Below, piece after piece: positions 1 to 64,000 of a DNA stretch of 64,000 nucleotides. The notes under the pieces are model-generated. The model was not told the origin of the DNA, made no database searches, and saw nothing but the letters and a program-made list of their open reading frames with translations. This stretch comes from Methylovulum miyakonense HT12. Lineage in GTDB: Bacteria > Pseudomonadota > Gammaproteobacteria > Methylococcales > Methylomonadaceae. The stretch is taken from assembly GCF_000384075.1 (NCBI RefSeq), contig NZ_KB913025.1, positions 2,827,044 through 2,891,043 of the forward strand. The letters are read 5' to 3'. A program made the translations under genes and the position numbers. Every line of letters starts with the position of its first letter. Position 1 is the stretch's first letter.

Positions 1-3000
1 GTGAACGGGGTGAAGTCAGTCAGGCGGCCCAGTCCGTCATAGACATAGTTGTTGGCGTTGCTGACGGTGGTGTCGGTGAATCCCCCGTCGCCCAGTTGGG
101 TGACGTTGCCGATACGGTCATAGGCGAGCTTTTTGGTGCCGGTGTTGAGGGTGTAGCCGTCGATGCGCCCGTCGCTGTCATAATGGCGGCTGACGGCGGG
201 CGTGCCGGTGACGGTGCTGAGGGTGTAGCTTTTGACCCCGCCCCAGGGCTGGTAGGCGAAGGCGTCGAGCAGGGTGGTGAAAGTACCGGTTGGGCTTTGG
301 GCGTAGGCGAGCTGGCTGGGGCGTCCGGCAGGGTCATAACTGTAACCGACGGTGAAGCCGGAGGGGTAGGTCATCGTCGCCACGCGCCCGCTGATGGCAT
401 CATAGGTATAGCTGACGCTCAGGTTGCGGCTGGCCTGGGCGGTGCTGATGCTGTGGGTCTTGGTTTGTAGGCGGCCTTCGCCGTCGTATTGCCAGTCGGT
501 GCTGCCGCTGGGGTCGTCGACGTGGCTGAGTTGCCCGACGGCGTTTTTGGCAGGCGGGTTGGCGGTCAGGTCGGCGGTGTTCAGGTCATAGCGGTAGCTG
601 ATGGTGCTGTCCACGGTGGTGGCCTGGGCGGCACCGTTGGCATCGGCGAGGTAGGTGCTGTCCGTCAGCAACCTGTCCAAGGCGTCGTAAGTGTATTGGG
701 TCGTGGTGTTGCGGGCGTCAATGCGGGTCTTGAGGTTGCCGGCAGGGTCGAAGCCCGTGTTGTTGGTGACGCCGCGGTCTTGGCTGTTTTCCTGGCTTTG
801 GTTGCCGAGGCCGTTAGTGGTGAAGCCCGTGCCATTGGGGCGCGGGCTGGCGGTGCTGTTGGCGCGCGGGTCTTTGACTTGGGTGAGTTGCCCTAGGCCG
901 TCGTAGCCGTAGGTGGTCAAGTAACTCGTTACGCTATCTATAACGTTGGTCAACAAATCCATGCGATCCAACGCGTCGTAGCCGTTGAGGGTCTGTTGCT
1001 TGTTGGCGGCGGTGCCGTCGGGGTAGTCGGTGGTGGCGGTCAGGTTGCCGTTAGGGTCGTAGTTGTATTCGCTGACCAGTTGGTTGGCGGCGTTGAGCAG
1101 TTTCCACAACCGGCCCAGGTTGTCGAAGCGGCGGTTGACGCTGGTGTAGGTGATTTCGGATGCGCCGCTGCCGGTGACCGTGCGTTCTTTGGTGCGGTTG
1201 CCGAGGTTATCCAACACGTACTTGAGCTTTTCTCCGGCGGCGTTTTGGATGGTGTTGAGCCTATGCGCATCGTCATAGGTGTAGGTGGTGGTGCCCGTGG
1301 CGGGGCTGGTGACGGTGTTCAGCAAGGTGTTGGGGTAGTAGGCCAATTGGGTGCTGCGTCCCGCCGTGGTGACGGTCTGCAATTGCCCGCGCGGGGTGTA
1401 GGCCAGTTGGGTGACGACACCGTTGGCGGCGGTGATTTGGGTCGGGCGGCCGTGGGCGTCGTAGCTGTCGTAGGTGGTCACTTGCCCTAAGGCGTTGGTG
1501 GTGGTTTTCAGCATCCGGCGGTTGTTGACGTTGGTCTCCGTGTCGGTGTAATACCCGTATTGGCTCTTGTCCGACGCGTCGCTGACATTGTTGCGTGGGC
1601 CGTCAACCGACAGGGTTTGCCCGAAGGCGTTGTAGGTGTATAGCCATTTGCGGGTGCTGGCCGGGCTGGCGGCAAGGCCTAACGCTCCTGTGCCATCGTT
1701 GGTGGACTGGACGGTCTTGCTGCACAGCACGCCGTCGGCGACCGCGCCGTTTTTGCCGCATTGGGGGGCGTTGGCGTTGGTGCTGTCGCCCCACGCCCAG
1801 GTGGTCAGGCGTTCGGGTTCGGCCTTTTTTTCGGGGACACGGAAGCGGGGATGCCATTGGGTGGTGATTTTGCGTTCGGCGGTGTTGGCGGTGGGGGCTG
1901 AGCCTTGCACGTCGGTTGGGCATTGGCCGCCCGCCAACAGCGGGCTGCCTTTCGCGATGCCTTCGATGCGCACGGTTTCCAGGTTGCGGGCGGTGTCGTA
2001 GGCGTAGCAGGTGACATTGCCGTTGAAGTCGGTGCGCTGGATGATGTTGCCGTTGGTATCGTAGCGCAAGTTGCTGGCGGAAGTGGGGCAGCTGCTAGGA
2101 TTGGGCGTGGCGGCGGGTTGGCTTTGTGACGTGACCTTGGCAACACCTTGGATGATCTGGAAATTCATCGGTTGCCCTGGGTTGAGCAAGTTGCCTGAGG
2201 TGTCACGCAAGCCTTCCGAGATGGTGCTTGATGTGCCGCTGGTGTAGGCAATGTCAACCCGGTCGATGTTTTTGCTGACATCGCCGTGTTGCGAAGAAAC
2301 GGCGAGGCCTTGGGTGTCGTAGCTCCAAGTGGCGTAACGTTGGCCGTTTTCGTCGATGATGCCGGTCAGGGCATTATGGATGCCGACGACAGGATTAGAA
2401 AAAGCGGCAGGGACGTAACTGGGGTTGTTGTATTCGTAAGTGCGTATGACAGGATTTGTAGGGGTACTTTCAGGGTAAACCACGGTGGTGAGGTTGCCAT
2501 AAGCCTCCAAGGTGTTACCGTCCTTATCTAAGTCGTATTGGTATTGATAAACGCTTCCGCCAGGGACGGTCATTTGCGCCATGCGTAGTTTTTCGTCGTA
2601 CAGAAAAGTCAGCGTATGGTGGGTGATTTGGTCGGTGACGCTAAGGAGCTTGCCACTGACGGCAACGAGCGGTGCCGGAGCTTGCGCGGCGGCGGTATAG
2701 AGGGAGGACAAGGGCGTGTCTTTGGTGCTGTAGTCCAAGACTAGGTTGACACTGCCGCTACGGTTTTTCAGAGCCTGAAGTTTTCCGTCAGTCCTGTAGG
2801 TTTCAGCGTTGTCGTTGCGGTCGGTCAGCTTCCAGCCACTGAACACGTTGTTGGAATCCTTGAGGTATTCTAGCCTGTCGGTGATGTCGGGGTCGGGTGT
2901 CCACTTGTCGGTGGCTTGGCTGTATTTGAAAACCAGTCGCCTGCCGTCATACTTGGCAACCATCGCAGTTTGTCCATCCACAGGCGGAGTGATTTCCCAA

Positions 3001-3740
3001 GTTGACGAAGTAATGGAGCGGTCATAGTAATGCCGCCATTGTGCGCCAAGATTATTGCTGGTGTTGGCTACCCCGGCATGGCTGTGATAAGTCCGTTCAA
3101 ACCGCAAGCTATTGCTGTCTTCGTAATCCTTCTCTATCTGGACTTTGTCGCCGAGACTGGTGTTAATGGGGTTGCCTTTAAATGGGCTACCAGAGCAAAG
3201 TTCAGGCGGCGGGGTTTTGGTCGGCTGAGGTGCGGTAGTGGGTTGGAGAGGACAATAGTAGTCAGTGGGGCTATTTGGAGGGAGCTGTGGATTACCAGCA
3301 AATATGAAAATGGCACTGATACTAGGAAACACCGATCGAAAGCAAAAAGGACGTTCAACGACGGCTCCAAAGTCAGTATGAATATCGTTACTGCCATTTA
3401 TACAATTCCAAGTTCTAAGATTCCCACGATAAACCTGATTAGAAGCATCAAAATTTTTTGGAAAATACCCTACCAATATTGGGAAGCCTGGAGGTGGGTA
3501 GTTAATGTAGTAACCTGGACAGCCCTCGCTTGGAGTTGAAACGTAGCCTTTTGTTTGTCCGCTATAAAGTAAACGAATAGCTGGTTCATATTCTGTTGCT
3601 ATTGTTCGGGTCGGCATTAACAGGATAGTTATAAACAGTAAAAAGATTGCTTTGATGCAAGACACTTTGAAATACCCCAAAAAACTGTCATGTTTCATTA
3701 AAATAACTGGCCTTTTTACTTTTAAAGGTGCACCTTGCAT
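1..3740 (-). CDS. Secreted RHS/YD-repeat protein (C-terminus beyond left edge)
   Basis: One open minus-strand frame runs without a stop from the start codon to the window edge, giving at least 1,246 residues. The ATG at 3740 has a good ribosome site (TAGGAG, 8 nt upstream). An in-frame ATG at 3698 is an alternative. The N-terminus is a signal peptide with a hydrophobic core (FLLFITILLM) after a long basic n-region. Around 3060-3240 the protein has the hallmarks of the RHS N-terminal domain (DUF6531-like): GNPINTSLGDK, then DYEDSNSLRFERTYHS and the W-RHYYDRS motif. The remainder carries YD repeats, for example YDGLGRLTD near position 30. RHS proteins form a beta-cocoon shell and usually end in a variable toxin or adhesin tip. 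That tip, and any immunity gene, lie outside the window, so the effector cannot be named. Confidence 0.88.
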   Translation of the reverse strand, partial: MQGAPLKVKRPVILMKHDSFLGYFKVSCIKAIFLLFITILLMPTRTIATEYEPAIRLLYSGQTKGYVSTPSEGCPGYYINYPPPGFPILVGYFPKNFDASNQVYRGNLRTWNCINGSNDIHTDFGAVVERPFCFRSVFPSISAIFIFAGNPQLPPNSPTDYYCPLQPTTAPQPTKTPPPELCSGSPFKGNPINTSLGDKVQIEKDYEDSNSLRFERTYHSHAGVANTSNNLGAQWRHYYDRSITSSTWEITPPVDGQTAMVAKYDGRRLVFKYSQATDKWTPDPDITDRLEYLKDSNNVFSGWKLTDRNDNAETYRTDGKLQALKNRSGSVNLVLDYSTKDTPLSSLYTAAAQAPAPLVAVSGKLLSVTDQITHHTLTFLYDEKLRMAQMTVPGGSVYQYQYDLDKDGNTLEAYGNLTTVVYPESTPTNPVIRTYEYNNPSYVPAAFSNPVVGIHNALTGIIDENGQRYATWSYDTQGLAVSSQHGDVSKNIDRVDIAYTSGTSSTISEGLRDTSGNLLNPGQPMNFQIIQGVAKVTSQSQPAATPNPSSCPTSASNLRYDTNGNIIQRTDFNGNVTCYAYDTARNLETVRIEGIAKGSPLLAGGQCPTDVQGSAPTANTAERKITTQWHPRFRVPEKKAEPERLTTWAWGDSTNANAPQCGKNGAVADGVLCSKTVQSTNDGTGALGLAASPASTRKWLYTYNAFGQTLSVDGPRNNVSDASDKSQYGYYTDTETNVNNRRMLKTTTNALGQVTTYDSYDAHGRPTQITAANGVVTQLAYTPRGQLQTVTTAGRSTQLAYYPNTLLNTVTSPATGTTTYTYDDAHRLNTIQNAAGEKLKYVLDNLGNRTKERTVTGSGASEITYTSVNRRFDNLGRLWKLLNAANQLVSEYNYDPNGNLTATTDYPDGTAANKQQTLNGYDALDRMDLLTNVIDSVTSYLTTYGYDGLGQLTQVKDPRANSTASPRPNGTGFTTNGLGNQSQENSQDRGVTNNTGFDPAGNLKTRIDARNTTTQYTYDALDRLLTDSTYLADANGAAQATTVDSTISYRYDLNTADLTANPPAKNAVGQLSHVDDPSGSTDWQYDGEGRLQTKTHSISTAQASRNLSVSYTYDAISGRVATMTYPSGFTVGYSYDPAGRPSQLAYAQSPTGTFTTLLDAFAYQPWGGVKSYTLSTVTGTPAVSRHYDSDGRIDGYTLNTGTKKLAYDRIGNVTQLGDGGFTDTTVSNANNYVYDGLGRLTDFTPF

Positions 3741-3850
3741 CAGAATTACTCCTAAAGGATTTGGCTAAAAATAACTTTCCAAAATCTGCCATGTCGGGAC
3801 GGCCTCCCAATGAACGGCTCCAGCTTACTTGATCTTTTTTGATTCATTTC

Positions 3851-4007
3851 AGCGAGGTAGCCCGTATGCAGCGATAGCGAAATACGGGGTCTCGAAACCG
3901 CACAATTCCCAATTTCAAACACCCATACCGAATGAACTTGATTAAATACGGCATGGGCGGAGTTGAAAAATCCCGTAATCCGCTTTGCTCCTTACGGGCT
4001 ACTCGCT
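3851..4007. repeat. 157-bp dispersed repeat, copy A
   Basis: This is near-identical to copy B at 4491-4647, with about ten mismatches over 157 bp and no gaps. It contains two stem-loop elements: CCCGTAT facing ATACGGG at the left end, and CCCGTAA facing TTACGGG at the right end. Such paired palindromes are typical of REP/MITE-like intergenic elements. There is no coding capacity. Confidence 0.8.
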
Positions 4008-4490
4008 AAAAATAACTTTCCGAAATCAGCCATGTAGCTCGTTGGGGTGACATTAGGAACCCCAAGGATTGATGCCCGCCCAATGCGTTGGAGTTGGTAC
4101 CTCACCTACGGGCTTTGCTGGGGCGAATGCCCCGTCCGACAGGAAAATCCGATACGCTGTCCGAGCTTTGAAGGCGGGAGTGAGTGGCGTTGTTGCCGCC
4201 CAACGCCTTGCCTGCTACCAGCAAAAGCCCTGGCCGGAAAACAAAATTGTCCGGAAGTATAGGTGAATGTTACCGCCGGAAATATTAACTATTACCTAGT
4301 TTGAAGCGGGATACTTCACACCTTCCGCCAAACGACTTTTACTTGATTGATATTAAAAGGGAAAATATCCAGACATTTTAGGCTTGCACGTAATTCCCCA
4401 CATAAAAACTCCGGTGGGGCGGCCATTTTCTGGGCGATTTGGGTAGCGGGCGGCGACAGTTCTGATCCCCGCTATCGGCCCCGTCATTAA

Positions 4491-4647
4491 AGCGAGGCAG
4501 CCCGTATGCAGCGATAGCGAAATACGGGGTCTCGAAACCGCACAATTCCCCATTTCAAACACCCGTACCGAATCCACTCGATTAAATACGGTATGGGCGG
4601 AGTTGGAAAATCCCGTAATCCGCTTCGCTCCTTACGGGCTACTCGCT
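4491..4647. repeat. 157-bp dispersed repeat, copy B
   Basis: Second copy of the element at 3851-4007, same orientation, 640 bp downstream. Substitutions fall mostly in the centre while the terminal stem-loops are kept, which suggests that the hairpins are the conserved part. It abuts the glycosyltransferase-like remnant on its right. Confidence 0.8.
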
Positions 4648-4688
4648 TGTTGGGCAGCCGTGTTGACGGGCTTGGCGCGGGACTTAGC

Positions 4689-4874
4689 ATGGGTATGGAC
4701 AGAAGTGAAGAAAGTTTCCGCCAATCTTTAGGGCAACTCTTGGGCGATGAGAGTTTTCGCCTCGCCGCCGAGCAATTTGCAAACCAGCATAAAGGCTTCC
4801 ATCCAGAATACGCCGTGAGCCATACGGTGCAGATGATTGAAAAGGTTTTAAGGATTCCTAAATTTCATGGGTGA
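4689..4874 (+). pseudogene. Short remnant resembling a glycosyltransferase C-terminus
   Basis: A 61-residue frame starting MGMDRSEESFRQSLGQLL and ending at a TGA. The pattern LLGDESFRLAAEQFANQH followed by PEYAV and IEKVL resembles the last helix of GT1/MurG-like nucleotide-sugar transferases, where the spacing L-D-FR-AA-FA is common. The preceding 40 bp join directly onto repeat copy B, so the rest of the gene was probably lost when the repeat region formed. The family assignment is from pattern memory only. It may instead be an unrelated small gene. Confidence 0.3.
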
Positions 4875-4934
4875 GGGCATCCGGGGCCGTGTAAACGGAT
4901 TGTCAATTATCGGTCAGACCTCATGTCGTGCCGT

Positions 4935-7346
4935 TTAATTTTCGGACCTGGTTTTTAAGGCGGGTCTCAGCACCAAGGTCTGTTGCGTCGCCCCTGCCAA
5001 CAAAGGCATCGCCCGGCCTTGCACCCAATAAGCTTGTTGGTCACGGTAATTCGGCGACAAAGGGTGTGCGGATTGGCCGCCTGGCATGTGTAAAATGCCC
5101 TCGTCAAGATGCGCCGGGGAAACCACCATCCGCTCGCTGGCACCAAAACTGGGGCCGGTTGCCCGCACACAGCCGCCGCAGCCGGACAATTCGGTTTCCG
5201 GCATATTCAGTAAATCCCCGAGCAACGGGATGGAACCAAAAATCGGGTGCATGAAGTGGCTTTTGTTGAATTTGCCCCAGGTCAAATCGGCCAGTTTGGT
5301 GCCGGGCCGGATTGCCTTCAGGTGTTGTGCGCTAAATTTCAATTGCGCCAAGATGAACTCATCCCAACTTCTAAAGTGCGCGGTGTCCGGCAGCAATTGC
5401 GGTATTTTGGCTGCCAGCAGTGCTTGCAGCGGCGTGTCGGCATAGAGCCAGGCATAGGAAAAATTTTTATCGGCAGTTTTGCAAGCGGCTAGGAATGGGG
5501 CGAACACCGTGTCGGCTAACTGGTCCCTGAATTCTTGCAACAAAGCAAAGCCCAGGCTGTCCGCATCCGCCCGGCCATTCCAGGCCAATAAATAATCGCG
5601 TATTTCTTGCAACTCCGGTTGTTTAGCGATAGTTGCCGGGTTTAAGGCCTGCAACGCCAGTTGTTGGTAAAAGCCGTGAACCCCCATGTCAGTATCGAGT
5701 TGCAAGTTGAACAGCGACCATTCATGGGTTTCCTGCAGGTGTTTAAGCTGCTGGGTGATACGGTAGGCGCGGAAACCAGGCACAAACTGATGCCCGATAA
5801 TATGCGGGAAATTTTTCCCCAACCGGCGGTCATTTGCCGATACCAAAAAGCCCTCTGCGGGATCAATTTCCCGCGGCAGTTGGTGTTCGTCGACATAGCC
5901 GTCCCAACCCGCTTTGCCGTCCGCCCACGAGCGGCTCACCGAGCCGTCCATACCGGTACGGTTGGGTATCTTGCCGGTGATGGTCCAAGCGATGTGGCCT
6001 TGGTCATCCGCCAACAGGACATTGAGCTGCGGGCCGCCGATATGGTTGACCACATCCAAAGCGCTTGCCAATGATCCGGTCTGCTCCAAGTCCAGCCAGC
6101 CTGTGTTGGCCGTTTCCGGATCCAGTGCCGTCCAATGGATGGCGACAGGCTTGCCCAATAAGGTTTCGGCGGCGACCGGCCCCCAACGGGTGGTTTTTAC
6201 GTCCAATTGCGTGCTGGGGGCATTTTTGACTGCAATGGTCTCTTGGCGATGAGTGAAGTTTTGCCAGTGGCCGTTGGTTTTATATTGTCCAGGGTTATTT
6301 GGGTTAATTTCCAGACTGACCAAATCCAAAAAATCGCCTGTCAAATTGGTGTTGCCCCAGGCGATATGGGCGTTGCTGCCCGCCACAAACACGGGCGTTC
6401 CTGGCAGAACCACCCCCACGTTATGGACGTTGCCGTAAATGAGTTCCGCCCGATACCAAATATTGGGTACGGAAAGGTTTAAGTGCATATCGTTCGCCAG
6501 AATCGCCCGGCCGTCTTGGGTTTTTTTGCCGCTGACGGCCCAAGCATTGGAACCCGCCACAAATTCGCGGTGGCTGGTCATCTTAGCCTGTGGTTGTTGT
6601 GGCGATGCCGCCGTTTGCGCCAGTATGTTGGCAAGGGCGGCCTTAGGGATGTCCTGGGCGGGGCGCCAGGAAGGATGGGCGCCATACAAACTGTCCGTAT
6701 AACGGTCTGTGTCCGGTGTCAGAAAAGCCATGACCTCTGCGGGCAAGGCCTTTTCCATCACGCTTAACATCCGTTCTTCACCATCGGCCCAGGCGGTCAG
6801 CATTTCAGACATTCCCAACATCACTAACAAGCTGTCCGATGCCTGCCAAGCTTCAGGCCGGTAACCCAGCACGGTAAACTCAAAGGGCAGGGCTTGGGCT
6901 TGTTTGATAAAACTGTTCACGCCTTCGGCATAAGCGGACAAATAGTGTTGGTGTCCGGCCGGGAGTTTGCTGAGTGCGGTTTTGGCGATCAGGGTGTAAC
7001 CATAAATCCTGGCGGCCGTGTCAACGTTAACGGTCAGCGCACCAAAAATTTCTGAAAGCCGTCCGGCACTTTTACGGCGTAGCAAATCCATCTGGAACAG
7101 GCGGTCGCGGGCGGTGACAAAACCTAAGGCACGGATGGCGTCGAGCCGGTTTTCAGCATGGATGACGGGAATGGCATGGCGGTCCGAGGTGATGGTGACC
7201 GGTGCCGATAAGGGGCTGATGCTTATTTCACCCGCCAACGTAGGCAGGGATTGCCGCAACACCCACCACCCGCCACCTATGCCGGTAAGGGCCAAGGCCA
7301 ACGCAAACAACGGGGGATAAAAGGCCAGCCATCGCAACAGCCGCAT
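4935..7346 (-). CDS. Penicillin acylase-family Ntn hydrolase (S45)
   Basis: 803 residues. The start at 7346 overlaps the stop of the upstream ABC transporter gene in a TGATG arrangement, so the two are translationally coupled. A longer frame from 7439 would run into that gene and is rejected. An N-terminal membrane segment or uncleaved signal spans about residues 8-30. The alpha-chain motif GFVTARDRLFQMDLLRR is at about 75-91. The autoproteolytic site is G265-S266-N267 (VAGSNAWAVSG), whose serine becomes the N-terminal nucleophile of the beta chain. DMHLNLSVPNIWY follows, as in active members. Family members cleave acyl chains from amides in the periplasm (beta-lactams, acyl-homoserine lactones, acylated siderophore precursors). 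Coupling to a PvdE-like exporter points to maturation of an exported acylated peptide, an inference. Confidence 0.9.
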   Translation of the reverse strand: MRLLRWLAFYPPLFALALALTGIGGGWWVLRQSLPTLAGEISISPLSAPVTITSDRHAIPVIHAENRLDAIRALGFVTARDRLFQMDLLRRKSAGRLSEIFGALTVNVDTAARIYGYTLIAKTALSKLPAGHQHYLSAYAEGVNSFIKQAQALPFEFTVLGYRPEAWQASDSLLVMLGMSEMLTAWADGEERMLSVMEKALPAEVMAFLTPDTDRYTDSLYGAHPSWRPAQDIPKAALANILAQTAASPQQPQAKMTSHREFVAGSNAWAVSGKKTQDGRAILANDMHLNLSVPNIWYRAELIYGNVHNVGVVLPGTPVFVAGSNAHIAWGNTNLTGDFLDLVSLEINPNNPGQYKTNGHWQNFTHRQETIAVKNAPSTQLDVKTTRWGPVAAETLLGKPVAIHWTALDPETANTGWLDLEQTGSLASALDVVNHIGGPQLNVLLADDQGHIAWTITGKIPNRTGMDGSVSRSWADGKAGWDGYVDEHQLPREIDPAEGFLVSANDRRLGKNFPHIIGHQFVPGFRAYRITQQLKHLQETHEWSLFNLQLDTDMGVHGFYQQLALQALNPATIAKQPELQEIRDYLLAWNGRADADSLGFALLQEFRDQLADTVFAPFLAACKTADKNFSYAWLYADTPLQALLAAKIPQLLPDTAHFRSWDEFILAQLKFSAQHLKAIRPGTKLADLTWGKFNKSHFMHPIFGSIPLLGDLLNMPETELSGCGGCVRATGPSFGASERMVVSPAHLDEGILHMPGGQSAHPLSPNYRDQQAYWVQGRAMPLLAGATQQTLVLRPALKTRSEN

Positions 7347-9004
7347 CAGCACACCCCGATCTCGGCGATGGGCTGGGCTTGGGGGGCGACAGGAGGGTAT
7401 TCGATGGATTTGATTTGGCCTTCTTCCAATTTGATGCAACGGTCCGCCAAATGGAAATAACGGTCATCGTGGGTGATGGCCAACACTGTTTTGCCTTTGG
7501 CTTTGAGTTCCGGCAACAATTCGGTGTAAAACAATTCCTTAAATTCAGGGTCTTGATCCGCCGCCCATTCATCGAAAATATAAAACGGGCGGTCTTCCAG
7601 ATAGGCGACCAGCAAAGCCAGGCGTTTGCATTGGCCTTGCGAGAGTTCGAGGGTGGAAAACCGTCCCTGGTTGAGCGTCAATTTATGGTGAAGGTGCAAA
7701 CGCTCCAGGTAATCAATCAGCTTATAGGTGATTTTATCCGAGTCGAAGCCGAACAATTCGTCGAACAGATAAAAATCGGCGAACACCACGGCAAAATTCT
7801 GCAAATACGCCTCCCGGTTGGCATCGCTGATGCTTATGCCATTCAGGGAAATTTCGCCCTGTTCAGGGTGGTAAAGCCCCATCAACAACATCGCCAGGGT
7901 GGTTTTGCCGCTACCATTGCCGCCAATTAAAAACACCAGTTCGCCAGCCTTAAAGTCCAGATTGATGGGGCCTAAGGTGAAGCTGCGGTTTTCTTTTTCC
8001 CGGTGGAAGCGGTGCGTGACCCCGCGTAGCGTCAAGGAATGGAAGGCGGCCCCGTTTTTTGCCAACGCGGTGTCATGGGTCTGGACAAGCCCTGCCTCCA
8101 GGATTTCCCCCAGTTGGGTTATTTTGTCCAGCGCAATCCGCGCGGTGGCGAAAACAGGGATATTGTGGGTCAAGCCGGCCAAGTGGCCTGTCATAAACAG
8201 CAGCACCAGCACATAACCGCTGGCCGTTTCTGGATTGGCCTGGTGCCAAGGCCAGGCAAACAGGATCAGGCCAATCGCCAGGTAGTAAATCAGGAAGGTG
8301 TATTTGTTGGCGAGCATAAACCCGACGTTGGCGGAAAGCGCCAAGCTGCGGTTGGTTTCCGCGCTGGCCGCCAGACCCCGTTCCATAAAATCCTTGCTGC
8401 GGTCGGAATGCAGTTTCAGTTCCTTGATGCCTTCGGTCAGATGGCGGAAGCCTTGGTTCAAGTTATCGTATGCTTCCCTCGCCCTTACTAAAGCCTGTTG
8501 GGGGGATCGGGTAAAAATCCGGTAAGTGATGACGGCAAAGAGGATGATGCCCGTCAAAACCCAAGCCATTTGCCAAGACAACCATGCCAAATAGGCCATG
8601 CAACCCGTAACGACAGCCCCATGCACGCAAATCTCCGGAAGCAACATGAACGCTTGTGAAATGGTGGCAATATCGGTGGTCAAGTTGGCCAATAACTTGG
8701 CTTTGCCGAGTTTTTGCAAATTAGGGTAGGGGGAGCTGAGTATCAATTGGCTTATTTTGATCCGGAGCTTATAAATGCTCGCTTCGCTTAGGCGGTTTGT
8801 CCAGTAAAAGGAGAGTGTTTCTGCCAGTAACACCACGGCACACAAACCTGAAAACTGCCATAACAGGGAGTTGTCACCGGCACGTTCCGACAATGCCTTA
8901 TTAATGGTTGCGATCAGGGCGGCGCTACTCAGCCCGCTGGTGATGCCTATCACTAATACCCAAATAATCGTTTGCCAAGAGGCACGCCATAAATAGCCGA
9001 ACAT
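7346..9004 (-). CDS. Cyclic-peptide-type ABC exporter (SyrD/PvdE family), fused permease-ATPase
   Basis: 552 residues from the ATG at 9004, where GGGAA serves as a weak ribosome site. The frame opens earlier at 9040 without support. The N-terminal half has about six membrane segments (for example residues 12-30, 52-68, 125-165 and 235-255). The C-terminal ATPase has Walker A GGNGSGKTT at 361-369, signature LSQGQ at 454-458, and Walker B FYIFDEW at 474-480 with a following D. The DEW and AADQDP segment and the short ATPase are typical of the SyrD/PvdE group that exports cyclic lipopeptides or siderophore precursors to the periplasm. It overlaps the acylase gene by one base. No peptide synthetase gene is in the window, so the cargo is unknown. 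Confidence 0.88.
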   Translation of the reverse strand: MFGYLWRASWQTIIWVLVIGITSGLSSAALIATINKALSERAGDNSLLWQFSGLCAVVLLAETLSFYWTNRLSEASIYKLRIKISQLILSSPYPNLQKLGKAKLLANLTTDIATISQAFMLLPEICVHGAVVTGCMAYLAWLSWQMAWVLTGIILFAVITYRIFTRSPQQALVRAREAYDNLNQGFRHLTEGIKELKLHSDRSKDFMERGLAASAETNRSLALSANVGFMLANKYTFLIYYLAIGLILFAWPWHQANPETASGYVLVLLFMTGHLAGLTHNIPVFATARIALDKITQLGEILEAGLVQTHDTALAKNGAAFHSLTLRGVTHRFHREKENRSFTLGPINLDFKAGELVFLIGGNGSGKTTLAMLLMGLYHPEQGEISLNGISISDANREAYLQNFAVVFADFYLFDELFGFDSDKITYKLIDYLERLHLHHKLTLNQGRFSTLELSQGQCKRLALLVAYLEDRPFYIFDEWAADQDPEFKELFYTELLPELKAKGKTVLAITHDDRYFHLADRCIKLEEGQIKSIEYPPVAPQAQPIAEIGVC

Positions 9005-9212
9005 ATTGATTTCCCAGTTAAGTGGCCTTATCCATCCCATCCCATGCCCAGCCGGAAGGCGAAGGCCACGGCATTTTCCGGTGCCCTTCTTAGACGGCTT
9101 AAGGGGGATTCCACCTCATTAGGGCGTGCGCCAGCCCTGAAAAATACGTGTGTTTCTGGATGATGCTTGCCAGGCGAAGGGGGACGGGACGCCTGGCTTG
9201 TTTGCCCGGATG

Positions 9213-12200
9213 TTAGTTGCCCATTGGCGTTGCCCGGGCACAAGCTTGCTTCAGCGAGGCCTCAAACTGGGCAATGGGTACCGGCTGGCCGAACAGGGGG
9301 CCTTGGTAGCGGGCAACGCCAATGTCCAGAAGGAATTGGCGTTGCCCTTCCGATTCCACCCCTTCGGCAATGACATCCAGTCCCAGGCTTTCCGCCATCG
9401 CGATGATGATGCGCACAATGGCCTGGTCGCCGTGATTGTCGGCGATGTCCCGTATGAACGACTGGTCAATATTGAGCTGGTTCACCGGCAACTTTTTGAT
9501 GTGTTGCAGGGAAGAATAGCCCGTGCCAAAGTCGTCCAACGCGAATTGGACACCGGATTCCCGTAATGCCTTCAGGGTGGCGATGGCGTCTTCGATATTT
9601 TTTACCAATATCCCTTCGGTCAGCTCCAGCCTGAGCAAGGCCGGGTCGACGCCATGGTGCCGGATGGCCGCCAGCACTTGCGCCACGAAATGGGTCTGGA
9701 AAAAGTGTTTGGCATTGACATTGAAGGAAAGCGCCAGGCCGCAGGCCAGAGGTGCCTGTTGCCATGCCTTGAGCTGCGCGCACACCGCCTCCAGCATCCA
9801 TTGCCCAATGGGCAGGATCAAACCGGTTTCTTCCGCCAACGGGATGAATTCCGCCGGAAGCATCAGGCCCCGCTCAGGATGCCGCCAACGGATCAAGGCC
9901 TCGGCGCCCGATGCGCGGTGGTTACTGTCGACCTGGAGTTGGTAATGCAGCTCAAATTGCCGGCCCGCCAGGGCCTTACGGAGATCATCTTCCAACGCAA
10001 ACCGGGCGGCAATGGCGCCCTGCATCTGCGGGTCGAAGAAACGCAGGGCATTACGGCCCGAGGTTTTGGCTTGGTACATCGCGATGTCGGCATTTTTCAG
10101 CAGTTCGTCCACCGTCCGTTCGTGGCCGTTGAACAAGGCAGCGCCAATACTGGGCGTGCTGACATAATCGTGCGTGCCGAGCTTATAAGGCCGATTGAGG
10201 ATGGCCTGGATTTTGCGGCCAGTGGTTTCGGCCAGTTCCGCCGCTTCAATGGGCTGGCCACCCAAATCTTTCAGCATCACCACGAACTCATCCCCTCCCA
10301 GACGGGCGACCGTGTCATTTTCGCGGACACCGCCCCGCAACCGTTCGGCGACCTGCTGCAACAGCAAATCCCCCATGTCATGGCCTAAGGTGTCGTTAAG
10401 GGTTTTGAAGTTGTCCAGGTCGATGAACAACAGCGCACCTAACTGGCCGCTGCGCTGGCTAGCGGCGAGCGCCTGTTTTAATCGGTCCTGCAGCAGCCGC
10501 CGGTTGGGCAAGCAGGTGAGCGGGTCGTAAAAAGCTAGGCGTTCGATTTCCTCCGACGCCGCTTTTCTAAGCGTGATGTCGGTATGGGTGCCAACGTAAT
10601 GGGTCACGGTCCCGTCGGGGTCTTTTACGGCGGTGATGGTGAGGTGTTCCGGATAGATTTCGCCATTTTTACGCCGGTTCCAGATTTCCCCCTCCCATGA
10701 GCCGGTATTGACGATGCTTCCCCACATGCTGGCATAAAAGTCCGGGGTCTGGCGGCCCGAATGCAGCAGGCGCGGGTTTTGGCCGACCGCTTCTTCCACT
10801 GAGTAACCGGTCATGCTGGTGAAGGCTTTGTTTACGGTCAGGATGTTACTGTTGGCATCAGTGACCATCATGCCCTCCTGGGCTTCAAAGACCGTGGCAG
10901 CGATGCGGAGCTGATGTTCGGCTTCCTTGCGTTTGCTGATGTCGCGGGTGACGGCGAGGTGCACGATGTTGCCATTGGCCTCTTTCATGGGTACGGCATG
11001 AGTATCCAGCCAGCGGCGGCCGCCCTTGAGCCCTATGACTTCATATTCCATTTGCATGGACTCGCCAGCCAGCACGCGTTGGTGCAATTCGGCATAGGCG
11101 GCGCGATATTCGGGGGCGATGACATCGGCTACTGAACGCCCGACAACCTGCTCTTCGTTGTCTGCCTCAATCATCGCTAGCCCCGCAGGGTTCATCTGCA
11201 CCAGCCGCCCATTGGCATCAACGATCTTGATACATTCAGGTTCGTTCTCGATGATGGTGCGCAAGCGGGATTCGCTATCGGCAAGCAGGGCTTCGATCCG
11301 CTTACGTTCGGTAATGTCCCGCGCCGCGGCGAACACACCCAGCACCACCTGGCCTTTGATGTCACGGTACACGCTGGCGTTATAGAGGACATCGGTGATT
11401 TTGCCAGAGGCGTGCCGGATGGCCAACGGGTAATCGGTCACGAAACCTTGGCGGAACACTAGCTGATAGACCGTGCGCGCTTGGTCGGGATCGGTGAAAT
11501 AAGCCGTGAAATCGCTGCCGATCAAATCACCCCGTTGCCTGCCTATGACCCGTTCCGTGGCGGTGTTGACATCGGTGATCTTGCCTTCCGCGCTGATCGT
11601 CACCAAGGGGTCCAGACTGGCTTCGATCAGGCTGCGGGCGTACTGGGCGGACAGTTGGGCGGCTGCTTCGGCTTTTTTGCGTTCGCTAATGTCAATGAAA
11701 GTGGCGATGGCGCCAGTCAGCACACCGTCGATAATGATGGGTTGCGACCAGTATTCCACCGGAATGGCGGTGCCATCCTTACGCCAAAACACTTCATCGG
11801 CGACATGGGTTTCCTCATTGCGGAAAGCGGCATACATCCGGCATGCCCCGGTAGGGTAGGGGCTGCCGTCGGGATAGGAATGGTGGATAAGTTCATGGAT
11901 ATGCTTGCCGATGATTTCATCTTCGCTTCCGTAGCCCAAAAGCCTTAAGAAAGACCGGTTCACAAATTTGCAATAGCCGTCGGTATCAACGCCATAAGCG
12001 CCTTCGGCCATCGAATTGAGCAATGAATACATGTGCTGGTGCGATTCCCGCAACGCGGATTCGATTTGCTTGCGCTCGGCAATATCTTGCTTAAGCGCTT
12101 CGTCCTGCCGCATCAGCAACAACTTGGTGGCTTTGAGTTCTTGCGCCGTCCGGTCAAACATCTGCCGCAGCCGTTCCGCTTGGTGCAGCCCTTCCTCCAG

Positions 12201-12266
12201 CAGCTTGTTCTTGCGTTCAAGCGCCGCCATTTTTTGCTGCAATTCCAGTGGGATGTCAGCTGGCAT
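9213..12266 (-). CDS. Four-PAS GGDEF-EAL protein
   Basis: 1,017 residues. Domain order: coiled coil (about 8-70), PAS1 (75-195), PAS2 (205-322), PAS3 (328-446), PAS4 (455-567), GGDEF (575-740) and EAL (755-1005). The diguanylate cyclase signature GGDEF is intact at 657-661. The phosphodiesterase motif EAL is at 789-791, and the downstream LELTEG and DDFGTGYSS metal-site motifs are also kept. Both activities are therefore possible, as in many dual proteins where one dominates. No membrane segment is seen, so it should be cytoplasmic. Its ATG follows the stop of the ODP-type gene after two bases, so the oxygen-binding protein is probably its partner or input. Confidence 0.95.
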   Translation of the reverse strand: MPADIPLELQQKMAALERKNKLLEEGLHQAERLRQMFDRTAQELKATKLLLMRQDEALKQDIAERKQIESALRESHQHMYSLLNSMAEGAYGVDTDGYCKFVNRSFLRLLGYGSEDEIIGKHIHELIHHSYPDGSPYPTGACRMYAAFRNEETHVADEVFWRKDGTAIPVEYWSQPIIIDGVLTGAIATFIDISERKKAEAAAQLSAQYARSLIEASLDPLVTISAEGKITDVNTATERVIGRQRGDLIGSDFTAYFTDPDQARTVYQLVFRQGFVTDYPLAIRHASGKITDVLYNASVYRDIKGQVVLGVFAAARDITERKRIEALLADSESRLRTIIENEPECIKIVDANGRLVQMNPAGLAMIEADNEEQVVGRSVADVIAPEYRAAYAELHQRVLAGESMQMEYEVIGLKGGRRWLDTHAVPMKEANGNIVHLAVTRDISKRKEAEHQLRIAATVFEAQEGMMVTDANSNILTVNKAFTSMTGYSVEEAVGQNPRLLHSGRQTPDFYASMWGSIVNTGSWEGEIWNRRKNGEIYPEHLTITAVKDPDGTVTHYVGTHTDITLRKAASEEIERLAFYDPLTCLPNRRLLQDRLKQALAASQRSGQLGALLFIDLDNFKTLNDTLGHDMGDLLLQQVAERLRGGVRENDTVARLGGDEFVVMLKDLGGQPIEAAELAETTGRKIQAILNRPYKLGTHDYVSTPSIGAALFNGHERTVDELLKNADIAMYQAKTSGRNALRFFDPQMQGAIAARFALEDDLRKALAGRQFELHYQLQVDSNHRASGAEALIRWRHPERGLMLPAEFIPLAEETGLILPIGQWMLEAVCAQLKAWQQAPLACGLALSFNVNAKHFFQTHFVAQVLAAIRHHGVDPALLRLELTEGILVKNIEDAIATLKALRESGVQFALDDFGTGYSSLQHIKKLPVNQLNIDQSFIRDIADNHGDQAIVRIIIAMAESLGLDVIAEGVESEGQRQFLLDIGVARYQGPLFGQPVPIAQFEASLKQACARATPMGN

Positions 12267-12268
12267 AT

Positions 12269-13054
12269 TTAGTCCATGTCCGCATAGATGATGTCGGTGC
12301 CACAGCGCAGGGTGCGCAGGTAATCGAGGGCGGCCGTGACATGCTGCGGCCCAATGATGGAGCCGTGCTGGGGCAGGATGGCGTCAATGGCCAACTTTTC
12401 GATGCGCCTGACGAAGCCGCGGGCGGCGAGGTTGGACGCCATATAGTCCAGGTGGAACAGGTTCATTTTCTCGATGTGCTCTTCGAACGAACCCACCGTC
12501 AGTTCCCAGTCCATATCCAGCGCCGCCCAGATGTCCCCGGAAAACAGGTAACGCGCCAGGGAGTCGTAAGTCACGAAGGCGCCTGGAAAATGCAGGAAGG
12601 GGGCTTCGACGAAAGTTAGGCTGGCTCCGGAAGGGAGGGCATAAACCGGTTCTTCGGTCACATCGTAATACCGGTAGTCCGAGCGGCCATAATGGGGCAG
12701 CAACACTTGGGTGCGCGGGGTGGTGAACACCTGCATGGACGGGTTGACGGCTAGCCAGTCGGTCATGGAAGCGGCCACGTCAGGGTCTTGGTGGCAGAGC
12801 ACCATGCCGCTGACTTGTTCCGGCGGCATGATTTGCGCGACCCGTTGCTTGACCTGGGAAAAATACTGCTTGCTGCCGGGGTCAACCACAATGGCCTCAT
12901 GCCGGTCCACGATCAGATAAGTGTTGCAGCGGAAGGCGGTCTCGTCGGTGTTCCCCAGCCAGAAAATGCGGTGCCCGTCCGCGGCATAGAGCGGGGTCGG
13001 AAGCCCCATGTCCATCTTGGCGCCGGAAAGCTCACTGGCTGTCATTATATTCAT
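12269..13054 (-). CDS. ODP-type metallo-beta-lactamase-fold diiron protein (likely oxygen-binding)
   Basis: 261 residues from the ATG at 13054, preceded by a strong AGGGGGA ribosome site. A frame extending to 13156 has no such site. The fold is that of flavodiiron/metallo-beta-lactamase proteins, but the canonical HxHxDH is replaced by LCHQDPD (residue about 118). Later ligands appear as H-FPG, FSGD and LPQHG. This H-x-D-P-D pattern marks the ODP group, in which the diiron centre reversibly binds oxygen rather than hydrolysing a substrate. ODP proteins are known to feed chemotaxis or signalling proteins. Here the next gene, two bases away, is a PAS-GGDEF-EAL protein, which supports a role in oxygen-controlled c-di-GMP signalling. 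Oxygen binding itself is inferred from family membership. Confidence 0.85.
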   Translation of the reverse strand: MNIMTASELSGAKMDMGLPTPLYAADGHRIFWLGNTDETAFRCNTYLIVDRHEAIVVDPGSKQYFSQVKQRVAQIMPPEQVSGMVLCHQDPDVAASMTDWLAVNPSMQVFTTPRTQVLLPHYGRSDYRYYDVTEEPVYALPSGASLTFVEAPFLHFPGAFVTYDSLARYLFSGDIWAALDMDWELTVGSFEEHIEKMNLFHLDYMASNLAARGFVRRIEKLAIDAILPQHGSIIGPQHVTAALDYLRTLRCGTDIIYADMD

Positions 13055-13268
13055 CTCAATTCCCCCTGATGGATTGGTTATGTCAGCAAAATAACGGCAA
13101 AGGTTACCCTTATGCCCAATTCGCCCCCCATTCCCCGGCCTGTTGCAGGCAAGCATATCTTGCCCATGAATTTATAACATTGTGGGCGGCAATAATGTCA
13201 TATTTTTTCTATTTTGCCTCTGGTTTTGCCGTCAAGGGATGTCCATTGGTTTTTGGGTGGTGGCCCCT

Positions 13269-13410
13269 AGTGCCCAGTCACTGTTGAATTGTCAGTATTA
13301 TTTTCGTAGGGGCGGGCGGTTGCCTGCCTGATCGCTGCGGATGTTGGCACAGGCCATAAACAAGGCGGACAACCTAGGTTGACCCGACAAGAAATCAGTG
13401 ACTGGGCACT
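13269..13410. repeat. 142-bp MITE-like element with perfect 15-bp terminal inverted repeats
   Basis: AGTGCCCAGTCACTG at 13269-13283 is exactly reverse-complemented at 13396-13410. The interior has no open frame and no transposase. The size and ends fit a miniature inverted-repeat element mobilised in trans. I see no clear target duplication, so insertion is not proven and the pair could be a large stem-loop. Confidence 0.5.
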
Positions 13411-13634
13411 GGCTTAGATTAGTTTAAAAGGGCAGGTTATGGAATATCAAGCGGGGACGCAGGTTGGCTTCATCGTCGTCAGACTTCGGATGGTGCGGTT
13501 TAGATGTCCTGGGATGCTGCACGGTATCCCCGTTAGGCACGTTCCCTATCCAAACCTAAATTTATCTTTGGATAGTTTTTCAGCAGGAGGTAGGGCGCCA
13601 ACAGTAGGCGCATTAAGTGCCCCAACCTTGCTTT

Positions 13635-13969
13635 ATAGTATCTGACGTTACGTAGTAACGTGTTTTCGCTCCCGTTTGCCGCGCCGAGCACCGTAGGTTT
13701 TGTCGGGAACAGCCCGAAGGGGCGCGGCAAGGATGCCGCGCGTCAGCAGGAGGGCAGGAAGCCCTCTCTGCTGGCCCCCGACAAAACCGAGGAGCGCAAG
13801 GAGGAAGCGGCAATCGGGCCGCCTTTTCTTTGGATACTTTCTTTTGGCGGCACAAAAGAAAGTATCTCGCTTTCGGGTGCGAGAACCCGATTAAAAAATT
13901 GTCGCGCTAGCGACTCATCATTATTTATTTTTAAGTCGCAGAAAATGTCTGCGTAACATCAGATAGTAT
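13635..13969. repeat. Structured dispersed-type repeat with inverted ends and internal stems
   Basis: The ends are 18-bp imperfect inverted repeats (13635-13652 and 13952-13969, 16 of 18 matching). The left end also begins a perfect palindrome, ACGTTAC-GTA-GTAACGT (13645-13661). A 12-bp perfect stem pairs 13696-13707 (GGTTTTGTCGGG) with 13777-13788. A 13-bp hairpin pairs 13834-13846 (ATACTTTCTTTTG) with 13853-13865. The CTTTTCTTTGG-TACTTTCTTTTGG block is, from memory, a common intergenic repeat in beta- and gammaproteobacteria of unknown function. The IS1595-type element is inserted 9 bp beyond its right end. Confidence 0.6.
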
Positions 13970-13978
13970 ATTGATTTA

Positions 13979-15002
13979 CCTGGGTATCCCCTTGACTGGA
14001 GTGACTACTATCGGTAGTGTTGTCATCCATGGACGACTACCCGAAGACGTTGGCTGAATTTGAGGAACGCTTCTCCACCGAAGAAGCGTGCTGGCATTAT
14101 TTGTGTGAGTTGAGATGGCCTGATGGTTTTGTTTGTCCGCGTTGCGGTCATCGAAAAGCTTGGTTAATTGATCACGGGCTTCATTGGTGTAGATCGTGCG
14201 ATTACAAAGCATCAGTGACGGCAGGAACAATTTTTGAACGGACAAAGAAGCCGTTGATGGTTTGGTTTCGGGTAATCTGGTGGGTCACAGGGCAGAAATA
14301 TGGTGCGAGCGCCAAAGGACTGCAACGTATGCTTGGTATTGGTAGCTATGAAACTGCGTGGACATGGCTTCACAAATTGCGTCGCGCCATGGTTAGGCAA
14401 GGCCGTGATCGTTTATCTGGGAACGTTGAGATCGACGAAACCTTTGTGGGTGGTGTAAAACACGACGGAAAACGCGGACGTGGCGCCAGTGGTAAGGTAT
14501 TGATTCTTATGGTTGTGCAACTTGACGGAAAAAAATTGGGGCGCATACGACTGAAACGAATAGAAGATGCTTCGGCAGAATCTTTAGAAAAAGCCATTCA
14601 GGATACGGTTGAACCAGGGAGCGTGATTCGAACGGATGGATGGGCTGGCTATAACCAAATTGGCAATCGTGGGTACATTCACGAAGTGGTTCGAACTGAT
14701 GCTGAGGTTGGGGACAATCTGTTGCCTGCTTGTAATCTGGTTGCCAGCCTGATGAAACGATGGCTAGGTGGTACTTTGCAGGGGGCGGTTGCTCATGAGC
14801 ATCTTGAGTATTATCTCGATGAATATACATTTCGATTCAATCGACGAACTTCACGGCACCGCGGAAAACTTTTTTATCGATTACTCCAACAAGCAGTGTT
14901 GACCGATGCCGTGACTTACGAAACTATCAAGAAAAATGTCCGTGGACGAAAACCAACTCACCACAACATATAGTGTTTACTCCAGTCAAGGGGATACCCA
15001 GG
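13979..15002 (+). mobile_element. Complete IS1595-family insertion sequence
   Basis: 1,024 bp. The terminal inverted repeats are perfect over 24 bp, starting CCTGGGTATCCCCTTGACTG (13979-14002 and 14979-15002). The element is flanked by a perfect 8-bp direct repeat TTGATTTA (13971-13978 and 15003-15010), the duplication length known for IS1595 elements. One intact DDE transposase fills the interior. Intact ends, duplication and reading frame indicate a recent, probably still functional, insertion. Confidence 0.96.
14029..14973 (+). CDS. IS1595-family (ISXO2-like) DDE transposase
   Basis: 314 residues from the ATG at 14029 (MDDYPKTLAEFEERF). A GTG at 14017 in the same frame is possible. An N-terminal zinc ribbon has CPRCGHRKAW and, after about 15 residues, HWCRSCDYKAS. 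The ISXO2-like catalytic domain shows the first aspartate in NVEIDETFVGG, the second in VIRTDGWAGY, and the terminal acidic residue in LDEYTFRFNRR. It cuts and pastes the surrounding 1,024-bp element. No frameshift or stop interrupts it. Confidence 0.95.
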   Translation: MDDYPKTLAEFEERFSTEEACWHYLCELRWPDGFVCPRCGHRKAWLIDHGLHWCRSCDYKASVTAGTIFERTKKPLMVWFRVIWWVTGQKYGASAKGLQRMLGIGSYETAWTWLHKLRRAMVRQGRDRLSGNVEIDETFVGGVKHDGKRGRGASGKVLILMVVQLDGKKLGRIRLKRIEDASAESLEKAIQDTVEPGSVIRTDGWAGYNQIGNRGYIHEVVRTDAEVGDNLLPACNLVASLMKRWLGGTLQGAVAHEHLEYYLDEYTFRFNRRTSRHRGKLFYRLLQQAVLTDAVTYETIKKNVRGRKPTHHNI

Positions 15003-15099
15003 TTGATTTATTAACTTGACGGCATTGGCCCCGTCTCCAGGCCGGGGCGCCGTTATGCATCCGCTTGCAGGCCCGCTACAAAAGCCGGCAAGGTTAGGT

Positions 15100-16008
15100 C
15101 TAATCGGGCACGCCGCCTAACCTGCCCCAGCGTATACCGGCCTGTGGCTGCTTCGAAAACCATATTTGCCTTGCTTTGCCTATGATATCCGCCAACGGCA
15201 CGGTGCCGAAGAGACGGGAATCCTTGCTTATGTTGCGGTTGTCACCCAAAACAAAGGCGTGGCCTGGTGGCACAACCATTTCCATCCCGGTCGCCTGCTG
15301 GTCAGGTTGCGTCCATTGCACTTGCCATTGCCGGCCTTCGATGGCTTCGGTGACTTGGATGGCCGGCCCGTTTTGGATTTCCTGCACCGTTAAGGGCTTG
15401 CCGTTAACCCAAATGGCATGGCCTTGGATGCGGACCGAATCTCCAGGCAGGGCGATAACCCGCTTGATATAGTTAAGGGTGCGGTCATTGGGGTATACGA
15501 AAATGGCGATGTCGCCACGTTTGACCGCGCTTTTGCAACCAGGGCAGTTATAGCGCATGTCGGCGAATAAAATGTCGCCGGGCAGGATACTAGGCTCCAT
15601 GCTGCTGGATGGGATGGAGAAGGACTGGACGAGATGTTCCCTGACGTAGCCGATCAGGGACAGTTGCGCCAATGAACACAGCAAAAAAATTAAGGCATAG
15701 CCGCCGCTGATTTGCCAACCCGGTTTCACGTAGCCTTGTTTGCGGCGGGCGGTGCGCCACGCATCCATGATGCCATAAAGCCAGATGGACAAGGTCAGCA
15801 CCAAGCTCAGCAATAAGGCGGGCAACATCCAATATCCGGCCAGATAGAGGGCGACAAATGCCACGCCCGGGATGCTGAGCATGGCGAAGGCGACAAACAG
15901 CCAGATGGCTTTATTGGGTTCGCCGTTGTAGAGCTGCCCGAAACCCGGCAGCACAAAAGACATGGCTAACGCGGATAACGGCTTACGGGGGTGGTTAAGG
16001 GTGTGCAT
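15100..16008 (-). CDS. lepB: Signal peptidase I with extra N-terminal membrane domain
   Basis: 302 residues from the ATG at 16008 with an AAGGAG site 8 nt upstream. A longer frame to 16167 is unsupported. Catalytic Ser136 lies in SIPSSSMEPSILPGD, Lys182 in LNYIKRVIALPGD, and box E is GDNRNISKDSR, so the Ser-Lys dyad is intact. The enzyme cleaves signal peptides on the periplasmic face of the inner membrane. Unusually, about 115 residues precede the catalytic domain, with a GQLYNG-type motif (FVLPGFGQLYNGEPNKA) and three or four membrane helices instead of the usual one or two. It ends the operon of an ECF sigma factor and a 74-residue membrane protein, so it is probably a second, regulated leader peptidase. 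Confidence 0.93.
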   Translation of the reverse strand: MHTLNHPRKPLSALAMSFVLPGFGQLYNGEPNKAIWLFVAFAMLSIPGVAFVALYLAGYWMLPALLLSLVLTLSIWLYGIMDAWRTARRKQGYVKPGWQISGGYALIFLLCSLAQLSLIGYVREHLVQSFSIPSSSMEPSILPGDILFADMRYNCPGCKSAVKRGDIAIFVYPNDRTLNYIKRVIALPGDSVRIQGHAIWVNGKPLTVQEIQNGPAIQVTEAIEGRQWQVQWTQPDQQATGMEMVVPPGHAFVLGDNRNISKDSRLFGTVPLADIIGKARQIWFSKQPQAGIRWGRLGGVPD

Positions 16009-16024
16009 GGAGGGTCTCCTTATT

Positions 16025-16249
16025 TTAGTAGGCGGTGGTGGCAGCCCAGATGCCAAAAATGAATGAAAAAAGCTCGGCCATGCCCATTGCGGCAGTGCCC
16101 AAAATAGCGAGCCATTGCAGCCGGATTTTCCAGGTTTGCCTGGGGGTTGGTAGTGGCAAGCGGTCAATTTCCCGCATGACCCGTCCAGTGAAACCGTCAG
16201 GCACCGACACCAGGCCTGATTGCAGCAAGTTGTCCCAATCGTTATTCAT
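16025..16249 (-). CDS. Small single-span membrane protein, candidate anti-sigma factor
   Basis: 74 residues from MNNDWDNLL at 16249, overlapping the end of the sigma factor gene by 8 bp. A cytoplasmic N-terminal part of about 45 residues contains VPDGFTGRVMREID. One membrane helix follows (about residues 48-70). Overlap with an ECF sigma gene and this layout are usual for anti-sigma factors, although it is short and has no visible zinc-binding HxxxCxxC motif. It lies 16 bp upstream of the signal peptidase gene. Confidence 0.7.
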   Translation of the reverse strand: MNNDWDNLLQSGLVSVPDGFTGRVMREIDRLPLPTPRQTWKIRLQWLAILGTAAMGMAELFSFIFGIWAATTAY

Positions 16250-16784
16250 GATATTCCTCCAATAGTTGGCGTAGCCGTTGTTTGGCCCGGTGCAAACGGA
16301 CTTTGACGGCACCGGTGCTGCAACCCTCGATGCGCGCAATGGCTTTTAGGTCGAGTTCCTGGAAATACGCTAACGCGAGTGCGCTGCGGTCCGCCACTGG
16401 CAAAGCACGCAAGGCGTCAAGCAGCTTTTCCCTTAACTGGGTTTGCCTGGCCGCATCGGCTGGGTCGCCTTCACTGGCCACATCCGGCAAAAATTCATTA
16501 CCGGAAACTTCGCGTTTGCCCGCAGCCCGGCCAAGCTCGTGGAAGGCAATGTTCCGGGCAATGGTGAATAGCCAAGTTGAAAATTCGGCGCGGGCGGGGT
16601 CATAGGCATGGAGGCATTTCCAGGCACGTAAGAAAGTCTCTTGGGCAATTTCTTCGGCCACCCCTTGGGATAGCCCCATCCGCCCCAAATAAGCAAACAG
16701 GGGCTGCTGGAAATGCTGCACCACAAGGGCGAAGGCTGGCTTGTCGCCGTTGCCGATGCGTTTTAGGATGATTTGAATGTCCAC
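16242..16784 (-). CDS. ECF-type RNA polymerase sigma factor
   Basis: 180 residues from a GTG start at 16784. Region 2 shows YLGRMGLSQGVAEEIAQETF, then the promoter-melting motif FSTWLFTIARN. Region 4 has LPVADRSALALAYFQ, then AIARIEGCSTGAVKVRLHRA, a typical helix-turn-helix. There is no extra C-terminal domain. It heads the three-gene operon with a candidate anti-sigma membrane protein and a signal peptidase, suggesting control of envelope or secretion functions by an extracytoplasmic signal. Confidence 0.93.
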   Translation of the reverse strand: MDIQIILKRIGNGDKPAFALVVQHFQQPLFAYLGRMGLSQGVAEEIAQETFLRAWKCLHAYDPARAEFSTWLFTIARNIAFHELGRAAGKREVSGNEFLPDVASEGDPADAARQTQLREKLLDALRALPVADRSALALAYFQELDLKAIARIEGCSTGAVKVRLHRAKQRLRQLLEEYHE

Positions 16785-16870
16785 ATGACGGTTCCCGTAT
16801 TAGATTGTGGACTTATACCGGTGGGCGGGGAAAAGGTTACAGGCAATGGGGGTGCGGATAAGGATTTTTG

Positions 16871-17428
16871 TCACAGCGGGGAGGATGGGCTTTCGATGGC
16901 TTTCCGCAGTGCCGCCAATACCGTATTCAAGTCCAGTAAGGTTTGCGGGTTACCGGCAAGCTGCCCTTCCGTTAGGCCAGACCCAAACAGGGGGATAGTC
17001 AGTGACGCTTCGTCAATGATGTGCGCGGACATCATGCCGATAATCTCCCGCAACGCCGCGTACGCATGGACAGCCCGTGCCGAGGTGTTGAGCAAGGCGA
17101 CCGGCTTGTTTACAAATGACTCGTTGCCGACCATCCAATCCAAGGCGTTTTTAAGCACGCCCGTGACACCATGGGCATATTCGGGGCTGGCTATGATGAC
17201 CGCGTCCGCCGCGATGATTTGGTTTTTAAGATGGGCCACCGGCCCAGGTAAAGGGTCTTCGATGTCCGGGTTAAAGGGCGGCAATTGCCCCAAGCCTTGG
17301 TACAAAACCACGTCCGTGCCCGCAGGGGCGATGTTTGCGATGGCCCGTAACAATAGGCTATTCAGGGAGGCGGCCCGTAAGCTACCGGATATGGCAAGGA
17401 AGTGCAGGGCTTTGGGTTGCGTAGGCAT
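16871..17428 (-). CDS. NADPH-dependent FMN reductase family protein
   Basis: 185 residues, ATG at 17428. The flavodoxin-like fold shows the FMN phosphate loop ISGSLRAASLN at about 14-24 and the family signature SPEYAHGVTGVLKNALDW at about 82-99. Members reduce FMN, quinones, azo compounds or chromate with NAD(P)H. The specific substrate cannot be read from sequence. It stands alone between the sigma operon and a GNAT gene. Confidence 0.88.
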   Translation of the reverse strand: MPTQPKALHFLAISGSLRAASLNSLLLRAIANIAPAGTDVVLYQGLGQLPPFNPDIEDPLPGPVAHLKNQIIAADAVIIASPEYAHGVTGVLKNALDWMVGNESFVNKPVALLNTSARAVHAYAALREIIGMMSAHIIDEASLTIPLFGSGLTEGQLAGNPQTLLDLNTVLAALRKAIESPSSPL

Positions 17429-17580
17429 AGGCAGTGGGGCAGGATTACGTCAAAGGGGTTTCGGCAATGCCATTGTGTTTGGGATAGGCACAAACAATAA
17501 CATCCTGTCAGCAACCAACCAAGGCCGTGTGTTGCCGGGGGTACGGTGGGTTTGGGCAACTATTGGCCCACAGCGGGCCG

Positions 17581-18081
17581 TCATGGTGGGCACTTGCTTA
17601 GGAAGCAAACCATTTGCAGTTCATCAATGTATTGGCCTTGAATATTGACTGATTCAGGTTCTTGCGCAAACGGGCTAAAACCGGATGAGGTGTACAGCCG
17701 TATGGCCCGTTGATTGGAGGCTAAGACAGTAAGGTACAGTTGCCTTAAACCGATCAGGTTTCTAGCCAAGCTGATGGTTGCTTGGATTAGGGCCTTGCCA
17801 ATGCCTTGGCCGGCCGCCGAAGGGTGCACATACATCCGCATCAACAGCGCCTTATGTTTGGTTTTGAAGCGGGTTTCGCGGACAAAGCTTAAGGTGCCGA
17901 CCAAATTGTCGCCAGCGAATGCGCCCAAGGTGAAGCTTTCGGCAGAAAACTGGGTGGGGATTTGCGGATGTGCATCATCTTCCAAGGCGACGCGGAAATG
18001 TTTTTCGTGTTCAGTGAGCGCGTTGATCCAGAGTGTGGTGTAAGCGGCATTGTCCGATGCTTGTAGTGGCCTAATAGGCAT
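17581..18081 (-). CDS. GNAT-family N-acetyltransferase
   Basis: 166 residues. The acetyl-CoA-binding core is visible as MRMYVHPSAAGQGIGKALIQ (motif A, Q/R-x-x-G-x-G/A). LTVLASNQRAIRLYTSSGF follows (motif B), which marks small-molecule or protein N-acetyltransferases. The substrate is not predictable. It ends 10 bp before the methyltransferase gene stop on the same strand, so the two may be co-transcribed. Confidence 0.9.
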   Translation of the reverse strand: MPIRPLQASDNAAYTTLWINALTEHEKHFRVALEDDAHPQIPTQFSAESFTLGAFAGDNLVGTLSFVRETRFKTKHKALLMRMYVHPSAAGQGIGKALIQATISLARNLIGLRQLYLTVLASNQRAIRLYTSSGFSPFAQEPESVNIQGQYIDELQMVCFLSKCPP

Positions 18082-18090
18082 ATTGCCTTT

Positions 18091-18900
18091 TCAACGGCTT
18101 GGCCGTGTGGTTTTTTCTGCTTCAACTTCAAGCATTACCATAGCCACATGGGCTTTGCCCTCTAAGTCTAGCGGGAATTTATCCAGATATTTTACAGAAA
18201 CCTCTTCGATGAACATCCCCCTTTTTTCGGTTGGGATCCGCTGCGTATAGGGCAGCCATGTGGTGCGTATCCATCCTTCCAGCCCCGCTTTGCCGTTATG
18301 GGCCATATCTTTAGGGATGAGCCCGACACGGTTGATGAAAAATCCAGATTTCCCCAATAGCGCCTTATATTCATCGGGCCCCATAAAAGTAAAAGGGAAT
18401 TCGAATCCGGTAAAGTACGGCGCCCATTTCTCGGCGGCTTTAACCTCGTCAATGACCGAGAGTATCCCCGCCGCATCGCTTTTCCCGCCCATGCGTAAGA
18501 GCATTTTTCCTCCCTCCCTGAGGCTTTTATATAAGCCTTCAATAACGGGTTGATGGTCATTGACCCAATGGAGCACCGCATTTGAGAAAACCAGGTCAAA
18601 ACGGCCTTCAAAGGATAGGGCGCTGGCATCCATGACTTGGAACGAAACATTAGGGCACTGGTTTTGTGGATAGCTTGCTTGCGCTAAGCTTATCATCTGC
18701 CTGGAGTTATCAACGCCGACCACCGAGCCAGCGGCCACTAACCGGGCCAATTCCACCGTAACTTTGCCGTCACCACAACCTAGGTCAAGGATGTTTTCGG
18801 TTCCTGTCAAATTTAGACGGGCGATGATTTCCCTTGCCCATTTCTGTTGGGCTTCCGAGTTCCTCTCATAGTCCTTAGCGTCCCAACGGTATGTCTTCAT
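18091..18900 (-). CDS. SAM-dependent class I methyltransferase (Tam-like)
   Basis: 269 residues. Two adjacent ATGs exist (18903 and 18900). The second is better spaced from the AGGGGAT ribosome site. Motif I is ENILDLGCGDGKVT, motif II VVGVDNSRQMI, and post-I/motif III FDLVFSNAVLHWVNDH. The SNAVLHW element and overall length resemble trans-aconitate 2-methyltransferase and related small-molecule methyltransferases. The substrate is uncertain. It is divergent from an HTH regulator gene, which may control it. Confidence 0.88.
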   Translation of the reverse strand: MKTYRWDAKDYERNSEAQQKWAREIIARLNLTGTENILDLGCGDGKVTVELARLVAAGSVVGVDNSRQMISLAQASYPQNQCPNVSFQVMDASALSFEGRFDLVFSNAVLHWVNDHQPVIEGLYKSLREGGKMLLRMGGKSDAAGILSVIDEVKAAEKWAPYFTGFEFPFTFMGPDEYKALLGKSGFFINRVGLIPKDMAHNGKAGLEGWIRTTWLPYTQRIPTEKRGMFIEEVSVKYLDKFPLDLEGKAHVAMVMLEVEAEKTTRPSR

Positions 18901-18993
18901 CATGATCCCCTAAAATAAATGGATGGCAGGGGTATTGTTCCCCCCTTTTTTAACTGGTACAAGATGGCGATTTATACGGGTATAAAAGACACT

Positions 18994-19771
18994 ATGACCG
19001 AAACAAGCCCCCGCCGCCTCCTGGCTGCCTTCATCCGTGCCCACCGTGAGAGTTTGCCGCCGCCTGCCCAGGCTGTCGGCCGGCGCCGGACTCCCGGTTT
19101 GCGGCGCGAAGAATTGGCGGCAGCCGCTGCGGTTAGCGTCACTTGGATCACTTGGCTTGAGCAAGGGCGCGAGGTTGCCGCTTCCGCCGCCGCATTGGCG
19201 CGTCTTGCCGAAGCGCTCAGGCTGGCACCGGCCGGGCGTGCTTCGCTGTTCGATTTGGCGGGGAAACGGGATCCGGCTGGCTCTGAACCACCGCCTGACT
19301 TGCTTCCCGGCCTTTTAAATTTGCCATCCTTGTTTAGGGGGCCGGCCTATCTCCTAGACCGCACCTGGACCGCCAGGGCCTGGAATGCTGATGCCGCCAA
19401 TCTGTTCACCGGCTGGCTGGATGAAGGGGCCCAAGAACGCAATTTGCTTCAATTCGTCTTCCTCTGTCCTGATGCGAAGCGGTTGATAGCCGATTGGCCA
19501 GAACGCGCCCGCCGATTGGTTGCCGAATTCCGTGCCGATTACAGCCGCCGTCCGCAAGATGCGGCGATGCAAGCGCTGGTTGACGGTTTATTGGCCAATA
19601 GCCCGTTGTTCGCCCAGCATTGGCGCGGACAAGCCGTACTCAACCGCGAAGGGGGGTGAGCGCCGGTTCAATCACCCGTTACGGGGCGTGCAATGCTTTT
19701 TGCAAACCACGCTGCTAGTCGCCTTGCAACCGGACTGCAAGCTAGTCTGTTTGGCGCCAGCAGAGAAATAG
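18994..19771 (+). pseudogene. XRE-type regulator with MmyB-like ligand domain, frameshifted near its end
   Basis: The first frame (18994-19659) encodes an N-terminal helix-turn-helix (TPGLRREELAAAAAVSVTWITWLEQGR) followed by an MmyB-type domain (LLDRTWTARAWNADAANLF, later LFAQHWRGQAV), then stops at NREGG. The family continues with F-HP and a PDLKLV-type ending. Exactly that (ERRFNHPLRGVQ, then ALQPDCKLVCLAP) follows in the next frame to a stop at 19771. Removing one G from the six-G run at 19651-19656 would rejoin the frames to about 258 residues, the usual family length. This is either a genuine frameshift or a sequencing error. It is divergent from the methyltransferase gene. Confidence 0.8.
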
Positions 19772-19780
19772 GGGCGCCAT

Positions 19781-20941
19781 TCAAGCGGAACAGCGCACTA
19801 ATTCCGCCAGTTTCCCTAGGCCTAATTCGGCCTGCGTTTCGTCGGCGTGGCTGAAATTGAGGCGTAGCTGGCCGCAATTTTCCACCTCCATGGGCAGGAA
19901 GGGTTCGCCGGGCATGAAAGCGACGCCCGCTTCAATGGCTTTGGGCAGCAGTTGGCGGGTGTCGATGCGGCGGTTGAGGGTGAGCCAGAAGAACAACCCT
20001 CCGGGGGGCGTCTGCCAGCTGGCGAGGCCGCTAAAATGACGGCGTAAGGCGGCTTCGAAAGCGTCGCGGCGCTGGCGATAAGCCCCGGCCAATTTGTCCA
20101 GTTGTTGGCTACGTGCCGGATCATTCAGTTGCTGTAGCACCAACCACTGGCTGACCCGGTTGCTGTGCAGGTCGGCCGCCTGTTTGAGGCGTGTCAGGTA
20201 AGGCAGCAGATCCGGTGAGGCGGCTAGGTAACCTAGGCGCAACCCGGGTGCCAGGCTTTTCGAGAACGATCCCTGGTAAATCCACGGTGCCTGCTTGAGT
20301 AAGGCGCACACTGGGGTCCGTTCGCAAGGGTCATAGGCCAAATCACGGTAGGGGTCATCCTCAAATAAAGGGATGCGTGCGGCATCGCAGGCGGCGGCCA
20401 GTGCGGCGCGTCCGGCCGCATCCAGGCACTGGCCGCTGGGGTTTTGGAACGTAGGGATGGCATAGGCAAAAGCTGGCTTTTCGCGTAGCAACTCGCCCAT
20501 ATCCGGCGATCCTGCATCGTAGGCAACGAAACGGGCGCCGAAATAGCGGAACACCTGCAATGCCGCCAGATAGGTCGGTGACTCCACCGCCACGGGTGTA
20601 CCGGGGTCTATGAACAGTTTGGCGACCAAATCAATGCCTTGTTGGGAACCGGACAGGATCAGCACTTGCCCGGCTGTGCATTGCAGGCCCAGCCCTTGCA
20701 GGTCTTCGGCAACCCGTTGGCGCAGCCCCCCTTCGCCTTCGCTGGCGCCATATTGCAGGATATGCTGCGGCATGGCGTCCAGGCTGAATTGGGGGAAACT
20801 GTCCACCGCCGGTAGCCCTCCGGCAAAGGAGATCATGCCCGGCCGGTTGATGACGGACAGGATTTCACGGATCGGCGACGGATGCAGGTTACGGGTGCGG
20901 GCAGAAAAATGGGGTTTGTGCTGCGGCGATAAATCATTCAT
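19781..20941 (-). CDS. PLP-dependent aminotransferase, class I/II (LysN/2-aminoadipate type)
   Basis: 386 residues, ATG at 20941. Typical segments: ISFAGGLPAVDSFP, YGASEGEGGLRQ, LSGSQQGIDLVAKLF, the PLP contact region YAIPTFQNPSGQ with DDPYRDL, and the Schiff-base lysine in YQGSFSKSLAPGLRLGY. It matches the stand-alone MocR-like aminotransferases that act on 2-aminoadipate, aromatic amino acids or branched-chain amino acids. It is transcribed away from a MarR regulator across a short intergenic region with two identical-type palindromes, so MarR control is likely. Confidence 0.92.
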   Translation of the reverse strand: MNDLSPQHKPHFSARTRNLHPSPIREILSVINRPGMISFAGGLPAVDSFPQFSLDAMPQHILQYGASEGEGGLRQRVAEDLQGLGLQCTAGQVLILSGSQQGIDLVAKLFIDPGTPVAVESPTYLAALQVFRYFGARFVAYDAGSPDMGELLREKPAFAYAIPTFQNPSGQCLDAAGRAALAAACDAARIPLFEDDPYRDLAYDPCERTPVCALLKQAPWIYQGSFSKSLAPGLRLGYLAASPDLLPYLTRLKQAADLHSNRVSQWLVLQQLNDPARSQQLDKLAGAYRQRRDAFEAALRRHFSGLASWQTPPGGLFFWLTLNRRIDTRQLLPKAIEAGVAFMPGEPFLPMEVENCGQLRLNFSHADETQAELGLGKLAELVRCSA

Positions 20942-20959
20942 GGCGGGCTATTTATAAAT

Positions 20960-20974
20960 GTCAATAAGGTTGAC
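20960..20974. promoter_or_regulatory. Palindromic operator 1, GTCAA-N5-TTGAC
   Basis: GTCAATAAGGTTGAC, 19 bp upstream of the aminotransferase start. The half-sites and spacing match the second site at 21008-21022. A further palindrome, GCCAT-GATA-ATGGC, lies between them at 20980-20993. The probable ligand is the MarR protein encoded divergently. Confidence 0.65.
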
Positions 20975-21007
20975 CTATAGCCATGATAATGGCAACAGGC
21001 TTATAAT

Positions 21008-21022
21008 GTCAATATGGTTGAC
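21008..21022. promoter_or_regulatory. Palindromic operator 2, GTCAA-N5-TTGAC
   Basis: GTCAATATGGTTGAC. It directly follows a TATAAT box (21002-21007), so bound protein would cover the transcription start of the MarR gene. It also contains the first possible ATG (21014) of that gene. The two sites are 48 bp apart centre to centre. Confidence 0.65.
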
Positions 21023-21502
21023 CCAATATCCCCTACAGAAATGCCCGATGATAATGCCACGGCTGCCGACGGAGCTGTGCTTATGCCGCGTGAAGCCGCG
21101 TTACGCCTGGCTATCGAACAGTTTTATTTCGGCTACCGCGCCTTTACCGCGCAGCCGGACCGCATCCTAGCCCAACGCGGCTTGGGGCGGGTCCATCACC
21201 GCATCCTCTATTTCGTCGGCCGCAACCCACGGATTTCAGTGAATGCGCTGCTGGGCATGCTCAGCGTCAGCAAACAGGCATTGAACGCCCCCCTGCGGCA
21301 GTTATTGGAATTGCAACTGGTGGCAATGGGCACGGCCGGGCATGATAAACGGGTGAGGCAACTGTCACTCACCCCAAGCGGGGCACAATTGGAGGCGCTG
21401 CTCACGGGAACGCAGATGGAGCAACTGCAAGCCGTGTTCGAACAGGCCGGAGCCAGCGCCGAGGCTGGCTGGCACCAAGTCATGTGCCGTCTGGGAGGAT
21501 AG
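21014..21502 (+). CDS. MarR-family transcriptional regulator
   Basis: 162 residues if started at 21014, but that ATG is inside the operator and just after the -10 box, with no ribosome site. Starting at 21041 gives 153 residues. If the first ATG is used the message would be nearly leaderless. The winged-helix core is clear: RGLGRVHHRILYFVGRNP, then SVNALLGMLSVSKQALNAPLRQLLELQL and the wing GHDKRVRQLSLTPSG. MarR proteins bind palindromes as dimers and release on binding small ligands. The duplicated operator in front suggests autoregulation and control of the divergent aminotransferase. Confidence 0.9.
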   Translation: MVDPISPTEMPDDNATAADGAVLMPREAALRLAIEQFYFGYRAFTAQPDRILAQRGLGRVHHRILYFVGRNPRISVNALLGMLSVSKQALNAPLRQLLELQLVAMGTAGHDKRVRQLSLTPSGAQLEALLTGTQMEQLQAVFEQAGASAEAGWHQVMCRLGG

Positions 21503-21560
21503 GGTCATGGCCCCTACCAGCGCCTTGCTATCCAAAGCCCTTCGCTAGGCATCCCGGCAA

Positions 21561-22214
21561 ATGGCAGGTATTTGTGTGATTTTTGATCTGGACGGTACGC
21601 TCGTGGACAGCGAGGGGCTTTGCAACCAGGCGTTCCTCGATCTGCTCCCGCAGCTAAATGATACGTTGGGGACATTAACCCAACGGTATCGCGGCAAAAA
21701 GCTGGCCCACATTTTGGCTGATCTTGAGGCCCGTCTTTGCCAGGGCTTGCCCGATGCGTTTGAACGGCGGTACCGCCAGCGTGTTGAGGAACTCTTTGCC
21801 CATGAATTAAAACCCATGCCCGGCGTTTTTGAAATGCTTGAAGCCATGAATTTCCCCAAGTGCATTGCCTCAAGCGGGCCGCTTGCAAAAATCCGTCAGG
21901 CGCTACAAGTGAGTGGCCTAGCACCTTATTTTGGCGATGCCCTCTTCAGTTCTTATGAAATCGGCTCATGGAAGCCAGAGCCAGGCATATTCCAATATGC
22001 CGCGAAGGCGAAAGGCTTCATGCCTAGCCAATGTGCGGTTGTGGAAGATAGTGAAGTCGGGGTTAGGGCGGCGACTGCGGCGGGTATGAAAGCCTTCCAA
22101 TATGTACCCAATGGCGGGGCTTCACTGCGCCAAAATGGATTTGTCACGCCATTTGACGATATGCTGTCGCTTCCCCAATTGCTGGCCCATTTTGCTGGCC
22201 ATGGCCATGCCTGA
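21561..22214 (+). CDS. HAD-superfamily phosphatase (subfamily IA)
   Basis: 217 residues. Motif I is VIFDLDGTLVDSE with the nucleophilic aspartate, motif II CIASSGP, motif III K in GSWKPEPGIF, and motif IV VVEDSEVGVRAATAAGM. The cap is the alpha-helical C1 type. This is the pattern of beta-phosphoglucomutase/phosphoglycolate phosphatase-like enzymes (YieH/GS1 group), which dephosphorylate sugar phosphates or related metabolites. The exact substrate is not evident. It follows the MarR gene by 58 bp with its own probable start context. Confidence 0.9.
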   Translation: MAGICVIFDLDGTLVDSEGLCNQAFLDLLPQLNDTLGTLTQRYRGKKLAHILADLEARLCQGLPDAFERRYRQRVEELFAHELKPMPGVFEMLEAMNFPKCIASSGPLAKIRQALQVSGLAPYFGDALFSSYEIGSWKPEPGIFQYAAKAKGFMPSQCAVVEDSEVGVRAATAAGMKAFQYVPNGGASLRQNGFVTPFDDMLSLPQLLAHFAGHGHA

Positions 22215-22472
22215 CCTTTTTCCGAATGCCTTGCGCAACATGCTGCGGCAGTCCCTACGGAACAGGCGCCAGCCCGCCCGCTTCGGGCATGGTTTCACTG
22301 CACCCCGTTTGACAAGGTGAAAAATGCCGTTGGGCCTGGTTTGCAGGGGAGGATGTGTTGGCGGTTGCCCGCCACTATCGCTGATTTTGCCGCACTTAAA
22401 AATACTTTGATTCTGGTTGAATCTACATTAACATTCTAACTTTATATTCAATTAGACCCATGGAGATCCGCT

Positions 22473-23009
22473 ATGAGTGCATTGCCCGTCCCTCTTACTG
22501 TCATCAGTTCCACCAGCAACCAATATTTATGGGGGCAAATCGGCATTGGCAATAATGTCCTAACCCAACAACCTAAAAATCCGGGCTACTGGATCCTGGT
22601 TCTTGACCGCCGCACCTTGAATGTGGTGTTTAACCAATTCCAAGAAGCGCCAAACGTAGCCCCAAACTTGGGTGATTACAATTCCAGTGATTACATCCTG
22701 GTGTTGGGCACCATTGGCGTTGGCTTGAACAACCAGCCCCAGGGGGAGTTTTTTACCTTTCTCGACCTCAATGGCGGCGGACGTGAACTGCGCAGGGTCA
22801 ACCAGGTGGCGACACAATTCAACTGCGGTTCCCTGGGCACTTTTGGCTACGCCCTGGTCGGTACGCTTGGGAATCAGGACATGCCAGGATTCGAAGGCAG
22901 CCAAATTACGGCAGGTATAGATCTTGCCCCCATCCTGACTGTCCAGTTGTTGCCCAATGATATTAACGGCACCACTTTCTATACTCCAGTCAGTTTGAAC
23001 GATGCTTAA
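22473..23009 (+). CDS. Small protein of unknown function, possible ILEI/FAM3-like fold
   Basis: 178 residues with a GGAGA site 8 nt before the ATG. No signal peptide and no membrane segment. I do not recognise a named bacterial family. The pattern YWILVLDRRTLNVVFNQF, then DYILVLGTIGVG, then a segment ending YALVGTLGNQDMPG resembles the interleukin-like EMT inducer (ILEI) domain, where a value-of-the-day strand pair V-LD-TL-V is followed by IVL-T and a G-Y-L-G segment. This is a pattern-level guess. A hairpin follows the stop. Confidence 0.6.
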   Translation: MSALPVPLTVISSTSNQYLWGQIGIGNNVLTQQPKNPGYWILVLDRRTLNVVFNQFQEAPNVAPNLGDYNSSDYILVLGTIGVGLNNQPQGEFFTFLDLNGGGRELRRVNQVATQFNCGSLGTFGYALVGTLGNQDMPGFEGSQITAGIDLAPILTVQLLPNDINGTTFYTPVSLNDA

Positions 23010-23031
23010 CTGGCTTTAATCGTCCACACCA

Positions 23032-23065
23032 GGTTCCGCCAGGCCAACACCAGGCTGGCGGAACC
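23032..23065 (+). terminator. Stem-loop after the 178-residue protein gene
   Basis: GGTTCCGCCAG (23032-23042) pairs perfectly with CTGGCGGAACC (23055-23065) over an 11-bp stem and 12-nt loop. No T-run follows, so termination is possible but weakly supported. Confidence 0.4.
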
Positions 23066-23114
23066 CATGCCTAAAGTTCTATATGCCAGCGGATTGCCCC
23101 ATTCAGCTTAGGCC

Positions 23115-24362
23115 ATGATACAGTCGTCGGAACGCCCGCATCTATTGCTATTCGGTTGGTATCGTCCGGGCACCGGTTTCACCCGCGTCCTGGAAGCGCT
23201 GATGCCACATTTGGCCCAGGATTATCGGGTCACCTGGATGGGCGTAGGTTATCAGGGGGAGGCTTTTAATTGGGCCGAAGGGGTGCGGCTGGAGCCTACC
23301 GACCTGCATGGCGGCGATATGGTGGGGGCTTATGGTGCGCGATTACGTTGGGGCGAACTACAACCGGACTTGGTGTTTGCGCTCAATGACTTGTGGTATT
23401 TAGTGCACTATTCGCGCGAACTCGCGGGCATCCTTGATCATGTTCCGATGGTCGGTTATTTGCCGTTGGACGGGCATATTCAAGATCCACAACAGGTCGC
23501 TGAATTGCTTGGCTTCAGCCGTTTGGTAACTTATACACGCAGTGCCGCGCTTGATTTAACAGAAGCCTTGCGGGCAATGGCTATCAATACCCGAGTGGAT
23601 TGCCTGGGGCACGGTGTGGATTTACATCGCTTCCACCCGCTGCTTGGGTTGGGCGATGAAAATTTGTGCCTACAGCGCATGCGCTTGGCGCAGCAGTTTT
23701 TCCACCTCTCCGAGCCCAGTTTCGTCGTCCTCAACGCCGCACGGCCGGATCCACGCAAACGTATCGACCTGACCCTGGAAAGCTTTGCGCGCTTTGTGCA
23801 AGGCCGCCCGGCGAATATCTATTTATGCCTGCATCAGGCTTTCGCACACCCCCAATTTGTCAACCCGCTACGCGAGCAGGCAAATGCGCTGGGTATCGCC
23901 GAACGGATACTTTGGTATCCTAAGCAGGCCGGCCCCTTGGATGATGCCGAATTGAACTGGCTTTACAATGCTTGCGCGGTCGGCATCAACACCGCCGTGG
24001 GCGAAGGTTTTGGCTTGGTCAGCTTCGAGCATGCGGCGACCGGAGCGCCCCAAGTCCTGCCCGACCAGGATGCCTTGCGCGAATTATGGGGGGATGCGGC
24101 GCTACGTATTGCCACCCGCCCCCTGCGTACCGAATACTCCCCGCTGGTTATGGTCGAACCGTCGGTTACCGATGCCGCCAGGTCTCTGGCCCGATTAAAC
24201 GATGATGGGGCCTTGTATTCAATCATGGCGAGGGCGGCCCGCCAACATTGTGAACGGGAAGACTTGGATTGGGGGCATGCCGGCACTTGTTTGCGTCAGT
24301 TGCTCAGCGAGGAGCTGGGCAAATCAAGGATTAAATCGGAACGGCCTAAAACTTACCCTTGA
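23115..24362 (+). CDS. GT4-family glycosyltransferase
   Basis: 415 residues with GT-B architecture. The N-terminal acceptor half starts LLLFGWYRPGTGFTRVLEAL. The C-terminal donor half has LNAARPDPRKRIDLTLESFA, and the nucleotide-sugar motif E-x7-E is in GEGFGLVSFEHAATGAPQV. It transfers a sugar from an activated donor, probably for a surface polysaccharide or other glycoconjugate. No polysaccharide cluster surrounds it, so the product is unknown. Confidence 0.88.
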   Translation: MIQSSERPHLLLFGWYRPGTGFTRVLEALMPHLAQDYRVTWMGVGYQGEAFNWAEGVRLEPTDLHGGDMVGAYGARLRWGELQPDLVFALNDLWYLVHYSRELAGILDHVPMVGYLPLDGHIQDPQQVAELLGFSRLVTYTRSAALDLTEALRAMAINTRVDCLGHGVDLHRFHPLLGLGDENLCLQRMRLAQQFFHLSEPSFVVLNAARPDPRKRIDLTLESFARFVQGRPANIYLCLHQAFAHPQFVNPLREQANALGIAERILWYPKQAGPLDDAELNWLYNACAVGINTAVGEGFGLVSFEHAATGAPQVLPDQDALRELWGDAALRIATRPLRTEYSPLVMVEPSVTDAARSLARLNDDGALYSIMARAARQHCEREDLDWGHAGTCLRQLLSEELGKSRIKSERPKTYP

Positions 24363-24453
24363 CTGTTGGCACCGGTCTGGCTTTAACTATCTACAGGGCC
24401 TTATGCCGGGCAGTCGCCTTGCAGGCTAAAGCGAACCATTACAAGAGGATAAA

Positions 24454-25530
24454 ATGACTAATCTATTTGAGCCCATCACTGTTGGGGCGATTAAGCTCCC
24501 TAACCGGATTGTAATGGCACCGCTGACACGCTGCCGTGCCAGCACCGGAAGGGTGCCTAATGCGCTGATGGCTGAATATTACGCGCAAAGGGCGGGTGCG
24601 GGACTGATTTTAAGCGAAGCGACCAGCGTTTCCGCGCAGGGCGTCGGTTATCCGGATACGCCGGGGATTTGGTCGGAGGCCCAGGTCGGGGGCTGGGCTA
24701 AGATAACCCAAGCCGTACACGCCGCCGGTGGACGGATTTTTTTACAGCTATGGCATGTCGGCCGGGTTTCCCATCCGGATTATCTCAACGGCGAACTGCC
24801 TGTCGCCCCAAGCGCCATTGCGCCACAGGGCCATGTCAGCCTGTTGCGGCCTCTGCGGGCATACGTGACGCCGAGAGCTTTGGATATGGCTGAAATTTCC
24901 GGCATTGTCGATGCCTACCGCAAAGGCGCGGAAAACGCCAAACTGGCGGGTTTTGACGGCGTCGAGCTCCATGGCGCCAACGGTTATCTGCTCGACCAGT
25001 TTTTGCAGGACAGCACCAACCAACGCAATGACCGTTATGGTGGCCCGATAGAAAACCGTGCCCGTTTGCTGCTGGAAGCCACCGATGCCGCGATTTCAGT
25101 CTGGGGCGCGGATCGCGTTGGGGTCCATCTTGCACCTAGAGGCGATTCCCATTCCATGGGCGATTCCGATCCCTTGGGTACCTTTGGTTACGTGGCAGAG
25201 CAATTAGGCCAACGCGGTATTGCCTTTATTTTTACCCGCGAATCCCTAGGGGAAAACCGCATCAGCCCCGCATTGAAAAAACGTTTTGGCGGCGTTTTGA
25301 TCGCCAATGAGGGTTTTAACCGGGAAACGGCCCAACAGGTGGTTGCGGCAGGGGAAGCGGACGCGGTGGCTTTTGGCAAGGACTTCATATCCAATCCGGA
25401 TTTGCCCCGCCGCCTGCAACTGAACGTGCCGCTCAACCCTTACCATCCCGATACGTTCTACGGCTATGGGCTGCGGGAGCCTGAGACGGGCTATACCGAT
25501 TACCCCAGTTTGGTGGCGGAAGCGGGTTAG
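24454..25530 (+). CDS. nemA: Old Yellow Enzyme-type ene-reductase (NemA-like)
   Basis: 358 residues with an AGAGGA ribosome site. It is a TIM-barrel flavoprotein. N-terminal FEPITVGAIKLPNRIVMAPLTR binds FMN. The substrate-binding His and Asn lie in ELHGANGYLLDQFLQ, and the following RNDRYGGPIENRARLLLEA is diagnostic for the NemA/OYE class. C-terminal DAVAFGKDFISNPDLPRRL contacts the FMN phosphate. It reduces activated alkenes, quinones and nitro compounds with NADPH, often as an electrophile defence. Confidence 0.93.
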   Translation: MTNLFEPITVGAIKLPNRIVMAPLTRCRASTGRVPNALMAEYYAQRAGAGLILSEATSVSAQGVGYPDTPGIWSEAQVGGWAKITQAVHAAGGRIFLQLWHVGRVSHPDYLNGELPVAPSAIAPQGHVSLLRPLRAYVTPRALDMAEISGIVDAYRKGAENAKLAGFDGVELHGANGYLLDQFLQDSTNQRNDRYGGPIENRARLLLEATDAAISVWGADRVGVHLAPRGDSHSMGDSDPLGTFGYVAEQLGQRGIAFIFTRESLGENRISPALKKRFGGVLIANEGFNRETAQQVVAAGEADAVAFGKDFISNPDLPRRLQLNVPLNPYHPDTFYGYGLREPETGYTDYPSLVAEAG

Positions 25531-25871
25531 GGTTAGGCCAAAATGGGGTGCGGCTTTGGTACGTGGGACGCGCCCAAATTCGCGGATGTTCCAGACGGCG
25601 ATATTAACCGTTTCATCAGGTTTCGAAGACGGGATCTGGGCGTCGTCGATACGCTTCTTGGGCGCGGGGAGGCCGGCAGCAATTTCAGGGGGACTTGCCC
25701 GTGGCGCATAACAGCTATGTTAGTATTCGTTGGCCGATATGATGACGGCCAATAATATCGGTGCCGTCCGCTGAAGGACAACAATGCCGGACAAATTCCT
25801 TTACCTATGCCCCGGCTATTAGACAGGCGCTGGAATTTACATTCATCCATAAAAAATGCCCCACCTAGACT
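25531..25871. other. Intergenic region, no gene seen
   Basis: 341 bp between the ene-reductase and the ABC-2 genes. Open frames on both strands are shadows without ribosome sites. A short stem, TTGGCCG/CGGCCAA (25730-25752), is the only structure noticed. It must contain the promoter of the ABC-2 operon. Confidence 0.5.
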
Positions 25872-26825
25872 ATGAATTCCGATAATCCTGACCCCATCAT
25901 CTTCGTGCGCGGCGTTAACAAGACGTATCCCGGCGGTTTCCAAGCGCTGAAGAACATCGACTTGGACATCAAGCGTGGTGAGATATTCGCCTTGTTGGGC
26001 CCCAATGGTGCGGGCAAGACAACGCTGATCAGCATCATCTGCGGTATTGTCAACGCCACGTCTGGCACCATTACCGCCGACGGCCACGATACCGTGCGGG
26101 ATTACCGCGCGGCGCGGGCAAGCATCGGCTTGGTGCCGCAGGAACTGCATACGGACGCGTTCGAGTCGGTCTGGGCCACGATCAAATTCAGCCGGGGCTT
26201 GTTCGGTAAGGCGCCCAACGCAGCCTACCTGGAAAAAGTGCTGCGCGATCTATCGCTGTGGGACAAACGTGACCAAAAAATCATGGCGCTATCCGGTGGT
26301 ATGAAACGCCGGGTGCTGATCGCCAAGGCACTGGCGCATGAACCAACGATATTGTTCCTTGATGAGCCGAGCGCCGGTGTGGATGTGGAGTTACGGCACG
26401 ATATGTGGCGGATGGTGCACGGGCTTCGTGCACAAGGCACCACTATCATTCTGACCACCCATTACATCGAGGAAGCCGAAGATATGGCTGACCGGATTGG
26501 CGTCATCAACAAAGGTGAGCTGATCGTAGTTGAAGACAAGGAACGGCTGATGCGCAAACTTGGCAAAAAGCAGCTCGCCTTAGTGTTGCGGAAGCCTATG
26601 GCCAGCATCCCGGCCGGTTTAAACGCTTGGCCGTTAACGCTCTCCGACGACGGGCAAGCCCTGATTTACAGCTTCGATACCCAGAAAGAAGAATCCGGCA
26701 TTGCCGAACTGTTGCGCGCGCTGGGGGAACATGGCATCGATTTCAAGGATTTACAATCCACCGAAAGTTCGTTGGAAGACATCTTCGTCAGCCTGGTACA
26801 TAAGCCTATGGGGGCACGGGAATGA
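25872..26825 (+). CDS. ABC-2-type exporter ATP-binding protein (YadG-like)
   Basis: 317 residues. Walker [10 protein letters not shown] at about 44-52, signature LSGGMKRR, Walker [13 protein letters not shown] and switch histidine in TTHYIEEAE are all intact. The protein resembles E. coli YadG, whose substrate is not established. It pairs with the permease gene, which starts inside its stop (ATGA overlap), so the two form one transporter in the inner membrane. Confidence 0.92.
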
Positions 26826-27583
26826 ACATCTATGGTATTCGCGCCATTTACCACTTTGAAATGGCGCGCACCTTTCGCACTCTATGGGAAAGCATCGCCG
26901 CACCGGTGCTGACCACCTCGCTGTACTTCATCGTCTTCGGCAAAGCCATCGGTTCGCGTATGGGCGACATTGACAGCGTCAGTTACGGCGCCTTCATTAT
27001 CCCAGGGTTGGTGATGCTGAATTTACTGAACGAGAGCATTTCCAACGCTTCTTTCGGGATTTACATGCCCAAATGGGCGGGCACCATTTACGAGTTGCTA
27101 TCGGCGCCGGTTTCGTGGGCAGAAGTGCTGCTCGGTTATGTGGGGGCGGCGGCGACCAAGTCGGTGGTGTTGGGCCTGCTGATTCTGGGCACGGCTCGCC
27201 TGTTCGTGCCTTATGAGATCGCCCATCCCTTGTGGATGGTTGCTTTTCTGTTGCTGACCGCGGTGACCTTCAGTTTGTTCGGCTTCATCATCGGCCTGTG
27301 GGCGGACAGTTTTCAGAAACTACAGGTGGTGCCGATGTTGGTTGTCACCCCGCTCACATTCCTGGGAGGCGCGTTCTATTCGGTCAATATGTTGCCTCCC
27401 TTGTGGCAGAAGATCACCTTGTTCAATCCGGTGGTGTATCTGATCAGCGGCTTTCGCTGGAGCTTTTATGGTATTGCCGATGTGAATGTCGCCATCAGTA
27501 TTGGCATGACGTTTGGGTTTCTCATCATTTGCCTGGCCTTTGTGTGGTGGGTGTTTAAAACCGGGTATAAAATTAGGAACTGA
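26822..27583 (+). CDS. ABC-2-type exporter permease (YadH-like)
   Basis: 253 residues with six predicted membrane helices and the ABC-2 signature [20 protein letters not shown] before the last helices ([14 protein letters not shown]). It overlaps the ATPase gene by four bases. Cargo is unknown. Related YadH and Wzm/NodJ-like permeases move lipids, polysaccharides or drugs. This is the last GC-rich chromosomal gene before the AT-rich cassette array. Confidence 0.9.
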
Positions 27584-27659
27584 TGCGGGAACCGTTAACA
27601 TGAAAACCTCCAAAACATCTATAGACATAGTTTGGATGATATGCAGATGAGGAAATTCT

Positions 27660-27735
27660 TTGCCGTTTAGATAGTTATTGAGGTAATGCAAGTTTTGCAG
27701 TATGTATACGGAAACTATCTAATTACTAGTTAGGC
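27660..27735 (+). repeat. Degenerate attC-like site at the array start
   Basis: A 10-bp perfect inverted repeat, TTAGATAGTT (27667-27676) and AACTATCTAA (27713-27722), then the R-prime-like core GTTAGGC (27729-27735). The matching left outer box (GCCTAAC) is not recognisable, so this site is weak. Confidence 0.4.
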
Positions 27736-27761
27736 ATTTTTGGGCGGGCTATGGGAATTTT

Positions 27762-28550
27762 ATGAAGAATGGCATTTATACAACATGGCCTTTGTTGCTT
27801 TCCGCATTTCTTCTTATATTGAATGATCATGTACTTAAGTATTCTTTCCCAGGTATTGTTACAGGAAAAATATCTGACTTTTCCGGAATATTTCTTATCG
27901 TTTTGGTGTTGAGAGATGTATTTCCAAAGAAGGTGTTGGAAACTGCTGTGCTTGTAGTTGGGTTGTTTTTATACTGGAAAAGTCCATATTCTCAAGGCTT
28001 AATCGAATTCATTAATTCTTATAGCCCGATAGAGCTTATTCGAACGGTTGACTACAGTGACTTGGTGGCTTTTGTAATGATCCCTGTTGCACACTTTGTT
28101 TACGAGAAACGTGAAAGATTTACATTAAATTTAAATAAACCTGAGCTAATTAAAATCCCAGCCATTGTACTGACTGTCTTAGGAATTACAGGAACCTCGA
28201 CGTTACCTCAGCCTGATATATTCGAAATAAGAAAAGAATCCTCTAGCGAACGCATTGATATTGCTAAGGCAATCAGTGCCATTGAGAACGTTACTAACCC
28301 TTATAATTTAATCTGTAAAAAATGCAACCCATTGGATAACGAAGGTCTTTACGAGAATGACAAAATTCGCCTATTTTATCGTGTGTTGAAAAATAACAGG
28401 GGAATAGAATTCAGAATAATGGGTTCTCCAAGAGGGTCAATTTTTGATAGAGGCTCTCGGCAAGAAGAGGCTCAAATTGAAAGCGATTTGCAATATTCTT
28501 TAGGGCATCAGTTCAAAGGAATGGCGTTTGTTATTAAGCATTTGAAATAG
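27762..28550 (+). CDS. Cassette 1: membrane protein of unknown function
   Basis: 262 residues with a GGGAA ribosome site. Three to four membrane helices occupy about residues 8-145 (for example FLIVLVLRD and IPAIVLTVLGITG). A hydrophilic C-terminal domain of about 110 residues follows, containing a CKKC pair (ICKKCNP). The base composition is far more AT-rich than the flanking chromosomal genes, which points to transfer. I do not recognise the family. The gene fills the cassette between the first two attC-like sites. Confidence 0.75.
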   Translation: MKNGIYTTWPLLLSAFLLILNDHVLKYSFPGIVTGKISDFSGIFLIVLVLRDVFPKKVLETAVLVVGLFLYWKSPYSQGLIEFINSYSPIELIRTVDYSDLVAFVMIPVAHFVYEKRERFTLNLNKPELIKIPAIVLTVLGITGTSTLPQPDIFEIRKESSSERIDIAKAISAIENVTNPYNLICKKCNPLDNEGLYENDKIRLFYRVLKNNRGIEFRIMGSPRGSIFDRGSRQEEAQIESDLQYSLGHQFKGMAFVIKHLK

Positions 28551-28558
28551 ATAATCAT

Positions 28559-28648
28559 GCCCAGCATGGCACTCAACCGGAGCGCGGTTATAATGCGGTT
28601 TTGTTTATTCAGCTTCCCGTGCCGCGCCCGGTTAGTTCTACGTTAGGC
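28559..28648 (+). repeat. attC recombination site 1
   Basis: Outer left box GCCCAGC (28559-28565, two mismatches to GCCTAAC), inner arms CTCAACCGGAGCGCGG (28572-28587) and CCGCGCCCGGTTAGT (28622-28636) pairing with one bulged base, and outer right box GTTAGGC (28642-28648). The bulge and the arm order are the hallmarks of an integron attC site. Confidence 0.7.
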
Positions 28649-28692
28649 AATAAAAATGAACTGCCAGAAATTACTTAAGGGAAGCTAACCGG

Positions 28693-29058
28693 ATGACCTA
28701 TGATGTAATAGCTATAGCTTGTGAACAGCTAAGTTATAGGGATAAATTGCGTCTCGCACAGTTACTCATTCAGACCGCCAGAAAAGAGGAAGAAAATGCA
28801 AATCCTCAAAATCGTTCTGAACCAAAAAACGTTGAGAAAGCAAAAGAAGAGACTTTGAATGAAATCGGCACTATAGAATACGTTGTTGAAAGACTATTGA
28901 AGTTAAAACCTGTCAAAAAACAATCCCTAACGAATTCAATCAAAGCCATGTTTCAGTTCCAAGGTGGAATTGCTGACTCAGATGTAGACAAAATTATTTC
29001 TGAATTGAAAAAACGTAAGCTCATTAAAATTGAGCAGAATAAAGTTATTTATTTGTAG
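28693..29058 (+). CDS. Cassette 2: small two-part protein, possibly DNA-binding
   Basis: 121 residues. The N-terminal part reads EQLSYRDKLRLAQLLIQTAR, a helical motif that I recall from the N-termini of various small antitoxin-like or orphan proteins. After a charged linker (about 35-55) the C-terminal part, with VDKIISELKKRKLIKIEQNK and VIYL, has the helix-plus-wing shape of a small winged-helix domain. AT-rich. It precedes hicBA by 49 bp in the same cassette. A role as an accessory regulator is a guess. Confidence 0.6.
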   Translation: MTYDVIAIACEQLSYRDKLRLAQLLIQTARKEEENANPQNRSEPKNVEKAKEETLNEIGTIEYVVERLLKLKPVKKQSLTNSIKAMFQFQGGIADSDVDKIISELKKRKLIKIEQNKVIYL

Positions 29059-29107
29059 CGTGTTAAAGTTAGTTATCAAGCCTGAGCATAGATGGGATTT
29101 AAATAGC

Positions 29108-29323
29108 ATGATGAAACAATTCGATGTAGTTATTGAGAAAGATTCCGAGGGATATTTTGTAGCTTCTGTTCCAGCCCTGAAAGGTTGTCATACACAAGCT
29201 AAGTCATTAGATGTACTTATGGAGCGTATTAGAGAAGCTATTGAGCTTTGTTTGGAAGTTCAGGACGAGATGTTCGAGCCATTGGATTTTGTTGGCATTC
29301 AGCGAATTTCAGTTGCGGCATGA
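29108..29323 (+). CDS. hicB: HicB-family antitoxin
   Basis: 71 residues from the ATG at 29108 (a second ATG follows at 29111). The partial RNase H-like fold of HicB is visible: FDVVIEKDSEGYFVASVPAL, then GCHTQAKSLDVLMERIREAIELCL. No C-terminal DNA-binding domain, so this is the short form. It overlaps the toxin gene in ATGA. It should bind and mask HicA and repress the pair. The antitoxin-first order differs from E. coli hicAB but is common. Confidence 0.88.
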   Translation: MMKQFDVVIEKDSEGYFVASVPALKGCHTQAKSLDVLMERIREAIELCLEVQDEMFEPLDFVGIQRISVAA

Positions 29324-29544
29324 CATCTTTTCCAAGCTTAACCGGCAAAGATTTATTGCTTGCCTTGAAAAAAGCTGGTTTTTCGGTAGTTCGAGTTAGG
29401 GGAAGCCATCATTTTGTACAACATCCAGATGGTCGCTCAACGGTTGTGCCCGTCCACGCGGGCGAAAGCGTTGGGCCGGGCTTAATAAGCAAAATTCTTC
29501 GTGATTGTGAATTAAGCCGTGAGCAACTACAAAAATTCTTATGA
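29320..29544 (+). CDS. hicA: HicA-family mRNA interferase toxin
   Basis: 74 residues, start overlapping the hicB stop. It has the double-stranded RNA-binding-like fold with the catalytic histidine in RVRGSHHFVQHPDGRST and the following VPVHAGESVGPGLISKIL, as in active HicA. It cleaves mRNA when free of HicB. The intact toxin in an integron cassette probably stabilises the array. The attC site starts 12 bp after its stop. Confidence 0.9.
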   Translation: MTSFPSLTGKDLLLALKKAGFSVVRVRGSHHFVQHPDGRSTVVPVHAGESVGPGLISKILRDCELSREQLQKFL

Positions 29545-29555
29545 ATACCGAGTTT

Positions 29556-29608
29556 GCCTAACTCAATGCTCCAGCGGATTTTAGCTACCGCTGGGCTAAG
29601 CGTTAGAA
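29556..29608 (+). repeat. attC recombination site 2
   Basis: Short canonical attC: GCCTAAC (29556-29562), then CTCCAGCGG facing CCGCTGGG across a 10-nt loop, and GTTAGAA (29602-29608). Spacers and asymmetry match typical 50-60-bp attC sites. This is the clearest of the three. Confidence 0.8.
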
Positions 29609-29621
29609 CTTACGAGTACCC

Positions 29622-29838
29622 ATGGCGAAACTTTCAGGGCAACAAGCCTATCTCGCAATGTTTCCGTTTCTTGAAGCAGAATATCGGCTCACATCATCTG
29701 GTGAAATCGGCGGATTGCTAGGCAGCATAACTACCAGATGGCCCACCTGCTGACCCTGCCATCAAAGAGCAGTGGAGCGAAGCAGTAGCCGCCGCATTAG
29801 AAGGTAAGGTCAATGCCGCCCTCACTTTCACTAAATGA
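29622..29838 (+). pseudogene. Cassette 3: frameshifted small gene
   Basis: An ATG at 29622 opens MAKLSGQQAYLAMFPFLEAE, then SSGEIGGLLGSI, and soon reaches a stop. The continuation LPDGPPADPAIKEQWSEAV, then EGKVNAALTFTK and a TGA at 29838, lies one base out of frame. Joined, it is a 71-72-residue protein whose AYLAMFPFLE and GGLLGS signature recurs in small hypothetical proteins, some near polymorphic-toxin loci. That link is from memory only. The one-base shift near 29728-29732 makes it inactive unless it is a sequencing error. Confidence 0.65.
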
Positions 29839-29856
29839 GTACCACAATGCGTCAGG

Positions 29857-29920
29857 TTCTAACCCTGCGCCCAAGCCGGACGGCCGCTAATCGCGTCCGC
29901 CCCTTAGCTTCACGTTGAAT
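29857..29920 (+). repeat. attC recombination site 3
   Basis: Left box TTCTAAC (29857-29863), inner arms AAG-CCGGACG and CGTCCGCC-CTT, right box GTTGAAT (29914-29920). The outer boxes are imperfectly complementary, so it is weaker than site 2. It follows the broken cassette gene by 18 bp and ends the recognisable array. Confidence 0.6.
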
Positions 29921-30084
29921 GGTCGCTCATTGAATCGCAGCCGACATTGATTGGAATTCTTTGAATGCTCTTGTGGGTCGAGTCCGGCCAGTTGATTATT
30001 TTACGTGGCTGGAATGCCAATCTAGGCTTTCAGGTGCTGTTCAACTCAGGCCAAGCCTGAACTGGCACATCTAACAACCGCCAT

Positions 30085-31980
30085 TTACCAATGCAACGCC
30101 CGTAACCTGGAAAACTTTTTCCGCTGGTGTTCCTGCATCCTGACCATCACATTCACTAAGGCTTCAATGGCATCCAGTATGTACGGGCCTTTGTTCAGCA
30201 TCACGCATTCCGCCCGCACCGCCATCGCCGCGTCGGTAAACTCCGGCCTGGAACGCACGCCTTTCTTGGCGATGGATTCCAGCACTTGGGTGGCCCAAAT
30301 CACTGGCACATGCGCCGCCTCGCAAAGCCACAGCAATTCTTCCTGGATTTCGGCGAGCCTGGCGCTACCCAGTTCCACCGCCAAATCCCCGCGTGCGATC
30401 ATGATGCCCAAGCTATGCCGGCCAATGGTGCCGAGAATAATATCCGGGAGGTTTTTCAGGGCAAGGTTGGTTTCGATTTTGGCAATGATCGGCAATTCGG
30501 TGGCGTTGCGTTTGGCCAGTCCGGCCATTAAATAATCCATGTCGGCTAGCGTTTCGACAAAGGAAAAGCCTATCAGGTCGGCGTGGGTGCAGGCAAAATC
30601 TAAATCCTGCAAATCCTTTTCGCTTAAGGGCGGCAAACCCAACTGGGTGTCAGGAAAGTTGATGCCTTTGTCGCTTTGGATACAAACGCCGCTGCTGCGC
30701 ACTTGGTTGACACGCAACAAGGTGCCTTGTCCGGTGATGGCTTCCACCACCGTGCCTAGCTTGCCGTCATCAATCCACACTGGCTGGCCTATCTTTAATT
30801 TGGCGCTGAATGACGACAAGGTGCAGCCGATTTGTGCAGGCTGTGTCAGGGCTCCGTTTTCATCGTATTTGGCAGGTTGGCCGATAACATCATTTTCGGT
30901 CAGCAATAACAAATCGTTTTTGAACAAGCGTATTTCCAGTGGCATACCGGCAAACGTGCCCAGATTAAACCTCTCATTGGTGTCGCCCTCATCCGCCGGG
31001 CCAGTGGGCACTAAGGCCACTTCGCAACCGGATTCCAAGTAACTGCTTTGGTCACAACTCGCCAGCCATGCCTTATCGGATTCGGCTTGCTCGACCAGCA
31101 AATGCCGCGCTTTACCCCGCGCATCGACAAATTCCAGGCGGCAACCAGAGTCCAGTTGGCTGTGCAGCGCCTCAGGGATGGGGACGCGGAACAGCGGCCC
31201 GCCTCCCTCCCCATGGCCATGCCGATCCTCGTGGTTTGCCGTCAACAGCAGCCGGGCTTTGGCAATGACGGCGCCACGCACATCTTTTTTGACTTTAATG
31301 TGATGGATGGGCGGCCCTAAAGCAACCGTTCCGGTGCGGATCTTATGCCCGGCCAGATCCATCAGGATGCGGCAGATTTTACCGGTTTCGGTTTCCGCAC
31401 GGCGGATATTGCGGATCATATTGCGCCAGACTGGCGCGTCGTCATGGGCGCAATTAATCCTCGCGCAGGTCATGCCTTTATCCAGCAACGCCAGGATCAA
31501 CTCGTAATTCCAGGCGGTTTCCGTGGCTAGCGTCACCATCACATGGACTTTGCTGTGTTCGTGGAATGGCCCGAACAATTCGATGCTGTGCTGCTCAAGC
31601 AATTGCAAACCGCGGTTAAACCCTGACTCGCTCGGGTTTTTGTCATCCAGGGAATAGCTCTTATCGGTTGCCCGCTTGAGCACGTCGGTCACCGCGTCCA
31701 ATGTCGATAACACCGAGGCTTCCGAGCGCCCCAATGACGACAACCCGGCTTGCGCAAGCCTATCTTGCAAATGGCGCAGGTCGAATTGCCTTAAGGCCAG
31801 ATAATGCGCAAGGTTCACCGCGCTTTTATTGAACACGCCAGCGCGGTAGTAAGCTTGGTATTTGTCCAGGCGGCTGCTTGCGTGGGCAGTGATTTTTTCG
31901 CGTAAATCAGTCACATCAATGAGCAGTTGCTTTAGGGTGTCGTCGTAAATGTCGTGATTGCTTATGTTGGTGTCGGTCAT
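30085..31980 (-). CDS. Divergent pyruvate kinase-family protein
   Basis: 631 residues, against about 470 in ordinary enzymes. An N-terminal helical extension fills about 1-140. The barrel starts at VMVTLATETAWNYELILALL. Active-site residues are kept: R174 and N176 in ARINCAH, R215 in KIRTG, K501/E503 in IIAKIETN, D532 in ARGDLAVELG, and T564 in WATQVLES. The B-domain region is greatly enlarged (about 218-445) and the C-terminal allosteric domain is absent. Two of the four usual K+ ligands are replaced (A178, L209), and Lys213 sits where K+-dependent enzymes have Glu117. Lys at that position is known from K+-independent pyruvate kinases. It may still convert PEP and ADP to pyruvate and ATP, but another role is possible. 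Confidence 0.85.
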   Translation of the reverse strand: MTDTNISNHDIYDDTLKQLLIDVTDLREKITAHASSRLDKYQAYYRAGVFNKSAVNLAHYLALRQFDLRHLQDRLAQAGLSSLGRSEASVLSTLDAVTDVLKRATDKSYSLDDKNPSESGFNRGLQLLEQHSIELFGPFHEHSKVHVMVTLATETAWNYELILALLDKGMTCARINCAHDDAPVWRNMIRNIRRAETETGKICRILMDLAGHKIRTGTVALGPPIHHIKVKKDVRGAVIAKARLLLTANHEDRHGHGEGGGPLFRVPIPEALHSQLDSGCRLEFVDARGKARHLLVEQAESDKAWLASCDQSSYLESGCEVALVPTGPADEGDTNERFNLGTFAGMPLEIRLFKNDLLLLTENDVIGQPAKYDENGALTQPAQIGCTLSSFSAKLKIGQPVWIDDGKLGTVVEAITGQGTLLRVNQVRSSGVCIQSDKGINFPDTQLGLPPLSEKDLQDLDFACTHADLIGFSFVETLADMDYLMAGLAKRNATELPIIAKIETNLALKNLPDIILGTIGRHSLGIMIARGDLAVELGSARLAEIQEELLWLCEAAHVPVIWATQVLESIAKKGVRSRPEFTDAAMAVRAECVMLNKGPYILDAIEALVNVMVRMQEHQRKKFSRLRALHW

Positions 31981-32259
31981 GGCGTTTAGGGATGGATAGG
32001 TGGTGCCTAGGGAACAAATCCGGTGAAGGGTTTGGAATCCTGGCCTTTAGCCTACGGGCTTTATCAGGGAGGTTCCATGGATGTTGCCAGCTGCTTTAAA
32101 AGTGGTTTTACCCCCTATACTTTACCCCATTCCCCCTATTCACCCGTCACCAAATCAACGGGCCAATCGCCAGCATCCCCACGATAATATTCCGCCAACC
32201 CAACAATACCCTTTATAATGGCGGCACTTTATTAGACTATTGGGGCACATACCCACGCT
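31981..32259. other. Divergent intergenic region
   Basis: 279 bp between the pyruvate kinase homologue (minus) and gshA (plus). It must hold both promoters. I see no clear operator, riboswitch or small gene. A CCCC-rich stretch at 32110-32145 is the only compositional oddity. Confidence 0.4.
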
Positions 32260-33861
32260 ATGACTCATTTTACTAACACGCTTTCTGCACGCTTAGGCCA
32301 GCTGCAAGCAAACGGTTCGGAAACCTTGCTTTGCGGCGGCTTTAAGGGCATAGAGAAAGAAAGCTTGCGCATCTCCCGGGACGGGGTTATCGCCCACACG
32401 CCACATCCTTATGCACTGGGTTCGGCCTTGACCCACCCGCATATCACCACCGATTATTCCGAAGCCTTGATTGAGCTGATCACGCCGCCATTTGCGGATA
32501 TTCGGGACACCTTAGGTTATTTGCAACATATCCACCAATTTGTGTACGCACATTTGGGCCAGGAAATCTTGCTGGGCGCGAGCATGCCTTGTGGCATCAG
32601 TGGTGATGAGAGCATCCCCATTGCCGAATACGGTTCGTCCAATGTCGGCAAGATGAAGCACATTTACCGCCATGGTTTGTGGCACCGTTATGGGCGCACA
32701 ATGCAGGCGATTGCCGGGATCCATTTCAATTATTCCGTCCCCGAAGCCTTGTGGCCCGTGTTGCACAGCCAAGAAAACAGCCCGTTGAGTTTGGCGGATT
32801 TTATTGCCGTCTCTTATTTTGGGCTGATCCGCAATTTTCAGCGGGTGGGCTGGTTGATCCTGTACCTGTTCGGTGCGTCACCGGCGATTTGCAAAAGTTT
32901 TTTCAAAAGCCGCCCCGAATTGATGGCGCAGTTTGAACAATTTGATGCGCACACGCTATACCATCCTTATGCGACTTCTTTGCGGATGAGCGATATTGGT
33001 TACAAAAGCAAAAACCAGGCGAATTTGGATATTGATTACAACTCCTTGTCTGGCTATGTGGAGAGTTTGAGCCGGGCGATCAACACCCCTTATCCTGAAT
33101 ATGAAAAGATCGGTACGGTGGTGGATGGTGAATATCGGCAATTGAACACGCATATCCTGCAAATCGAAAACGAGTTTTATAGCACAATGCGCCCCAAACA
33201 AATTGCGCAATCCTGTGAAAAACCAACCGTGGCGTTAAGGCGTCGCGGTGTGCGTTATGTGGAAATGCGCTCCTTGGATTTGGACGTGTTCGATCCAATG
33301 GGCATAGAAGAAGATACCGCACGTTTTAGCGAAGCCCTATTGCTGACCTGTTTGTTGACCGATAGCCCGTTGATGACCAGCCAAGACCATCGTACCAATA
33401 ACGCCAACCAATTGCTGGTCGCCCACTCAGGCCGTAAACCAGGCTTGGAATTGGCAAGAAATGGCGGCGGCATCGGTTTGCAAGAGTGGGCGGACGAGAT
33501 ACTGGACGCGATGAGGCCGGTGTGTGGGGTGCTGGATGCCGGCCATCCGCAACAACCTTATACGGCTGCGCTGAACACCCAACAGGCTAAGGTGGATAAC
33601 CCCGACCTGACCGCCTCGGCACGGTTGTTGGCGGCGATGCGCGGACGCTCGCAAGCGTTTGCAGGTTTCGCCATTGCCAAATCGGCTGAACATGCGCAAT
33701 ATATTAATGGCCAACCATTAGATGAAGCCAATACCCAAGCCTTTATTGACATGGCGGCCCAATCCCATGCCAGACAACAGTTCATCGAAAGCCAGCCGCA
33801 ACTGCCTTTCGCGGAATTTTTGCACCGCTATTTTACCCAAACCTGTAATGAAACCGCATGA
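32260..33861 (+). CDS. gshA: Glutamate-cysteine ligase
   Basis: 533 residues, the usual length of the proteobacterial GshA (GCS type 1). N-terminal [16 protein letters not shown] contains the ATP/glutamate-binding glutamates. SMPCGI and [19 protein letters not shown] are family signatures. It makes gamma-glutamylcysteine, the first step of glutathione synthesis. It overlaps cysH by ATGA, linking cysteine supply to glutathione production. The ATG at 32260 lacks a strong ribosome site. Confidence 0.96.
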
Positions 33862-34589
33862 ACGCCGCTGAAATTGACGCATTAAAAAGCCAGTTACATC
33901 AAAAAAGCCCGCGCATCATCCTGAAACAAGCCCTGGCTTTATTTGACAATATCGCCATTTCTTTCAGCGGTGCTGAAGATGTGGTGTTGATAGACATGGC
34001 CTTGAACATCAGGAAAGACATCACCGTATTTTGTTTGGATACCGGACGCCTGCATCCTGAAACCTACCGTTTCTTGGAAAAGGTCCGCAAGCATTACCAG
34101 ATCGACATTGAGATATTGACGCCAAACCGCGATTTATTGGACGAATTCGTCAAACGCAAAGGCTTGTTCAGTTTTTATGAAGATGGCCATCATGAATGTT
34201 GCGCCATCCGCAAGGTTGAGCCCTTGTCGCGCAAATTGGCGGGCGTGGACGCTTGGATCACAGGGCAGCGCAAAGACCAAAGCGCGGACACGCGCCAACA
34301 TATCCCCGAAGTGCAACTGGACACTGCGTTTGCGACTGACGGGCATCCGTTAGTGAAATTCAACCCTTTGCTAAATTGGAGTTCTGCGCAAGTGTGGGAT
34401 TATATCGAAGCGTATCAAGTGCCGTTTAATGAGCTGCATGAGAAAGGTTATATCAGCATTGGCTGCGAACCCTGCACCAAGAGCGTGTTGCCTAACCAGC
34501 ACGAACGCGCCGGGCGCTGGTGGTGGGAAGCGGAGACTAAGAAGGAATGCGGGTTACATGCAGGGAATTTGAGAAGCGGCAACCATTGA
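33858..34589 (+). CDS. cysH: Assimilatory adenylyl-sulfate (APS) reductase, iron-sulfur type
   Basis: 243 residues. The P-loop-like region is [15 protein letters not shown]. The two cysteine pairs that bind a 4Fe-4S cluster are in [12 protein letters not shown] and [10 protein letters not shown], which separates APS reductases from cluster-free PAPS reductases of enteric bacteria. The redox-active cysteine is in the C-terminal KKECGLH. It reduces APS to sulfite with thioredoxin or glutathione. The four-base overlap with gshA suggests co-translation. Confidence 0.94.
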
Positions 34590-34660
34590 GCTTAAGGCCC
34601 TTTAGTTTCTTGTCCGCAGGAAATACGGGCAGGAGCGAAGCTAGCCACTGCCCATAGCCA

Positions 34661-35062
34661 TTATTTAAATTTGACCATTTCCTTGCCGTCACTGGAAAAG
34701 TGGCAAATCCCGGCGGCAAAATTATCGCAGTCTTTAGATTGCTCAACGGTTGCGCCAGTCGGGGTCAAATGGATTTTCAACTCGCAATAACTGGCTTCGC
34801 TTTCTGAATGTTTCTTCATGACCAGTTCGTTATCGGCCACTTGCTTGGCAACGCCGGACACATCCGCTGAACAAGGATACTTGCCTTCTTCGTTGGCGTT
34901 CGGTTCAAAATCAACATCCGCACTGACCGTGATTTCATCATTCATCTTGATGATTTTCATGTGGTGGATATGGTTGCCATCGCGTAATAGATAATGGTCG
35001 GTGGCCGCTAACACACTGCCGGAAAACAGCATCGCCATTGCCAGAAACAAACTTTTTTTCAT
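34661..35062 (-). CDS. Secreted protein of unknown function
   Basis: 133 residues from the ATG at 35062, with a GAGGA ribosome site. A cleavable signal peptide (KKSLFLAMAMLFSGSVLAA) is followed by a mature domain of about 114 residues starting TDHYLLRDGNHIHHMKI. It contains an even number of cysteines (C81, C110, C128-region and C135-like spacing in PCSAD, SYCELK, KDCDNF, GICHF), likely disulfide-bonded in the periplasm. I do not recognise the family. It is convergent with cysH. Confidence 0.7.
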   Translation of the reverse strand: MKKSLFLAMAMLFSGSVLAATDHYLLRDGNHIHHMKIIKMNDEITVSADVDFEPNANEEGKYPCSADVSGVAKQVADNELVMKKHSESEASYCELKIHLTPTGATVEQSKDCDNFAAGICHFSSDGKEMVKFK

Positions 35063-35259
35063 GAGATGTCCTCGTTTTTTAGGGATTGATAGATGAAGCA
35101 TGATACGCAAGCCAGCAAGGATAGCTAAGCCAGTCCGACTTGACCCAACACGGCTTTGGACATTGTACCTCACTGTAAGCCTTTACCCAAAGGCGATACC
35201 GCCGGAGGATATACAGGGCATAAAGTTTAGTTAAGGCAACTTTTAGGAAAATCACCCTG

Positions 35260-35520
35260 CTAACGCTGCTGCCGCCAACTGTAGTAGATTTTCCCGTCAT
35301 TACACTTCCAGCTTAAGCGTTGGCTACCTTGTTCGCCCGTTTGTATGACGCATTCATGTTCGGCCTTAAATTGCTGCCAACGGCCATCATCAACATCAAC
35401 GCTGGCATATAAACCGAAAAGCTTAATAAGCGCCAGTGCCAGGCCTAGGGCGATCAGGATCCCAAATGGGTTTTGGCATATCAAGGTGATGGTTTTGGTG
35501 ACATTCGGGTGGTTTGCCAT
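35260..35520 (-). CDS. Small membrane protein of unknown function
   Basis: 86 residues from MANHPNVTKT at 35520. A single membrane helix (about residues 15-37, GILIALGLALALIKLFGLY) is followed by a soluble tail of about 45 residues with two cysteines (HECVIQ and WKCNDGKIYYSW). No recognised family. A CGAGCTAC-free AT-rich leader precedes it, and GAGGATATCGCT provides a plausible ribosome site. Confidence 0.6.
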   Translation of the reverse strand: MANHPNVTKTITLICQNPFGILIALGLALALIKLFGLYASVDVDDGRWQQFKAEHECVIQTGEQGSQRLSWKCNDGKIYYSWRQQR

Positions 35521-35791
35521 AGCGATATCCTCTGTTCTTAGGTAACTGTACATTTGAAATAGTAAAATAAAAATCAATGGCCTATTGTATTTTTTATTTA
35601 AAACAAGCTGGCTTGGCGTGTTGGGCATGATGCGGTGATGCCGCTACCATTCAGCTTGCATGGCAAATGGAAAAATGCAAACCCATATGGACCGCTTGCT
35701 AGCCTGTTCCTCTCAAGCCCAAGAAATAAACGCCAATGGTAAAAATCCCCTATCATATTGCTTTCCTTTTGCCCGCCCGCAGAGAGTTACC

Positions 35792-36802
35792 ATGATCAAA
35801 GTATGTTTGTTGTTTTTATCATTGTTGCTAGTGACGTCCGCCAATGCTATCGCGGCTAATACGCTTGGCAAGCCTGATGATGCCTTCACAGAAAAACAAC
35901 ACGGGGCACCTATGCAGTGTGTGGCCTTTAGCCCTTACGTCGGTGCCATCAACCCGGATTGGGGGGCAAACCCGTCGAAAGAATTGATAGACACCTTATT
36001 GGACAAGATAGTCAAGGATACACCGTTCCGTTGCATTATGACTTACGGTGTCCTTAATGGCTTGGACTATACCTTCACCGCCGCCAAGGCCCGGAACCTT
36101 AAAGTCATTGCGATTTTGTGGATAGACAATGATAGCAAAGTCAATACCCAGTCCATTTCCACGGGCATATTTCTCGCGCGGACTTTCCCTGATACGATCA
36201 TCAAGCTGAGCTGCGGTTCGGAAGTGAGGACGCGGCATGGTTATGAGTTTGATAGCGAAGTCAGCCGCTGCATCAATGCCATGCATGAGGCTAAAGTTTC
36301 ACAACCCGTGACGACTATTGACACGTGGTGGGAATGGTGTAACCGCTCCTTAAAATGTGAAAAAACTATTTTTTCTGACCAAGTTGATTGGATAGGCATT
36401 AATGTTTTCCCTTGGTGGGAGAACCGTTTTTCTAGCCTGCATCCTTGCACCACCGCAGCACAGGCGGCAGATTTCCATCTTGCCAGGCTGAATGAAGTCC
36501 ATGCGGTGAACCCTGATAAGGATATTATGATCACCGAATTCGGTTGGCCAAACGGCCCTGATAAAGACACGTCAATTAATGACAAAACCGGGCAGCGTTG
36601 CGGTATGGCCAGTCCTGAAAACCAAGCGCTGGTCGTACAATCGACATTTAAAAAATTGGCGCAAGCACAGCGTTCCGGGGTAGTGTTCGAAGCTTTTTCA
36701 GAGGATTGGAAGCCTGGCAAGGAAGGCCATTCCGGAAAATATTGGGGAATTTGTCAAGGTGAACCACCATTCACTTGTAGTAAGGCGTTCGCCAAACATT
36801 GA
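35792..36802 (+). CDS. Secreted GH17-type beta-glucan hydrolase
   Basis: 336 residues from MIKVCLLFL at 35792. The first 22 residues are a signal peptide. The mature part is a TIM barrel with VAFSPYV at the start, FRCIMTYGVLNGLDYT, a probable acid/base glutamate in LSCGSEVRTRHG, and the nucleophile in DIMITEFGWPNGPD, as in glycoside hydrolase family 17 (beta-1,3-glucanases and glucanosyltransferases). Eight or more cysteines suggest disulfides. It may trim periplasmic or extracellular beta-1,3-glucan. Confidence 0.83.
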   Translation: MIKVCLLFLSLLLVTSANAIAANTLGKPDDAFTEKQHGAPMQCVAFSPYVGAINPDWGANPSKELIDTLLDKIVKDTPFRCIMTYGVLNGLDYTFTAAKARNLKVIAILWIDNDSKVNTQSISTGIFLARTFPDTIIKLSCGSEVRTRHGYEFDSEVSRCINAMHEAKVSQPVTTIDTWWEWCNRSLKCEKTIFSDQVDWIGINVFPWWENRFSSLHPCTTAAQAADFHLARLNEVHAVNPDKDIMITEFGWPNGPDKDTSINDKTGQRCGMASPENQALVVQSTFKKLAQAQRSGVVFEAFSEDWKPGKEGHSGKYWGICQGEPPFTCSKAFAKH

Positions 36803-37105
36803 TGGGCATTGCCGTTTAACAAGCCGCCCGGCAGGTTTTTAAGCACTGCCGGGATGTTAGGATGCCAAAAATTACTCTTAAACAAAATATTAGCGTTTTA
36901 TCATTGGGGTGTCGTTTGATAGAATGTCAGGATTGTGCAAAATTACCACACGCCGTACTGTCCTAAACTTGGCCATCACCCACCCGCATATTCCCTGGCA
37001 TTCCTTTTTCGCCGCCGCTATGGGCCAGTTTTTGCCGCACAAGCAAGAACCAACAATAAACGGCGATGCTGATTGGATGTCCGACTACTTGAAAAATTTT
37101 CCAAC
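36803..37105. other. Intergenic region with a stem-loop
   Basis: 303 bp. CCCGGCAG/CTGCCGGG at 36827-36853 forms an 8-bp stem with an 11-nt loop after the GH17 stop, without a T-run. A possible weak -10 (TAGAAT, about 36921-36926) could serve the carboxypeptidase gene. No gene seen. Confidence 0.4.
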
Positions 37106-38242
37106 ATGACGAATGTAAAACTAACCCTGCTTATTCTAATGTCACTCTGCATATCGCTGGTATCAGAAGTCAGTTACAGCCGCCATGCCGCCATTTTGAT
37201 CGACGCGGATAGTGGTCAGATCATCCATGAACAGGAAGCCAACCATGCCTGGTTCCCTGCCTCATTGACCAAAGTGATGACCTTGTACATGACCTTTACC
37301 GCCTTGAGGCAAGGGGAGGTCAGATTAACTGACATGATGACCACTTCGCCTTACGCCGCCCGCCAGCCGAACAGCAAACTGGGCTTAAGGGCCGGGGAAG
37401 GCATCAGTGTCGAAGAAGCGATATTGGCGTTGATCACCCGTTCGGCCAATGATGCCGCCGTGGTGTTGGCGGAGCATCTGGGCGGGAATGAAGAAAACTT
37501 CGCCGTCCGGATGACCGCAAAAGCCCATGCCTTGGGGATGTTTGACACCCATTTTATGAATGCCACTGGCTTGCCGCATCATTGGCAAGTCACTACGCCA
37601 CGGGATCTGGGATTATTGGCCTATAAGACTTTCCGCGATTTCCCTAATTATTATCCGTATTTTGCTTCACACAGTTTTTATTTCCGTGGTCATGAATTGC
37701 GCGGCATTAATAAGTTTACCGCGAATTATCCAGGCGCCGAAGGCATGAAAACCGGGTTTACCTGTGGTTCCGGTTATAACCTGATTTCTTCAGCCCAACA
37801 AAACGGCAAGCGCCTGATCGGTGTCATCATGGGCGGCATGACCAGTTCGGAACGTTATCAACTGATGACATCCATGATGGATGCGGGGTTTGGCAACACG
37901 CTAAACGATTACCCCAACAAGCACATCACCGCGATTCCAGCCAAATTCCCTAGCACGCCCCCTTACCAGCTTGGTTGCGGCCATGATGCCCCGCGCAACA
38001 CCTACGCGCAATACACGCCACCCGTGAGGCACCGAAGTAAAACACTTTCCCATAGCCGTATCGCGCATACCCGTAGCCGCCACAACCCAGCCCGCCATTT
38101 GCTGGCCAGCCACAAAAAGGCCATCCGCACTGCTAAAATCAGCAGCAAAGCCAATCACCACCGGATCGCTAAAATCAGCAAATCCAACAAACTTATTCGG
38201 CTTAGTCGGGCTGGCAATACCAACTACCATCGCGCCCGCTAA
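37106..38242 (+). CDS. D-alanyl-D-alanine carboxypeptidase (PBP5/7 type) with basic tail
   Basis: 378 residues from the ATG at 37106. A signal peptide covers about 1-25. Active-site motifs are S53-LTK56, S113-A-N115 and K215-TG. It removes the terminal D-Ala or cleaves cross-links in peptidoglycan. The usual C-terminal beta-domain and amphipathic membrane anchor of PBP5 are missing. In their place is a tail of about 90 residues rich in His, Arg, Lys and Ser (RHRSKTLSHSRIAHTRSRHN), which may bind teichoic-like anions, metals or the cell envelope. Confidence 0.92.
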   Translation: MTNVKLTLLILMSLCISLVSEVSYSRHAAILIDADSGQIIHEQEANHAWFPASLTKVMTLYMTFTALRQGEVRLTDMMTTSPYAARQPNSKLGLRAGEGISVEEAILALITRSANDAAVVLAEHLGGNEENFAVRMTAKAHALGMFDTHFMNATGLPHHWQVTTPRDLGLLAYKTFRDFPNYYPYFASHSFYFRGHELRGINKFTANYPGAEGMKTGFTCGSGYNLISSAQQNGKRLIGVIMGGMTSSERYQLMTSMMDAGFGNTLNDYPNKHITAIPAKFPSTPPYQLGCGHDAPRNTYAQYTPPVRHRSKTLSHSRIAHTRSRHNPARHLLASHKKAIRTAKISSKANHHRIAKISKSNKLIRLSRAGNTNYHRAR

Positions 38243-38250
38243 TACCAAAT

Positions 38251-38290
38251 AACCGTCCTTTTGTCATTGGCGAAAGGACGGTTGTTTCCC
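38251..38290 (+). terminator. Rho-independent-like terminator after the carboxypeptidase gene
   Basis: AACCGTCCTTT (38251-38261) pairs with AAAGGACGGTT (38273-38283) across an 11-nt loop and is followed by GTTTCCC, a short T-run. It starts 8 bp after the stop. Confidence 0.7.
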
Positions 38291-38354
38291 GCCCCCTCAA
38301 CTTCCCTGCAAGATAAAAATAACCGCCAGGTAAACTGCCATAGCAAAAGCAGAT

Positions 38355-38879
38355 TTAGGTTTTTAATGGTTTCTTAGGGGGTTCCGGTTCCAAATAGGAG
38401 GACAATGCAAACCGCAACGTCAACAAGGTCATGGCCACCGGATACAGCAGGTAATGCTCCAACAAATCCAAGCTATATAACACCAACAGCATGATCATCC
38501 ATGACTTGACCCGAATGTTTTTGGCAACCATCCGTAACTGGTGTAACACTTCCTTATCAATATTATCTTTTTTCCCGATAAAAAAGAGCTCGACAAACGC
38601 CGTCATAAACACAAAATACAGGGAGTAGGCAAAGAATACCGGCGTGTCATCCTTAAACAGCGGTTGCCAATATGCATACCACACCAGCAAAACGCTGCTG
38701 GAAAACAGATCATGCCAGACCCCCGTCAAACCCCGATTAACCATATCGGCGACCAGGCTGAGCACCGCTACCGTCAAGCCCCCATACAACACCCACGGCG
38801 ACACCAGCCAATCCAACCAAGGGCTGGCCGCCTGAAGTAAAAAACACAACGCAAGACTAAACCCGATAAAAATAAACAT
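38355..38879 (-). CDS. Integral membrane protein of unknown function
   Basis: 174 residues with about five hydrophobic segments (starting FIFIGFSLALCFLLQ) and a short polar C-terminal tail EPEPPKKPLKT. A loop around residues 105-125 (GKKDNIDKEVLHQLRMVAKN) is cytoplasmic by the positive-inside rule. No known family seen. Convergent with the carboxypeptidase gene. Confidence 0.7.
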   Translation of the reverse strand: MFIFIGFSLALCFLLQAASPWLDWLVSPWVLYGGLTVAVLSLVADMVNRGLTGVWHDLFSSSVLLVWYAYWQPLFKDDTPVFFAYSLYFVFMTAFVELFFIGKKDNIDKEVLHQLRMVAKNIRVKSWMIMLLVLYSLDLLEHYLLYPVAMTLLTLRFALSSYLEPEPPKKPLKT

Positions 38880-38915
38880 AGCCCGCCTGTTGAAATTGAC
38901 CTTAACGTGATTCCC

Positions 38916-39206
38916 TTATGCCAAAAAAATGGGGTTGAGTAAAGATAAACCTTGCCGCCAAGCTAGCGCTTTTGTGAAAAACATCCATTTATCATCAGTT
39001 TTGCACCGTCCCGCTCTTGCGGATGCCGCCGTCACCACAACGGCCAGAATCAGGTCTGGCGTATCGGCCAGAAGGTGACGTTTCCGGCCTTGGATTTGCT
39101 TGCCTGCGCGTAGCCTTTTATCCCCGCCAAAGCGGTTGTCTTGACGCTGGCTAGCGATGGATCCTAAGCTTGGATGTTTTGCCACCCTGCTTTTTGCCTG
39201 ACCCAT
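38916..39206 (-). pseudogene. IS5-family transposase remnant
   Basis: An internal fragment reads GKQIQGRKRHLLADTPDLIL followed by AVVVTAAS. This matches the conserved block GK-IKGRKRH-LVDTLGL-LAVVV of IS5/IS1031 transposases. The upstream catalytic aspartate context (IDSQSVK in the family) has decayed to IASQRQD, and both ends are missing. No terminal repeats were found. Confidence 0.7.
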
Positions 39207-39283
39207 GCCCGTGTCGTGGACACGTTGTTATCCAGCGGCGACCACACCAGGCGTGTTAGCCGCCACGGTGTTTAAGGAGATAG

Positions 39284-39454
39284 GGTAATGGGAACGTGCT
39301 TGATAGCGATGACCATATCCTTTACAACACCGCCACGGGTGGCTTGTTCTATGATGCTGATGGTAATGCCGCAATCGCCTCAGTGCAGATTGGGATGATC
39401 GGTAAAGGGTTGCCCGTCATAGGGCTGATTTTTTCGTTATCTGAAGGTGTATAA
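39284..39454 (+). pseudogene. C-terminal fragment of an RTX/hemolysin-type calcium-binding protein
   Basis: Fifty-odd codons after an in-frame stop read SDDHILYNTATGGLFYDADG, then NAAIASVQIGMIGKG and a stop at 39454. ILYN-TGGLFYDADGNG-A-VQIA is the typical last segment of large RTX adhesins or proteases secreted by type I systems. No start, RTX nonapeptides or upstream part remain. It sits beside the IS5 remnant, which probably truncated it. Confidence 0.7.
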
Positions 39455-39485
39455 CGGAGTGTGGGTATTCCCCACACTCCGTTAT
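39451..39485. terminator. 15-bp perfect hairpin between the RTX remnant and hemE
   Basis: ATAACGGAGTGTGGG (39451-39465) pairs exactly with CCCACACTCCGTTAT (39471-39485), 5-nt loop. It lies 4 bp past the hemE stop. No T-run follows on either strand, so a terminator role is likely but not typical. Confidence 0.5.
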
Positions 39486-39489
39486 AAAA

Positions 39490-40554
39490 CTATTGGTGAT
39501 AAGCCGGGCTGAAATTATGCACGGCATCCACCATCGCCTTGACATGGTCAGGGTTAATATCCGGCAAAATGCCATGGCCTAGGTTAAAGACATGTCCGGA
39601 CCCTGCGCCGTATTTTGCCAAGACGGTTTTGACTTTTTCCTGGACAATTTCCGGTTTGGCGTATAAGGCGACCGGATCCATATTCCCTTGCAGGGCAACT
39701 TTATCACCGACCCTGATACGCGCTTGTTGGATGTCAGTCTGCCAGTCCAGGCCTAAAGCATCGTAACCGGCATCGCTCATCGCTTCCAGCCATAAGCCAC
39801 CACCTTTGGTGAACAAGATGGTGGGGATAGTTTGCCCATCCACCTCAGTTTTGAGCAGTGCCCGGACTTGCTTGGCATAGCGCAGGGAAAATTCTAAGTA
39901 ATCCTCGCTGCTTAACATGCCCCCCCAGGTGTCGAATAGCATGATGGCTTGCGCGCCTGCCGCAATTTGGGCGTTCAGGTAAGCGGCGACGGATTGCGCG
40001 AGTTTGTCGAGCATCAGATGCATGACTGATGGCTGTTCGTACATCAGGCTTTTGACTTTTTGGAAACTCTTGCTGCCGCCGCCTTCGACCATGTAAGTCG
40101 CCAATGTCCATGGGCTGCCGGAAAAACCGATCAGCGGTACGTCGCCTTGCAGATTTTTTCTGATCAATGCCACAGCATCAATGACATAGCGCAATTCGGC
40201 GGTGGGGTCTGGGATAGGGAGTTTGTGGACGTCAGCAACTGTGCTGACAGGGTTGCTAAATTTAGGGCCTTCGCCTTCGGTGAAGTGCAAGCCCAGGCCC
40301 ATCGCGTCAGGTATGGTCAAAATGTCAGAGAACAAAATGGCTGCGTCAAACGCAAAGCGGCGCAGGGGTTGCAATGTCACTTCACAGGCCAACTCAGGGT
40401 TGGTGCAAAGGTTCATGAAACTGCCAGCCTGCTCACGCACTTGCCGGTATTCGGGTAAGTATCTTCCCGCTTGGCGCATCATCCATACGGGCGTGCGGCT
40501 TATCGGCTGTTTTAACAGGGCTTTAATAAAAATATCGTTTTTTAGGGGAGTCAT
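39490..40554 (-). CDS. hemE: Uroporphyrinogen decarboxylase
   Basis: 354 residues from the ATG at 40554 (a longer frame to 40629 would overlap the next gene). Signatures: N-terminal [18 protein letters not shown] and [20 protein letters not shown], with FDTWGG and the C-terminal [14 protein letters not shown]. It converts uroporphyrinogen III to coproporphyrinogen III in heme and related tetrapyrrole synthesis. It follows the AAA membrane protein gene by 8 bp and is probably the last gene of the pilM-hemE block. Confidence 0.97.
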
Positions 40555-40562
40555 TAGCAGAT

Positions 40563-41360
40563 TTAAGGAGTGGTCTGAGTCTGTTCGGTAAAATGCCAGC
40601 TTAAGAACGGTTTTGTTTGGGTTAACCATTGAATGCCTAGTGTTAATCCTACCAAAATAATCACTGCGGCAATAAGTATGACGAGCGTCCGGTCATGTTT
40701 TTTTATGGGGATCAATTCAGGCAAGGCCGCGATAATGTTTCCGGGAATACCGTGGGTTTTTCGGTAAATGGCTAGGACGGCATCATCGTAAAGTTCATTA
40801 GCTGAAAGATAGGCACTTGGCTTAGTTGCCAAATATTGGAGATATTCCCCGCATTGCTTTTCAGTCAAAGGGGGGATTTCAATAATATGGCATTCATCAA
40901 TAAGGGGGTCAGTGCTATTTTTGATATATAACTCATCAAGCGTCAATGCAAAAATAACACATAATTTAGCTTCACCCGTTACGTATTGGATGATTTGGGT
41001 GATGAGTCCAGGCGCTAAAACACCAGCGATATCAATGATCAGGACAATTTTATGGAAGGCAGGTGTAGTTTGCTTAGGGAGCACTTGGCGTAAGGCTTCG
41101 ATGTCAAGTTCAGGGGAGCCAGTGACAAAAAAATATTTCAATGATGGGAATTGCTGCCCCTGCAAGGCATTCAATAAAGTGCTCTTCCCAATGCCCTTGG
41201 GGCCACAAACAACAATTGACGGGCTATCGTGCGTGATTAGGTGGATTAATAATTCAAGCTTTTCGGCGCGTCCCTCGGTTATCAAAGAATGGTGGTCCGG
41301 GTAATTTATATCACTCTTTGATGGCTTTAGTAGCTCGTTAAAGATATCACTCTCTACCAT
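40563..41360 (-). CDS. AAA-type ATPase with C-terminal membrane anchor, in the damX position
   Basis: 265 residues. Walker A is [10 protein letters not shown] at about 52-61 and a Walker B-like IVLIIDIAG at about 105-113. A membrane helix ([20 protein letters not shown]) lies near residues 228-247, followed by only about 18 residues. Between aroB and hemE many gammaproteobacteria have damX, whose homologues join a cytoplasmic region to a periplasmic SPOR domain that binds denuded septal peptidoglycan. Here the SPOR domain is absent. It overlaps aroB by 14 bp, and a direct division role cannot be claimed. Confidence 0.8.
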
Positions 41361-42429
41361 AGCTTTTTAAAGTAAGCACTAACAAGTCTTGATCGACATA
41401 ATCAGGAAGGGTGGCCTTACCAATTTGGTTTAATAAAATTAGGCGGATTTTTCCGTCGACGTTTTTTTTGTCGACGGACATCAACTCTAAAAATTTGTCG
41501 GGATCTAGCTGTGCCGGCGGTGTTACGGGCAGGTTTGCTTTTATGAAAAGACCAGTTATACGCCCAACATCGTCATCCGTTAACCAACCCTTTCTTCTGG
41601 ACAGGTCGGCGGCTTGGCAAGTCCCGATAGCGACCGCTTCACCGTGCAGATAGCTGCCGTACCCCGAACCTGTTTCAATCGCATGGCCAAACGTATGGCC
41701 TAAATTTAAAGTGGCACGGACACCAGTTTCGGTTTCATCCTCTGCAACAATTGTGGCTTTGTTTAGGCAGGATTGTTCAATGGCATAGGCGAGCGCATTT
41801 TTGTCTCTAGCGAGCAACAGGCTAATATTGTTTTCCAGCCACTCAAAAAATGGATAGTCCCTAATCAATCCGTATTTGATCACTTCAGCTAGACCTGCCG
41901 AGAGTTCACGGTCAGCTAATGTGTCTAAGACATCGGCATCGGCAATGACACATTGCGGTTGATAAAATGCACCGATCATGTTCTTGCCTAACGGGTGGTT
42001 AACCCCCGTTTTACCACCAACAGAAGAATCAACTTGGGCCAATAAGGTCGTGGGTATTTGTAAAAAGGGGATGCCGCGTTGGTAACAGGCAGCGGCGAAT
42101 CCGCCCATATCACCAACGACACCGCCACCTAGGGCGATTAGGGTGGCGTTGCGGCTAAACTTACAAGCCAGTAATTTATCAAAAATAGGCAGTAAAGATT
42201 CTAGGTTTTTGTATTGCTCACCATCCGGTAAAATAACGTGTTCGACAGTATAGCCTGACAAATTTTTTAAGACAGTATCCAGATAGAGCGGGGCGATGGT
42301 GGTGTTGGTCACCACTAAAACTTGTTTGGATTTAATGTGTTTTTTAAATAGCTCTGGCTTTTGTAACAAGCCGGAGCCAATATAAATTGGATAGCTGCGG
42401 TCACCCAATTCAACAAATAGTTTTTTCAT
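41347..42429 (-). CDS. aroB: 3-dehydroquinate synthase
   Basis: 360 residues. NAD-binding [13 protein letters not shown], metal ligands in the [11 protein letters not shown] region, and [12 protein letters not shown] (zinc histidines) with DKK near the end are all present. It makes 3-dehydroquinate from DAHP, the second step of the shikimate pathway. It follows aroK by five bases and overlaps the AAA gene, as in the conserved aroK-aroB-damX order. Confidence 0.97.
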
Positions 42430-42434
42430 TGCTT

Positions 42435-42959
42435 TTAATGGTTTATGTCACGATAGGCGGCCAGGATATGTTCGACAACCTCTTTACTTTGCATGATGCC
42501 CGTGTCAACTTTAAAGTCGGCACAAGCCAAATAGAGCGGTTCGCGTTGGGCAAACAAAGTTTCTATGCGTTCTCTAGGGTTTTCGGTTTTTAGCAACGGA
42601 CGTTGGGTGTCGCGGCGGGTACGTTCCAAAATCCGCTCTATCGAACATTGTAAGTAAACTATAAAACCATTTTTGATTAGTAGGTTACGGTTGGCTTCAC
42701 GAAGAATCACCCCCCCGCCTGTCGCTAGCACAATACCTTGCATTTGCGTCAATTCCTGAAGCATTTTTTGCTCGCGGTCACGAAACCCTTCTTCACCTTC
42801 AAATTCAAAGATGGTAGGGATGTCGACGCCAGTCCGTTCTTCAATTGCCTTATCGCTATCATAAAAAGGCACCGCCAACGCTTTGGCTAATTGTCGGCCT
42901 ATTGTTGTCTTTCCCGCACCCATAAGGCCAACTAAATAAATATTTTCTGATTTTGTCAT
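42435..42959 (-). CDS. aroK: Shikimate kinase
   Basis: 174 residues from the ATG at 42959 (the frame opens to 43019 without a ribosome site). Walker [14 protein letters not shown], shikimate-binding [12 protein letters not shown] and [11 protein letters not shown], and lid RDTQRPLL are intact. It phosphorylates shikimate using ATP. It follows pilQ after the hairpin and is 5 bp from aroB. Confidence 0.97.
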
Positions 42960-43057
42960 CAAAATACCTTGCTGGTCTGATTGCCCAAAATTTGGGAATG
43001 ATTTGTGGAATATTTGCAAATAAAGACTATCAGAGATTTGTCCCCACGTTAGATAAT

Positions 43058-43085
43058 AAAAAAGGGGGGCATTATGCCCCCTTTT
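43058..43085 (-). terminator. Rho-independent terminator after pilQ
   Basis: GGGGGC (43065-43070) pairs with GCCCCC (43076-43081) around a 5-nt loop, extended by A/T pairs. Read on the minus strand the stem is followed by TTTTTTATTA. It lies 18-45 bp past the pilQ stop and separates pilQ from aroK. Confidence 0.8.
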
Positions 43086-43103
43086 AGCAGTGACGAGAAG
43101 ATA

Positions 43104-45479
43104 TCAATTAGAAGTTATCTCATCTTTTATCACTTTAGGCGTGACGAAAATTAGCAGCTCCTTTTTCTCGTCGGTATTTTCTGTGCGTTTGAACAAAAAA
43201 CCGATGCCTGGTAAATCGGCAAAGAAAGGCACTTTATTGAGGACATTGGTATTGGTCCCTTCAAAAATACCCCCCAAAACGACCGTTTCGCCATCGTTTA
43301 CCCGTACCATAGTCCTGATGTTGCGTGTGTCAATACTAGGCACGCCACTGGTCACTGCACCAACCGCATCTTTAGTGATAAATAGATCCATGATGATGCT
43401 GCCGTTGGGTGTTATTTGTGGGGTCACATCAAGTTGTAAGACGGCATCGACAAATTGGATGTTAGGCCCGGTGTTGGCGCTGACTGTCTGATAGGGGATT
43501 TGTACACCTTGCTTGATATTGGCTTGGCAACGGTCAGAGGTCATCACCCTGGGGTTGGAAATGAGTTCGCCCCGGTTTTCATCTTGTAAGGCCGACAATT
43601 CAAGGTTAAGGACATAGTCAGCACCACGCACCAAGGTCATGCCTAACGCGCCATAAGGCGTGGAAGAAGTTCCCAGGTCAACAAGCATATCATTGGTGCT
43701 GATATTGGCTGCTGTGCCACTGCTGGTGGCTACGCCATCTTTTATGGTGGTCGTTCCAGTAGCGAGGTTACCATTCGTTCCGGCCCCACCCACACCAAAG
43801 AAGCTTCTGTTGCCAGTAGAAGCTGTGCCTGCCGTGCCAAACTTGACACCTAACTCCCTTGCAAAAGTGTTGGTGGCAATCACGATCCTGGATTCAATCA
43901 TGACCTGGCGGACGGTCACATCCAGTTTTCGGATCAATTTTTTGACTTCTTCCAATCGTTTTGCCGTTTCCCGCACAATCAGGATATTGGTTCTGGCATC
44001 TACAACAGCAGAGCCACGGTCGGACAATAATTTATATTTTTCATCAGCTGCTGAAGAATTATTACCTTGACCCTGGCCAGAAGAACGTTGCATTTGGTTA
44101 GGATTGAAGTTTTGTTGCGATTGGCCGGAATTCTGGCCACTTTGCGATGAGCTGCCGCCGCCGCTACCTGATGCATTGAAGCGGGCTTGCCTGACGGAGC
44201 AATTACCAAACTGGCCAGTGTCGACCCCGTATAATAAATTCCTAAAACCTTCCGCTTTGGCGTAATTGATTTGTATATATTCAGTGACTAAAGGATCCAA
44301 TTGTTCAACAACGGCTTCTGTTTCCTGTTGTTTTTTCTTGTAATCTTTGATTTTATCGAGCGGGGATATCAGCGTCACGTTCCCTGTTTCATACTTTCCC
44401 AACTCCTTTGTCATCATCACAAAATCTAGGGCTTCATCCCAAGGCACATCATCCAGTTTTAAGGTGATGGTGCCCGTGACATCATCGCCTGCAACCACAT
44501 TTTGCCCGGTAAATTCCGCTAGGATGGCAATAACGCTACGTACTTCAATGTCCTGGAAGTTTAATGACAGCCTTTCGCCAGCGTATTTGACGCGTGATTT
44601 TTCCAAGACTTCTTTTTCTTCATTGCTTAAGGGGCGAAACTCAACGGTCAATAATCCGTCCGATTGGACAAGCGAATAATCATAAAGGCTATTTTGCATG
44701 ACAACCGTCATAGTCGTTTCTTGGTTTCGTGAGACGGTGTCAATAAATTTGACGGGGGTCGCAAATTCGGAAACATCCAAGCGTTTAGCTAAGTTTCCAT
44801 TCAGTTGTGTGTTGACAAAACTGACAATGACTTTACCGGCTTCTTCCTTAGAGTTGACTATAGTGTTTGGATTGGCCAAGGATATTAATATGCGCCCTTC
44901 ACCTTTTTCGCCGCGTTTGAAATCGAAACCGCTGATAGTTTGTTGTGGCATCAGGCTGGTAATGGCCGAGTTAGCTGATGATTTCGTGATTTGTGGGTGG
45001 CTGGCGGAAGGTATTTTAGGGTTGGGTGGCCTGTAGGTATTAGCTAGTTGGGAACGGTTGGCATTCAAAGTGATAAATACCTTATCCCCCACCACTTTGG
45101 TTTCGTAAGGCGCTGATTCGATTAAATTGAGTACAACACGAACCCGGTCTGCAGCTTCTGCAATATAGATGCTGGTGGCCACACCGCGATTTACAGGAAA
45201 TATTTTTTTACCTAAGCCATTTTTTGCACCTGGAAAATCCAAGGCGATACGGGCAGGATTTTTGGTGTCAAATACTTTTGGTGCAGCTACGGCTTGGCTC
45301 ATGTCTAGCCGAATCTGTAATTTGTCACCTGCCAGTGTGGCAACATCAATGCCAGAGAGAGTCAAGTCACTGGCTTTAACTGGGGCAATTTGAAATATAC
45401 ATAGCAGTAAACCCACGCTCATCAGAGCATTTATGGTTCGCTCCATTTTCAACTTCATGTTAGCTTGTTTATTTTTCAT
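43104..45479 (-). CDS. pilQ: Type IV pilus secretin
   Basis: 791 residues with a GGGGA ribosome site. Signal peptide, two AMIN domains (about 35-130 and 175-280) that bind peptidoglycan, an STN domain (about 320-375), a NolW-type N domain interrupted by a Ser/Gly/Gln/Asn-rich insert (about 430-475), and the C-terminal secretin domain (about 560-785) ending LLIFVTPKVIKDE. It forms the outer-membrane pore for the pilus. It is last in pilMNOPQ, 15 bp after pilP. Confidence 0.96.
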   Translation of the reverse strand: MKNKQANMKLKMERTINALMSVGLLLCIFQIAPVKASDLTLSGIDVATLAGDKLQIRLDMSQAVAAPKVFDTKNPARIALDFPGAKNGLGKKIFPVNRGVATSIYIAEAADRVRVVLNLIESAPYETKVVGDKVFITLNANRSQLANTYRPPNPKIPSASHPQITKSSANSAITSLMPQQTISGFDFKRGEKGEGRILISLANPNTIVNSKEEAGKVIVSFVNTQLNGNLAKRLDVSEFATPVKFIDTVSRNQETTMTVVMQNSLYDYSLVQSDGLLTVEFRPLSNEEKEVLEKSRVKYAGERLSLNFQDIEVRSVIAILAEFTGQNVVAGDDVTGTITLKLDDVPWDEALDFVMMTKELGKYETGNVTLISPLDKIKDYKKKQQETEAVVEQLDPLVTEYIQINYAKAEGFRNLLYGVDTGQFGNCSVRQARFNASGSGGGSSSQSGQNSGQSQQNFNPNQMQRSSGQGQGNNSSAADEKYKLLSDRGSAVVDARTNILIVRETAKRLEEVKKLIRKLDVTVRQVMIESRIVIATNTFARELGVKFGTAGTASTGNRSFFGVGGAGTNGNLATGTTTIKDGVATSSGTAANISTNDMLVDLGTSSTPYGALGMTLVRGADYVLNLELSALQDENRGELISNPRVMTSDRCQANIKQGVQIPYQTVSANTGPNIQFVDAVLQLDVTPQITPNGSIIMDLFITKDAVGAVTSGVPSIDTRNIRTMVRVNDGETVVLGGIFEGTNTNVLNKVPFFADLPGIGFLFKRTENTDEKKELLIFVTPKVIKDEITSN

Positions 45480-45494
45480 TCTTTGTCCCCAAAA

Positions 45495-46058
45495 TCACTG
45501 TGTCAACGCTAAGTAAGTTTGTTGCTCGCGCCATGTCCCTGGTTTATCAGGTACTATTTCCAATAATTCAATTTTTTCCGTACTTATGCGTATGATTTTT
45601 CCAAAATTTTTGCCCATATAATTTCCAACTTGAACGCGATGTATTGTTTTGTCACTGGCTTTCACCAATCCCCATAATTTTGATTTCATTACGACGGTTC
45701 CTGCCATTTTTAAGCCATCTAGTGGAAATGCTTCCAATTCTTCCTTGCGGCGGGTGAAATCAGGCTTTAGCCCGTTACCTGTATTAGGCCCTTCACCTTG
45801 AAAAGTTTCCGGTTCTTCCAGTGGCTTAAAAGGGTCACGTAATGTGTCTACGGGGAATACGTAGGGATCGACCATTTTAATTTCGGGGAGCTTTTCAATA
45901 GCCCCTTTAGGCCTTGCTTTAACTTCAATGATGTATTTTTTTAAATCTGCAAAATCAGTATCGCCGCAACCAGGTAACAATAAAAAAATAAAAACATAAC
46001 TGAGGTGTAACTTTGCCTGTTTGTGGCATCTCAAATGTAATTGATCATCCTTCATCAC
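45495..46058 (-). CDS. pilP: Type IV pilus lipoprotein
   Basis: 187 residues overlapping pilO by ATGA. The N-terminus has a lipobox in FLLLPGCGD, giving a lipidated cysteine at about residue 31. A linker with DPFKPLEEPE and the C-terminal beta-domain (LDGLKMAGTVVMKSKLWGLV) are as in PilP. It bridges the inner-membrane PilN-PilO complex to the PilQ secretin. Confidence 0.95.
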   Translation of the reverse strand: MMKDDQLHLRCHKQAKLHLSYVFIFLLLPGCGDTDFADLKKYIIEVKARPKGAIEKLPEIKMVDPYVFPVDTLRDPFKPLEEPETFQGEGPNTGNGLKPDFTRRKEELEAFPLDGLKMAGTVVMKSKLWGLVKASDKTIHRVQVGNYMGKNFGKIIRISTEKIELLEIVPDKPGTWREQQTYLALTQ

Positions 46059-46714
46059 TTAGTACCTCTTTTTTTGCCGGCCACGGTTTTTGACGGTGGG
46101 GCGGATGCTTCAGTGCTTTCATTATATGTTTTTACTGTGGCTTTCATCTGCATTTCGCCTGTTTTAGGAGCTTTGGCATCTTTAGGGGATTTTTCTTTGT
46201 CCCGGGGAACGATGCTGACATCATGCAAAGTGACAATTCTGGGCAAAGAGGCCAAGCCGCTAACAAATAAACCAAGTTCTTGGTATTTGCCAATAACTTC
46301 AATGCTTATTGGCAATTCAGCGTAAAAATCTTTGTGGATTGCCGGGCTGGGTTTGAACAATCTGATTTCCAGCCCGCTAGCCAGTGCCGTTTGGGAAATG
46401 TCAGTCAGTAAACTGGCCACTTCTTCTTTCGTTGGCATTTGCCGGATCATTTCATAAAGTTCCGCTTCAATTTGCTTCAACTGATCCTGATAATCTTCGA
46501 GGTTGACGGCTTTCCTTTGCTTGGTTTCAAAACTGGATTTCAATTCTTGTTCTTTATGCTCAACCGCATCCAGGGCCTTAAGTTGATCAACGGTATGGAA
46601 ATAAATGCCCGCGCCCAAAACAGTTGCGCTGACAAGAAAAATTGCCCCGGCTTTGACTGACCAAGGCCACTGTCCTGCGGCATTAAAATCCCAGTTAATA
46701 TCTGACAGATTCAT
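46055..46714 (-). CDS. pilO: Type IV pilus inner-membrane protein
   Basis: 219 residues. A membrane helix at about 22-40 (AGAIFLVSATVLGAGIYF), coiled coil to about 100, then a ferredoxin-like periplasmic domain (LFKPSPAIHKDFYAELPI). It dimerises with PilN. The C-terminal tail beyond about 195 is longer and Ser/Lys-rich than usual. ATGA overlaps join it to pilN and pilP. Confidence 0.94.
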   Translation of the reverse strand: MNLSDINWDFNAAGQWPWSVKAGAIFLVSATVLGAGIYFHTVDQLKALDAVEHKEQELKSSFETKQRKAVNLEDYQDQLKQIEAELYEMIRQMPTKEEVASLLTDISQTALASGLEIRLFKPSPAIHKDFYAELPISIEVIGKYQELGLFVSGLASLPRIVTLHDVSIVPRDKEKSPKDAKAPKTGEMQMKATVKTYNESTEASAPPSKTVAGKKRGTK

Positions 46715-47328
46715 GATTGGCCTCTCGTACTTGCCGCTGGGATTTTGGTTTTGTTATCCTTAAGTTTTTTCTCCGCTTCGGTGGCTTTTTTGCCCTGTTT
46801 TGCATGCAAGGTAAAATCGCTCAATAATTCAAGGTTGGCTTTATCGGGCGACTTGATAATATTAAGGGTAGGGGAATTCAACCATTCTGAGGCTTCAATA
46901 TTCCTCATCATCGCGGAGACGCGCGCATTGGATTGGGATTTGCCTTCAAATGTCAAGTCTGTGCCGAGCTGGGTGAACTTATTTAGGAAAACACCATCTG
47001 GCGTGATCCTAGGGATTTCATCAAATAAATGCACAATTTCAGGGCGGCTTTCTTGAAGTTTTTGCAGAAGGTCTATTTTGGCAAGGAGCTTGCTTTTCTT
47101 TTCTTCAATGGTGTTAATGTCGACGATTTTTTTGTCAAGCAAGGCAATTTCGTTTTGTAACAGCCTGTTCCTTTGTTCTTGATATGACGTTAAACCTTCA
47201 ATGTAGGTATGGATGATTCCGAGGACCATGATGGCAACGAGGGCGCCTAACGCCAAAGAGTTTAAAAAATCTTGTTTTTTCTTCTTACGTAGCTCTTCCC
47301 GCCAAGGCAAGAGGTTAATTTTCGCCAT
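46711..47328 (-). CDS. pilN: Type IV pilus assembly protein
   Basis: 205 residues. The N-terminal motif INLLPWREELRKKKK is the cytoplasmic peptide that binds PilM. A membrane helix at about 23-43 and a periplasmic coiled coil and alpha/beta domain follow. A Lys-rich C-terminal tail (KKATEAEKKLKDNKTK) is present. It starts within the pilM stop and overlaps pilO. Confidence 0.95.
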   Translation of the reverse strand: MAKINLLPWREELRKKKKQDFLNSLALGALVAIMVLGIIHTYIEGLTSYQEQRNRLLQNEIALLDKKIVDINTIEEKKSKLLAKIDLLQKLQESRPEIVHLFDEIPRITPDGVFLNKFTQLGTDLTFEGKSQSNARVSAMMRNIEASEWLNSPTLNIIKSPDKANLELLSDFTLHAKQGKKATEAEKKLKDNKTKIPAASTRGQS

Positions 47329-48389
47329 TAGTCAAAACTCCTTAATGCCAAACCACAGGCAATCATCATTGAGGGCGCATCATTACTCAAGGTTTGAGGC
47401 TTTACTTTGTTGGATAGCTTCATGTTTACAAAAGGGTTTGCGATGTAAACCGGGATGCCTAAGTTTTTTTCAATCAGTTGGTCAACACCTTGAATTGAGG
47501 CGCAGCCTCCGGCCAGAATGATCCTGTCTATGCTCCTGTTCGCGCTTGAAGAGACAAAAAATTGTAGGGAGCGTTGGATTTGTTGGACCATCGCCCTTTT
47601 GAAAGGATCCAATACATCGGTCGAGTAGTTGTCAGGCAAACCACCGTGCCGTTTTGCCAAACCGGCCTCTTCGTAGGAAAGCCCATAGCGGCGCTGGATT
47701 TCTTCAGTTAACTGTTTGCCGCCGAAGCCCTGTTCACGCGTGTAAATATTACGGCTATTATGGAGGACGTTTAAGGTTGTAATGGTTGCGCCTATATCCA
47801 CAATGGCCACGGTTTGGCCCTCAATGGAATCGGCAAATTGTTCGGCAAGCAAAGAAAAGGCATTTTCCATTGCAAAGGCCTCAACATCGACGATTTTCGT
47901 TTTCAAGCCCGCCTTGGCGAGGGCTTCGACGCGGTTTTCGACATTCTCACGTCTGGATGCGGCAAGCAGGACATCAACCATTTCCGGGTTGCTTTCGTTG
48001 AACCCTTGCACTTCAAAATCAAAGTTCACTTCGTCAAGCGAGTAAGGCACATATTGGTCGGCTTCAATCATAATCTGCTCTTCCATTTCGTCTTCGCTTA
48101 AAGATGCGTCCATAGTGATGATTTTGGTCATCACCGACGAGCCGGCCACAGCGACGGTCGCTTGTTTTAATTTGGTGCCGGACTGTTTTAAGGCGATTTT
48201 AATGGTGTCCGCGATCATGTTGACGTTGGCGACGTTTTTATCAATGACCGCATCTTTTGGCAGAGCCGCGACCGCATAGCTTTCTACCCGGTAACGGACA
48301 CCTAAACGGCTTAATTCCAGCAATTTTACCGCCGCGGTACTTATATCAATACTCAGAACAGTGTTCTGTTTATGATTAAACCATCTCAT
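47328..48389 (-). CDS. pilM: Type IV pilus assembly ATPase-fold protein
   Basis: 353 residues of the actin/FtsA-like fold: VLSIDISTAAVKLLEL (phosphate 1), VAIVDIGATITTLNVL (phosphate 2) and IILAGGCASIQGVDQ (adenosine motif). It is cytoplasmic and holds the PilN N-terminal peptide. It leads the operon pilMNOPQ that aligns the pilus machine with the secretin. The upstream 375 bp contain its promoter. Confidence 0.96.
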   Translation of the reverse strand: MRWFNHKQNTVLSIDISTAAVKLLELSRLGVRYRVESYAVAALPKDAVIDKNVANVNMIADTIKIALKQSGTKLKQATVAVAGSSVMTKIITMDASLSEDEMEEQIMIEADQYVPYSLDEVNFDFEVQGFNESNPEMVDVLLAASRRENVENRVEALAKAGLKTKIVDVEAFAMENAFSLLAEQFADSIEGQTVAIVDIGATITTLNVLHNSRNIYTREQGFGGKQLTEEIQRRYGLSYEEAGLAKRHGGLPDNYSTDVLDPFKRAMVQQIQRSLQFFVSSSANRSIDRIILAGGCASIQGVDQLIEKNLGIPVYIANPFVNMKLSNKVKPQTLSNDAPSMMIACGLALRSFD

Positions 48390-48764
48390 AACATATCCTT
48401 AAAAAACGTGACCATGATGTGATCCATAGATGATAACTTTCATCTGTATTAATATTTAACGCAACCATAAAACGAGTTAGCTCGGAAAAGTATAGTAGTC
48501 TTTTTTTGAGATGCATAAAAATTATGCAATTGGTTTTGGAGATTAAGAAAAACTGGTGACAAACAGTTAATTCGGAGATCAGACAGAACCCTATTTTACA
48601 TGGCGTGGTCTTGAAAAAAATAGCATATCAAATAAAAACTTGGGGATTGATAAATTTGGCCGGCTGAATTGCATAGGGCCGCGCCTTGACGCTAATTCTA
48701 GCGGAAAAACCACAATTAAACAGACGTGGCGGGCACTTAAGTCATCTGAGTGTGATATTTATCA
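48390..48764. other. Upstream region of pilM, no gene
   Basis: 375 bp, AT-rich. A 17-bp palindrome TGCATAA-AAA-TTATGCA (48512-48528) lies about 125 bp upstream of pilM. TATACT on the minus strand (near 48490-48495) may be a -10. These could regulate pilMNOPQ. No small ORF was supported. Confidence 0.4.
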
Positions 48765-51700
48765 CTAATTTACTTTCAAAGACAATAGGCTGGCGATTTC
48801 TTTTGTGTCTTTATTAGTGTCGACTACCGAATCTAATATATAAATACGTTCTTGGGCGATGCCCGCTTGCTGTACGAGGTGTTTGGCGATAGCCCGGGCC
48901 CGGTCATTTGCCAGTTCCTTTAAACGTTCCTGTTCTGGATTGATGATGCCCTGTAGCTTTTGTTTGGCGACCTCATAAAATTGTTGTCCCGCTTTGGGGT
49001 TTTTCAATTGGGGGATGCCCAGCAGTGACTTTTCAGCCAGCAAGGGGAATTTTTCTATGAACATATCTGCGGTTAGGCGGTGGTAATCGTCGTTGGAAAT
49101 CTCGACATATTCAGGCCGTATTTTCCGGGAATTTTCCTTGTTTATCTCGTCGGCGCGGCGAATTTTAAGTTGGTCGTAGAGGGCGTCATCGCTGATAGCC
49201 GGCCAGTCCTGCCCTTCAATAGCCGAGCCTTTTATGTCCAGCATCAATTGCGGGCGGGCGCGTAAGGCTATGGCGATTTCATTGAGTTTGGCCTGTTCAA
49301 CCTTGTCCAATGTCGCGTTGCCGGCTTTAAAATGGATTGTGCTCAAATTGCTTTCCTCGTGGCGTGTAAGTGACGCCAAGGCGCTGAAAGGTGAGCTGAT
49401 GATTTTGCTAAAGGTATTGGTCAAGGCATCTGTGATGACGGCCCTGATATTAAATTGGGGGCTGTCAAGATTGCCGGAAACGGGCACATCGATTTTTATT
49501 TTCCCACGGTCATCTTTAAGCAAGGCGACCGCGAATTTAATGGGTAAGGAAACGGTGCCAGGATGATCAATCCGCTCACCGAGCTCGAACTGGTCTATTA
49601 AGAAATGATTGGAGGCCGTCAGCTTTTTATCAGCGATTTGGTAGTGAAGGTTTAATGTCATTTTGCCCTTTTCGACTTTATAGCCAGCGAATTGCACCAT
49701 ATAAGACGATACCAGGGGCATCGGCAAGCCGTTGAAGTTGATTTTTGTATCATATTCGCCGAGATAGGGGCTGATTTGGCCATTTATGTCCACTGGAGCC
49801 AGATCATAGGCATTCCCTTTTAAAGCGACTTGGATTTGGCTGTTTTTGTCTGAAGAGACGCCGCTTGCCCCGCCATCGAGACCCTTGATGTGCGCGGAAA
49901 AAGGCAGGAATAAGGAGAGGTCGGTAAAGTCCGATGAGCCATCAATAATTTGGACTTTGCCCAGTTTGAAATAAGGGCGGTTGCCATCGGTTTTTTTCTG
50001 TATGGTAACGGTTTTGTCAGGATTCTCTTGGGTGGCCAATAGGTCCGAGAAATTGACCGTCTTATCTTTTCTTATGGTGACCCTTGCATAAGGTTTGTTG
50101 ATGACCAATTCACCTGCGGTGTAACGTTGGCTTGGCACATCGACCACCATGTTGTTCAGTGATAACTTCCCCCATTTTAGGAGGTCTTTATGCACGCGTT
50201 GGTCACGGATCAGCAAATCGTCAATGCTGCCGTTGCCATTGAATTGGATATCGACGGGGTTGGCGGCGGATTGTTTAAGAAATAAATTACCGTCGGCATT
50301 CAACATGCCGTCGATAATGTCCAAACGGATGAATTGGTCATAATAGGGTTGGAATTTTTCCAGATCGATATTTTTGACGGTGGTGGCGATCTTAGTGCTG
50401 AAGGGGGCCAATAAAACCTCACCTTTTAAGGCGACCAGGCCGTTTTTGTTCACCCCTGCGCTTAATTCGAAGGGTAACCGGGTGGCGGGGCTATTGCTGT
50501 ATCCGTCCAATTTTAAATGGATTGGGTGTAGCGCCAATGTGGTGGGTTTGGGCAGGGTCCGGTCTTCAAAGTTGATGGCGCAATTGTCTAAAGCTATGTT
50601 GCCAATATCAATCTGCCAGCCCACCTTAGGCGAAGGCGAGGCTGTTGTGGGTGACGGCGCGTTATCCGCCGCTATCAAGGCCTGGTAATTTATGGTCCTG
50701 TCTGCATTTAACCAAGCATTGATGTCCGCATCCTTGATGGCCAGGGCATTGGCCTTAAAGGTGTGTTTGTCCAGGTTGGCTTGGAATCCCCGCACTTCTG
50801 TCATAGGGAAGGAAGCAAGGCTTTTCGTTTGGTCACTTATGCCCAAGCCTTTAATGCTTAAAGAGCCATCATTAATAGTTAAATTTAAGTGGCCGTTACT
50901 ACCGCTCAGTTGATAACTGGCATCGGCATTAAGTTGGGCAAGCTTGCCGAGTAGCTTGTCTTCAGCCTGGAGATCGTTGCTTTGGGTTTTGGCGGTTTTG
51001 GCGTCCAGTTGCCAACCCTGTCCGGAATAAACAAAAGCCAATGCGGTTTCATGTTTAAAGTCAGCCGCCTTGATATATTTCCCTGGTTGCGTGTAGCTAA
51101 TATCGCGCAAATCAAGGGTGGCTTTAGAGACGCCTAATGTCAGTTTGTCTTCCGCATATTTGGCATCATAGTCTACCGCCAGTGCATTATCCCCGTTGAT
51201 ACTAAGGCCGCTTTTAGGTGCGAACCGGTCGATAATCTTGGCCAAGTTAAGGTGGTCAAATTCGAGGCGGCCTTGGCTGCTAAAGGGGCTTAAACCCAGT
51301 TGGCTATGCCAGACGGCATGGCCGCCCGATTGCAGGGAGAAGGTCAAACTGAGGTTTGCAGGTTTGCTGATCCGGGTGCTGATCCCTTCCGCGACAAACT
51401 GCATGGGGGTCACGGTTTCTATCCAGGGGGGCGTGGATTGGGCATCTTCCCATACCAACTTGCCTTCGGTTACGGAAAGCTTGTCAATATCCACTGGGAA
51501 CACCGTGCCAGTATCCTTTTTAGGTTCACTGTCCGGTTGTGATAAATCTTGGAAATTGAACACACCCTCTTTTTGCCGGGCCAGGTAAATCTCCGGTTTT
51601 TTTAGCGATATTTCGTTGATGGTTAAGGCGTTTTGCTGGAAAGACCGCTTTAGGTCAAGTTGGACTGACAATTCCTCAAAAGCAATAAATGGCCGCCCAT

Positions 51701-51929
51701 TTTTCTCACGGATGACAAAATCATGTAAGCCGATAGAGAACGGCGATAAACGGATGTTGATGGCGGATATGGAAGACTGCCTGCCGGTTTTTTGTTCAAT
51801 AAGGCGGGGCAATTGCTGGGTTAATAGCGGAGGTAGGCTGTAGACAGCGATAACTGCCGTCAGCGTAATGATGCTGGCAATAATTGCCAGGGTTTTTAGG
51901 ATGAAAAGGGCGGAATGTCGGCTATCCAT
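48765..51929 (-). CDS. AsmA-like DUF748 protein
   Basis: 1,054 residues. An N-terminal membrane helix (about 9-33, TLAIIASIITLTAVIAVYSL) is followed by a large periplasmic beta-rich repeated domain. RLIEQKTGRQSSI is the typical AsmA/DUF748 opening. The C-terminal 200 residues have FKAGNATLDKVEQAKLNEIA, as in the DUF748/OmpA-fold-like tail, and end without a membrane anchor. AsmA-like proteins are thought to bridge inner and outer membrane and carry phospholipid. That role is inferred from family. Confidence 0.9.
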   Translation of the reverse strand: MDSRHSALFILKTLAIIASIITLTAVIAVYSLPPLLTQQLPRLIEQKTGRQSSISAINIRLSPFSIGLHDFVIREKNGRPFIAFEELSVQLDLKRSFQQNALTINEISLKKPEIYLARQKEGVFNFQDLSQPDSEPKKDTGTVFPVDIDKLSVTEGKLVWEDAQSTPPWIETVTPMQFVAEGISTRISKPANLSLTFSLQSGGHAVWHSQLGLSPFSSQGRLEFDHLNLAKIIDRFAPKSGLSINGDNALAVDYDAKYAEDKLTLGVSKATLDLRDISYTQPGKYIKAADFKHETALAFVYSGQGWQLDAKTAKTQSNDLQAEDKLLGKLAQLNADASYQLSGSNGHLNLTINDGSLSIKGLGISDQTKSLASFPMTEVRGFQANLDKHTFKANALAIKDADINAWLNADRTINYQALIAADNAPSPTTASPSPKVGWQIDIGNIALDNCAINFEDRTLPKPTTLALHPIHLKLDGYSNSPATRLPFELSAGVNKNGLVALKGEVLLAPFSTKIATTVKNIDLEKFQPYYDQFIRLDIIDGMLNADGNLFLKQSAANPVDIQFNGNGSIDDLLIRDQRVHKDLLKWGKLSLNNMVVDVPSQRYTAGELVINKPYARVTIRKDKTVNFSDLLATQENPDKTVTIQKKTDGNRPYFKLGKVQIIDGSSDFTDLSLFLPFSAHIKGLDGGASGVSSDKNSQIQVALKGNAYDLAPVDINGQISPYLGEYDTKINFNGLPMPLVSSYMVQFAGYKVEKGKMTLNLHYQIADKKLTASNHFLIDQFELGERIDHPGTVSLPIKFAVALLKDDRGKIKIDVPVSGNLDSPQFNIRAVITDALTNTFSKIISSPFSALASLTRHEESNLSTIHFKAGNATLDKVEQAKLNEIAIALRARPQLMLDIKGSAIEGQDWPAISDDALYDQLKIRRADEINKENSRKIRPEYVEISNDDYHRLTADMFIEKFPLLAEKSLLGIPQLKNPKAGQQFYEVAKQKLQGIINPEQERLKELANDRARAIAKHLVQQAGIAQERIYILDSVVDTNKDTKEIASLLSLKVN

Positions 51930-51974
51930 AGGAGGAAAGTTTTTTCAGCATTTATTCTGCTTGATTATAAACAA

Positions 51975-52011
51975 AAAAGGCGGCACTCAACGGTTTAAAG
52001 CGCCGCCTTTT
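51975..52011. terminator. Bidirectional-type terminator between DUF748 gene and amtB
   Basis: AAAAGGCGGC (51975-51984) pairs with GCCGCCTTTT (52002-52011) over ten base pairs, with an extended 17-nt loop. It is T-tailed on both strands and lies 25 bp after the amtB stop. Confidence 0.8.
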
Positions 52012-52035
52012 AGATAAATGCGTCCAGGAAGCCGG

Positions 52036-53331
52036 TTATAAATCAAGGTATCCTGTTTCTTCGTGAAGGACGGTGTCCAATCCTTGCACTTCTTCATCGG
52101 CACTGACGCGCAGCCCTAGCCAGGCATCGAGCATTTTCAAAATCAGGTAGCTGAACAATGCGCTCCAGATAATGGTGACGACTATAGCCAGCGCTTGTAC
52201 GCCCACTTGCTGCAAAATGGACACGCCATCTTTAAGGCCTAAGCCACCGAAATTACTGGCGGCAAATACGCCTGTTAATAGTGATCCGGTGATTCCGCCA
52301 ATCCCGTGGACAGGGAACACGTCCAATGAATCGTCTATTTTTAAGGAGCGCTTGACATATTGGGTCGCATAAAAACAGACAAAACCGGCAGTGACCCCAA
52401 TGACCAAGGCACCAAAAGGGCCGATAAAGCCCGATGCCGGGGTGATTGTGCCCAATCCTGCGACCATGCCCGTGACGATGCCCAATACGCTAGGTTTACC
52501 AAACCGTTTCCATTCGATGGCCATCCAGGTCAATGCCCCCGCGGACGCACCGATATGCGTGACCAGCATTGTCATGCCTGCATGGCCATCCGCCGTCAGC
52601 GCACTGCCAGCGTTAAAACCATACCAACCGACCCATAGCATACCCGCGCCTGTGACCACCATGGTCATATTGTGCGGCGGCATGGCGGTGGTTGGAAAAC
52701 CTTTACGGTTACCCAACACCAAAGCGGAAACCAAGGCGGCGATGCCGGCGTTGACGTGAATGACGATGCCGCCCGCAAAATCCATCGCCCCCAGGTCCGC
52801 CAGCCAGCCACCACCCCATATCCAGTGGCACACCGGCAGATAAACCACAACCAGCCATAAAGCGCTAAACCATAACATCGCCGAGAATTTCATCCGTTCG
52901 GCAAACGCGCCGACAATCAACGCGGGCGTGATGATGGCGAAGGTCATTTGGAACATAAAATAAACCGTTTCGGGGATGTCGCCAGTGAGCGAGGAGGTGT
53001 CCATGCCGGAGACAAATATCTTGGACGCGCCACCGATAACCTTTTGGAAGCTGCCGCCATCACTGAAAATAAAACTGTAGACGCCCGCCAGCCACAAAAT
53101 GGACACTAAGCATGTGATGGCAAAGCATTGCATTAAAACTGACAAGACATTTTTACTGCGCACCAGGCCTGCGTAAAACAGTGACAGGCCTGGGATCGTC
53201 ATGAACAAAACTAACGCCGTGGACGTTAGCACCCAAGCGGTATTGGCCTGGTTGATGCCATCGGCACAGGCCAGCCCGGGCAGTAAGCACAAGCCTGTGA
53301 GCAGGCTTTTATAATTATTATTTGGGAACAT
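52036..53331 (-). CDS. amtB: Ammonium transporter
   Basis: 431 residues from the ATG at 53331 with AAGGA upstream. An earlier ATG at 53361 would overlap glnK and lacks support. Signal-like start, eleven membrane helices, and the paired histidines of the pore in IVIHVNAGIAALVSAL and FPVHGIGGITGSLLTG. It conducts ammonium across the inner membrane and is blocked by unmodified GlnK. It lies 19 bp downstream of glnK in the standard glnK-amtB order. Confidence 0.96.
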   Translation of the reverse strand: MFPNNNYKSLLTGLCLLPGLACADGINQANTAWVLTSTALVLFMTIPGLSLFYAGLVRSKNVLSVLMQCFAITCLVSILWLAGVYSFIFSDGGSFQKVIGGASKIFVSGMDTSSLTGDIPETVYFMFQMTFAIITPALIVGAFAERMKFSAMLWFSALWLVVVYLPVCHWIWGGGWLADLGAMDFAGGIVIHVNAGIAALVSALVLGNRKGFPTTAMPPHNMTMVVTGAGMLWVGWYGFNAGSALTADGHAGMTMLVTHIGASAGALTWMAIEWKRFGKPSVLGIVTGMVAGLGTITPASGFIGPFGALVIGVTAGFVCFYATQYVKRSLKIDDSLDVFPVHGIGGITGSLLTGVFAASNFGGLGLKDGVSILQQVGVQALAIVVTIIWSALFSYLILKMLDAWLGLRVSADEEVQGLDTVLHEETGYLDL

Positions 53332-53350
53332 TAGACATCCTTGTGTGATA

Positions 53351-53722
<372 letters not shown>

Positions 53723-53879
53723 TTATTAAAAGAGGGGAGTTTACAGAGGGGCAATCATAGTGAATTCTTTGGCAACATACAATGAATGTGGTCGAGAATG
53801 GCGTCCGCCCAATTTTTCGGGACTTATTTTGATAAATTAGAAAAGCCTGGGCGAACGTTGGAAAACTGAAGCGTTTGGG

Positions 53880-54905
53880 TTAAACCCCGTGCAGTGCCCG
53901 TTCCGGAAATTGCATGGTCATGCAATGCAGGCTGCCATATTGGTGCACCAAGGGCCGGCAAGGCGTGGCGATGAGGGTGTGGTTTGGGAAGCATCCGGCC
54001 AGCCGTTGCAGGGCGACAGCGTCATTGGGGTCGTCGTAAACCGGAACCATGACCGCACTATTGATGATCAAGAAATTTGCATAATTGGCGGGCAATTGCT
54101 GGCCTTCTTCATCAAAAACCGGTTGCGGCATGGGCAATGGGATGAGCTGGTAAGGCGCATCCGATGTTGTGCGCAAGGCTTGCAATTGCGCTTCCATGTT
54201 TTTCAGGCTGGCGTAATGCGGGTCATTTTCATTGTCGCAGCTGGTGTAGGCGATGGTGTCGGCCGTGCAAAACCTTGCCAACGTGTCAATATGCGCGTCG
54301 GTGTCATCGCCTGACAAATTAGGTTGGTCTATCCATAACACCCGTTCCGCACCGAAATGTTGGCGCAGTTGGCTTTCGATGTCTTGTTGGCTTAAGCCAC
54401 GGTTGCGGTTAGGGTTTAATAGGCATTGCTTGGTGGTCATGACCGTGCCGCGCCCGTCGCTTTCGACGCTGCCGCCTTCCAGGATAAAGGCTATGTCTTG
54501 GTGTGGCGTGGCTTGGAATAACGCATGGTTTAACAGGGTGTGGTTCAGCGCATTGTCGAAATCGTGCGGATATTTTTCGCCCCAACCATTAAACGTGAAG
54601 TTAAGCAGGGTAGGGAGCCCGTCCTGTTCCACAGTCAAAAACGCCGTGTCACGCACCCAAATGTCGTTGGTTTGGGCGTGGATGAAACGGATGTTGCCGG
54701 TGCCACCTAGCAGGCCTTGGATATGCTGTTCGTGGACGGTATCCTTGCAGACAATGACCAGCATTTGGTATTGGCTGATGGTGTTGGCGATAAAGGCATA
54801 AGATTGCTCGACTGTGGCCAAGCGGTTGCTAAAATCGCCCGTTTGGTGGGGCCAAGCAATTAAGACGGCGGATTGTGTTTCCCATTCGGCTGGAAAGCGT
54901 GTCAT
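53880..54905 (-). CDS. aguA: Agmatine deiminase / peptidylarginine deiminase
   Basis: 341 residues. Catalytic and substrate-binding segments: TNDIWVRDTAF, ILEGGSVESDGRGT, the His-Asp in HIDTLARF and the nucleophilic cysteine in YGSLHCMTMQFP, in the usual order. It hydrolyses agmatine to N-carbamoylputrescine and ammonia. It stands alone, with its own promoter region, next to the nitrogen-related glnK-amtB genes. No aguB is adjacent. Confidence 0.93.
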   Translation of the reverse strand: MTRFPAEWETQSAVLIAWPHQTGDFSNRLATVEQSYAFIANTISQYQMLVIVCKDTVHEQHIQGLLGGTGNIRFIHAQTNDIWVRDTAFLTVEQDGLPTLLNFTFNGWGEKYPHDFDNALNHTLLNHALFQATPHQDIAFILEGGSVESDGRGTVMTTKQCLLNPNRNRGLSQQDIESQLRQHFGAERVLWIDQPNLSGDDTDAHIDTLARFCTADTIAYTSCDNENDPHYASLKNMEAQLQALRTTSDAPYQLIPLPMPQPVFDEEGQQLPANYANFLIINSAVMVPVYDDPNDAVALQRLAGCFPNHTLIATPCRPLVHQYGSLHCMTMQFPERALHGV

Positions 54906-54961
54906 TGATACTCCTGGGTTGGTTTAAAATTCCCCCGGTTTTCTGGGGATCGGGCGCCTGT

Positions 54962-54992
54962 TTGTTTTAAAACAAGCCCCCGGTAACGGGGC
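54962..54992 (-). terminator. Terminator after recN
   Basis: On the minus strand GCCCC-GTTACC-GGGGGC is followed by TTGTTTTAAAACAA. The G/C hairpin with a T-run is 35 bp past the recN stop. The TTGTTTTAAAACAA palindrome at 54962-54975 may add to it. Confidence 0.6.
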
Positions 54993-55026
54993 GTTGGTTT
55001 GCTCGCCGCGCTCTGCGGATGGCCCG

Positions 55027-56718
55027 TCATCCGTCGGGTGCGGCTTGGGACAGACCTGTCGCCAACATTTCTTGGGCATGCGCCAGCGTGTTGGCGGTGA
55101 TATTGACGCCGCCCAACATTCTGGCTATTTCAGTGACGCGTTCCCCATCGTCCAGTGAACGGACGCTTGAGGAGGTGATGTCGGTTTGGTTGTTTTTCGA
55201 GACAAAAAGATGGTGGTGCGCTTGCGCGGCGACTTGTGGCAAATGCGTGACGCATAAGACTTGGCGGTTATGGCTCAAGCGGCGCAGTTTTTGCCCGACT
55301 ATTTCCGCGATGCCGCCGCCGATGCCGGAATCGACCTCGTCAAAAATCATCGTCGGTGTGGTTTTGTCATTGGCGGTGGTGACCTGGATGGCAAGGCTGA
55401 TGCGCGACAATTCGCCGCCGGAAGCGACTTTCGCCAGCGGTTTCGGTGGCAAGCCGGGATTGGCGGCGACCAGAAACTCAATTTTGTCCGTGCCGTTTAG
55501 CTTAGGCAGGTCACCTGCTTGCGGGTTGACAGCGACCACAAATTCGCCGTTAGGCATCCCCAATTCTTTGATGACGTCGGAAATCCGCTGTTGCAGTTCG
55601 GCGCCACGCTCCTGCCTCCGCCCGGACAATTGCTTGGCGAGCTGATGGTATTGCCCTGACAATTGCCCGGTCTGCAATTTTAATGCTTCGATGCGTTCGC
55701 TGCTATGCGTCAAATTGTCGAGTTCATGTTCCAATTTGGCTAGCTGCACAGGCAATTCTTCTGGTGCGACATGGTGCTTGCGGCTGAGTTGATGGATGAT
55801 GCCGAGCTGGTTTTCCACGGCGTTAAGGCGGAGTGGGTCGGCTTCTTGCGCTTCCAAAAACCGCCGCAATTGCAATGCGGCTTCTTCGGTTTGGATTTTC
55901 GCTTCCGTTAACATCGCTGAGATTTCATTGAGTTCCGGCGCGTAACGGGCGATGTGCGCCAGTTCTGACAAACTATGCCCCAACAGGGTGAGCACGGAGG
56001 CTTGGTCATTTTCATACAGGGTATCGACCAAACTCTGGCCCGACGCCAGAATTTCGCCTAAGTTCGCCAGTTTGTCGTGTTCTTCGGTGAGGGCGGCGTA
56101 ATTGAAATTCGCCAGCTCCAACTGTTGCAATTCGTCAATTTGATACCGCAGTAAGGCTTCACGTTCGGTCTGCTCTGAAGCCGCTTTTTGTAAGGCGTTC
56201 AGTTCCTTATGGGTGTGTTGCCAGTGCCGGAAACAGCCGTTCAGCTCGTCCAGCAAGGGCTGGTTTTTTGCGTAAACATCCAGCAAGCGGCGTTGCTCGT
56301 CATTATTGAGCAAGGTCAGATGGGCGTGTTGGCCGTGGATTTCAACCAGCTTTTCGCTGAGTTCCTGCAAGGATTGCAAGGTCGCCGGACGGTTGTTGAT
56401 ATAGGCTTTCGAACGCCCGTCGCTGCTGATGACCCGCCGGACCAGGCATTGCTGCCCGTCATCAAGGTCATTGTCCTGCAACCATTGTTGCGCCAGCGGC
56501 GCGTCGCTTAAGTCAAACTCCAGATTAATTTCCGCGCGTTTGCAATCGGGGCGCACATAACCGGAATCGGCCCTATCGCCCAAAGCCAATCCCAAGGCGG
56601 TCAATAAAATGGATTTGCCGGCTCCGGTTTCGCCGGTCAATACCGACATGCCTTTGTCCAGATCCAGGTCGAGCATTTTCACGACCGCAAGGTCGATAAT
56701 CGTAAGGTTCACTAACAT
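55027..56718 (-). CDS. recN: DNA repair protein RecN
   Basis: 563 residues of the SMC-like family. Walker A GETGAGKSILL at about 31-41, central coiled coils, signature LASGGELSR-like KVASGGELSRISLAI, and Walker B PTMIFDEVDSGIGGG. It helps double-strand break repair in the cytoplasm. It overlaps nadK by seven bases, so the two are co-transcribed. Confidence 0.97.
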   Translation of the reverse strand: MLVNLTIIDLAVVKMLDLDLDKGMSVLTGETGAGKSILLTALGLALGDRADSGYVRPDCKRAEINLEFDLSDAPLAQQWLQDNDLDDGQQCLVRRVISSDGRSKAYINNRPATLQSLQELSEKLVEIHGQHAHLTLLNNDEQRRLLDVYAKNQPLLDELNGCFRHWQHTHKELNALQKAASEQTEREALLRYQIDELQQLELANFNYAALTEEHDKLANLGEILASGQSLVDTLYENDQASVLTLLGHSLSELAHIARYAPELNEISAMLTEAKIQTEEAALQLRRFLEAQEADPLRLNAVENQLGIIHQLSRKHHVAPEELPVQLAKLEHELDNLTHSSERIEALKLQTGQLSGQYHQLAKQLSGRRQERGAELQQRISDVIKELGMPNGEFVVAVNPQAGDLPKLNGTDKIEFLVAANPGLPPKPLAKVASGGELSRISLAIQVTTANDKTTPTMIFDEVDSGIGGGIAEIVGQKLRRLSHNRQVLCVTHLPQVAAQAHHHLFVSKNNQTDITSSSVRSLDDGERVTEIARMLGGVNITANTLAHAQEMLATGLSQAAPDG

Positions 56719-57608
56719 GGCGGGGATGTGTGGTAGCCACTGCTCCAGTTTAATTTGTTCCTGAGGATATAGAAGAAGTCATGGCCTTCCGGGTGTAAGA
56801 TTCTAATCGGTTTAGGTTCCTGTTTTATTAAAATCTTGTCACTGATCAGCACTTTTGGGATTTCGATGTGGTCGCAAGTGACCAAGGCATTGATTTGTTT
56901 GGTTTGGCAGAAACTGATTTCGATTTCTGAACTGTCGGCGATAACGATAGGGCGGTTCGATAAGGTATGCGGGTTGAGCGGGACTAGCACTAGCGCGTTC
57001 AGGGAGGGTGATAAAATCGGCCCGCCCGCCGACAGCGAATAGGCGGTTGAGCCCGTGGGCGTGGAGATGATCAGGCCATCGGAACGCTGGGAGTTTAAAA
57101 ACACCCCGTCAATTTTAGTGATGATCTCAATCATGCTGGGTGTGATCCAGCGATGGATGACCACTTCATTGACCGCCGTTTCCTCATGGATAATTTGTCC
57201 TTCCCGGATAATCTTGGTCCGTAACAGGTAACGCTTTTCTTCAGTGTAATGGCCTTGCAGGATGTGGTGCAGCTTTTCCGGCAACTCGTTTGGCGAGATG
57301 TCCACCAAAAAGCCCAACCTTCCGAGGTTAATTCCGATGATGGGGATGTCATAAGCGACAACCGCCCGTACCGCCGATAAAAAAGTGCCGTCACCGCCAA
57401 CGGCAATCACCAAATCGCAATGTTGCCCAATCGTCCCAATCGGGCACGCCTCCACGGCAGGGCCTTTGATAAATCCGGCGCTGTCTTGCTCAATAATCAC
57501 CGTGTAGTGTGCGGCTTTCAGATAGCCATAAAGCAAGTCCAATGTCGCGGTAATGCGCGGGTCGCTGGGCTTGCCGATGATGCCGATGATCTTGAAAGGT
57601 CTCTGCAT
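56712..57608 (-). CDS. nadK: NAD kinase
   Basis: 298 residues. The NTP-binding motif AVGGDGTFLSAVRA at about 67-80, substrate motif VNEVVIHR, and the glycine-rich STPTGSTAYSLSAGGPI are diagnostic. It phosphorylates NAD to NADP. Gene order nadK-recN is conserved in this class. Confidence 0.97.
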   Translation of the reverse strand: MQRPFKIIGIIGKPSDPRITATLDLLYGYLKAAHYTVIIEQDSAGFIKGPAVEACPIGTIGQHCDLVIAVGGDGTFLSAVRAVVAYDIPIIGINLGRLGFLVDISPNELPEKLHHILQGHYTEEKRYLLRTKIIREGQIIHEETAVNEVVIHRWITPSMIEIITKIDGVFLNSQRSDGLIISTPTGSTAYSLSAGGPILSPSLNALVLVPLNPHTLSNRPIVIADSSEIEISFCQTKQINALVTCDHIEIPKVLISDKILIKQEPKPIRILHPEGHDFFYILRNKLNWSSGYHTSPPC

Positions 57609-57706
57609 TGGGATGACAACGGTTAAAAGCGGTTGATTATACAGAAAAGTTAACGGGCAAGTTTAATGGCTGGATGTTGTGGCATTAAAAAATGGGCGAG
57701 ATGCGC

Positions 57707-58480
57707 TCACAGGGGATAATCATAGTCCATAATCAGCGGCGCATGGTCGGAAAAGCGTTCGTCTTTATAAATACTGACAGATTGGGTTTTCTCCTTCAAA
57801 GACGCGCTGATGATTTGATAATCAATGCGCCAACCGACATTTTTAGCCCAGGCCTGGCCTCGGTTTGACCACCAGGTGTACTGGTCCGCTTCTTGATTGA
57901 CCTGCCGGAAAGCGTCGTACCAGTGTCCGCCTGTCACCAACGCGTCGAACCAGGCACGTTCTTCTGGTAAGAAGCCGGAGTTTTTCAGGTTGCCACGCCA
58001 GTTTTTCAAGTCGATTTCTTTATGGGCGATATTCCAGTCGCCGCAGATGATGGTGTCGCGCCCGCTCGCGGCGAGAGTGTCCAAATAAGGTTTTAGTCGC
58101 GCCATGACATCGAATTTAACGGCTTGCCGCTCTTCTCCCGATGAGCCGGAGGGTAAATATAAGGAAATCACGCTCAAATTTCCGAAACGCGCTTCAATAA
58201 AACGTCCTTCCGAATCAAAATCAGGCCAGCCTATGCCGTGGTTGACTTCATCCGGTGGGTGCTTACAGAACAAGGCCACGCCGCTGTAACCTTTTTTTTC
58301 GGCATCGTGGTAAAAACAATGGTAGTCCTCAGGATGAAAAATATCGGTGGGCAATTGGTGCCGTTGCGCTTTCGTTTCCTGGATACACACCACATCGGCG
58401 TTTTGTTGTTGCATCCAAGTGAAAAAGCCCTTGCGTTCCGCCGAACGGATGCCGTTGGTATTTAAGGTGATTATGCGCAT
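57707..58480 (-). CDS. xthA: Exodeoxyribonuclease III
   Basis: 257 residues. Endonuclease/exonuclease/phosphatase fold: LNTNGIRSAERKGF, metal-binding VVCIQETKAQ, ICGDWNIAHKEIDLKN and the catalytic DHAPLIMDYD at the C-terminus. It repairs abasic sites and removes 3-prime blocks. It is divergent from rpmE across 91 bp. Confidence 0.95.
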   Translation of the reverse strand: MRIITLNTNGIRSAERKGFFTWMQQQNADVVCIQETKAQRHQLPTDIFHPEDYHCFYHDAEKKGYSGVALFCKHPPDEVNHGIGWPDFDSEGRFIEARFGNLSVISLYLPSGSSGEERQAVKFDVMARLKPYLDTLAASGRDTIICGDWNIAHKEIDLKNWRGNLKNSGFLPEERAWFDALVTGGHWYDAFRQVNQEADQYTWWSNRGQAWAKNVGWRIDYQIISASLKEKTQSVSIYKDERFSDHAPLIMDYDYPL

Positions 58481-58495
58481 AAGGTCATTTGTAGC

Positions 58496-58524
58496 TTGTG
58501 GTTTTTAGCGTTAAACCGTATTAT
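58496..58524 (+). promoter_or_regulatory. Sigma-70-type promoter for rpmE
   Basis: TTGTGG (-35, 58496-58501), 17-bp spacer, TATTAT (-10, 58519-58524), about 48 bp upstream of the ATG. The spacing is ideal and the two boxes match consensus at eight of twelve positions. Confidence 0.55.
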
Positions 58525-58571
58525 AGGTGGTTTTTTCAGGACTAGCCCGTTTGTGGGTAATGTGAAGCGAT

Positions 58572-58772
58572 ATGAAACCAGATATTCATCCTAACTATAA
58601 ACAAATTACGGTAACTTGCGGTTGCGGTAATACATTTGTCACTGGCTCGGTCATTGCGAAAGACCTGCAAATTGAGGTGTGCTCATCTTGCCATCCTTTT
58701 TACACAGGCAAACAGCGTGTGGTTGACACCGCTGGCCGCGTTGATAAATTCCGCAAAAAATACGGCAAATAA
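58572..58772 (+). CDS. rpmE: Ribosomal protein bL31, zinc form
   Basis: 66 residues. The zinc-binding cysteines are CGCG (16-19 region) and [10 protein letters not shown], which distinguishes this C-plus form from the zinc-free paralogue. The typical [15 protein letters not shown] ending is present. It belongs to the 50S subunit. Confidence 0.95.
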
Positions 58773-58827
58773 ATCCGCCGTATTTCTGGCGTTAAGCCGG
58801 AATTCCAAACCAGATTCAAACAAAAAG

Positions 58828-58869
58828 CCCGTCAAACTCATCGTAAACGATGGGTTGACGGGATTTTTT
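58828..58869 (+). terminator. Rho-independent terminator after rpmE
   Basis: CCCGTCAA (58828-58835) pairs with TTGACGGG (58855-58862), with an inner CATCGT/ACGATG stem and AA loop, followed by ATTTTTTG. This is a strong long stem with a T-run, 56 bp after the stop. Confidence 0.9.
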
Positions 58870-58941
58870 GTGGGTGTTGGTTTTTGATTAGCGAACAAGA
58901 TGGCCGTGTGCCCCATAACCTTAGGCTCCACAAGATAAGCA

Positions 58942-59031
58942 GGGTAGGGTGGAGTGGGCAAGCGTATTTTTGCTTGCCCACCGGAACCCGGAGCAATCGG
59001 TGGGCGCGATAGATCCGCGCCCACCCTACCC
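58942..59031. repeat. 90-bp palindromic GGGTAGGGTGG repeat
   Basis: Outer arms GGGTAGGGTGG (58942-58952) and CCACCCTACCC (59021-59031). Inside are two hairpins: GTGGGCAAGC/GCTTGCCCAC (58954-58963, 58972-58981) and GGTGGGCGCG/CGCGCCCACC (58999-59008, 59016-59025). The element as a whole could fold into a three-way or cruciform structure. The motif resembles dispersed palindromes in many aquatic bacteria. It separates rpmE from the PEP-CTERM gene. Confidence 0.75.
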
Positions 59032-59072
59032 GGCTTTTTGTTTTTGCAACCTTAATAATTTCTGGAGCCGCT

Positions 59073-60242
59073 ATGTCCATCAACCAATCTCCAGCTACCA
59101 GCACCATCCGCGTGGCTATCGGCACCTTCGTGCTCGGTTTTGCTTGCATCGCATCGACAATGGCACAAGCGGCGACGGCAATCGCCTACGATAATCTCGA
59201 TCTTTCCCGCTCCAATGGCGTGGACTCCATTAACTCCAATATCGGCATAGGCCCCGCGGCCGATTCCTTTACCGACAGTGCCGGGGATTGGCTGACCGAT
59301 ATTAAGTTGGATATGTCCCGTGCCAACCTCGGCTCGACGGGAAGCTTTACGGTTTCGCTTCTCAGCGATAACGCCTTCACGCCCGGCTCGACCGTGGCCA
59401 CCTTGGGGACGTTCAATGACAGCACCTTGGGCAGCACGCTCAGTACGTATGATTTCTCTAATTTCGCTCCGGTCAACCTGACCATCGGCAGTCGTTACTG
59501 GATTCAGGTCACAGGTTCCGCCAATTCCTCGGCAAGCTGGTCGTGGTCCTCAAACCTCAGCGGAACGACGGGCGTGGTGGGCGAGCGTTATGCCAATAAA
59601 CTGGGCGAGTATCCCAACAGCGGCGGCCCTTACCAGATGCAGGTCACCACCAGGACTGACACCCACCTGTACGACAACTCTACCTTGGCCAAATCCTCCG
59701 GTGTCGATTCTATCAATCCTGTCCATGGCGTAGGCCCCATCGCAGACTCCTTCTTTAGTCCCAAGGCAGAACGACTGAGCGATGTGAAGCTGGCGCTGTC
59801 CCGTGATAACCTTGGCTCGACGGGGAGCCTGACGGTTTCACTCTTCAGCGATAGTTCCTTCAAATCGGGTTCGTTCTTGGCCAACTTGGGGACAATCAGC
59901 GACAGCCTGTTGGGCAGCACACTGAAGCTGATCGATCTGTCAGGTTTTGGGGTCATCGATTTGGCGGCCGACACCCGCTATTGGATCAAAGTCGTCGCTT
60001 CCGGCGGTTCCTCGGCGAACTGGTCGTGGTCGACCGACATTAGCGGGACGGGCGTGGCCGACGAGCGTTATTCCAATAAGCTCGGCGTGTACCCCAATAG
60101 CGGCGGCCCTTACCAGATGCTAGTCAGTGCCATAGATATCCCCGGCGGGCCGGCCAGTGTGCCGGAACCTAGCAGCATCGCCCTGTGGGCGGTGGGGATC
60201 GCGGCCTATGGTTTCGGCAGGCACCGCATGGCCCGGCCTTAA
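59073..60242 (+). CDS. PEP-CTERM-anchored surface protein with two tandem repeats
   Basis: 389 residues. Signal peptide ending at AQA (about residue 33). Two homologous repeats span about 38-193 and 198-350, each beginning with YDN-GVDSIN-GIGPAADSF-like and ending YPNSGGPYQM. The sorting signal is ASVPEPSSIALWAVGIAAYG then a basic tail (GRHRMARP), the exosortase substrate motif. It is likely exported, cleaved and attached to, or deposited near, exopolysaccharide. The repeats match a choice-of-anchor-type domain by overall pattern only. Confidence 0.9.
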   Translation: MSINQSPATSTIRVAIGTFVLGFACIASTMAQAATAIAYDNLDLSRSNGVDSINSNIGIGPAADSFTDSAGDWLTDIKLDMSRANLGSTGSFTVSLLSDNAFTPGSTVATLGTFNDSTLGSTLSTYDFSNFAPVNLTIGSRYWIQVTGSANSSASWSWSSNLSGTTGVVGERYANKLGEYPNSGGPYQMQVTTRTDTHLYDNSTLAKSSGVDSINPVHGVGPIADSFFSPKAERLSDVKLALSRDNLGSTGSLTVSLFSDSSFKSGSFLANLGTISDSLLGSTLKLIDLSGFGVIDLAADTRYWIKVVASGGSSANWSWSTDISGTGVADERYSNKLGVYPNSGGPYQMLVSAIDIPGGPASVPEPSSIALWAVGIAAYGFGRHRMARP

Positions 60243-60645
60243 GGCCGATAGGATGCGAGGAATGAAGCGCACGTTAGTAATGGTTTCAGGTTCCGGTTTG
60301 CCTTCGTCAAGTTCGGTGGTTGCGGGCAGTTTTTGGGTTTGCTTCGGGCTTACGTTTTAACCTTAAGCCCCTCTCTCTGCGGTTGTTGGGATTTTTAGGC
60401 CAAGTTGCTTCTCGTTCCGTGCCGACGCGGTGGGCCTGTTGCCTCCGTTTGGGTATGGGTGACGCCCAGCCTCGCGGGTTTGGTGCTGGCCCTAAAACGG
60501 GCAAAATCAATCGTTTTTGGCCGGTGGTTGTTTGGCCTTGGCCGTGTTGCCGGTACTGACAGGCCAGTCAAGTGGGATGTGCCGCCCATTGGCGGTTTTG
60601 GGGTTCGTTTTTTTATCAAGGTTCGGCGGCTTCGTTTCGCTTTCG
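60243..60645. other. G/T-rich intergenic region with opposite-strand open frames
   Basis: 403 bp after the PEP-CTERM gene, continuing into the convergent copper-protein gene. Strong G/T strand bias on the plus strand. Overlapping open frames of about 115 codons (minus) and 124 codons (plus) at 60395-60779 lack ribosome sites and known domains. They overlap the 3-prime end of the next gene, so I treat them as compositional. It may be a dispersed repeat. Confidence 0.4.
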
Positions 60646-61323
60646 TTAGTGGCGCGCCCCTGTCAGTTTTAAGATCAACAAAGGCAGGGCAGAACCCGCC
60701 AACACGCACAGCAAAAGGAGCGCGAGATTGGTGTGTGTCCAATCGACCGGATAATCATCGGCATTCACCGCCGCGCTGATGCCTGGGATGCTGGGCAAAT
60801 CGCCGTCGCCGCCATCGACTTTCAGTTGCGCTTTCATGCCTTTTTCCATGTGCTGCGGCAGCTCGCAATGCACCAGATAGGTTTTTTTCTGGCTGGGCAG
60901 TATCAGCGAGGCTTGCAATTTTCCCGCACCGTTCAATTCCAGATGGAACATGCCGTCAGGATACAAATACCCTGGCAAGCCGTGGATCATCAATTGGTGG
61001 CGGATTTGGTCGTCGTTGATGAAGGTGATGTTGATTTTGGCGCAAGGTTTGACATTCCACTCTTGCTTGTCAAAAGCGAACATTTTGCCGTTGAATTTGG
61101 TGGCGTATTGTTGTCCGGCATGGATGGTGATGTCGACGGTTTCCGAGAGCTTGGTGCAGTCACGCGGCAATTTGTCGGGGTTGTCGTTCATAATCATGCC
61201 TTTTTCATCCATCACCATGCCCGTGTGGTGATGGCCTTCGGCGTTTGCCAAATGGGTGGCTAACAACAAGCTAAAAATCAGGATTAATTTCATGGTGTAG
61301 TTTGGTCTTGTATTCTTCTGCAT
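60646..61323 (-). CDS. Membrane-anchored cupredoxin
   Basis: 225 residues from the ATG at 61323, four bases after the upstream stop. A second in-frame ATG at 61293 also gives a proper signal peptide (residues 11-28 of the long form). A type-1 copper site is present: H109, C153, H158 and M163 in IRHQLMIHG and VHCELPQHMEKGM. A C-terminal helix (LALLLLCVLAGSALPLLIL) anchors it to the membrane. A His/Met-rich N-terminal stretch (HHHTGMVMDEKGM) may bind copper. It follows the multicopper oxidase gene and probably passes electrons to it. Confidence 0.88.
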   Translation of the reverse strand: MQKNTRPNYTMKLILIFSLLLATHLANAEGHHHTGMVMDEKGMIMNDNPDKLPRDCTKLSETVDITIHAGQQYATKFNGKMFAFDKQEWNVKPCAKINITFINDDQIRHQLMIHGLPGYLYPDGMFHLELNGAGKLQASLILPSQKKTYLVHCELPQHMEKGMKAQLKVDGGDGDLPSIPGISAAVNADDYPVDWTHTNLALLLLCVLAGSALPLLILKLTGARH

Positions 61324-61327
61324 GTCC

Positions 61328-62983
61328 TTAAGCCTGCTTACGTTTCAGGGTAAAAACTAAGGCCAAGCCGATCAATAAACCAGCCGCCAGCCCAAATAAA
61401 ATAATTTGCCAATACGGCGGGACAATCAGGCCCGCGTCACCCAGCAAGTGCTTAAAATCGCCTTGCGCCCATAAGGCCTGCTTTTTGGCGTAATAATCTT
61501 TGCTGAACACTTCGTTCAACAAGTCATCGTGCATGGTCGGCATTCCGTTTTCGTCCAGCATCGGTTTATAGGCCAAAATTGCCATATTGCCGCCCGGTTC
61601 CATGCCGTCGCTAGTCGTGCCAGTCGCGACATGGTCATGGAACATCCATAAACCGGGGCCGTAGCTATTGACGCCGTTGTTTTGTGTGGACAGCTGCAAA
61701 TCTATCCGTTGCGCGGGGGCAATGTCGAACACGTCACGGGTGATGCGGGCCACTTCCGCTTGGTCGACGCCATCATAAGCGGTGATAGTGGCTTTATGGC
61801 CGTGAAAATGGATGGCGACGGGCGAGCGTTGCACATTGGCGATGCGTAGTTTGATGTTTTCATTGTCATTGACGGCAATTATGCCGTCGCGCAATGTATA
61901 AGGGAAAGAATGCCCGTTAAGCAAGAAATAATTTTCAAACGATTCGGTCATGTTGTAATCGCGGCTCATGCGTTGCGCGACCAAACGTGGATCGTTGGCG
62001 TTCTGGATGATTTGCGACAGTTTTTTGTCGATGGATTGGTAGATCAGATCATATTCTTGGCTGTAGGTATTTTTCACACCGACAGAAGGATGGCGGACTT
62101 GGCCTGCGCCGACGTTGAAAGTTTGCACCCAGTTATTCGGATGGTTTTCTTCAACGACAAACATGCCATGTAAACCCATCATAAAGTGTTGGGCGGTTTG
62201 GACGTGGCAGTGATAGAGCATCGTCCCTGCATGGCGGGGTTGGATTTCGTAAGTGTGGCTTTTGCCCGGGAACACGGCGTGTTCTTCTGTGCCATCATTA
62301 TCTTCGCCTTTGGAATTGTGGAAGGCGTGGTCAACCCCGTGCAAATGGATGGTGTGCGGCAGATAGTGGGTGTTTTCCAGAGTAATAAAAACTTTGTCAC
62401 CTTGCTCGACGCGGATAGTGGGGGAGGGCGCGCGTAGCATGGGGATGGCGACTACGGAATTGAAATTTTTCAAGGCCATACCGCGTGATTTAGGCGCATA
62501 CACCCATAAGCCAGGTTGGATGCCGGGCGCAATCGGGTAGGTGTTGATGAGGAATTCGCCATCAGGGCTGGAGCCGTTGAGTTCCACGACTTCCAGTTTG
62601 ATGTGGATTTCATCGGGGTCACCATCGTTATCGACATCCTCACCCATAACTAGGGCATCTTGTGCCAAATCGGTCTGCATCAAAGTCATCATGGAGACAT
62701 TATTGGTACCTTTGACCGAAGTTGCCACTTCGTAAGGGTTGTCAGGTTCGCAAGCGGGGGCGGGGGCGATGTCCACGCCTTCAATCATTTGGGCTTCGCG
62801 CCATTCCGGATGTTCGTTGGAACAGGGTTTTTCGACGCTGCTGGTTTCTTCCGAACGATTGTAAACGGTGGAGGGCGGGGTGATCCCGGCCGGTTGGATG
62901 GTTTTAGGGAAGAATTGTACTGCCGTGGTGGCCAATACGGCGACCAATAGGGCCGATAAGGCAAGGTGTTTTTTAGTCATCAT
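61328..62983 (-). CDS. Multicopper oxidase with type-1 site in the N-terminal cupredoxin domain
   Basis: 551 residues. A signal/anchor helix at about 7-25 and a C-terminal helix at about 523-545. Copper motifs: HTIHLHG (210-216), HCH with C259, H266 and M269 (the type-1 site in domain one), HFHGH (392-396) and HDH (449-451), which lacks the second-domain cysteine. This arrangement differs from classic laccases, whose type-1 cysteine is C-terminal. An acidic loop DVDNDGDPDEIH (116-127) looks like an EF-hand calcium site. It is probably an oxidase of copper, phenolic or nitrogen compounds. The substrate is unknown. Confidence 0.9.
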   Translation of the reverse strand: MMTKKHLALSALLVAVLATTAVQFFPKTIQPAGITPPSTVYNRSEETSSVEKPCSNEHPEWREAQMIEGVDIAPAPACEPDNPYEVATSVKGTNNVSMMTLMQTDLAQDALVMGEDVDNDGDPDEIHIKLEVVELNGSSPDGEFLINTYPIAPGIQPGLWVYAPKSRGMALKNFNSVVAIPMLRAPSPTIRVEQGDKVFITLENTHYLPHTIHLHGVDHAFHNSKGEDNDGTEEHAVFPGKSHTYEIQPRHAGTMLYHCHVQTAQHFMMGLHGMFVVEENHPNNWVQTFNVGAGQVRHPSVGVKNTYSQEYDLIYQSIDKKLSQIIQNANDPRLVAQRMSRDYNMTESFENYFLLNGHSFPYTLRDGIIAVNDNENIKLRIANVQRSPVAIHFHGHKATITAYDGVDQAEVARITRDVFDIAPAQRIDLQLSTQNNGVNSYGPGLWMFHDHVATGTTSDGMEPGGNMAILAYKPMLDENGMPTMHDDLLNEVFSKDYYAKKQALWAQGDFKHLLGDAGLIVPPYWQIILFGLAAGLLIGLALVFTLKRKQA

Positions 62984-63212
62984 TTGACAGTGGGTGTATA
63001 AGGCCGGGTGCTGTGTTTCATAAATAAAGGTGATGCCTTACGGCATTTTTGTCTGGATATGATACACCAGTTACATCGGTGCCAAGCAGTGGATGCGATT
63101 AATCGTGCCACCGCAAATTGGCTGGTTAAGAAGAAATATATCAATATCGCTTGTGTTGTCGCCACTATCCGTACATAATAGGCGGCCTTTAGCTGCTAAA
63201 GCTAATCATTAT

Positions 63213-63325
63213 GGTGATCGTGCCGGTCCTCCCGCAACGATACGCTGTGAACCCCGCCAGGTCCGGAAGGGAGCAACGGTAACAGCAGATTCGTGTGCCG
63301 GGATGTGGCTGGTACGATCGCCGCC
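63213..63325 (+). ncRNA. ffs: Signal recognition particle 4.5S RNA
   Basis: About 113 nt matching the small bacterial SRP RNA. The conserved core CCAGGTCCGGAAGGGAGCA, the GGAA tetraloop and the later GTGTGCCGGGATGTGGCTGG are all there. Terminal helices pair GGTGATCGT with ACGATCGCC. It binds Ffh to target membrane proteins. It is 28 bp upstream of dnaX, a common order. Confidence 0.95.
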
Positions 63326-63353
63326 CCATCAAGCACTATCAATCGAGCCTGCA

Positions 63354-64000
63354 ATGAATTACCAGGTTCTCGCCCGAAAGTGGCGTCCCTCTAATTTCAC
63401 AGAAGTTGTCGGACAAGAACATGTGGTCAAGTCGTTAACCAACGCCCTTGCCCATAATCGTTTGCATCATGCCTATTTGTTTACCGGAACCCGCGGTGTC
63501 GGAAAAACCACGCTAGCACGGATTCTGGCTAAAGCCATCAATTGCGAAAATCTCCAAGACTTTAATCCTTGCGGTGTTTGCCCTATTTGCCGGGCAGTTG
63601 ACGAAGGCCGTTTTTTGGATCTGATTGAAGTCGATGCCGCCTCCCGCACCAAAGTCGAAGACACCCGTGATTTGCTCGACAATGCCCAATACGCACCCAA
63701 TCAAGGCCGCTACAAAGTCTATCTGATTGACGAGGTGCACATGTTGTCCGGGCACAGTTTCAACGCCTTGTTAAAGACCTTGGAAGAGCCGCCGCCCCAT
63801 GTCAAATTCCTATTGGCGACCACCGACCCGCAAAAAATCCCCGTCACCGTCCTGTCCCGTTGCCTGCAATTCAATCTAAAACGCTTGTTGCCTGAGCAAA
63901 TCCTTGCGCAAATGCGTGTCATTTTGGAGCAGGAAAACATCGCTTTTGAGGTTGCCGCCTTAAAATTGCTTGCCCGTGCCGCCGATGGCAGTATGCGGGA
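63354..64000 (+). CDS. dnaX: DNA polymerase III subunits tau/gamma (N-terminal part)
   Basis: At least 215 residues, cut by the right edge. Walker A GTRGVGKTTLARILA, a zinc module with CGVCPIC, Walker B VYLIDEVHMLSGHS (DExH), and sensor 1 LLATTDPQKIPVTVLSRC are intact. It is the ATPase motor of the clamp loader. The programmed frameshift, if any, and the tau C-terminus are outside the window. Confidence 0.96.
   Translation, partial: MNYQVLARKWRPSNFTEVVGQEHVVKSLTNALAHNRLHHAYLFTGTRGVGKTTLARILAKAINCENLQDFNPCGVCPICRAVDEGRFLDLIEVDAASRTKVEDTRDLLDNAQYAPNQGRYKVYLIDEVHMLSGHSFNALLKTLEEPPPHVKFLLATTDPQKIPVTVLSRCLQFNLKRLLPEQILAQMRVILEQENIAFEVAALKLLARAADGSMR

Follow-up and report, generated by a model that had tools for sequence, protein, structure and literature searches.

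A putative decapitated integron in Methylovulum miyakonense HT12 among the many integrase-less attI sites of Methylomonadaceae

The usual picture of an integron is one integrase gene (intI), one attI site and one cassette array, an array that lacks intI being termed a leftover or a chance insertion. In the stretch of M. miyakonense HT12 DNA analysed here (64 kb, hereafter the window), sequence comparison revealed an attI region followed by three captured cassettes, next to which intI is gone but for its first few codons. The best overall explanation, to which we give a probability of about 0.88, is that this array would be a decapitated chromosomal integron, one of many attI sites that lack a neighbouring integrase in the family Methylomonadaceae.

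The attC sites were searched with a covariance model, R1, trained on 35 attC lying next to intI genes. Other genomes of the family supplied 33 of these and the main integron of this genome the other 2; the window supplied none. Over the 64-kb window, and with E values up to 10, R1 returned exactly three matches, all on the + strand: attC1 (28559..28648; 50.5 bits, E 9.4e-12), attC2 (29556..29608; 20.7 bits, E 1.5e-3) and the last site, attC3 (29857..29920; 23.0 bits, E 3.3e-4 at 29861-29916, the R'' box starting at 29857). The search matched all three places, in the single orientation, that a preliminary description made from the letters alone had proposed. With filters off, the best score after these three in the interval 27500-30100 was 8.7 bits, and in ten chromosomal loci where no array is known (~180 kb, among 31 sources) there was no match at E<=1. 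The R''/R' and L''/L' arms, the extrahelical base and the GTT are all present in the R1 alignments. Compared with shuffled sequences, folding is clearly better for attC2 only (1 of 200 shuffles folds equally well), and not much better for attC1 (z -1.1) and attC3 (z -1.7). At the scale of the whole genome, where attC counts are lower bounds since 150 of the 993 candidates were scored, the site at 29861 has an E value of 0.024 and the site at 29556 is absent among the candidates scored; attC2 and attC3 are less secure at this scale, and their position in the array supports both. With 4 candidates scored in each of the 201 family genomes, DNA of the attC1 type was found in 87 of them; it occurs once in this genome, and attC3-like DNA is present in several family genomes. 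A decayed attC considered at 27664-27737 was rejected, as R1 gives it only 5.1 bits and the attI result below accounts for its structure.

The left end of the array carries the attI region, at 27582..27735 on the + strand. Its identity to 13 loci is 71-79% over 100-165 bases, and these loci include the stretch from intI to the first cassette in the intact integrons of genomes G166 and G082. BLAST similarity to relatives starts at 27582, and the element starts at ~27582, to the left of position 27660, where the preliminary description, having overlooked the attI head, had placed the beginning of the array. On the - strand, a remnant of intI (27581..27601) consists of the start codon (ATG, 27601-27599) and 6-7 codons (MLTVPAS), after which the frame runs into the end of a permease gene. 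It is preceded by the GGAGG ribosome-binding site of the lost gene (27607..27611, - strand), kept in most relatives aligned, and the same start and ribosome site open an intact IntI of 462 aa in G166. A model of the attI core, R2, trained on places similar to the window flank with the window itself left out, recognised the core at 27694..27735 (+ strand) with 38.5 bits (E 5.9e-11); its R box, GTTAGGC, lies at 27729-27735, and crossover falls after G27729. Folding of the core gave no stable hairpin. A second, weak R2 match (5.0 bits, E 1.9) is a direct repeat like the left part of the core, at 27631..27646 on the + strand; a repeat resembling it is also seen by eye in relatives. Judged by these comparisons, 27582-27735 is an attI site, and its recombination with attC sites under its own IntI is predicted.

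The preliminary description had named the array a CALIN (an IntegronFinder class). The name fits in that the array has two or more attC, cassettes flanked by attC in one orientation, and no integron integrase nearby; it is incomplete, since the attI region and the beginning of intI remain, and attI is not required by the published definition as it stands in the excerpts of PMC9024848. Compared with a complete integron, an attI does precede the first cassette, but 6-7 codons stand in place of an intact intI. On sequence grounds the element is a decapitated integron.

On the left, the truncated integron abuts a chromosomal ABC-2 permease gene (26822..27583, + strand; PF01061, 104 bits), and a relative in G002, 89% identical across 25838-27579, loses its likeness at that point. 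The right-hand chromosomal flank is a pyruvate-kinase-like gene (30085..31980, - strand; PRK14725, 679.3 bits, cut-off 642), and similarity to G009 on this side ends at 30071. In the relatives' loci that were read, the pyruvate-kinase gene did not have the permease gene as a neighbour. No orthologue of the window locus was found among the relatives compared, and at the window itself neither a deletion nor an exchange of cassettes was observed. A search for the joined flanks in 201 genomes gave no match spanning both in full. Several partial matches were rejected as empty sites: that in G047:C110 aligns query positions 2-170, ~24 bases beyond the join, and by eye is an attI copy plus other DNA, and several others (1-148, 1-149) pass the join by one or a few bases and are, by eye, also attI copies with other DNA behind them. 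These boundaries bear on another origin, an ordinary CALIN formed by off-target insertion, for which the resident IntI would have put cassettes excised elsewhere into a secondary chromosomal site (attG). Insertion into attG is discussed as an origin of integrase-less cassettes in the excerpts of PMC12444791, and a complete integron is present in the genome, but a chance attG site would not bring along a 150-bp attI region with an intI start and its ribosome site, and attC1 is not of the ~120-bp type found in the resident array. Since the array has an attI region, rather than a chance chromosomal target, at its left boundary, and no empty site was found in the 201 genomes, we rejected this origin for the window as extremely improbable.

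The preliminary description had depicted AT-rich cassettes embedded in a GC-rich chromosome. This is right for cassettes 1 and 2 (GC 0.38-0.40) and wrong for cassette 3 (0.53), the chromosome on either side being at 0.51-0.56. Cassette 1 (27730..28642, + strand) starts with the TT in the R box of attI, ends with the G in the R' box of attC1 and holds a gene for a protein of 262 aa (27762..28550, + strand). Its family is unrecognised, as had been noted, with no Pfam, NCBIfam or PADLOC match above cut-off; relatives are 83% (G066), 67% (G044) and 36% (L074) identical, and its N-terminal half, hydrophobic by eye, suggests a membrane protein. Ahead of the G066 relative, a decayed attI suspected by eye gave no R2 match at E<=5. 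Cassette 2 (28643..29602, + strand), which lies between the GTT of attC1 and that of attC2, contains three genes, all on the + strand: besides the hicBA pair already described, confirmed by Pfam matches above cut-off, it holds orfA (28693..29058, 121 aa), which has Pfam hints below cut-off and a possible C-terminal winged helix. The pair is formed by hicB, for a 71-aa antitoxin (29108..29323; PF15919, 29.5 bits, cut-off 27), and hicA, for a 74-aa toxin (29320..29544; PF07927, 62.9 bits, cut-off 27); their HicA and HicB domains, encoded side by side, place the pair among HicBA systems, with a predicted toxin-antitoxin function. The preliminary description had proposed hicBA as a way for the array to persist, which it may be. 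Relatives of orfA alone were found at eight loci, four of them with attC (L139, L140, L142 and L145), and none of eight loci with hicBA relatives (L129-L132, L135, L137, L138, L141) gave an attC at E<=0.1 in the stretch fetched. Cassette 3 (29603..29914, + strand), from the GTT of attC2 to that of attC3, has as its sole content a broken small ORF (29622..29838, + strand), the halves of which are in different frames and were compared separately with L143; an unbroken relative of 72 aa exists in G062. A promoter scan of the array yielded 4 predictions vs a shuffle mean of 5.8, i.e. no excess.

No match to intI was found in the 64-kb window, in agreement with the preliminary description, which had also held that the array depends on an integrase elsewhere. 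The genome, searched for intI and for more attC, does have one intI, 1.2 Mb away (C1:4071082-4072026, 495 bits), the only TIGR02249 match above cut-off. Its product is 42% identical to the integrase type paired with the attI of the window, R2 does not match the attI of this resident integron, and the attC of its array are of another type, ~120 bp long. The resident intI thus belongs to another integron type, and because its IntI, attI and attC are all unlike those of the window, dependence on an integrase elsewhere is not established for this genome. The type paired with the window attI has ~145 residues ahead of its first Pfam domain, and no integrase of this long type was found in the genome; the platform is therefore probably static now, unless the resident integrase, though unlike, is able to use it or one of the matching type arrives. 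A second integrase-less array, at C1:1.456-1.480 Mb, has at its head a stretch of 106 nt identical to the resident attI region, together with a 34-codon IntI stub.

The history that we propose starts with an integron of the type whose integrase has a ~145-aa N-terminal extension, which would once have stood here with its attI and cassettes. Comparison shows that its intI is missing from about codon 7-8 onward, that the start of the gene now adjoins the end of the permease gene, and that the attI region and the three cassettes have been retained; we infer a deletion as the cause, and likewise the order of events.

Similar intI-less attI sites appear to be scattered over the genomes of the family, mostly ahead of cassette-like genes. 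R2 detected 331 sites, distributed over 82 of the 201 family genomes with a maximum of 16 in one genome; this count is not independent of the window since the training places came from similarity to its flank. In a control on the class, sites were found in 8 of 369 genomes, two of these being family members, at an unequal depth (17 candidates scored per genome vs 31 in the family scan). A 22-base pattern occurred at 48 places vs 1 for the reversed control. Among 78 R2 sites that were read, an intact IntI lies alongside 1, and N-terminal IntI stubs, ending at codon 39-95, are found at 7. Of the 97 attC rows around these sites, 93 lie downstream and on the strand of the site, 4 lie upstream and none is on the other strand; the longest ORF of >=80 aa starting <=250 nt from the site is on the + strand for 61, on the - strand for 4 and missing for 13. 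The core could instead be part of another dispersed element, such as a repeat or a promoter element, standing ahead of genes by chance. The many copies per genome, the unlike sequence farther upstream in many of them, and the 34 of 78 sites with no downstream attC in the stretch read would fit this; yet copies occupy the place of attI in intact integrons (L157, L168), the GTT is at the model position in 73 of the 78, attC rows follow on the same strand, and divergence begins at the crossover base, all of which makes such an element very unlikely.

This divergence was observed in five cross-species pairs of orthologous loci, which have colinear flanks without intI (91-93% identical over ~1.1 kb in four pairs and 95% over 573 bp in the fifth). 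Their attI regions are also 82-99% alike, but the DNA is unlike from the crossover base or GTT onward (divergence profiles for four). A common intI-less junction between flank and attI, followed by different DNA, implies a change after intI loss, or else matching independent losses. We infer from these pairs, which are in other genomes and not at the window, that dispersed attI platforms are used in trans: at some of these sites the DNA behind attI would have been replaced, presumably by an integrase supplied from elsewhere, at a time when the neighbouring intI was no longer there. Alternatively, these arrays may be static fossils only, each having had its own intI, gained its cassettes then and lost intI independently, with no use in trans. 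The intI stubs at 7 of 78 loci and at the window are what such fossils would leave, and the excerpts of PMC11389934 derive CALINs from integrase loss or translocation. Moreover, no IntI is recognised at E<=1e-60 in 29 of the 82 genomes with R2 sites, so that use in trans by a recognised IntI cannot be current there. The five orthologous pairs speak against this fossil origin, with the reservation that attC were found in only 5 of their 10 members, and on neither side of the L216/L232 pair, for which cassettes are not proved; we regard it as unlikely, though appreciably less so than the dispersed element.

Published counterparts are cited here from excerpts. CALINs have been proposed to be possibly mobilised in trans (PMC11389934, PMC12444791). 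Loss of intI from chromosomal integrons has been described in Xanthomonas (PMC12444791) and Treponema phagedenis (PMC3607928), with cassettes left without intI as in the window, and Xanthomonas CALINs lie at conserved loci away from intI (PMC12444791); the excerpts of these accounts mention neither many intI-less attI nor different cassettes behind orthologous ones. Methylococcales-type attC are a known class, with a published taxon-specific covariance model (PMC8352920). The 'clade 15' integron integrases are ~120 aa longer than usual (PMC2426708), and the integrase type of the window attI, with its ~145 residues before the first Pfam domain, resembles them in this respect. Insertions into attG and delta-attI gene cassettes (PMC12901181) also involve sites beyond one canonical attI/attC pair; unlike these, the window array is headed by an attI region, as opposed to a chance site or to a partial attI ending a cassette. 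Among the best-matching open-access papers listed, no description of scattered attI sites at the head of integrase-less arrays was found in titles or abstract starts.

Searches for attC and intI alone overlook attI, as happened in the first reading of this DNA. A recognisable attI on many integrase-less arrays shows their origin, and opens the question of whether such platforms work without a local integrase. Family genomes may run distributed integrons, in which many intI-less attI platforms scattered over the chromosome share integrases supplied in trans, so that cassettes could be inserted and expressed at a large number of addresses. The window would be one such platform, born by intI loss; we put this at roughly even odds. 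If true, many expression addresses per genome would be served by one integrase, or by one visiting via gene transfer.

To model the attachment sites, the stretches adjoining 20 intI genes from the family of this bacterium were examined with an arm-and-box scan (score at least 12), which gave 46 candidate attC on the strand running outward from intI and 4 on the opposite one. The resulting covariance model (R1) was built from 35 attC, 33 from other genomes, 2 from this genome's main integron and none from the window. Over the 64-kb window it found three matches, all at the sites that the preliminary description had proposed as attC: 28559 (50.5 bits, E = 9.4e-12), 29857 (23.0 bits, E = 3.3e-4) and 29556 (20.7 bits, E = 1.5e-3). 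The outcome which that description named as refuting, no covariance hit at these places, did not occur. With the filters off, the next-best score between 27500 and 30100 was just 8.7 bits. At the scale of the whole genome, support for the two weaker sites drops: one has an E-value of 0.024 and the other is absent from the list (150 of 993 candidates scored). DNA resembling the first attC was found in 87 of the 201 genomes of the family, yet is single copy in this one (4 candidates scored per genome). The first ~67 bases past the last attC (29915-29981) have matches at scattered positions in other genomes of the family, and are perhaps an intergenic repeat.

With boundaries set by the GTT boxes, three cassettes are delimited, all on the plus strand. 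The product of cassette 1 (27730-28642), 262 aa long, matches nothing over a cut-off in Pfam, NCBIfam or PADLOC. It had been called an unrecognised membrane protein: unrecognised it is, and it may be a membrane protein, its N-terminal half being hydrophobic by eye. The protein is present in 3 of the 201 family genomes, its own included, and a MAG of the Ectothiorhodospiraceae carries a relative at 36% identity. In that MAG locus (L074, 357-1343 and 2554-3378), the relative lies ~1.2 kb from an ORF resembling an integron integrase by eye. Cassette 2 (28643-29602) holds orfA and hicBA. When relatives of one part stand alone, attC were found in 4 of 8 loci for orfA and in none of 8 for hicBA (R1, E≤0.1, within the stretch fetched); partial orfA, hicB and partial hicA lie side by side in another family genome (G133, locus L128). 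In cassette 3 (29603-29914) a change of frame interrupts a small ORF, of which an unbroken relative exists in G062. Elsewhere in the window, a bacterial small SRP RNA gene is found at 63221-63317 (74.4 bits).

When the two flanks of the array were joined and used as a query, the left one proved to be repeated within the family. G166 and G082 have this stretch between a full-length 462-aa intI, read in the opposite direction, and the first cassette, and its left end bears the intI start with its ribosome site. The window keeps the intI start codon and 6-7 codons (MLTVPAS), then runs into the end of a permease gene, common to a relative as far as 27579, beyond which the sequences differ. Because this stretch joins intI and cassette in the two relatives, the intI start is kept and the permease similarity ends beside it, 27582-27735 is identified as an attI region whose integron has lost its intI. 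A 45-base model of the attI core (R2), made from 33 sites with the window left out, gives it 38.5 bits (E = 5.9e-11). A deletion probably caused the loss, and the platform is presumably inactive at present. The array is real and is a CALIN by definition, as first described, but that description missed its head, the attI region and intI start, which make it more exactly a decapitated integron.

The window had been reported free of intI, and indeed the only integron integrase over the cut-off in this 4.69-Mb single-contig genome lies outside it (495 bits, C1:4071082-4072026), followed by eleven ~120-bp attC of at least 46 bits and some weaker ones. The integrase type matching the window attI has ~145 residues before the first Pfam domain and is 42% identical to this resident enzyme; no such long type was found by the integrase search of the whole contig. 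Integron integrases ~120 aa longer than usual have been described before (PMC2426708), a clade to which the matching type may belong. Besides the resident array, R1 (150 of 993 candidates scored) detected further integrase-less attC clusters at 1.456-1.480, 3.599-3.602 and 1.101 Mb, plus single sites. The first is a 24-kb array (C1:1456272-1480219; L147, L148) at whose head the resident attI region recurs exactly over 106 nt, together with a 34-codon IntI stub. With the window array counted, two integron types therefore have integrase-less arrays with attI in this genome. In the second (C1:3599398-3601911, minus strand; L149), just a weak partial match to the resident attI precedes the attC sites (E = 0.010 and 0.036). 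A second R2 match in this genome, at C1:4637959-4637990, is weak (23 bits) and lacks the GTT part.

A 22-base attI pattern was found at 48 places in 25 of the 201 family genomes, window counted, and its reverse at 1. R2 detected 331 sites (E≤0.01) in 82 of the 201, up to 16 per genome, counts that depend by construction on similarity to the window. In a class control, just 8 of 369 genomes had matches, two of them family members, with fewer candidates scored per genome than in the family scan. Among the 82 positive genomes, 29 had no IntI at E≤1e-60, including G072 (14 sites) and G161 (11 sites).

We read 78 of the 331 sites, all drawn from the listed R2 places, together with ~2 kb of upstream and at most 4 kb of downstream sequence; 68 came from eleven multi-site genomes and 10 from eight others. 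GTT stands at the expected place in 73. An intact IntI adjoins a single site, N-terminal stubs ending at codons 39-95 are present at 7, and two loci (L269, L274) have IntI fragments farther downstream. R1 gave 97 attC rows, 93 downstream and 4 upstream on the same strand and none on the other; through overlapping stretches, three attC are counted twice and 2 of the 4 upstream rows are attC also downstream of a neighbouring attI. At least one downstream attC was found in 44 loci. Among ORFs of at least 80 aa that start within 250 nt, the longest lies on the plus strand at 61 sites and on the minus strand at 4, while 13 sites have none. In an earlier set of 44 loci including the window, in which two locus pairs repeat the same site, 22 loci accounted for the 30 of 31 attC rows that lay downstream on the same strand. 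At L156, L160, L163, L164 and L166 the stub ends at codon 39 and is followed by DNA similar by eye, as though a single truncated form had passed from genus to genus. Two attI copies ~3.2 kb apart (L233 and L237, G151:C183), with upstream flanks 87% identical, are a sign of tandem duplication of the platform.

In five pairs of loci from different species, the chromosomal flanks are colinear as far as attI, at 91-93% over ~1.1 kb (L211/L218, L212/L222, L216/L232, L219/L235) or 95% over 573 bp (L220/L233). Over 150 bp, the attI regions of each pair agree at 82-99%, and the DNA directly past attI is at 28-39%, the chance level in global alignment. In the four pairs profiled, divergence starts at the crossover base: identity falls from 100% in the 20 bases preceding the G of GTT to 25-65% beyond it. 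An ORF of at least 98 aa begins within 45 nt of GTT on the plus strand in 9 of the 10 members. Downstream attC were found in only 5 (L218, L220, L222, L233, L235), which counts against a simple reading, and in neither member of L216/L232 (R1, stretches read). Weaker pictures, in which the attI themselves are unlike, come from L224/L252 and from L239 or L242 against L211 or L218. In G166, an intact intI adjoins 1 of 9 sites read; in G121, none of 7 sites read lies closer than 250 kb to either of the two intI genes.

Among the open-access papers listed, often the best of more, no title or abstract opening was seen to describe the wider pattern that these genomes point to: attI platforms without an integrase, many per genome, with unlike DNA behind orthologous ones. 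As both members of each pair are without intI, the gene was probably missing already when the two diverged, and the DNA behind attI would therefore have changed afterwards. This suggests that, elsewhere in the family, attI platforms without a local integrase may be used in trans.
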